A stretch of 33,300 nt of DNA. Origin: Candidatus Poseidoniia archaeon (lineage in GTDB: Archaea > Thermoplasmatota > Poseidoniia > MGIII > CG-Epi1). Below the pieces are notes generated by a model. The model did not search any database and was not told the origin of the DNA. It saw nothing but the letters and a program-made list of their open reading frames with translations. Below, piece by piece: positions 1 to 33,300 of the stretch; position 1 is the first letter of the stretch, and each line of letters opens with the position of its first letter. Where the stretch lies: assembly GCA_022449785.1 (NCBI GenBank), contig JAKURQ010000008.1:1-33300 (forward strand). The letters run 5' to 3'. The translations under genes and the position numbers were made by a program.

Positions 1-298
1 AACCGAATGCGGCAGCAATTGGGCCCACGTTACCTAGCAAATCTTTTCCAAGTGGACAAATCTCAAGAGGCAACCCTAATTTTTCCATTGCTGTATTTGC
101 TCCTGCAATGTGATCCACATGACAGTGTGTTGCAATCAATCTAGTAATAATCATATTCTCATGGTTTGCAATTTCTAAGATTCTTTCAATTTCATCCCCT
201 GGATCGAAAAATATAGTTTCTCTACTTTCTTCATCCATAACTAAAGTTGCATTCATAGCTAATGCACCTACTGGAATTTGAACAATTTTAAGCGTCAT
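1..298 (-). CDS. MBL-fold metallo-hydrolase (N-terminal part; truncated by window edge)
   Basis: Reverse-strand translation from ATG at 298: MTLKIVQIPVGALAMNATLVMDEESRETIFFDPGDEIERILEIANHENMIITRLIATHCHVDHIAGANTAMEKLG...; the THCHVDH motif matches the metallo-beta-lactamase HxHxDH signature. Not in the ORF track. Confidence 0.85.
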   Translation of the reverse strand, partial: MTLKIVQIPVGALAMNATLVMDEESRETIFFDPGDEIERILEIANHENMIITRLIATHCHVDHIAGANTAMEKLGLPLEICPLGKDLLGNVGPIAAAFG

Positions 299-304
299 AT
301 TTAC

Positions 305-1261
305 CTAAAAACTAATGGTCCCTTTAGGAGATATTAAACTTCGCGTTAAATCATTCTTAAATGAAACATCAGGTCCAATAATACATTCTTCTATCACACT
401 ACCATAACCGCTAACATTTGAAAGAATCACAGATTTTCTAATAACACACTTTTCCATTTCCACACCAGGCCCTATTATGGCGTCAGATCCAATAATACAG
501 TCTTTTAATTTTGCACTTTCATGTATTAGAGCATTTCCACGTATACTTGCACCTTTGTGTGCAGCAGTTCCGTTTTTTCCTAATGACTTAAAATTTGCCT
601 CAAGGTATGATTCTGGTGTTCCTGAGTCAATAAAATAACCTTCAAAAGGAAATCCGTACAATCCATTTCCTGCAACTTTAGGATATATTTCTCTTTCAAT
701 TGAAATTTTCTTGCCAGTAGGAATCATCTCCAATATTTCAGGTTCTAATAGATAATTTCCAGCATTGATTAAGTTTGACAATTCAGTACCCTTCTCAGGT
801 TTCTCTTGAAATTGTGTTATCTGTCCATTCTTTAATTCAACAACACCAAATCTACTTGGATCATCTACTTCCCACAAAGCCAGTGTTCCTTTCGCTCCAG
901 TTTTGACATGCTGCTTCATCATCTTTTCTAAATTTATTGAACTTACTACATCACCATTGAAGACTGCAGTAGTTCCTGTAATATGGTCAAAACAATTTCT
1001 CATTGCACCTCCCGTTCCTAGAGGTTCTTCCTCAGGGACTATAACTATTTTTTTTCCTATATCTTTTCCATCAAAATATTTTTCCATTTCATTTAAACCG
1101 TAGTTTACTGCCAAAATGGCAGTATCAAATGTTTCAGGTAAATTCTTAATCATTCTTTCTACCATAGGTACATTAGCTAAAGGAAGCAATGGTTTCGGTA
1201 TAGTATGTGTTAATGGTCTGAGTCTGGTTCCCAATCCACCAACTAAAATTATTGCTTCCAT
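305..1261 (-). CDS. Sugar-phosphate nucleotidyltransferase (mannose-1-phosphate guanylyltransferase-like) with C-terminal left-handed beta-helix-like segment
   Basis: N-terminal MEAIILVGGLGTRLRPLTHTIPKPLLPLANVPMVERMI nucleotidyltransferase signature; C-terminal hexapeptide-like repeats (AIIGPGVEMEKCVIRKSVILSNV...). Confidence 0.9.
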   Translation of the reverse strand: MEAIILVGGLGTRLRPLTHTIPKPLLPLANVPMVERMIKNLPETFDTAILAVNYGLNEMEKYFDGKDIGKKIVIVPEEEPLGTGGAMRNCFDHITGTTAVFNGDVVSSINLEKMMKQHVKTGAKGTLALWEVDDPSRFGVVELKNGQITQFQEKPEKGTELSNLINAGNYLLEPEILEMIPTGKKISIEREIYPKVAGNGLYGFPFEGYFIDSGTPESYLEANFKSLGKNGTAAHKGASIRGNALIHESAKLKDCIIGSDAIIGPGVEMEKCVIRKSVILSNVSGYGSVIEECIIGPDVSFKNDLTRSLISPKGTISF

Positions 1262-1291
1262 GCAAATACATTGGGGGCTTGTAGATAAATA

Positions 1292-2395
1292 TTAAAGTGG
1301 TATGAATTTCAGTACAATTAAGGTATCTATTATCAATCCGAGTACAAAAGTTGCTCCTGCAATTTTTACGAAATGGAAAGCCCAAGCTACATACCATAAA
1401 GGCCAAACAGGGAAAATATTTTCCATATCTTGCTCAATAACTTTTTCCTTTAGATGAGGAGGCAATGCTTCAAATGCAATATCAAATGCCTCTTTTTGTG
1501 TGTCTGGAATTGGATCATTGAATCTATTTATTACATATACTGCTCTAGGTATCGCAAGTACTACTACAGCCATTGCATAATGCCCTTCAATAACACTGAA
1601 AAGGCTTAAAATAAAGAATAGAATGATTGTAAATTGACATACTCTTGAGGCCCACTTCATTCCTATTATGACTGGTAATGTGTAGATGGGTTTGGCATAA
1701 TCTGCCTCATATTTGTCCATATGTTTTCCGATACTCATTGTCATTACTGTTAATCCAAAAGGAATTGAAATTAGGAAGGCATTGTTTAGGGCTGGTGATC
1801 CAAACGATTCACCAGTTAGCGCCATGAATGTTCCACCTACCATTAAGGGTCCGTAGACCAATCCGATAGCGAGTTCGCCTAGCCCTAAGTTCTTTAATCT
1901 TATTGGTTTTGCAACATAAAATATGGAAATTCCTAATCCTGCAAAGACAAAATAGAATATTTCTACTCCGACTTTCTGATAAAAATAAATTGCAATAATC
2001 AAGTCTACTAAATTACATAAAAATATAGCTATCATAAGTCCTTTTGTAGATATTAAATTATCAATTAGAGCGTGTGGCCCATATTCAGTTCTTGGATAGC
2101 CTTTGGTATCAACCCCATGTAAAGTATCAAAGAAATCATTCAACATGTTATTGGCTGCATGAGCTAATATCAGACCAACAACAATAATTCCTCCATCATA
2201 AAACATTAAAGAATTAGGTTCTATAAACTGTAACGCTAGAAGCATCCCAATCATTCCTGCGTAAACATCCATTTCAAAGACATAAGAGCGAGTAATAAGC
2301 ATCCATTTACTAACAATATCTAGGGGCGCGTCTGGTAAAGGATTAGCTGTTTGGTGTATAGTTTTCCATCTTGTCCACAGGCTAGCTTCACTCAT
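1292..2395 (-). CDS. UbiA-family prenyltransferase
   Basis: Multi-pass membrane protein with NMLNDFFDTLHGVDTKGYPRTEYGPHAL (UbiA NDxxDxxxGxD-type motif). Start chosen at the internal ATG at 2395 (MSEASLW...) because it gives an ATGA overlap with the upstream gene; the track ORF extends to 2434. Confidence 0.85.
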   Translation of the reverse strand: MSEASLWTRWKTIHQTANPLPDAPLDIVSKWMLITRSYVFEMDVYAGMIGMLLALQFIEPNSLMFYDGGIIVVGLILAHAANNMLNDFFDTLHGVDTKGYPRTEYGPHALIDNLISTKGLMIAIFLCNLVDLIIAIYFYQKVGVEIFYFVFAGLGISIFYVAKPIRLKNLGLGELAIGLVYGPLMVGGTFMALTGESFGSPALNNAFLISIPFGLTVMTMSIGKHMDKYEADYAKPIYTLPVIIGMKWASRVCQFTIILFFILSLFSVIEGHYAMAVVVLAIPRAVYVINRFNDPIPDTQKEAFDIAFEALPPHLKEKVIEQDMENIFPVWPLWYVAWAFHFVKIAGATFVLGLIIDTLIVLKFIPL

Positions 2396-2961
2396 TTGTG
2401 CGAATCCAGATGGTGATGTATTAAGGTTACACATGCTGAACTTAGCAAACTTTCTTTTCCTAAACTAATTTTTGGTATTTCTTCTAATATTTGCATTTCT
2501 TCATCAGTAGGATCCTTATCATCTCCAAGAATGAAAGTATTTGCATTTTCCATGCTATCAGTTCCATCCTCACTGAGTAAAACAGGATTAGGTAATTTTC
2601 TCAATACTTGTTCCAATCCAATCCTTTCCATGGTGATTCCAGGACTTGTTTCGACTAAACCATTTTCATTTTTATATTTGATAAGTCCATTTCTAATAAG
2701 AGCCGCAGTTGATCTTTCATCAGGGTTTAGATATCTTATTTTTTCCCCACTAAAATGAACTGTTATTGGTGCTCTTGGCGGACCATTCAGAATTAACCAG
2801 ACATCTGTTTCGGTCCTTAATCCATGAGACTTCCAAAGTGCAGCAGTGACACACCTTACCAATACATCTAATCGTCCTGCACCTCCACAAATATCATCTA
2901 ATTTCCAATCTGCTACTGTATGAGCCCGATGACCAATTATTACAAAATTCCTATTTGTCAT
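2392..2961 (-). CDS. trmY: tRNA (pseudouridine(54)-N(1))-methyltransferase TrmY (SPOUT)
   Basis: RNFVIIGHRAHTVADWKLDDICGGAGRLDVLVRCVTAALWKSHGLRTETDVWLILNGPPRAPITVHFSGEKIRYLNPDERS matches the TrmY family pattern (GRLDVL.RCV, SHG.R, PDER). Confidence 0.85.
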   Translation of the reverse strand: MTNRNFVIIGHRAHTVADWKLDDICGGAGRLDVLVRCVTAALWKSHGLRTETDVWLILNGPPRAPITVHFSGEKIRYLNPDERSTAALIRNGLIKYKNENGLVETSPGITMERIGLEQVLRKLPNPVLLSEDGTDSMENANTFILGDDKDPTDEEMQILEEIPKISLGKESLLSSACVTLIHHHLDSHK

Positions 2962-5294
2962 TTTTTAGATTTCTTTCGGGTTTTTTTCCTTTTGGGAGAT
3001 TCACCTATCATTTCAGCATCTTGTATTTCCTCTTCAAAATCCCATTCTTCTATTTTTCCAAAATCATCATTATTTGTTTGCCTTAAGCTGAGTGTAGCCA
3101 TTATGAAAGCACCTAATGAGAAAATTCCAATTCCCAACCATAAAGATGGATTTTCAGTCATACCTAAGTAAATTCCTGACACGGCCATTCCAGCTAAACC
3201 AATTCCCATAATAGCTTCACCTGCGATTAGTCCTGATGCGAATAAGATTCCAGGGCCATGTAATTTTTCTTTTGCTTGTTCTAATTCAATAACCTTCTCA
3301 TCTTTGAACAATTCAGGGCGATTTTTCATTAGAGGTTTCTCGAATCTTTTGTCAATATACATTTTAATCATTCCGCCAACAAAAATTGGAATTGTCATTT
3401 TAAGGCTAAGATACATTCCAACTGCTACAGCCATGATTGAGATATTCAACCCTCCCTTTTCATTAATCCACCATTGAGTTGCAGCTACCAATAAACTTCC
3501 AGTAAAGAGGAATGCAGCAATTGCTTCTTCAATAAATCCACCTATTAGGAAAAAGACATATGCAGATATTAGAATATTGACATATTCTTCAGGATGTCTA
3601 AGTGCGATGAGGCAAAATGCAATTCCAGCCCCTAGAAATACCATTGACCAATCCATCCCTCCACCAAGAATTCCATTGGTTATACTAGCCATCAAAAATG
3701 CTTGTGGTGCTTCGAGATCTCCATTGATTATTTGATCAGATAGTAAATTCAAAACAAGAGGGATTGCAACAGCACCTGCTGCAACACCTACAACTTGACC
3801 TATTTGCTGTCGCCAGGGGGTAGCTCCTAAAATATATCCAGTTTTTAAATCTTGTAAATTATCACCAGATATTGCTCCAGCACATGCAACAAATGCAGCC
3901 ACACCAATTACAGCAACTTGTAATTCTGCGGTGTTTTCACCGCCATAAATTAAGCTGTTAACTAGAGCAAAAGTAGTGGCAGTTAGAATAACTACAATGA
4001 TAGTAACTCCAGATAGAGGATTATTGCTACTACCAACAATACCGGCCATGTATCCAGCTACTGCAGCAAATAGGAAACCTGCGGTGAAAATAATTAGTAA
4101 AGATAGAATAGCAGGAAGTAACAAACCCGATACAATCCAAACCATGAAAAACATAGGAATTGCCATTGTAATGCTGGTTATTGCTATTGAACGTGCAGGC
4201 AAATCCTCATCTGTACGTATTTTCTTTACATTCGAAACGTTTGATTTTGTAGCATCAATCATTTCAGTTATACCTTTGATTAGAGCTTCTCTCATTACCA
4301 CTAAAGTATAGAGCCCTCCAACCAGCATGGTCCCGACTCCGACCATCCTTCTTCTACCATTTATATGATTTGCATAATCACCATAATTTACAATTTCACC
4401 GTTCATTGCCGCTGTACTAATTTGTTCTATGAATGCATCTGTAGGATTTAGTAACGTACTGGCAATTGGCATTATTACAAGCGCTCCCAACAGTCCTCCA
4501 AAAAAAACGAAACTTGCGATAGCAGGACCTACTATGTAACCCACACCAAGTAGAGCTGGTGAAAATTCTGCACCCAGATAAAAAGTTGTTTTAGATTTAG
4601 CATATGCCGTAGCTTCGTTTAGCTTTCCACTCAAAGTGTAAAATCCTTGCCACCCGTGCTCCCAAAGCCCAATACTAACTTGTTTTACGGTATTATCGAC
4701 AGTCACCATAAGGGATGAGCATAGTTTGTATACTGCACCGAATGCAATACCAGCAAAAATAGGCATTACTTGTGATCCTCCTTTTTCACCAGCTACTAGT
4801 ACCTCCGCACAAGCGACACCTTCAGGATATGGTAACTTTTCCTTCACTATGAAAATTCTTCTTAAACTAATTGAGAATAGAACTCCAATAGTACCACCAA
4901 CCAACGCAATAATTAATGTTTGAAGGTATGGAAATTCTTCCCAACCAACTTCCCCATTACTTGTTTGATTCATTACTAAAAGTGCAGGTAGAGTAAAAAT
5001 CACACCAGCAGCTAGAGATTCACCTGAAGATACTGCAGTTTGAACCCAATTGTTTTCTAAGATGTTAGTACCTTTTGAAAGATTAGCTCTTTCTAAACTC
5101 CTTAGCGCAGCCATAGATATTACGGCAGCAGGAATGGAAGCACTAACTGTCATTCCAACATACAAGCCAAGGTAAACATTTGCAGACGTTAATAAGACAC
5201 CTAAGATAATTGCTAATATAATTCCTTGAATAGTTATTTCAGGGAGAATTTTATTGGCTGAAACGTATGGTTTATGCGTTTCATTTGAAGACAT
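2958..5294 (-). CDS. OPT-family oligopeptide transporter
   Basis: 778 aa polytopic protein; N-terminal ITIQGIILAIILGVLLTSANVYLGLYVGMTVSASIPAAVISMAALR and SGDNLQDLKTGYILGATPWRQQ, KLPYPEGVACAEVL are typical OPT motifs. ATGA overlap with trmY. Confidence 0.9.
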   Translation of the reverse strand: MSSNETHKPYVSANKILPEITIQGIILAIILGVLLTSANVYLGLYVGMTVSASIPAAVISMAALRSLERANLSKGTNILENNWVQTAVSSGESLAAGVIFTLPALLVMNQTSNGEVGWEEFPYLQTLIIALVGGTIGVLFSISLRRIFIVKEKLPYPEGVACAEVLVAGEKGGSQVMPIFAGIAFGAVYKLCSSLMVTVDNTVKQVSIGLWEHGWQGFYTLSGKLNEATAYAKSKTTFYLGAEFSPALLGVGYIVGPAIASFVFFGGLLGALVIMPIASTLLNPTDAFIEQISTAAMNGEIVNYGDYANHINGRRRMVGVGTMLVGGLYTLVVMREALIKGITEMIDATKSNVSNVKKIRTDEDLPARSIAITSITMAIPMFFMVWIVSGLLLPAILSLLIIFTAGFLFAAVAGYMAGIVGSSNNPLSGVTIIVVILTATTFALVNSLIYGGENTAELQVAVIGVAAFVACAGAISGDNLQDLKTGYILGATPWRQQIGQVVGVAAGAVAIPLVLNLLSDQIINGDLEAPQAFLMASITNGILGGGMDWSMVFLGAGIAFCLIALRHPEEYVNILISAYVFFLIGGFIEEAIAAFLFTGSLLVAATQWWINEKGGLNISIMAVAVGMYLSLKMTIPIFVGGMIKMYIDKRFEKPLMKNRPELFKDEKVIELEQAKEKLHGPGILFASGLIAGEAIMGIGLAGMAVSGIYLGMTENPSLWLGIGIFSLGAFIMATLSLRQTNNDDFGKIEEWDFEEEIQDAEMIGESPKRKKTRKKSKK

Positions 5295-5372
5295 AATAAT
5301 TACCTAATTCTGAAACCAACATTAATGCTTATGCCCCTCCGTAGTTTTTAAGCTACTACTCTCTGCCGTTTT

Positions 5373-8087
5373 GTGAGCGAAGGACTTTCACTTAGTTTCT
5401 TTCACGATTCAGGTTTCACTAGACAGACATGTACCAAATGTAAATGTTTCTTCTGGTCTACCATTGAGCGAGAGCTCTGTGGTGATGCTCCTTGTGTAGA
5501 ATATTCATTCATTGGGGAACCTCTTTTTTCAAAATCAATGAATCTTGATGAAGCGCGTGAAGCTTTTCTCAGTTTCTTTGATAAGCATGACCATACTAGA
5601 GTTGGCCGTGCTCCAGTTGTTGCACGTTGGCGCAATGATATTTATCTTTCAATAGCATCAATAGCCGTATTCCAACCTCATGTTACTAGTGGTTCTTCAA
5701 AACCACCAGCAAATCCTTTAGCTATTTCTCAACCTTGTATTCGTTTAAATGATTTGGAATCAGTAGGACGAAGTGGCCGTCATTTGACCACTTTTGAAAT
5801 GATGGCACACCATGCATTTAATGATGAAAATGAAAAGATATACTGGCAAAATCGTACCGTACAACTTTGTCATGAATTTTATACAGAGTTAGGGTTAGAA
5901 GGTTCTAAAATAACATACAAAGAAAATCCTTGGGTAGGAGGAGGTAATGGGGGCGAGGCACTTGAGGTCTTAGCAGGTGGTCTTGAGTTAGCAACATTGG
6001 TTTTCATGGATCTTGAAGAAGATCCTGAGGGCGATATTGAACTTAAAGGAATAAAATTCAAAAGAATGCCTAGATCAATAGTGGATACTGGATATGGTTT
6101 AGAGAGACTAGTTTGGGCCTCTCAAGGCACTCCAACAATATACGAAGCAGTTTTTCCAGAAGCAGTTAAATATTTAACAAATAAAGCAAATTTAGAAGAA
6201 AAATTAGCTTCTTCAGGTTCGTTAATATCTGAGAATGCTAAATTATGCGGTGTTTTATCAGTAGATTATGGTTCGGATTTGACTGAACTAAGACAAATGG
6301 TCCTAAATAGATTAAATTCTTTAGGACACGATTTATCACTTTCTGAGTTTACCTCTACTATTGAACCTCTGGAGAAACTTTTTGCTATAGTAGATCATTC
6401 ACGTGCATTAGCTTTCATGTTTGGAGATGGAATTGTTCCTAGTAATGTTAAGGCTGGATATTTGGCACGTATGGTCCTGAGACGTACAGTTCTTTTGTTG
6501 AAAGATATAGGCGTGCCCGAAGCATTGCCAGAGATGGTTGAGCATCATATCAATCATTTTTCTGAGACCTATCCTGAACTTCAGCAGAACAAGGCACACA
6601 TTTTAGATATGGTGAATTTAGAGATTGATCGTTTCACTCAAACTCTGGAACGCGGCCGTCGTGCAGTTCAAAGAGCTATTGATTCAGGAGGAATAGATCA
6701 AAATAAATTATTGCAATTGTATGATTCACAAGGATTGCCCCCTTCTGTAGTTAGTGATTTCGCTAGTGAGCAAGGCCACACTATTGAAGTACCTGATGGT
6801 TTTCTTGCGATGGTCGCAGATCGCCATCAAGGTGAAACTAAGGCTAAAAAGAAAGTAGATTCTGAAGTAAATGTTGACGCTACGAAATTAGATTTCTATG
6901 ATGATATGGAAAAACGGTCTTTTTCCTCTACGGTTATTTTCTCGGAAAAGAATAAGATAGCTCTGAAAAACACATTATTCTATCCAGAAGGTGGAGGTCA
7001 ATTAGGTGATATCGGAATTATTGAATGGGATGGTAAGAAAAGTAAAGTAGTCGATGTTCAAAAAGTTGGAGATGTGGTTGTTCACCAAATTGAAGGCGAT
7101 GCACCTTCTGTCGGGACTAATATTTCTGGAACTGTAGATGATGAGCACCGCACAGGATTGAGTAGACACCACACAGCTACACATTTGATTGGAGCAGCAG
7201 CTCGAGAGGTATTAGGAAATCACATTTGGCAGGCTGGAGCTTCTAAATCAGTAGATAGAGCACGATTAGATATAACACACCATAGAAGACTAAATCGTGA
7301 TGTCATAGAGTCTATTGAAGCTAAAGTTAATAATCTAATTTTAGCTAATCATTTGGTTACTACTGATTTCTACACACGTGAAGATGCAGATAGGAAGTAT
7401 GGCAATAAGTTGTACCAAGGTGGTGCACCAAAGTACAAGCAAGTTCGAGTCGTAGAAATACCTGATATTGATGCTCAAGCATGTGCAGGTACACATGTAT
7501 CTTCAACATCAAAAGTAGAGGCCGTCAAGGTTTTGAGGACCGAGCGAATACAGGATGGTGTGGAACGTATAGAATTCTCAGCCGGACCAGATGCGATTAA
7601 GGCAGCACAGAAGGAGAGAGCTCTGTTGGAAGAGACTGCTGAAAAGTTAGGAGTTCCGGTTGATCAAGCACCAGCCGCAGCTGAGAAATTTGTGAAAGAG
7701 TGGAAAGAGTTAAGGTCTAAAATCTCATCTCTCGAGAAAGAGTTAGCTACTTTCAAATCATCTAATCTAGAATCCGAAAAAATTGGCAATATTAATTTTT
7801 ATTCAAACAATATGGGCGATACGGATTTCGCAGAGATTCAAAAATTAGTACGTGAGATTACTTCTGACGGCTCTAATATAGCAGCTATAGGTTGTTCTAA
7901 AAACAGTAAAGGAACTGTAATTCTTGCAAGTTCACCTTCTGTAGAAGTTAACTGCGGTTCTATTTTGAAAGAAGCGCTGTCTTCTGTAGGAGGTAGTGGC
8001 GGAGGAAAAGAATCCTATGCACAAGGAGCTTGCTCTGAAACTGAATTAAATAATGCGTTAGAAAAAATTAAAGAATTGCTTACCTAG
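5373..8087 (+). CDS. alaS: Alanyl-tRNA synthetase (archaeal type)
   Basis: 904 aa, GTG start; archaeal N-terminal Cys-rich FTRQTCTKCKCFFWSTIERELCGDAPC, FEMMAHHAFND, editing-domain motif HHTATHLIGAAAREVLG and CAGTHVSST, C-terminal GGSGGGK. Confidence 0.97.
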   Translation: MSEGLSLSFFHDSGFTRQTCTKCKCFFWSTIERELCGDAPCVEYSFIGEPLFSKSMNLDEAREAFLSFFDKHDHTRVGRAPVVARWRNDIYLSIASIAVFQPHVTSGSSKPPANPLAISQPCIRLNDLESVGRSGRHLTTFEMMAHHAFNDENEKIYWQNRTVQLCHEFYTELGLEGSKITYKENPWVGGGNGGEALEVLAGGLELATLVFMDLEEDPEGDIELKGIKFKRMPRSIVDTGYGLERLVWASQGTPTIYEAVFPEAVKYLTNKANLEEKLASSGSLISENAKLCGVLSVDYGSDLTELRQMVLNRLNSLGHDLSLSEFTSTIEPLEKLFAIVDHSRALAFMFGDGIVPSNVKAGYLARMVLRRTVLLLKDIGVPEALPEMVEHHINHFSETYPELQQNKAHILDMVNLEIDRFTQTLERGRRAVQRAIDSGGIDQNKLLQLYDSQGLPPSVVSDFASEQGHTIEVPDGFLAMVADRHQGETKAKKKVDSEVNVDATKLDFYDDMEKRSFSSTVIFSEKNKIALKNTLFYPEGGGQLGDIGIIEWDGKKSKVVDVQKVGDVVVHQIEGDAPSVGTNISGTVDDEHRTGLSRHHTATHLIGAAAREVLGNHIWQAGASKSVDRARLDITHHRRLNRDVIESIEAKVNNLILANHLVTTDFYTREDADRKYGNKLYQGGAPKYKQVRVVEIPDIDAQACAGTHVSSTSKVEAVKVLRTERIQDGVERIEFSAGPDAIKAAQKERALLEETAEKLGVPVDQAPAAAEKFVKEWKELRSKISSLEKELATFKSSNLESEKIGNINFYSNNMGDTDFAEIQKLVREITSDGSNIAAIGCSKNSKGTVILASSPSVEVNCGSILKEALSSVGGSGGGKESYAQGACSETELNNALEKIKELLT

Positions 8088-8532
8088 TTTCTACCATTAT
8101 ACATGCATTAATCAGGTATTTTATTCCATCTGTATTAGTCAACCAATTCTCCAATTCAGTACTTTCAGAACCTGGTTGGAACCATAGATGTTTAATCCCT
8201 AGATTAACGATATGCTGAGCGATTTTCATAGCTATAGGAGGAGGTACTACGAAATTAGCAATGTCAGGTAATTTTTCCATCATTTCTATAGAAGTGTATG
8301 CTTTATCACCTTCAATTGTATCTTCTTTGGGATTTATTGGAGTCACGTTGTACCCTTTATTTCTTAAATCTCTGTAAATCTTGTTTCCGTATTTATTCCT
8401 GTCATTTGATGCACCGATAAGGGCAATGCTTGCATTTTCTTCTTTCAATTTTTCTAAAACCATTGTGGATGTTACAAAAACTTCACTTTTTAATGTTTGA
8501 GATTGTTTCTGGGAGAAATTAAATTCTTGCAT
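8080..8532 (-). CDS. CoA-binding domain protein (YccU-like)
   Basis: IALIGASNDRNKYGNKIYRDLRNKGYNVTPINPKEDTIEGDKAYTSIEMMEKLPDIANFVVPP...HLWFQPGSES matches the CoA-binding Rossmann family. True start may be internal (ATG at 8463). Overlaps the alaS 3' end on the opposite strand. Confidence 0.85.
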   Translation of the reverse strand: MQEFNFSQKQSQTLKSEVFVTSTMVLEKLKEENASIALIGASNDRNKYGNKIYRDLRNKGYNVTPINPKEDTIEGDKAYTSIEMMEKLPDIANFVVPPPIAMKIAQHIVNLGIKHLWFQPGSESTELENWLTNTDGIKYLINACIMVETR

Positions 8533-8550
8533 TTTTTTACATTATAAATC

Positions 8551-8570
8551 CGGGGGACTATAGTCCCCCG
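8551..8570. repeat. Perfect 20-bp palindrome CGGGGGACTATAGTCCCCCG in the divergent intergenic region upstream of topA
   Basis: Sequence read directly; identical to its own reverse complement. Confidence 0.98.
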
Positions 8571-8624
8571 TAATTTTCTTTGTTTGGAAAAAGATATTTA
8601 TTCTACCTTTTAGGCGTGTAGTCA

Positions 8625-10877
8625 ATGGATTTGGTAATTGTTGAATCTGGTGCAAAAGCCAAAACAATTCAAAAATATTTAGGTAAAAACATCCTTGTTA
8701 AGGCATCAAATGGCCACGTTCAGGATTTACCTACAAAAGGAAAAGACGGTAGTAAAGCGCTTTGGAGTCACAAAGAAACAAATTTACCAGACCCACCATG
8801 GAGTTGGACAGAGAGATCAGAGAATCATATTAACCGTATAATTTCAGATGGCCGTAAAAAGAAGGTAGACAGAGTTCTCATTGCTACAGATCCTGACAGA
8901 GAAGGAGAATTTATAGCATGGAGATTGAGCGAGCTATTATCTGAATTTGGCGATATTCAGAGAATTACATTTAATGAAATAACTGAAAGTGCAATAAAGG
9001 ATGCGTTGAAAGCAGCAGGCACAGTTGATATGAATCTTGTTGATGCAGCAAAAGTTCGAAGATTCATGGATAGATTAATTGGATACAGGGCTTCACGTTT
9101 CTCTAGATCCTGGAGTTTGAGTTCGATGGGGCGTGTACAGACTCCAACACTTGGTTTTGTCGTTAATCGTGAAAAAGAAATAGAAAATTTTGTTTCAACA
9201 CCTTATTGGGCAGTTCAGGCCTTTGCATCCGGAATAGATTTTAGAGTTAGATTTCATGAAAAAGATGACCCCCAAGTTTGGAAGGATGAAAAAGGGAAAA
9301 TTGATGTTCATCGTACAAATGATTCAAATTTAGCAAACAAGGCCTACGAATATCTAAATTTAGAATCACAAATAACTCCAGAAACCGTTTCTCTAAACAA
9401 TTACAAAAGGCGACCTAAACCACCTTTTACCACAGATACATTGCTTCAAGCATCTGGAAGCAAATATAGTTGGAGACCTAGCAATACAATGCGTATAGCA
9501 CAAGGCCTCTATGAAGCTGGACACATAACATATATGCGAACGGATTCAACACGCACTAGTAATTCTTCACGCCAAAAGGCAAAGGACTTCATTACTTCTA
9601 AATGGGGCTCCAACTTCGTAGGGAAAGGAGCTTTTGGAGGTAAACCAAAATCTGGAGTTCAAGATGCACATGAAGCTATAAGGCCAACTAATCCTCTATC
9701 TGAGTTGCCAAATGGCCTTGATGAGTCACAGAAAAAATTGTATCGTCTTATTTGGGCCAGATTCATAGCCAGTCAAATGTGTGATTCAGAATGGACTAGT
9801 ATGAAAATCCAAGCAAAAATTGAAACTTTTGATAAATTTTTAGATGGAGATACAAAATGGCGTATTAGTCCTGGTTGGGAATCTGCTTTTGAAAAAATTG
9901 ATAAAACACCAGCTCTTGCTCCACCCCAACCCGAGATTATTGAGGGTAAGAAGGTACCCTTGGATAAAAAAGGCGATAATCCAAAATTAATTGAAGATAA
10001 AACTAAACCTCCTGCACGTTATACACAACATGGACTTGTAGCATTAATGAAGTCAGAAGGAATAGGACGCCCTTCAACTTATGCTGCAACAATCAAAAAA
10101 TTATTAGATCGCAAATATTGTAGTGACAATAAAGGCCGTCTTAAACCCACAGAACAAGGTACATTGTTATGCGATGAGGTAGTTCCGTTTTATAATTCAG
10201 ATAAAATTAACTTATTTTCTTCATCGTTTACTGCAGAAATGGAGTCTGATTTAGATCAAATCGAAACAGGCCAGCAACAAGGTTCATTGGTTTGGGATGG
10301 TTTTGTTACTTCTTTCAAACAGCTTCATGAGTCAGCTATATTGAAAAAGAAGGAAAAACCAACTAAGCGACAATTAGATTATTATGAACGTCTAGCAGCT
10401 TTAGTTTCAGACGAGGAATTAGGAAAAATCATAGGAGATGAAGAACCTTCAGAAATGAATGGTGAAAGAATAGGTGAAGTAATAGATCAACTTCGAAAAT
10501 CTACCGAAGGTGTTGCAATTCCAGCCTCTGCAAAACAAATATCCTATGCTCAGAGCCTAGCTAAATCATTGGAAATGGATGAAGCTACAGCATGTGGATT
10601 GGTTGGTTTGTCTAGTTTTAGTGAATTGACTGGTGGCAAGTCAGGAACTGCTAGTGATCTAATAGGCCAATTACGCGATAAGACAGATAGCACTCCAAAA
10701 CCACCAAGTCCCAAACAATTAAATTTCATCAAAAATTTGGCTAAGAAAGCAGATATTGAAGAAGAAGCAGCTTGTAAATTAGTTGGCTTAGCTTCCTATT
10801 CAGAATTATCTGGTGGCCGTCAGGGAACTGCTAGTAAATTGATAGAATCACTACGTAAAAATTCAAGTAAAAAGTGA
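8625..10877 (+). CDS. topA: Type IA DNA topoisomerase I with a C-terminal tandem repeat
   Basis: MDLVIVESGAKAKTIQKYLG (Toprim), ATDPDREGEFIAW, SSMGRVQTPTLGFVVNRE, active-site YMRTDSTRTS, EGIGRPSTYAATI. TATA-like AGATATTTATTC about 25 nt upstream of ATG. Confidence 0.96.
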   Translation: MDLVIVESGAKAKTIQKYLGKNILVKASNGHVQDLPTKGKDGSKALWSHKETNLPDPPWSWTERSENHINRIISDGRKKKVDRVLIATDPDREGEFIAWRLSELLSEFGDIQRITFNEITESAIKDALKAAGTVDMNLVDAAKVRRFMDRLIGYRASRFSRSWSLSSMGRVQTPTLGFVVNREKEIENFVSTPYWAVQAFASGIDFRVRFHEKDDPQVWKDEKGKIDVHRTNDSNLANKAYEYLNLESQITPETVSLNNYKRRPKPPFTTDTLLQASGSKYSWRPSNTMRIAQGLYEAGHITYMRTDSTRTSNSSRQKAKDFITSKWGSNFVGKGAFGGKPKSGVQDAHEAIRPTNPLSELPNGLDESQKKLYRLIWARFIASQMCDSEWTSMKIQAKIETFDKFLDGDTKWRISPGWESAFEKIDKTPALAPPQPEIIEGKKVPLDKKGDNPKLIEDKTKPPARYTQHGLVALMKSEGIGRPSTYAATIKKLLDRKYCSDNKGRLKPTEQGTLLCDEVVPFYNSDKINLFSSSFTAEMESDLDQIETGQQQGSLVWDGFVTSFKQLHESAILKKKEKPTKRQLDYYERLAALVSDEELGKIIGDEEPSEMNGERIGEVIDQLRKSTEGVAIPASAKQISYAQSLAKSLEMDEATACGLVGLSSFSELTGGKSGTASDLIGQLRDKTDSTPKPPSPKQLNFIKNLAKKADIEEEAACKLVGLASYSELSGGRQGTASKLIESLRKNSSKK
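10521..10874 (+). repeat. Two tandem ~60-aa repeats (period 180 nt) encoding the TopA C-terminus
   Basis: PASAKQISYAQSLAKSLEMDEATACGLVGLSSFSELTGGKSGTASDLIGQLRDKTDSTPK / PPSPKQLNFIKNLAKKADIEEEAACKLVGLASYSELSGGRQGTASKLIESLRKNSSKK. Confidence 0.95.
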
Positions 10878-10953
10878 ATATTTAAATTTTGTAAAAAATA
10901 GAGATAGGTATGCTTTTGTACTTTTATCGTAAGGGGTAGATAGGGTCCTAAAA

Positions 10954-12561
10954 ATGGAAACAGTTACACACAAGTTTTTGAAAGGCGACGCGTTAGAGGA
11001 TAGACAGTATCAGTCTAACATATCAAAAGCTTGTTTAGAGCAGTCAACATTAGTTATTTTACCAACTGGAATGGGGAAAACAGTAATTGCGCTTCGAGTT
11101 ATTTTGGAAAGACTCGAATATGGCCAAATTTTACTGATGGCACCAACAAAGCCCTTAGCAGAACAACATGCTGAATTCCTCAAGAAATTTTTGGATGCAG
11201 AAGTTGTATTATTCACAGGAGCAATATCTCCTAGCACTCGCAAACCACTTTGGTCATCTTCTAAAGTTATCGTTTCTACTCCACAAGTAGTCTCTAAAGA
11301 CATTGAGAGTAATCGAGTAAGTCTAGAAGATTTTTCTTTAGTGATATTTGATGAAGCCCATCGAGCAGTTGGAAATTATGCATACGTTTCCATAGGAAAA
11401 CATTATCATTCAGTTGCCAAGAATCACTTATCAATTGGGATGACTGCCTCTCCAGGAAGTTCTAAATCAGAAATTATACGCCTTTGCCATGACTTGGGAA
11501 TTTCAGCAGTAGAAAATAGAGACGATAGCGATCCCGATGTAGTAGAATATATTCAACCAATAAAAACAAGATGGGTAACTGTAGGAATGCCCGATTCCGT
11601 TAAACATGTTGCAAATCAATTGAGGAGTTTGCAGGATTATCTATGTGGTAAATTGTACAAACAAGGTTTTCTTGAGAGACCACGAAAGATTTCTACTACT
11701 ATGTTGTTAAAAGCAGGTAAAAATCTACAAGCCAAATATATGCAGACTAAGCCAAACACACCTCCTCAAATTTTTAATCTTATGACAACACAGGCAATGG
11801 CTATGAAAATAGCACATGCAATATTAACTATAGAAACACAAGGCATAACACAATTTCTAGATTATTCTTCACGAATTAATCATGAAGCACAAACAAAGAA
11901 AAAAGGCAGTAGGGCTAATAAGTGGCTCTCTTCTAATCCTGATTGGAAAATCGCTGTAGAAATTGCGAAAGCAAACAAAACAGATAATCCAAAGCTTGAG
12001 CGCCTAGTCGAATTGATTGATTTACAGATTCAAACAGGGTCAACTCGCTTCATAGTATTCTCGGAAATTAGGCATACAGCCTCTATCATAGTTGAAAAAT
12101 TGTCTAGTATAGAAAAAGCCAAACCAGTTCGTTTTGTGGGGCAGGGCTCGCGTGAAGGAGATAAAGGTATGACACAAAAACAACAAAAAGATATTTTGAA
12201 TCGTTTCAGAAATGATGAATATAATATTCTGGTTGCCACATCAGTTGGTGAAGAAGGGTTAGATATTCCTTCAACAGATGTTGTAATATTTTACGAACCT
12301 GTTTCATCAGCTATAAGATTAATCCAACGAAGAGGCCGTACAGGAAGAAATAGGCCGGGCGAAGTTTTCATTTTTGTTACTAAAGAAAGTAGGGATGAAG
12401 CTGCACTTTGGAGTAGTCGCGGTAAAGAAGAAAAAATGCATAGTCTTTTTTCGGCAGGAAGAATTGAGATAGATTTACCCACGCCTGAAGAATTATCAAC
12501 TCTTGAAAAACCTGTTAAGTCTAACATAGACTCAGTTCAAACTAGATTTGAAACAGATTAG
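10954..12561 (+). CDS. Hef/FANCM-like superfamily 2 helicase without a fused nuclease domain
   Basis: LPTGMGKTVIALRV (Walker A), LVIFDEAHRAVGNYAYV (DEAH), GMTASPGSS, EEGLDIPSTDVVIFYEPVSSAIRLIQRRGRTGR (motifs V/VI). The ORF stops at 535 aa with no ERCC4 nuclease segment. Confidence 0.9.
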   Translation: METVTHKFLKGDALEDRQYQSNISKACLEQSTLVILPTGMGKTVIALRVILERLEYGQILLMAPTKPLAEQHAEFLKKFLDAEVVLFTGAISPSTRKPLWSSSKVIVSTPQVVSKDIESNRVSLEDFSLVIFDEAHRAVGNYAYVSIGKHYHSVAKNHLSIGMTASPGSSKSEIIRLCHDLGISAVENRDDSDPDVVEYIQPIKTRWVTVGMPDSVKHVANQLRSLQDYLCGKLYKQGFLERPRKISTTMLLKAGKNLQAKYMQTKPNTPPQIFNLMTTQAMAMKIAHAILTIETQGITQFLDYSSRINHEAQTKKKGSRANKWLSSNPDWKIAVEIAKANKTDNPKLERLVELIDLQIQTGSTRFIVFSEIRHTASIIVEKLSSIEKAKPVRFVGQGSREGDKGMTQKQQKDILNRFRNDEYNILVATSVGEEGLDIPSTDVVIFYEPVSSAIRLIQRRGRTGRNRPGEVFIFVTKESRDEAALWSSRGKEEKMHSLFSAGRIEIDLPTPEELSTLEKPVKSNIDSVQTRFETD

Positions 12562-12597
12562 AACTAATATTATACAGACCTCTGTTAATGGTGATTT

Positions 12598-13266
12598 ATG
12601 CGTAGAAATCCAACGATTCCGTTAAAAGAAGAGGTTAAGTACGGACACGGTTTTTTCAGAGGTGAAAAATGTCCTCTGAGTGGTGAAGATGGAGTTTTAG
12701 TAATGTCCCCAAGACATTTAGATCAATTTGGAAGGATTATGGCTGGAGTATTACGCCACTTCCCAGATCGTTTTGATCTTGAGATGGATAAACAAGGATG
12801 GGTTGAAGCTTCAGAGTTTGTAGAAGCAATCAAGTCCCAAAGGCGTCACTTTCATTATCTAGAAACACGCCATTTGCAAGCAGTTGTTGAAACAGATCCA
12901 AAAGGGCGCTATCAACTTGAAAGTGGCAGACTAAGAGCAACATATGCTCATACTTTAGATTTGGAACTAGATCTCCCGACCGATAAAAACCCAGAGCATC
13001 TTTACTTTGCTTGTTCTAAAGAAGATGCAGATGAATATCTTGAGCATGGCTTGTATCCAGGCGACAGAAATATGGTACATCTTTCTAGCACACGATTAAA
13101 TGCCCTAGAAGCAGGCCGTCATATAATTGGAAAACCAATAGTTCTTCTAGTTGATGTTAAGGCTGCTGAAGAAAGTGGTAATGAGATTATGAAAGCAGGC
13201 ACTACAGTCTATCTTTCGAAGGAAATCTCAGGTGATTTTCTAAAGAAACTTCCAGACAGTACCTAA
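12598..13266 (+). CDS. kptA: RNA 2'-phosphotransferase Tpt1/KptA
   Basis: LRHFPDRFDLEMDKQGWVEASEFVEAI...ETRHLQAVVETDPKGRYQLESGRLRATYAHT...PEHLYFACSKEDADEYLEHGLYPGDRNMVHLSS matches the Tpt1/KptA pattern. Confidence 0.9.
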   Translation: MRRNPTIPLKEEVKYGHGFFRGEKCPLSGEDGVLVMSPRHLDQFGRIMAGVLRHFPDRFDLEMDKQGWVEASEFVEAIKSQRRHFHYLETRHLQAVVETDPKGRYQLESGRLRATYAHTLDLELDLPTDKNPEHLYFACSKEDADEYLEHGLYPGDRNMVHLSSTRLNALEAGRHIIGKPIVLLVDVKAAEESGNEIMKAGTTVYLSKEISGDFLKKLPDST

Positions 13267-13290
13267 GTTTCATTTATTGATCATATTAAT

Positions 13291-14826
13291 ATGGAAAGAA
13301 GGCAAGTATCTCGAGTTCTAATTAGTGTAAGTGACAAAAGTAAACTTACAGATTTTGCGACAGAACTTGATAGTTTAGGGGTTGAAATAGTTTCTACAGG
13401 TGGTACCTCAAAAGCAATCAAAGAAAATGGAGTAAATGTAATTCCTGTCGAAGAGGTAACAAATTTTCCAGAAATGATGGGAGGCCGTGTAAAGACTTTA
13501 CATCCTTTAATTTTTGGAGGTATATTAGCACGCGATTCAGATTCAGAGGATATTGAAAAACATAAAATAAATATTTTTGACATGGTAGTTTGCAATTTGT
13601 ATCCCTTTAAGGAAGCTGTTTCTAAAGGAGTAAATTTAGCTTCATTAATTGAGGAGATAGATATTGGAGGTCCTAGTTTGCTTCGTGCCTCTGCTAAAAA
13701 CCATAGTCGTGTTGCAGTTGTTTCAGATCCGGAAGATTATGCCTGGATTATTGATGAGCTTAAGTCAGGAGGTCTAACTGTAGAACAGAGACAAGACTTG
13801 GCCTTGAAGGCATATAGACATACTGCAGAATATGACACCACTATTCAAAGAGAACTAGGCCTAAGATTTGGTGAGGAAGGCCTCCCTTCGTCTTTACAAA
13901 TTTCAGGTATTGGAAGCCCCCCTCTAAGATATGGTGAAAACCCGCACCAAGCAGCTATATTCTATTCAGACATTTTTTCATCAGCTCCATCAGTTTCTGA
14001 TGCAGTTCAAATACAAGGTAAACAATTGAGTTATAACAATCTCCTAGATTTTGATTCCGCATTATCTATTGTCACAGAGTTTGATGAGTTAACTGCTGTT
14101 GTTGTAAAACATAACAATCCTTGTGGAGCAGCAAGTGCAAACAATCTTGAAGAAGCATACGATTTAGCAATTAATACAGATCCTCAAAGTTCATTTGGAG
14201 GCATTATATCATTTAATGGAGAGGTGAGTGAAGCTTTAGCTAAAAAGATAGTTTCGTCATTTAAAGAAGGCGTCATTGCTCCATCTTTTACCAAAGGAGC
14301 TTTGGAAATCTTATCAACAAAAGATAATCTTAGAGTATTGGAAACAGGTAGTCTTGATAATTATCAGCGTAACCCCACTTTGCGTTCATTGGACAAGGGA
14401 TGGCTTCTCCAGGAAAGTGATGAAGCAATGATCAATATCGCCGATTGTAAAGTCGTGACTCAAAGAAAGCCCTCAAGTAATGAATTAGAAAGTCTTTATT
14501 TTGCTTGGAAGATAGTTAAGCATGTAAAAAGTAACGCTATAGTTTTTGCTAGAAGTAAGAATACAGTAGGCATAGGCGCGGGCCAAATGTCGCGTATAGA
14601 TTCCGTTAAGATTGCAGAATTCAAATCTATACCTGACGCAAAAGGTTGTGTTATGGCTTCAGATGCATTTTTTCCTTTTAGAGATGGTATAGATGAAGCG
14701 GTTAAGGCAGGAATCACTGCAGTTATACAACCAGGCGGGTCGATGCGTGATCAAGAAGTTATTGATGCTGCAAATGAGCAAAATATTGCCATGGTTTTTA
14801 CAGGAATGAGGCATTTTAAGCATTAA
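13291..14826 (+). CDS. purH: Bifunctional AICAR formyltransferase/IMP cyclohydrolase
   Basis: RVLISVSDKSKLTDFATELDSLGVEIVSTGGT, GGRVKTLHPLIFGGIL, LRYGENPHQAAIFY, VKHNNPCGAA, GIGAGQMSRIDSV, VIQPGGSMRDQEVIDAANE. Confidence 0.97.
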   Translation: MERRQVSRVLISVSDKSKLTDFATELDSLGVEIVSTGGTSKAIKENGVNVIPVEEVTNFPEMMGGRVKTLHPLIFGGILARDSDSEDIEKHKINIFDMVVCNLYPFKEAVSKGVNLASLIEEIDIGGPSLLRASAKNHSRVAVVSDPEDYAWIIDELKSGGLTVEQRQDLALKAYRHTAEYDTTIQRELGLRFGEEGLPSSLQISGIGSPPLRYGENPHQAAIFYSDIFSSAPSVSDAVQIQGKQLSYNNLLDFDSALSIVTEFDELTAVVVKHNNPCGAASANNLEEAYDLAINTDPQSSFGGIISFNGEVSEALAKKIVSSFKEGVIAPSFTKGALEILSTKDNLRVLETGSLDNYQRNPTLRSLDKGWLLQESDEAMINIADCKVVTQRKPSSNELESLYFAWKIVKHVKSNAIVFARSKNTVGIGAGQMSRIDSVKIAEFKSIPDAKGCVMASDAFFPFRDGIDEAVKAGITAVIQPGGSMRDQEVIDAANEQNIAMVFTGMRHFKH

Positions 14827-15417
14827 ATGGAAGAATTCTGGATTTTTTGTGAAATTTGTGATGAAGAATGTCCTCATGAAGTTCTTAAGAGTCGAACATC
14901 ATCTAAACGTGGATTTAGTTTTCAAGGCGTTGTGAAGTGTTTAGAATGTGAGACAATAGGCTCTACAGAAATCAAAGAAGAGCCTCCTATAGAATTGCGA
15001 TTACGTATATCTGATGATAATCAAACAAAGAAAGACACTTTACGTATAGACAAGGGCGTAGCTATCAAGGTAGGAGATACTCGCCCTCATCCAGATGGTT
15101 TAATTTTAGTCACAGGTCTTGAGATAGGAAACAAACGCCCTAATCAAGCATATTCACAAGACAATCCTGTAGTCTGGGCGAAGAAAGCAACTCATGCCAA
15201 AATCCGCTTTGCAATACATGAAGGTGAATCTACAATATCAGTTAAACAAGAATTTTTGTCCAGTGAAGAATTTAAAGTAGGAATGAAAATTCGAATTGAG
15301 GGTAGAATAGCAAGGATTAAAGCAATAAATCTGTTTGGTGGCAAATTGGTAAAAACCGCCTATGCTATAGAGATATCTCGTATAACGTGTGTCTATGAAG
15401 AAAATAAACGAAGATGA
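14827..15417 (+). CDS. HVO_0476-like zinc-finger protein
   Basis: N-terminal FCEICDEECPHEVLKSR...VKCLECETIG zinc-ribbon followed by a conserved-looking beta-rich domain (LRISDDNQTKKDTLRIDKGVAIKVGD); ATG immediately follows the purH stop. Confidence 0.7.
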   Translation: MEEFWIFCEICDEECPHEVLKSRTSSKRGFSFQGVVKCLECETIGSTEIKEEPPIELRLRISDDNQTKKDTLRIDKGVAIKVGDTRPHPDGLILVTGLEIGNKRPNQAYSQDNPVVWAKKATHAKIRFAIHEGESTISVKQEFLSSEEFKVGMKIRIEGRIARIKAINLFGGKLVKTAYAIEISRITCVYEENKRR

Positions 15418-16723
15418 AAAATCTAAGGTGCCTGATGACGAAGTTTCTGATAAATCTACAGACACTGTAGAAATTATAGAAGCAGATTCCGGTGACTCAG
15501 ACATTGGTATTGATTCAGATGGGGAAGACAGCAAGATTGTAGATTTTGTTCAGGTTGATGAGTCAATTCCTAAATTTGTTTCTCAAATAGATATTTTACG
15601 TATATTATCATCTAAGGAAACATTTTCACATATTTTGGTATTATTGGGTGTGTTGGTAGTCTTTGCTTTCTTGAGTTTTACAAAATCAGACATATCTGAA
15701 AAATTAATAATTTCTTTAGGTTATGGGTTTTCGTTTGGTTACTTTTTGACTGCTAATCTAAGCAGATTCAAAAGTCTTAATGAGATGTTAAGAAAAGTTG
15801 ATTCCTCTAGTGTTTTTTTACCTGCGATTATATCTGGCATATTTTCTACTTTAATTTGGTTTGGTATACACAAAGAGTCTTATGGTGCAGATCTTCATTT
15901 TTTCCTTAGTTTCGGGTTACTCGTTATATTTGTTATATGGCAATTTGCCCAAGCATGGTGGATGCGTATACCATTCAAAGAATTTTCACTCAGAAAAATG
16001 GATAAATATCAGGATGAGGGAGAAACTAAGTTAGGCATTATTTCAAATTTAGCTTCACCCATTGTATGGGCTCTTTTCGGTTTTTTAATCTTCAATTTTA
16101 TATCGAATAAAGTCACTAAATTCTCTCAAAATTTTGATGACTTATTTATTTTTTCCTGGTTTTTGATGATGCTAATTTTCGGAGGTATCACTTTTTTTCT
16201 TTTGAAACAAATGCATAGAGAGTTTTGGTACAATCCAAAGGTTGCAAGTTTCTCAGCATATTTCTCTATAGGTTATTGGGGATTCTTATCCTATCATGCA
16301 GGTGTTTTACTATATTCAATGCATAATGATCCTAGTTTCACATACGATCTAGTATTTATGATAATCACAATTTTCTTAGTAATTTATTCATTATCTTTTC
16401 AAGCACTTAGAACGGAGGCTAGGCGAGCCCATCTTAAATCGACAAATCATTACATGGGCAAAGCAGGTAATTTTATCACAAAAGAAAATGTAATATTTTA
16501 TGCTATTTCATTCACACTAGCCTATGGCGCTAGTAATTTTTTCTTGGCAAATAGCGATACTTCAGCAATTGGTGGAATTCGAAGTGTGTCTCAAATTTCT
16601 CATATGATTGTTTTAGTTAGCGGAATATTAGTTATATTGATTGTTAATTATAATTTGTTAACTGGCCGGGGTTTAATTCAAGAAGGATTTGTTGAGTCTA
16701 TGCGCAACCCAAAGGATAATTAG
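15389..16723 (+). CDS. Uncharacterised polytopic membrane protein with acidic N-terminal tail
   Basis: Long ORF; ~65-aa Asp/Glu/Ser-rich N-terminus then multiple hydrophobic segments. Start may be ATG at 15395; overlaps the preceding gene. Confidence 0.75.
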   Translation: MSMKKINEDEKSKVPDDEVSDKSTDTVEIIEADSGDSDIGIDSDGEDSKIVDFVQVDESIPKFVSQIDILRILSSKETFSHILVLLGVLVVFAFLSFTKSDISEKLIISLGYGFSFGYFLTANLSRFKSLNEMLRKVDSSSVFLPAIISGIFSTLIWFGIHKESYGADLHFFLSFGLLVIFVIWQFAQAWWMRIPFKEFSLRKMDKYQDEGETKLGIISNLASPIVWALFGFLIFNFISNKVTKFSQNFDDLFIFSWFLMMLIFGGITFFLLKQMHREFWYNPKVASFSAYFSIGYWGFLSYHAGVLLYSMHNDPSFTYDLVFMIITIFLVIYSLSFQALRTEARRAHLKSTNHYMGKAGNFITKENVIFYAISFTLAYGASNFFLANSDTSAIGGIRSVSQISHMIVLVSGILVILIVNYNLLTGRGLIQEGFVESMRNPKDN

Positions 16724-16743
16724 TCGTTTATTTTAGAGGCATT

Positions 16744-16971
16744 ATGAATTGGTTAAAGTTAATCACTTTTGGAGCAAGCAAAGATCCTGAACTTGCACCT
16801 CATTCATATCTAATATATTTACTTCTATGGACCTTTTTTGTTGGTTTCTTTGTGTTATTTATTTTCCCAGCAATTGGAAATACACTAGGTTTCTTCATAA
16901 TTGCTGTAATGATTCTTCTTTTTGTTGGGGCAGTCTGGTATTTTCACATTAGTGAGACTTTTGCAGACTAA
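16744..16971 (+). CDS. Small hypothetical membrane protein (about two TM segments)
   Basis: 75 aa with two hydrophobic stretches (LIYLLLWTFFVGFFVLFIFPAIG, LGFFIIAVMILLFVGAVWYF); same strand 20 nt after the larger membrane protein. Confidence 0.65.
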   Translation: MNWLKLITFGASKDPELAPHSYLIYLLLWTFFVGFFVLFIFPAIGNTLGFFIIAVMILLFVGAVWYFHISETFAD

Positions 16972-16972
16972 T

Positions 16973-17398
16973 TCAAAATTCGTATTCTTCTCTATTTCCG
17001 AATCCTTTTGAGTTATCTATAATTCTAACCCATTTAATTTTTAATTCATACAATTTCACTTTTTCTAATGCCTTTGATAAAGTTGAATCAGATTTTATGT
17101 AATCATATCTTTCAAAATAGTCCTTCCAGTATTTTTCATTAGCTATAGTTATTTTCCCTTTAATTTGGAGGCCTTTTATGGCAGTCCATTTTAGTCCATC
17201 TTGCTGTATTGTTGCTGCGCATGAGTTGTTGCCATTAGAGTTTACAATATGTTCTGATTTTTCACTACTTACAAATATTAATGATTTACATTTCTTTATT
17301 GGTGCATAGAATACGGCGGCAGCAGAAGCTCCGCCATTTCCAACAGTAGCGAGAGTCATTGTGTTGTGCCTTTCAATGAACTTTTGAGCTGACTTCAT
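16973..17398 (-). CDS. Pyridoxamine 5'-phosphate oxidase-family (FMN-binding split barrel) protein
   Basis: FIERHNTMTLATVGNGGASAAAVFYAPIKKCKSLIFVSSEKSEHIVNSNGNNSCAATIQQDGLKWTAIKGLQIKGKI is typical of the PPOX family. Confidence 0.8.
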   Translation of the reverse strand: MKSAQKFIERHNTMTLATVGNGGASAAAVFYAPIKKCKSLIFVSSEKSEHIVNSNGNNSCAATIQQDGLKWTAIKGLQIKGKITIANEKYWKDYFERYDYIKSDSTLSKALEKVKLYELKIKWVRIIDNSKGFGNREEYEF

Positions 17399-17470
17399 CA
17401 GATATTTGGATTAGGCTTAAGTTTATAATATAGTCCGTGTGGCGCGTCACCCCGCAGAGGTTTTATCCAC

Positions 17471-17923
17471 GTGACAACACACTACGACGTACCGGGTGAG
17501 CACTTGGTTGGCGCACTTGCCAACACACTCAAGAGCGATGAGGCTATTTCTCCTCCTGAATGGTCGAGTTTTGTAAAGACTGCAGTACACAAAGAAAAAT
17601 CTCCTTCACAACCAGATTGGTGGTATTTTAGAACAGCTTCAGTTCTTAGGAAGATTGGTGTTAATGGACCTATTGGAACAGAGCGCTTAGCTAGACACTA
17701 TTCTGGTGCAAGAGACAGAGGAGCTAAACCAAATAGAAGTGAAGGCGGTAGCCGTAAAGTTCTCAGATTAATAATGCAACAACTTGAAGTTGCAGGTTTG
17801 ATTGAAAAAGCAAAGCAAGGTGGACGAGGTTTAACACCTAAAGGTCAATCTATGCTTGACAATACAGCTTTTGATGTCAAGAAAAAATTAGAAAAGGAGA
17901 TTGCTTCACTTAGCAAATATTAA
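17471..17923 (+). CDS. rps19e: 30S ribosomal protein S19e
   Basis: GTG start; [81 protein letters not shown]-like AGAGG about 10 nt upstream. Confidence 0.96.
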
Positions 17924-17925
17924 TC

Positions 17926-18081
17926 ATGTCAAGTAGAAAAGTATATGGCAAGAAATTACGTTTGAACAAGTTAGTTAAACGTAATCGCCGAGTTCCAGCT
18001 TGGGTAATTCAGAGAACCAATAGGAACTTTACTACACACCCTAAGCGTCATTTTTGGCGTAGAGGAAAACTCCATAGGTGA
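17926..18081 (+). CDS. rpl39e: 50S ribosomal protein L39e (missed by the ORF track because of size)
   Basis: Manual translation: [51 protein letters not shown] (51 aa), characteristic RRVPAWVI...RRHWRR pattern of L39e. Confidence 0.96.
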
Positions 18082-18087
18082 TAAAAT

Positions 18088-18414
18088 ATGGCAGACGATG
18101 AACTAATGCAGGAGAGATTATACACAATTCCATTACGTAAACTTCACAAGGTTTCACGTTCACGAAGGGCCCCTGTTGCTATGCGTATGGTTGAGGATTT
18201 TATCACTAGACATATGAAACCTGAAAGGGATGGAGAAGTTCTTCGCACTTCAGCAGATGCCAGAAGGGGCAGTGGCGAAGACAAGCAATTGTTTATCGAT
18301 CCGCCAGTTAATCAATTTATTTGGTCAAGAGGGATTGAAAAACCACCATCAAAGGTCAGAGTCCGTGCCTTAAAGTTTGAAGACGGAAGTGTAATAGTAC
18401 ACCTTGCTGAATAA
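18088..18414 (+). CDS. rpl31e: 50S ribosomal protein L31e
   Basis: ERLYTIPLRKLHKVSRSRRAPVAMRMVEDFITRHMK...FIDPPVNQFIWSRGIEKPPSKVRVRALKFEDGSVIVHLAE. Confidence 0.95.
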   Translation: MADDELMQERLYTIPLRKLHKVSRSRRAPVAMRMVEDFITRHMKPERDGEVLRTSADARRGSGEDKQLFIDPPVNQFIWSRGIEKPPSKVRVRALKFEDGSVIVHLAE

Positions 18415-18419
18415 CTTTC

Positions 18420-19097
18420 ATGGCTTTACTCCAGAAAGATCTTTTCAATAGTCCTTATTCTGGAGTTTTTTGTGCAACTAATGATTTAGTAACTCTTGTC
18501 CCTCCAGGTATACCAGATGATGATATGGAGGCCATTTCTGAGGCTTTAGGGACTAAAGTTGAAGTTATTACAATAGGAGGCAGTAGTGTTTTGGGTACAT
18601 TAATAGCAATGAATAACAAAGGTATTTTAGTTTCTAATTTAATTACCACTTTAGAATTAGAGAAATTAGAAGAAATTACAGCAGCTTTAGATTTGAATTT
18701 AGGCGTTCTATCGGAACGTTCAAATGCCATTGGAAACAATTTTTTGTTAAACGACAGTGGCGGTTTTTGCAATGAAAGATTATCTAAACAATCAAAAGTT
18801 GAATCTGAAAAAATCTTTGAAGTAGACATCACATCTCAATCCCTTAATGGAATGGACACGTTAGGGATGATAGGCTGTGCCAATACCAAAGGTGGTTTGT
18901 GCCATCCAGAAATTTCAGACAATGAAAAAGAAGTAATGGAAAAAGTCTTGAAAGTTCCTGTTATGGAAGGGACTGTTAATTTTGGTATGCCATTAGTAGG
19001 AGCTGGCATCATAAGTTCTTCTAAAGGTGCAATTTGTGGGAGACAAAGTACTGGTGTTGAATTAGGGCGTGTAGAAGAAGCTCTCAAATTATTCTAG
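18420..19097 (+). CDS. eif6: Translation initiation factor aIF6
   Basis: SPYSGVFCATNDLVTLVPPGIPDDDMEAISEALGTKVEVITIGGSSVLGTLIAMNNKGILVSNLIT, FGMPLVGAGIISSSKGAICGRQSTGVELGRVEEAL. Confidence 0.95.
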   Translation: MALLQKDLFNSPYSGVFCATNDLVTLVPPGIPDDDMEAISEALGTKVEVITIGGSSVLGTLIAMNNKGILVSNLITTLELEKLEEITAALDLNLGVLSERSNAIGNNFLLNDSGGFCNERLSKQSKVESEKIFEVDITSQSLNGMDTLGMIGCANTKGGLCHPEISDNEKEVMEKVLKVPVMEGTVNFGMPLVGAGIISSSKGAICGRQSTGVELGRVEEALKLF

Positions 19098-19607
19098 ATT
19101 ATTGATAATACTGGTTACAACCCCAATCTCAGAATCTAAGCTCAATTCAATCCCTTTATTGCTAATGTCTAAATGACATTCAGCTTTATGTAATAAAGTC
19201 CTCACATTCTTATTTCTTTTTTTATCGCACCCAAAAACCAATGCAATTTTTTCTTTCTTTGAAAGTGCCGTGACAAATTTAGAACTTTTAGCTTTGCTCT
19301 TATCAGGTTTTGATGTACAAATTACTATTTTTCCTAAATTCTCAGAAAGTGGTAATTTAGTAATTCGAATTCTACCATTTTTAGCTATTTCAAGTAACCT
19401 TTCTCCACTCTTTCCTATGCTAGTGGAAGTTGCTATCTCTCTAGCAAAATCAACAGGTGAATCATCAATTTTGAAGTTTACTAAGACTAAATGATATTCA
19501 TAAGCATAGCAAATGGGAGATATTTTTGCAATTAATCGACGATGTTCATCGCTAAAAACGTCATTTGATTTGGGGTTGACTAGGACTACATTTAGAGGAG
19601 GTGCCAC
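19089..19607 (-). CDS. DUF531-like (SPOUT-related) conserved archaeal protein
   Basis: 172 aa; SDEHRRLIAKISPICYAYEYHLVLVNFKID and late VFGCDKKRNKN region resemble the DUF531 archaeal family from memory; convergent with aIF6. Confidence 0.6.
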   Translation of the reverse strand: MAPPLNVVLVNPKSNDVFSDEHRRLIAKISPICYAYEYHLVLVNFKIDDSPVDFAREIATSTSIGKSGERLLEIAKNGRIRITKLPLSENLGKIVICTSKPDKSKAKSSKFVTALSKKEKIALVFGCDKKRNKNVRTLLHKAECHLDISNKGIELSLDSEIGVVTSIINNLE

Positions 19608-19617
19608 AGAGTTGTTA

Positions 19618-19627
19618 GGGGAGTCCC
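19618..19627. promoter_or_regulatory. GGGGAGTCCC element ~50 bp upstream of gyrA
   Basis: Inner 9 bp GGGAGTCCC form an odd-centred palindrome; resembles the arms of the topA-upstream palindrome. Confidence 0.35.
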
Positions 19628-19676
19628 TTTTAAGGGGGTTTATTCATAGGTTTGATTAGAAATTTGAGGCCAAATA

Positions 19677-22265
19677 TTGACTCCTGAAAATACAGATACA
19701 ATTTTGAAGATAAGCTTGGAGAAAGAGATGCGGAAATCCTATCTGGATTACGCTATGTCAGTTATTGTAGGTAGAGCACTTCCTGATGCTAGAGATGGAC
19801 TAAAACCAGTTCACCGCAGAGTTCTTTACGCTATGAAGGAGATGGGTTCCGGTTCCAGATCACCATACAAAAAATCTGCAAGGATAGTAGGTGATACTAT
19901 GGGGAAGTATCATCCACATGGCGATCAAGCAATTTACGACACCATGGTTCGAATGGCTCAGAGTTTTTCCTTGCGTTATCCTTTGGTCGATGGTCAAGGC
20001 AATTTTGGTTCTATTGATGGCGATAAAGCTGCAGCTATGCGTTATACAGAATCTCGCTTGGCAACAATTGCAGATAGTGTTTTAGCAGATTTAGATGAGG
20101 AGACAGTTGATTTTAGAGATAATTATGATGGGTCTTTACAGGAACCTTCAGTTCTTCCTGGACTTTTGCCTGGACTTTTAGTGAATGGTTCCTCAGGAAT
20201 AGCAGTTGGTATGGCTACCAATATGGCTCCACATAATCTTTCCGAGATTTCTGAGGCTCTCAATCTGTTAATCGATAATCCAGAAACTTCATTAGCTGAA
20301 ATCATGAATGTTTTGCCAGGTCCTGATTTTCCAACAGGAGGCTCGATTATGGGTCGTAAAGGAATTTTTGATGCATATAGTGAGGGCCGAGGTTCTGTAA
20401 AGATTAGAGGGAAGATTGTCAATGAATCTACTGAAAAGAATGAGTATCTAGTAGTTACAGAGATACCATTTTTAGTTCAAAAAAATAGACTTCTAGAAGA
20501 CGTTTCTAAGATGGTTAGAGATAAAAAAATTGAAGGTATTAGAGATATTAGAGATGAATCTGATCAAAAAGGCATGAGGGTCGTTTTTGAACTAAAGAGA
20601 GATGCTTCACCTGTAATCGTTGAAAATCAATTATACAAACATTCAGTTTTAGAAACTAGTTTTGCAATTAATAATGTTGCACTTGTTAAAGGTCAACCAA
20701 GGCGTATGGGAATTATAGAGCTTTTACAAGTCTATTTAGATCATCGTAAAGAGATAATAACGCGTAGGACGCAGTTTAGGCTTAGAAAAGCAGAGGAAAG
20801 AGCTCACATTGTTGAAGGTTTGTTGCTAGCTTTATCAAAATTAGATAAAGTAATTGCCTTTATTCGAAAAGCAGCAGGACGTGATGCAGTCATTGAAGGG
20901 TTACAGAAAAATTTCAAACTTAGTGAAGTTCAATCGAAAGCTATAGCCGACATGCGTCTTTACCAACTTTCACAACAGGATGTTCAGGAAAGAGAAAACG
21001 AGTTAGAAGAATTGAAGAAGACTATGAGTGAATTAAAATCAATATTATCTGATTCTGCTAAAGTTTCTGCAATAATTAAAGAAGAATTAGCTGGGTTGAA
21101 TGAAAAATATGGTGATGAAAGACGAACATTGATTTCAGACTTTGATGGTGATTTAGCTACTGAGGATTTGATACCGCGCTCTCAGGTCGTAGTAATGCGA
21201 ACACATGAGGGTTATATCAAGCGAGTGGGCTTAGAAGAATACCAAGCACAAAATCGTGGTGGTAAGGGCCGTATTGGAATTAAAGCTAAAGAAGGAGATT
21301 TCCCTGTTGAATTGTATTCTATGAGTTCCCATGATCACCTACTTTTCTTTACAACTTCAGGCAGTATGTACTTTTTGAAAGCTTGGCAAATACCTGATGT
21401 TTCTAGATATTCTAAAGGGACTCCTTTGGTTCAACTCTTACAAAAGCTAGATGAAGGTCGTCAATCAAAAGATGAAAAAGTATTGTGTATGCTTCCAGTA
21501 GCAAATATTAGCGGAGATGGCCATTATTTCTTGTTTGCAACAAAGAATGGAATAATAAAGAAAACTCGTTTAGAAGAATATTCTTCAAGAATTCAGAGAG
21601 CATGGGCTCGAGATCAGGGTTTCAGGGCGATTACTCTAAAAGAGAATGATGAATTAGTGGGAGTTGATATTTCTGAAGGAGATAGTCAGGTCATGCTTGC
21701 AACTAAAGGAGGAATGGCAAATCGATTCTCTGAAGGTGAAATTCGAATTGTAGGTAGAAATGGTCAAGGAGTTATCGGTATGCGCTTGAAAGAAAATGAT
21801 GCAGTTATTGGTATGAGTTTAGTAAATGATGAAGATTTACTACTAACAATAACTCAGAAGGGTTATGGTAAAAGAGCAGAGGCAGGCAATTATAGATTGA
21901 CTAGACGTGGAGCTAAGGGCGTTCAGAACATTAAGGTTGATGAAAAGAGTGGTAATGTTGTAGCTACTTTAACGCCAGGCAACGCAAATCAGATTCTAGC
22001 TACAACTTCATCAGGTAAAGTTATCCGTACGCATATCGAAAGTATAAGGCAGATTGCAAGGGTTGGTCGTGGAGTTAAAGTGATGTCTGTTGATGAGAAT
22101 GAAGAGGTTGTTGCAGTTGCTTTACATGACGAAGACGATGAAGAGAGAAATGTTGACGTGGCACCTGAGAGTGAAGAATTATGTCCAGAATGTGGTGTTG
22201 GTAAATTAGTTCTTGATGGTGAAAAATATATCTGTGGCACTTGTGGATTAATTAAGGATGCGTGA
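19677..22265 (+). CDS. gyrA: DNA gyrase subunit A with C-terminal C4 zinc-ribbon-like tail
   Basis: TTG start; [33 protein letters not shown], active-site [21 protein letters not shown], beta-pinwheel [10 protein letters not shown] GyrA-box-like; ends [27 protein letters not shown]. Confidence 0.96.
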
Positions 22266-23187
22266 AAATCCCGTAAAGGATATTCATATTGGGGCTAATA
22301 CTAGTCTTGAAGATTTAATTTCACAATTTGGAGAAGCAGGAGGCTTTGTTGCCTCCAAAATTGCTACAGCGACTTCTATTATGAAGAGCATGCAGGCAGA
22401 ATCGTGTACTAAATTTTTGTCATTTCCTGCAGATATCATGGCAACAGGAACTAGAGGATTAATTCGTCAATTAGTTGAAAATGACATGGTTGATGTTATC
22501 GTTACTACTTGTGGGACTTTAGATCATGATATAGCTAGAATATTGGCAGATTATTATCATGGAGATTTTGCTATGGATGATAAACAACTAAGGGAAGAGG
22601 GTGTTAACAGATTGGGAAATGTGCTAGTTCCAGATGATTCATACGGCATTCCAATTGAGAATTGGATGCAACCAATATTGGAAGAGCTTTATGCTAAAGA
22701 CAGTCGTTGGGTTCCCTGGAAGATTTGGCATGAATTGGGTTTACGTTTAGAGAAAGAAGCTAAGGGTTCAGAATCACTTTTAGCAATGTGTGCTAAGAAA
22801 AACATCAAAATCTTTGTTCCAGGTCCTACTGACGGTGCAGTAGGTTCTCAACTTTGGTTATTCTGGCAAAGTCATAAGGATTTTACCTTAGACATCCTTG
22901 CAGAAGAGCATGAACTGTCAGACATAGTTCATGAGGCAAAATCCACAGGTGCACTAATGGTCGGTGGTGGAATATCAAAGCATCATACTATTTGGTGGAA
23001 TCAATTTAGAGATGGCCTCGACTATGCCGTTCAGGTCACTACAGCCCCAGAATGGGATGGTTCATTGAGTGGAGCTCGCGTTCGAGAGGCTGTGTCTTGG
23101 GGTAAGGTTAGGCCCAAAGCTAGGAGAATAACTGTCGAAGGAGATGCAACAGTGCTTCTACCTTTGATATTAGGTCCATTATTATGA
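22258..23187 (+). CDS. dys: Deoxyhypusine synthase
   Basis: [74 protein letters not shown] with the catalytic-lysine context conserved. Overlaps gyrA by 8 nt. Confidence 0.95.
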
Positions 23188-23948
23188 GAGCAATAGTTCG
23201 TAGAGTTTCCGATTCCTTTGAAAAGGCACTAGCATCTTATTTTGGCAGTGGCCCTACGGATGTAAATGAAGCAAAATTGCAACATTCGCTATACGTCTCT
23301 AAATTGGAAGAGTTGGGTTTATCTGTAAAGATACTAGATTCTGATTTGAATTATCCTGATTGCTGTTTTGTGGAAGATCATGCAGTAATAGCTGGAGATT
23401 CAGCCCTGATTACAAATGCAGGCCATGATTCAAGAATAGGTGAAAAAGTTGTTGTTCAGGAAGCATTAGGGACTGATTTAGAATTACAATTTATGCCCTC
23501 TGAAGCTAGAATGGATGGCGGAGATGTTCTTCAATTTGGTAATAAATTTTTGGTTGGTCATAGTAGTCGTACAAATAAGGCAGCAATAGAATGTCTCAGA
23601 GAATTTTTAGCTAAAAGGGACTTTGGTTTGCATGTAATAGAAGTACCGAAAGAGTCACTTCATTTGATATCAGTTTGTACTTCACCGATGCCCAATGTTT
23701 TACTTGCACCAGAAGGTTGGTTTACTCTAGCAGATTTCCCAGAAGATTCAGAAGTGATTTGGGTTCCAAGTGACGAAGCATATGGAGCTAATGTTCTTCC
23801 TTTTGGAAAAGATGTTGTTGTTGCGAAAGGATACGACACAATTTCTAGTATTTTGACTGAAAGAGGTTTGACTTTACATACGCTTGATATGTCTCAATTC
23901 CGCGCAGCAGATGGTTCCTTGACCTGTCTTTCGTTGCTTTATGACTAA
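23184..23948 (+). CDS. Dimethylarginine dimethylaminohydrolase (DDAH)-like guanidino-modifying hydrolase
   Basis: PDCCFVEDHAVIAGDSALIT, EARMDGGDVLQFG, SLHLISVCTSP, C-terminal FRAADGSLTCLSLLY with the candidate catalytic Cys. ATGA overlap with dys. Confidence 0.88.
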   Translation: MRAIVRRVSDSFEKALASYFGSGPTDVNEAKLQHSLYVSKLEELGLSVKILDSDLNYPDCCFVEDHAVIAGDSALITNAGHDSRIGEKVVVQEALGTDLELQFMPSEARMDGGDVLQFGNKFLVGHSSRTNKAAIECLREFLAKRDFGLHVIEVPKESLHLISVCTSPMPNVLLAPEGWFTLADFPEDSEVIWVPSDEAYGANVLPFGKDVVVAKGYDTISSILTERGLTLHTLDMSQFRAADGSLTCLSLLYD

Positions 23949-23990
23949 AATAAATGGTTTTATTATCAACCCTCAATATTATTCAATACA

Positions 23991-25325
23991 ATGAGTTCAA
24001 TAGGTAGTCCTGCAGATATAGAGTCTGCTAAAGGTAAGCTAGGAGTCCTTATGCCCGGTTTAGGTGCAGTAAGTACTACGTTTATTGCAGGTACCTTGGC
24101 CATTCGAAAAGGAATCTCAAGCCCTATTGGTTCATTAACACAAATGGGTTCATTACGTCTTGGAAAAAGGACAGATAATAATGAAGTTGAAATTAAGAAT
24201 TTTGTTCCACTATCTAGTTTAGATGATTTAGTATTTGGAGGCTGGGATATTTTTGAAGATAATTGCTATGAGGCAGCAGTAAATGCAGGAGTCATAGACA
24301 CGAAATTATTAGATCAAGTTAAAGATGAATTATCATCAATCAAACCAATGAAAGCCGTTTTCGACAAACATTTTGTTAAAAAATTAGATGGCACATATGT
24401 CAAATCAGTTAAGGGTCATAGAGCCAGAATAGAGGCACTAAGGCAAGACATTAGAGATTTCAAAAAGAAAAACAATGCTGAAAGAGTAGTAATGGTCTGG
24501 TGTGGAAGTACAGAAGTTTATCAAGAACCGAAAGGTTCAGTCTACGACACATTAGAATCTTTTGAAAAAGCTCTGGATGATGATGAAACATCAATAGCAC
24601 CTTCAATTCTCTATGCTTATGCTGCAATTAAAGAAGGAATACCATATGCAAATGGTGCCCCCAATCTTTCAGTTGATTTTCCTGCAATGTACTCTCTAGC
24701 AGCTCAAGAGGGTGTGCCAATCGCAGGTAAAGACTTCAAAACAGGTCAAACACTTATGAAAACTATTCTAGCACCAGGTTTCAAAGCTCGAAGAATAGGT
24801 ATTGATGGTTGGTTTTCAACAAATATTTTGGGTAATAGAGACGGAGAAGTTTTGGATGACCCTGAATCATTTAAAACAAAAGAAGTTTCAAAATTAGGAG
24901 TTTTAGAAGAAATATTAGAACCGGAAAAATATCCGGAGTTATATGGTGATTTGTACCATAAAGTTCGTATCAATTACTATCCGCCTCGTGGCGATAATAA
25001 GGAAGGTTGGGACAATATTGACATCAAAGGATGGTTGGGCTATCCAATGCAAATTAAAGTTGACTTCTTATGCAGAGATTCAATTTTGGCAGCACCTATT
25101 GTTCTTGATTTAGCCTTATTTTTGGATTTAGCTAAAAGATCAGGTATGCATGGAATCCAAGAATGGTTGTCCTTCTATTTCAAATCTCCAATGTGTAAAC
25201 CTGATTTGTATCCAATGCATGATTTATTTGCTCAAAAAGTCAAATTAGAAAATACTCTTCGCCATTTGATGGGCGAGACTCTCATTACACACCTTGGTTT
25301 AGATTATTACTACGAAGAGGATTGA
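23991..25325 (+). CDS. ino1: myo-inositol-1-phosphate synthase
   Basis: GVLMPGLGAVSTTFIAGTLAIRKG, FGGWDIFEDNCYEAA, WCGSTEVYQEP, PYANGAPNLSVDFPA, GKDFKTGQTLMKTILAPGFKARRIGIDGWFSTNILGNRDGEVL. Confidence 0.95.
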   Translation: MSSIGSPADIESAKGKLGVLMPGLGAVSTTFIAGTLAIRKGISSPIGSLTQMGSLRLGKRTDNNEVEIKNFVPLSSLDDLVFGGWDIFEDNCYEAAVNAGVIDTKLLDQVKDELSSIKPMKAVFDKHFVKKLDGTYVKSVKGHRARIEALRQDIRDFKKKNNAERVVMVWCGSTEVYQEPKGSVYDTLESFEKALDDDETSIAPSILYAYAAIKEGIPYANGAPNLSVDFPAMYSLAAQEGVPIAGKDFKTGQTLMKTILAPGFKARRIGIDGWFSTNILGNRDGEVLDDPESFKTKEVSKLGVLEEILEPEKYPELYGDLYHKVRINYYPPRGDNKEGWDNIDIKGWLGYPMQIKVDFLCRDSILAAPIVLDLALFLDLAKRSGMHGIQEWLSFYFKSPMCKPDLYPMHDLFAQKVKLENTLRHLMGETLITHLGLDYYYEED

Positions 25326-26335
25326 TGAGAGCAGCCGTCGTAACAAAACACGGAAGTCCAGATAGATTTGAACTTCAAGAATTACCAACACCAACACCAG
25401 GCCCTGGTGAGGTTTGCATAAGAGTTTCAAAAGCTGGAATTAATTTTGCAGATATTCTTTCACGTATGGGTCTCTATCCTGGAGCTCCTAATCCACCATT
25501 TACTCCAGGTATGGAGGTTTCAGGTACAATTCATGAATTAGGACCAGATGTCAAAGGATTCAAGAAAGGAGATAGAGTTGTTGGTTCTGGAACAAATGGA
25601 GGCTATTCAACACATACTATTGCTAATTCAAAAGGCGTTTTCAAGATTCCAGAAAATATTTCTTTTGAGGTTGCAGCAGCCTTTCCAGCAGTGTATTTCA
25701 CTTCATATTTGATGGTTATTCATCCAGGAGCTCTGCAAAAAGGAGAATCTATTTTGATTCATGGAGTTGCAGGAGGTGTAGGTCTTGCTTCTATTGAATT
25801 AGCAAAGATAGCAGGAGCAAAAACAATATTTGGTACCTGCTCTCCAGAAAAACATGATTTTGTTCGTGATAAAGGAGTTTTACCAGTAGATAAAGATAAT
25901 TTTCTAGCCGAGATAATGGAATGGACTGATAATAAGGGCGTAGAATTAGTTTTAGATCCTATAGGTGGCGAACATCTAATGCAATCATATCGTTGTTTAG
26001 GATCAGGAGGAAGAGTTTGCTCATTTGGTATCTCAGATATGGCTCCAGGCAAGAAGAAAAGTAATTGGAAACGCTTCAAGTCATGGATGACATTCCCTAA
26101 ATTTGATCCTTTGAGGATGATGACTAGCAATAGAGGTGTTTTTGGAATACATTTAGGACGCTGGAAGAATTTAGAACATTTAGAAAAAGCAAGAGACGAT
26201 TTGATGAAGTGGATTGAAAAAGGTAAAATCAATCCTCATGTTGATAAAGTATTTCCTGCTGAACAGGTGGCAGACGCCCATCATTATATTCAAGATAGGC
26301 AAAATATCGGAAAGGTATTATTAGACTTTGAATAG
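25322..26335 (+). CDS. MDR-superfamily quinone oxidoreductase / alcohol dehydrogenase-like protein
   Basis: GINFADILSRMGLYPGAPNPPFTPGMEVSGTI, GDRVVG, ILIHGVAGGVGLASIELAKIAGA, VFPAEQVADAHHYIQDRQNIGKVLLDFE. ATGA overlap with ino1. Confidence 0.9.
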   Translation: MMRAAVVTKHGSPDRFELQELPTPTPGPGEVCIRVSKAGINFADILSRMGLYPGAPNPPFTPGMEVSGTIHELGPDVKGFKKGDRVVGSGTNGGYSTHTIANSKGVFKIPENISFEVAAAFPAVYFTSYLMVIHPGALQKGESILIHGVAGGVGLASIELAKIAGAKTIFGTCSPEKHDFVRDKGVLPVDKDNFLAEIMEWTDNKGVELVLDPIGGEHLMQSYRCLGSGGRVCSFGISDMAPGKKKSNWKRFKSWMTFPKFDPLRMMTSNRGVFGIHLGRWKNLEHLEKARDDLMKWIEKGKINPHVDKVFPAEQVADAHHYIQDRQNIGKVLLDFE

Positions 26336-26355
26336 TTCCAAAGTTTTTTGGCATT
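26336..26355 (+). repeat. Copy 1 of 20-bp element TTCCAAAGTTTTTTGGCATT directly upstream of a TATA-like box (CTTTAAAA)
   Basis: Exact 20-nt identity with 26784-26803; contains inverted repeat CCAAA-gttt-TTTGG. Confidence 0.95.
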
Positions 26356-26385
26356 ACTTTAAAACGGGTTTACCGTTATTACATT

Positions 26386-26778
26386 ATGTCTGACATTAAT
26401 GTCAAATTGAAGCATAATTTGGATGACGCAGACAAATTATTTAGGATTCTTTTCGCTTCGATTAAGATTGGAGCTCCAGCATCAAAAAGGAAAATTGCAG
26501 ACGTTGCAGATCTCTCATCACAAATAGTTGATTATCACATTGACAAATTAGTCGCTAATGGTCAAATGTTAGTCATCAATTCACAATACATGGCCCAAAC
26601 CGCGTTCTCTGATAAGAGAATTTACAAATTTCTTAAAGATAGTGTAATTACGCAAGATTTAGTCGACAAAATAGCAGATGGGATTGATTTTTCACAGTCT
26701 GAAGTGCAAGAAAATAAAGTAATTGAAGAAGCTATTTTGACTTTACTAAAACTGTTCACAATAGAGTTGAAAGAATGA
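26386..26778 (+). CDS. Small winged-helix/HTH-like protein, probable transcriptional regulator
   Basis: FRILFASIKIGAPASKRKIADVADLSSQIVDYHIDKLVANGQMLVINSQYM resembles a wHTH (helix-turn-helix plus wing) arrangement; TATA-like box ~25 nt upstream of ATG. Confidence 0.6.
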   Translation: MSDINVKLKHNLDDADKLFRILFASIKIGAPASKRKIADVADLSSQIVDYHIDKLVANGQMLVINSQYMAQTAFSDKRIYKFLKDSVITQDLVDKIADGIDFSQSEVQENKVIEEAILTLLKLFTIELKE

Positions 26779-26783
26779 TAAAA

Positions 26784-26803
26784 TTCCAAAGTTTTTTGGC
26801 ATT
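26784..26803 (+). repeat. Copy 2 of 20-bp element TTCCAAAGTTTTTTGGCATT directly upstream of a TATA box (CTTTTATATA)
   Basis: Exact 20-nt identity with 26336-26355; TATA box at about 26804-26812. Confidence 0.95.
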
Positions 26804-26834
26804 CTTTTATATACAAAAAAGATTTTTTCAACTT

Positions 26835-27029
26835 ATGAGACGAAGACATATGCTAGGAACGCACGACAAAACACTTTGTGGTTGGTCAGTAACTACAGGT
26901 GAGCTAACTCAATTGAAAAAAATGGACAACAAGTACGTCAATTGTAAACGTTGTTTAGAAAAGTTAGATGCTGCAAATAATATTTCTTCAGATCTGAGTA
27001 AAAATAAAAGAGCTGTACCTAATGTCTAA
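26835..27029 (+). CDS. Small Cys/His-containing (putative zinc-binding) protein
   Basis: MRRRHMLGTHDKTLCGWSVTTGELTQLKKMDNKYVNCKRCLEKLDAANN... has H/H/C + CxxC spacing. Start taken as ATG 26835 because promoter copy 2 lies inside the longer track ORF (26775). Confidence 0.6.
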   Translation: MRRRHMLGTHDKTLCGWSVTTGELTQLKKMDNKYVNCKRCLEKLDAANNISSDLSKNKRAVPNV

Positions 27030-29703
27030 AAAAATCGATATATTTGGTAAATCATTGAATACGCCTAGTTCAATATCTAGCTTTTCAGATTTCCAGCCTG
27101 AACCTTCCGGAGGAATTCCTTCCGGCGCTTTTGCAATATTTGCAGTTGCAATTTTGACTTTATCACTTGGCTCTGGCCTTGACTTTTCATCATTGTTTGG
27201 TGACGATTCAGAGCCTTTGAATCCTACATTAACAGAATCACAATCAACATATTTAGAGAGTATTTTATCAGATAGGTCACGTTCATCTCCTTTATTGGAA
27301 ACCTACAATACTTGTGGATTTCTTGAGATGGACTTAAAGGATCATTTGAAAGAAGAAATGAGAGTAAATTTAGGAACAGGTTCGTATTACTATGGCGGTT
27401 GGGGAATCATGGATGACATGGTTATGGTAGAGGAAGGAATGCCTGAGATGGCCATGGATGATGCTGCAGATGCAGATGTTGGTTCAGCTCCAAACACAGC
27501 CACTTCAGACAAGAGTTCATCAGGAGGTCAAGAAGGAGTTGATTATTCAGGAACTAATAATCAAGAACAAGGAGTAGATGAAGCAGACTTTGTGAAAACC
27601 GATGGTTCATACATTTATCTTGTTAATAATGGATACAATGATTGGGGTGTATATCCATCAGGCCATGTTCATATTTTAGAGATTCCTGAAGCAGGTAATG
27701 TATCATATTTATCAAATATATCTATAGAGGGCCGCCCTAATGAAATGCTTTTAGTCGATGATAAAGCAGTAGTTTATTCTAATGTCTATATTTACAGTTA
27801 TTACGAGGAAAAACATCCTCTTGATGAACTTGTCAAAAAGGAAATAAAACGCGAAGTTGAAGACTCCAAACCAGCTTCTTCAAATACAATATCATCCGAA
27901 TCAGAAGATGGAAAAGCAGATGACTCAGAAGAAAGTGAAGACTTTGTTGAAGATGAGTATTATGAGTATGATTATTACTATAGAACAACCTCTTTTACAA
28001 AACTAACAGTTTTGGATTTGACTAATAGAAGTTCACCTCAAGTCACTAGAGAACTTTACATTGAAGGAAATTATCAGACCGCACGTGAATCTGGAGGCAC
28101 AGTCCGTATGGTTTCTTACGGTTGGATGGAGATTTATGGTCTAAAAACATGGTTAGATTTCTCAGATTATAGTACCTATTGGCAGCTTGATTGGGATAGT
28201 TCCAAAAGAGAGCAAATCTGGATGGAAGTAATGAATGAAACAATTGAATATAACGACAAAATTATTGATCAAACTCCTTTAGATGACCTTTTACCTCGTA
28301 TTTATGAGAAATCTGGAGATGAGATAACAACACACAAGTACACTGAATCAGGCGATGGTAATTGCCAAAATTTTGCTGCAGCATCAGATAGCGCAGGGCA
28401 AGGTATCACATCTATTATGACTCTTGATTTATTAGAGGAGAATTTTAGTTTTAATGCAGATCATATTTTGAGCAATTGGGCTACAGTTTATGCTTCAGGA
28501 AATGTAATGGTAATGGCAGAATCAGCTTGGGATTCCTGGTGGTTCTGGGGAGATGAAGAATCAGAGTATCAAGAAATGACAAATCTTCATGTTTTTGATA
28601 TATCTAATCCAGGCCAAACTGATTATATCGCTAGTGGAAGAATAAATGGAACAATTGAAAATCAATTTTCTTTATCTGAGTATAATGGAAATATTCGAGT
28701 TTGTTCTACTACTGGGCAGTGGGGAAGATGGTGGATGGAGGATCCAGAACCAATGATGAGCCACGTCTTTGTTTTAGGTCTAAATTCAGATGAAACTGAA
28801 TATGAAGTAATAGGACATGTAGGAGATATTGCACCAGATGAAAGTATCTGGTCGGCAAGGTTCATGGGAGACAAAGCATACATTGTTACTTTCAGAAACA
28901 TAGATCCGTTGTGGACTATAGATCTTAGTGAGCCTAGAGATCCAAAAGTTATTGGAGAATTAGAAATACCTGGTGTTTCAACTTATATTCATCCAATGGG
29001 TGATGATCATCTTCTTACAATAGGTATTGCAGGCGATGAAGATGGTTTACATTGGGGTGTAACACAGATTTCGATATTCGACGTGAGTGATTTTTCAAAT
29101 CCAAAATTAGCCAGTTCATTACAGCTAAATTCAGCATCAAGTGAAGATAATGGTTGGTCTTATTCTTACAGTGAGGCAACATATGAGCATAAAGCTTTCC
29201 AATATTGGGAAGCAGATGGTTTGTTAGCAGTACCAATGTCAACACACAGATATTATTCAGATTACAAGGAAATTGATGGTAGGATGTATTATTCAAGCGG
29301 TTATGAATATTTATCAAAATTGATGCTTATCAAAGCGGAACCTGGTAAAGATCTTGAAATTTATGATGAAGTAGATCATTCTTCTTTCTATGATTCTAAG
29401 TACTGGTGGGATAATCCAGATGTAAGACGTAGTATTTTCATGGAAGGTGGAGATTACATCTATGCAATTAGTGAAAAGGGAATTACAGCTCATAATGTAG
29501 CTACGATGGAACGAACTGGTTTTGTAGAATTACCTTCTAACAATAGACCATCATATAATGATTATTACTATGAAGATGTAATTGATGCAGTTGAAGTTGA
29601 ATCTGAAGAAGAACCTGAAGAAGAAAATGAAGATAATTCTTCAGAAGAAGGTGAAGGCGACGCTCCTCCCGAAGATGAGTCTAGTGAAAATTCAGATGAA
29701 TGA
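27022..29703 (+). CDS. Secreted/membrane-anchored beta-propeller domain protein
   Basis: N-terminal hydrophobic segment (GAFAIFAVAILTLSLGSGL); DYSGTNNQEQGVDEADFVKTDGSYIYLVNNG is the diagnostic start of the secreted C-terminal beta-propeller family (Beta_propel); acidic C-terminal tail. Confidence 0.88.
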   Translation: MSKKIDIFGKSLNTPSSISSFSDFQPEPSGGIPSGAFAIFAVAILTLSLGSGLDFSSLFGDDSEPLNPTLTESQSTYLESILSDRSRSSPLLETYNTCGFLEMDLKDHLKEEMRVNLGTGSYYYGGWGIMDDMVMVEEGMPEMAMDDAADADVGSAPNTATSDKSSSGGQEGVDYSGTNNQEQGVDEADFVKTDGSYIYLVNNGYNDWGVYPSGHVHILEIPEAGNVSYLSNISIEGRPNEMLLVDDKAVVYSNVYIYSYYEEKHPLDELVKKEIKREVEDSKPASSNTISSESEDGKADDSEESEDFVEDEYYEYDYYYRTTSFTKLTVLDLTNRSSPQVTRELYIEGNYQTARESGGTVRMVSYGWMEIYGLKTWLDFSDYSTYWQLDWDSSKREQIWMEVMNETIEYNDKIIDQTPLDDLLPRIYEKSGDEITTHKYTESGDGNCQNFAAASDSAGQGITSIMTLDLLEENFSFNADHILSNWATVYASGNVMVMAESAWDSWWFWGDEESEYQEMTNLHVFDISNPGQTDYIASGRINGTIENQFSLSEYNGNIRVCSTTGQWGRWWMEDPEPMMSHVFVLGLNSDETEYEVIGHVGDIAPDESIWSARFMGDKAYIVTFRNIDPLWTIDLSEPRDPKVIGELEIPGVSTYIHPMGDDHLLTIGIAGDEDGLHWGVTQISIFDVSDFSNPKLASSLQLNSASSEDNGWSYSYSEATYEHKAFQYWEADGLLAVPMSTHRYYSDYKEIDGRMYYSSGYEYLSKLMLIKAEPGKDLEIYDEVDHSSFYDSKYWWDNPDVRRSIFMEGGDYIYAISEKGITAHNVATMERTGFVELPSNNRPSYNDYYYEDVIDAVEVESEEEPEEENEDNSSEEGEGDAPPEDESSENSDE

Positions 29704-29714
29704 ATTAAAGAATT

Positions 29715-30203
29715 TCAGTGATTAAGTAATTTCTTAGTTTCAGAAATAATAAGTTCAATTGAATTTTCTAAAACATGGTTATCATCTACTTCAATTAGTT
29801 TGACGTTTTCTTTGGACCTTTCTAAGTAATCTTTACTAGCACTAATCGGTACAATATCATCCGTAGTCGAATGTATTATTATTACAGGTATATTTTCAGG
29901 TGCTATTAAATTTTCAGGATTATTATTTGGATGTTCAGGATAATGCAAAGCTGGAGCGAGGAGCAGTAATCCTTTGATTTTAGTCGGTTTTCTTTGCGCA
30001 GCTAGTGCACATGCAAGCCCTCCCCAACTAGATCCGGCGAGTACAAAATCTCCACTCTCAATTGTTTTTTCTATTAGTTCTACTCTGTCAACAAGTTCCA
30101 TTTCATTAAAATCAGGTGCAATTGCTTCAATTCCACTTTCACGAATGGCCGTAATCTTACTTCCATTTGGACTTCCCCATAATCCATGTGCCCAGAGTAA
30201 CAT
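29715..30203 (-). CDS. Small alpha/beta hydrolase
   Basis: LLWAHGLWGSPNGSKI, nucleophile elbow GSSWGG, HSTTDDIVP, DDNHVL catalytic-triad context. Confidence 0.82.
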   Translation of the reverse strand: MLLWAHGLWGSPNGSKITAIRESGIEAIAPDFNEMELVDRVELIEKTIESGDFVLAGSSWGGLACALAAQRKPTKIKGLLLLAPALHYPEHPNNNPENLIAPENIPVIIIHSTTDDIVPISASKDYLERSKENVKLIEVDDNHVLENSIELIISETKKLLNH

Positions 30204-30251
30204 ATCACCCCAAACACAGTCGATATAATATACAATCCTTATTAGGCCGTA

Positions 30252-31187
30252 ATGTCACCAACGTATTCAGAGTATCTTAGACTGGAGGAGTTGCTCAAAT
30301 TACAGACAGGTGTCAAAGGTGGAAAAAGGTCAATTAGTAACGATGAGTTGCATTTTATTTTAGTTCATCAAAATTTTGAGTTATGGTTTAAATTAATAAT
30401 TAATGAACTAAGAAGTACAAGGGATATTTTAGCTTCAGATTATGTTGAAGAAACTAAACTTCCACAAGCAGTTCATCACATGAATAGAGTTATTGAAACA
30501 TTCAACTTGATGGCACAGCAATGGAAAGTGATGGAAACTCTTGAACCACAGGATTTTCTCAACTTTAGGGATGAGCTTGGAACTGCATCTGGTTTTGAAT
30601 CATTTCAGATGAGAGAAATGGAAGCTCTTATGGGCAAAAAATGGATTGATGGTAAACCTGCAGGGAAAGATGATTCCAATGAAAAATCTTTGTATGAAGT
30701 AACTTGTGATTGGCTTGAAAGAACACCCATTCAAGGGTCTACTTCAGCCTCACCTGATGATGAAAACCAGGTAAATGGATTCATTAGTGAATACCTCGCA
30801 GCACACAAAAAACTGTATCCAGACACACATCAAGATGCAGTTACTTTCTTTGAAGAAGATTCATCTTTACGACGCAGACGTGCAGGATTAGTTTTCATAG
30901 AATCCTATCGTGAACTTCCTTTGCTAGCCTGGCCACGTAAGTTGATTTCTACACTTATTGAATTAGAAGAATCAATGATTCTCTGGCGAAGTGCACATGC
31001 ACGCATGGTGGAGCGTATGATAGGTAGAAGAATAGGAACAGGCGGTTCATCAGGAGTTGATTATTTAGATATGACAACAAAATATCGAGTTTTTATTGAT
31101 CTCTGGTCAGTTCGTAGTGTTTTGATTAAGAAGGAAGCATTACCGCCTCTTCAAAATCCAGATTTTTATGAGTTTAAAGGAGAATAA
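30252..31187 (+). CDS. kynA: Tryptophan 2,3-dioxygenase
   Basis: LHFILVHQNFELWFKLIINELRSTRD, FLNFRDELGTASGFESFQ, LWRSAHARMVERMIGRRIGTGGSSGVDYL: active-site His, Arg, heme-ligand His and GTGGSSG all retained relative to bacterial TDO. Confidence 0.93.
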   Translation: MSPTYSEYLRLEELLKLQTGVKGGKRSISNDELHFILVHQNFELWFKLIINELRSTRDILASDYVEETKLPQAVHHMNRVIETFNLMAQQWKVMETLEPQDFLNFRDELGTASGFESFQMREMEALMGKKWIDGKPAGKDDSNEKSLYEVTCDWLERTPIQGSTSASPDDENQVNGFISEYLAAHKKLYPDTHQDAVTFFEEDSSLRRRRAGLVFIESYRELPLLAWPRKLISTLIELEESMILWRSAHARMVERMIGRRIGTGGSSGVDYLDMTTKYRVFIDLWSVRSVLIKKEALPPLQNPDFYEFKGE

Positions 31188-31925
31188 ATGATTAATTTAG
31201 ATGGCAAAAGAGCATTAGTCTGTGGAGGTACAAGTGGAATCGGAAAAGCGGCAGCCATTTCCTTAAGCGAATGCGGTGCTGAAGTTGTGATTTTGTCACG
31301 TAGTGCTTCTGGAGAAAATACATTAAATTGTGATCTTGAAGATTTAGATTCTTTAACAATTTCCGTAACAAAAGAGATAGAGAAAAATGGTAACTTTGAA
31401 ATTTTAATTAACAATTCAGGAGGCCCTCCTTCAGGCCCACTTATTGATGCAACACCACATGATTTTGAGAAGGCTTTTCGAAGACATGTTTTAGCCTCCC
31501 AGACATTGGTCCAGCTGATTTTACCCGGCATGAAAACAGCAAATTATGGAAGAATTATCAATATAATTTCTACATCGGTCAAAGAGCCTATCCCTGGTTT
31601 GGGTGTAAGCAACACAATACGTGGAGCTATGGCTTCTTGGTCAAAAACAATGTCGAAGGAGCTCCCTCCATCTATAACTATAAACAATGTCTTGCCAGGA
31701 TTTACGAATACAGAGAGACTTACTGAATTAAAGAAAACTCTTTCAGAGCAGAAGGGAATAAGCCAAGAAGAAGTAGAAAACGCTTGGTTAAGCACAGTTC
31801 CTGAGGGACGTTTAGCAGATCCATCAGAACTTGGTAAGGTGGTAGCGTTTCTTTCTTCACCAGCAGCTAGTTTTGTTAGAGGAACAAGTATTCCTGTGGA
31901 TGGTGGAAGAACAGGTTCAATTTAA
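31188..31925 (+). CDS. Short-chain dehydrogenase/reductase-family protein lacking the canonical YxxxK
   Basis: KRALVCGGTSGIGKAAAISLSECGAEVVILSR (TGxxxGIG-like), NNSGGPPSG, PVDGG at the C-terminus; SNTIR in place of YxxxK. Confidence 0.9.
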   Translation: MINLDGKRALVCGGTSGIGKAAAISLSECGAEVVILSRSASGENTLNCDLEDLDSLTISVTKEIEKNGNFEILINNSGGPPSGPLIDATPHDFEKAFRRHVLASQTLVQLILPGMKTANYGRIINIISTSVKEPIPGLGVSNTIRGAMASWSKTMSKELPPSITINNVLPGFTNTERLTELKKTLSEQKGISQEEVENAWLSTVPEGRLADPSELGKVVAFLSSPAASFVRGTSIPVDGGRTGSI

Positions 31926-33166
31926 TGGATTATGACGTTTTCCTTTCAATCGCTCAAACTCCTGTAGATGACTTCACTCCCGATGAAGGTACCATGTTCT
32001 CTAACTTTTTTGAGCAATTAGAAGCTGCAGACAAATTAGGATTTGGAACTGCTTGGGTCGCTCAAGCACATTTGTCGACAGAAGTTCAGAAAATGAACAA
32101 ACAACCAGTCGTCCCTCATTGGGAAGGAGAGGTTGGTTTATGCACTGATTTCTTCCAATTAGCACATTTGATGTTTGCTAAAACTAAGAACATCAATGTT
32201 GGTTCTGCAGTGATGAGTCTTCTGACTCATGGAGGGCCAGTGGGGATTGCCGAAAGAGTTGGTTCATTCTTAGCACTTCATGGTCTTGACAAAGATGAAA
32301 AAAGGAAGTTACGTATTGGATTTTCTGCAGGTCGCTTTGAATTTATGGCCAGACCATATGGTATTGTTCCGAGAGATATTGTTGAAGAAGCAGCTTGGCC
32401 TGCATTACGAGGTCAAATATTTGCAGAGGCTTGTGAAATTTTCTTAAGATTACTAAATGGTGAAATAGTAAATAGCAATGTAATAAGAAAAACGGTTCTT
32501 ACACGTTCTAACTTCCGTAGTGATGAGGATTGGCAGAATGTTCAAAAAGCAGTTATTGAAAGAGATTCAATTTCCAATTCTCCAGATAGTATCACAATTC
32601 CTAATAGATATGTTTTTGAGGATCTCAAAAATATCCCACAAGCTTGGAACAGAGACTTATTAGATTTGATCTTGGGTTCGCATGACCCTTCACTTCAGAA
32701 GGAAATAAATGAAATTCGCCCAGTAAAAGTTTTCAATCTTTCAATTACGCCTCCAGAAGTAATTGAGGCTACTCATGAAAGGATGTCAAAGTGTTATCAT
32801 TCAGATGGAGGGCCTTGGAGTAGAAATTACATGCCAAGAACCTTAATGGTTTTTGTCAATGACGAACAAAATTTATCAGAAACTGAGAGAACAAAAGCTG
32901 CAAAAGAGGAAGCAGAAAAATCTTTGAGTTCTTACTGGGGTGCACTTGAAGGAACTATAGATCCTATGAAGGTTTCTAAAGCCGCAGATAATTCAGTCAT
33001 AGGTAATGTGGAAGAAGTAGCTCAGCAAATTGCAGAAAGGTTCCATCCAGATGATTGTATTATGGCCTGGTTTGACTTCTTTAATCATGATAGTCCTCGT
33101 GTAATACGTAATATGGAAGCTTTCATGAATAAAGTGGTTCCTCGTGTAGAGGAGTTGATATCTTGA
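31925..33166 (+). CDS. LLM-class (luciferase-like) flavin-dependent oxidoreductase
   Basis: FFEQLEAADKLGFGTAWVAQAHLST, NINVGSAVMSLLTHGGPVGIAERVGSFLALHG, LRIGFSAGRFEF, VIGNVEEVAQQIAERF. Confidence 0.88.
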   Translation: MDYDVFLSIAQTPVDDFTPDEGTMFSNFFEQLEAADKLGFGTAWVAQAHLSTEVQKMNKQPVVPHWEGEVGLCTDFFQLAHLMFAKTKNINVGSAVMSLLTHGGPVGIAERVGSFLALHGLDKDEKRKLRIGFSAGRFEFMARPYGIVPRDIVEEAAWPALRGQIFAEACEIFLRLLNGEIVNSNVIRKTVLTRSNFRSDEDWQNVQKAVIERDSISNSPDSITIPNRYVFEDLKNIPQAWNRDLLDLILGSHDPSLQKEINEIRPVKVFNLSITPPEVIEATHERMSKCYHSDGGPWSRNYMPRTLMVFVNDEQNLSETERTKAAKEEAEKSLSSYWGALEGTIDPMKVSKAADNSVIGNVEEVAQQIAERFHPDDCIMAWFDFFNHDSPRVIRNMEAFMNKVVPRVEELIS

Positions 33167-33300
33167 GTCATCCAACAGAAGTTCGTGATTTGTATCCAAG
33201 TAGTCCATTGGGTGAAACAGAGGGAGATGTCCCTACGGGTAGAGATGTTGAATGGGAACCACTAGTTGATTATCGAAGAAATGGCGTTAGTGAAACCACA
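33163..33300 (+). CDS. Unidentified ORF truncated by window end
   Basis: Open frame from TTG at 33163 (TTGA overlap with the preceding stop): LSHPTEVRDLYPSSPLGETEGDVPTGRDVEWEPLVDYRRNGVSETT... Confidence 0.5.
   Translation, partial: MSHPTEVRDLYPSSPLGETEGDVPTGRDVEWEPLVDYRRNGVSETT

Follow-up and report, generated by a model that had tools for sequence, protein, structure and literature searches.

A palindromic element in fixed register with the TATA box marks a putative secreted-protein regulon in marine group III archaea

When an exact 20-bp repeat stands in front of two neighbouring promoters with a small regulator-like gene between them, the question is whether the repeat is an operator and, if so, which protein reads it and which genes it controls. 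The window analysed here is a 33,300-nt stretch of DNA from a genome most closely related to marine group III euryarchaeota (Poseidoniia), and all features of the locus described below lie on the + strand. The repeat, TTCCAAAGTTTTTTGGCATT, is found exactly at 26336-26355 and 26784-26803, as a sequence-only reading of this DNA had reported. Copy 1, with its core CCAAA-N4-TTTGGCA at 26338-26353, belongs to the promoter of a gene for a 130-aa winged helix-turn-helix (wHTH) protein (26386-26778), the candidate autoregulator, and is abutted by the stop codon of a quinone-oxidoreductase-like ADH gene (25322-26335) that is a syntenic neighbour and not a demonstrated target. Copy 2 belongs to the promoter of an operon encoding a 64-aa Cys/His mini-protein (26835-27029) and a beta-propeller protein (PF09826; 27022-29703) with a hydrophobic N-terminal segment; the overlap of these two genes, also recognized earlier, extends over 8 nt from the propeller start (27022) to the mini-protein stop (27029). 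The TATA-like boxes CTTTAAAA (26357-26364), in fixed register to the GGCA of copy 1, and CTTTTATATA (26804-26813) sit 22-31 nt ahead of the ATG codons at 26386 and 26835, so that the leaderless-type geometry suggested for the two promoters is borne out at both, and the inverted repeat CCAAA-N4-TTTGG gives each an operator-like palindrome, again as proposed. The mini-protein start at 26835 is supported because MRRRHM is the conserved N-terminus in all genomes of the window's genus; a longer 84-aa ORF from 26775 shows no conservation across the same genomes. Elsewhere in the window are genes for DNA gyrase subunit A (19677-22265; PF00521, PF03989), which ends in a Cys4 zinc-ribbon-like tail, and for tryptophan 2,3-dioxygenase (30252-31187; PF03301), which lies near the locus in relatives of the same genus and is also present in the family genome G015.

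With up to three mismatches allowed, the 20-mer has two matches within the window against 0.02 expected from shuffles, and a third copy is absent at this stringency from the whole 1.04-Mb marine group III assembly; in the 374 kb of this genome that were scanned for it, CCAAA-N4-TTTGG likewise occurs at the two known sites alone. The objection that the element may simply be a motif common throughout the genome therefore fails. The remaining palindromes in the genus with two mismatches fall mostly within coding regions, and those recurring at the same place in several genomes were set aside as conserved coding sequence.

Conservation was followed through 21 genomes of the family (f1), which includes the genus of the window genome (g1), a sister genus (g2) and the genus of G015 (g3), and through a comparison set of 125 other Poseidoniia, for a total of 146. 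The wHTH gene is present in 12 of 14 g1 genomes, the window's own included, and in four of six g2 genomes; it is single-copy wherever it occurs, and a profile search of all 146 genomes yielded no credible member beyond the family. The gene is missing from five family genomes, all of them incomplete (60-79%). In all 12 g1 loci the element precedes both the wHTH and the mini-protein genes, with 36-38 nt from GGCA to ATG. It is conserved as CCAAA-N4-TTTGGCA; the left arm varies in G006, G011 and G013, and in three species the wHTH gene has a perfect TGCCAAA-N4-TTTGGCA. The identical 20-bp copies are peculiar to the window genome; elsewhere it is this shorter form and the TATA register that are conserved. 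Gene order in g1, wherever contigs reach, is myo-inositol-1-phosphate synthase, ADH, wHTH, mini-protein and propeller, so that element, TATA box and gene order are kept in every orthologous locus of the genus. The four g2 members keep the order from ADH to propeller, and of their two promoters that of the mini-protein gene alone retains the TTTTGGC(A/G) half, in the form AAAAAATTTTTTTTGGC(A/G); copy 2 is accordingly the one whose promoter-proximal half is conserved in both genera. As the g2 wHTH promoter is without the element, autoregulation would not be universal. The expected co-occurrence of element and wHTH gene was nonetheless found in all 16 genomes that bear the gene.

The family genome G015 provides a locus from which the gene is missing. 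There the assembled order is myo-inositol-phosphate synthase, an unrelated 123-aa ORF and the propeller gene, without ADH, wHTH or mini-protein genes, and the propeller promoter is without TTTGGCA; no wHTH gene was found in the 979 kb examined. The 123-aa ORF (L228:11053-11421), which occupies the ADH/wHTH/mini-protein position, is possibly HTH-like by eye, but has no Pfam match and does not resemble the wHTH family in a profile comparison. Two weak matches to the element occur in this genome, on contigs C2 and C10. In composition C2 resembles the window more than it does the main contigs of G015, and its proteins, a CARDB protein among them, are up to 87% identical to those of g1, compared with a main-contig median of 57%; the origin of C10 is less clear. 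Both matches probably lie on contaminant contigs, 6% contamination being reported for the assembly. More generally, C2, C4 and C11 (L203, L205, L212) look like contaminants from the window's genus, with window-like composition and protein identity often of 80-90% against the same median.

The element extends to other genes of the family. Matches to CAAA-N1-8-TTTGGCA-N1-6-TATA are present in 15 of the 21 family genomes, and the reversed-pattern control gave none. Training a sequence-only profile on the wHTH and mini-protein promoters gave 37 matches at E<=1e-3, all within the family, 28 of them at the two training promoters and nine elsewhere; in the 125 other Poseidoniia genomes there was no match at this threshold, the best having E 0.002. 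All nine untrained promoters precede genes for secreted or surface proteins, as predicted from hydrophobic N-termini and domains. A second profile, together with protein searches, extended the target list to five families: acidic "LEGKAL" proteins, where the element stands at all six orthologues that protein search found in g1 and at two in g2; two CARDB families, in one of which the element turns over, two genomes having it intact and one in degenerate form, while in several others it was not seen; a repeat-rich acidic protein (MMKK..ILLFSP); and a YHYH/cupredoxin protein whose gene lies just after a tRNA-like sequence. Among the targets found are putatively secreted CARDB, LEGKAL, YHYH/cupredoxin and propeller proteins. 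The window genome, whose assembly is 86% complete, has no detectable LEGKAL or first-CARDB gene and shows the two known sites alone. The sequence-only reading, in which the wHTH protein controlled itself and the mini-protein/propeller operon from two promoters, was right in placing the element at both and too narrow in its scope, given at least five further secreted-protein families in relatives; what it called a two-promoter regulon is a family-wide one of predicted secreted-protein genes.

The position of the element relative to the TATA box is rigid. In 46 of 46 scorable sites the box lies at an identical offset from GGC, and the 47th has TTATG there, even though the search pattern had allowed 1-6 nt between TTTGGCA and TATA. 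The promoter-proximal TTTGGCA half hardly varies across the 47 sites, of which 29 have a distal half at most one mismatch away from CCAAA. With its GGCA at -8 to -5 relative to TATA, the palindromic site stands at a conserved distance from BRE and TATA and overlaps the BRE position in part. Background promoters from 374 kb of the window genome (n=25) favour A at -5 to -3 of TATA, whereas the element promoters read ATT there; the BRE at the element promoters looks poor on this small background sample of 25 promoters. The sites, their conservation, their register and the genes that follow them are read directly from the genomes.

That the first gene encodes an HTH-like protein had been suggested from its translation, and the structural predictions agree. 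The AF2 model (mean pLDDT 80.8) has helices at 12-28, 34-41 and 45-57 and strands at 61-64 and 67-70, an H-H-H-E-E order, followed by C-terminal helices that include a long one; among the 16 orthologues, 12 match HTH_24, at best with E 3.7e-5, and HTH_20 matches were also obtained. The window protein is by this model an archaeal wHTH regulator in its predicted fold. Its recognition-helix region, SSQ(I/L)VDYH, is nearly invariant across two genera. Foldseek with the model gave weak top matches, all with E>0.01, and sequence searches of Pfam, NCBIfam and PDB returned no named family. Adjacency, single copy, shared distribution and the lack of both gene and element at the G015 locus all point to the wHTH protein as the probable binder.

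The mini-protein has four invariant residues (H5, C15, C37 and C40) in a His/Cys arrangement similar to that of the small zinc proteins of zf-HC3 (PF16827); it scores 15.8 bits against this family, below the curated cut-off of 25, and is not filed as a member. The best zf-HC3 E-value, 0.0014, occurs among mini-protein paralogues. These paralogues (L062-L070; MRRRHLPS..TLCGHSAT..VTCKRCL) have another palindrome in front of them, GTGCCTAA-N2-TTAGGCAC, which lies some 15 nt ahead of TATA, a helical turn farther upstream than TTTGGCA does; several of the paralogues adjoin EVE-domain-like and flavodoxin-like genes. Since the mini-protein and wHTH genes always co-occur, distribution cannot separate the two as binders.

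The reading favoured here, in which about even confidence can be placed, is that the element is the site of a small marine group III regulon whose wHTH dimer regulates its own gene and activates by helping TFB. The site would be the palindrome TGCCAAA-N4-TTTGGCA, with the TTTGGCA half at a fixed TATA register and GGCA touching the BRE, and the adjacent wHTH protein, as a dimer, would most likely bind it. The protein would then control its own gene and the mini-protein/beta-propeller operon, as well as other secreted or surface protein genes, species by species, most likely by activation, with the bound dimer aiding TFB at promoters whose BRE is without the usual A-run. An autoregulated activator is favoured because the rigid register, next to an apparently poor BRE, recalls TFB-RF1 and EarA; the identity of the binder, its binding as a dimer and the sign of regulation are what we infer. 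Repression by BRE occlusion is the main rival and ranks next, possible yet on the unlikely side: the same wHTH dimer at the same operator would cover the BRE and block TFB, resulting in negative autoregulation and signal-driven derepression of the secreted-protein genes. Autorepression is common for small wHTH regulators, a habit that counts in favour of this alternative, as does the location of GGCA within the BRE region; however, a single TATA register in all scorable sites exceeds what blocking would require, and the BRE region appears poor as well, albeit in a small sample.

It is more doubtful that the binder is something other than the wHTH protein, be it the zinc mini-protein, another regulator, or a specialised TFB that reads the element as a variant BRE. 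The conserved part consists mainly of the TATA-proximal half plus TATA, the mini-protein paralogues have a palindrome of their own in front, and the mini-protein gene accompanies the wHTH gene, all of which would suit such a binder; yet the palindrome flanks the single-copy wHTH gene on both sides in 12 g1 genomes, the symmetric TGCCAAA/TTTGGCA arms suit a dimer rather than TFB, and the recognition-helix region is hardly altered between the two genera. A further idea, speculative and less probable again, is that TTTGGCA-N5-TATA forms a dedicated marine group III secretome promoter class, a variant BRE that a specialised TFB or a zinc mini-protein reads, either alongside the wHTH protein or in its place; if true, the wHTH/mini-protein pair would serve as control module for a surface regulon particular to the lineage. 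A functionless T-rich stretch, arising by chance or duplication, has next to no probability even though the element is T-rich and its copies are exactly identical in the window genome alone, as the shuffle expectation, the genus-wide conservation, the empty reversed-pattern controls and the specificity of the profile to the family all speak against it, and chance duplication is refuted by conservation across genomes.

Standing at one fixed distance before a small regulator gene, its neighbour operon and several secreted-protein genes, the element has the look of a conserved switch by which uncultured ocean archaea may control their cell surface, with a candidate only for the switch protein. 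No member of marine group III has, to our knowledge, been cultured, and no described regulon for the group was found in the literature searched. A defined operator, a candidate regulator and a list of predicted secreted or surface targets make the system testable in vitro without culturing.

Among known systems, CsmR of Haloferax volcanii (PMC13286277) is unrelated in lineage and targets to the marine group III regulon. EarA, the euryarchaeal archaellum regulator, is a wHTH activator of cell-surface genes thought to recruit TFB to a weak BRE (PMC5512572); its targets are different, and it is likened to the window wHTH protein by description. In Pyrococcus and other Thermococcales, TFB-RF1 (PF1088) binds a palindromic site directly ahead of weak BREs, where it recruits TFB (PMC5937170). 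That short palindrome, TCTGAANTTCAGA, keeps a conserved spacing to the poor BRE and TATA box that follow it, and TFB-RF1 controls its own operon plus one further locus in a phylogenetically conserved network. PF1088 and the window wHTH protein are likened by promoter layout and regulon, and they differ in palindrome and in targets, an ABC transporter in the one and secreted proteins in the other; moreover, the TFB-RF1 site is wholly upstream of the BRE, whereas the marine group III GGCA touches the BRE position. The present element adds a conserved case in which the site of an archaeal regulator keeps to a single register next to the BRE, and the regulon is of a known archaeal kind, while the protein family and the regulon itself are new.
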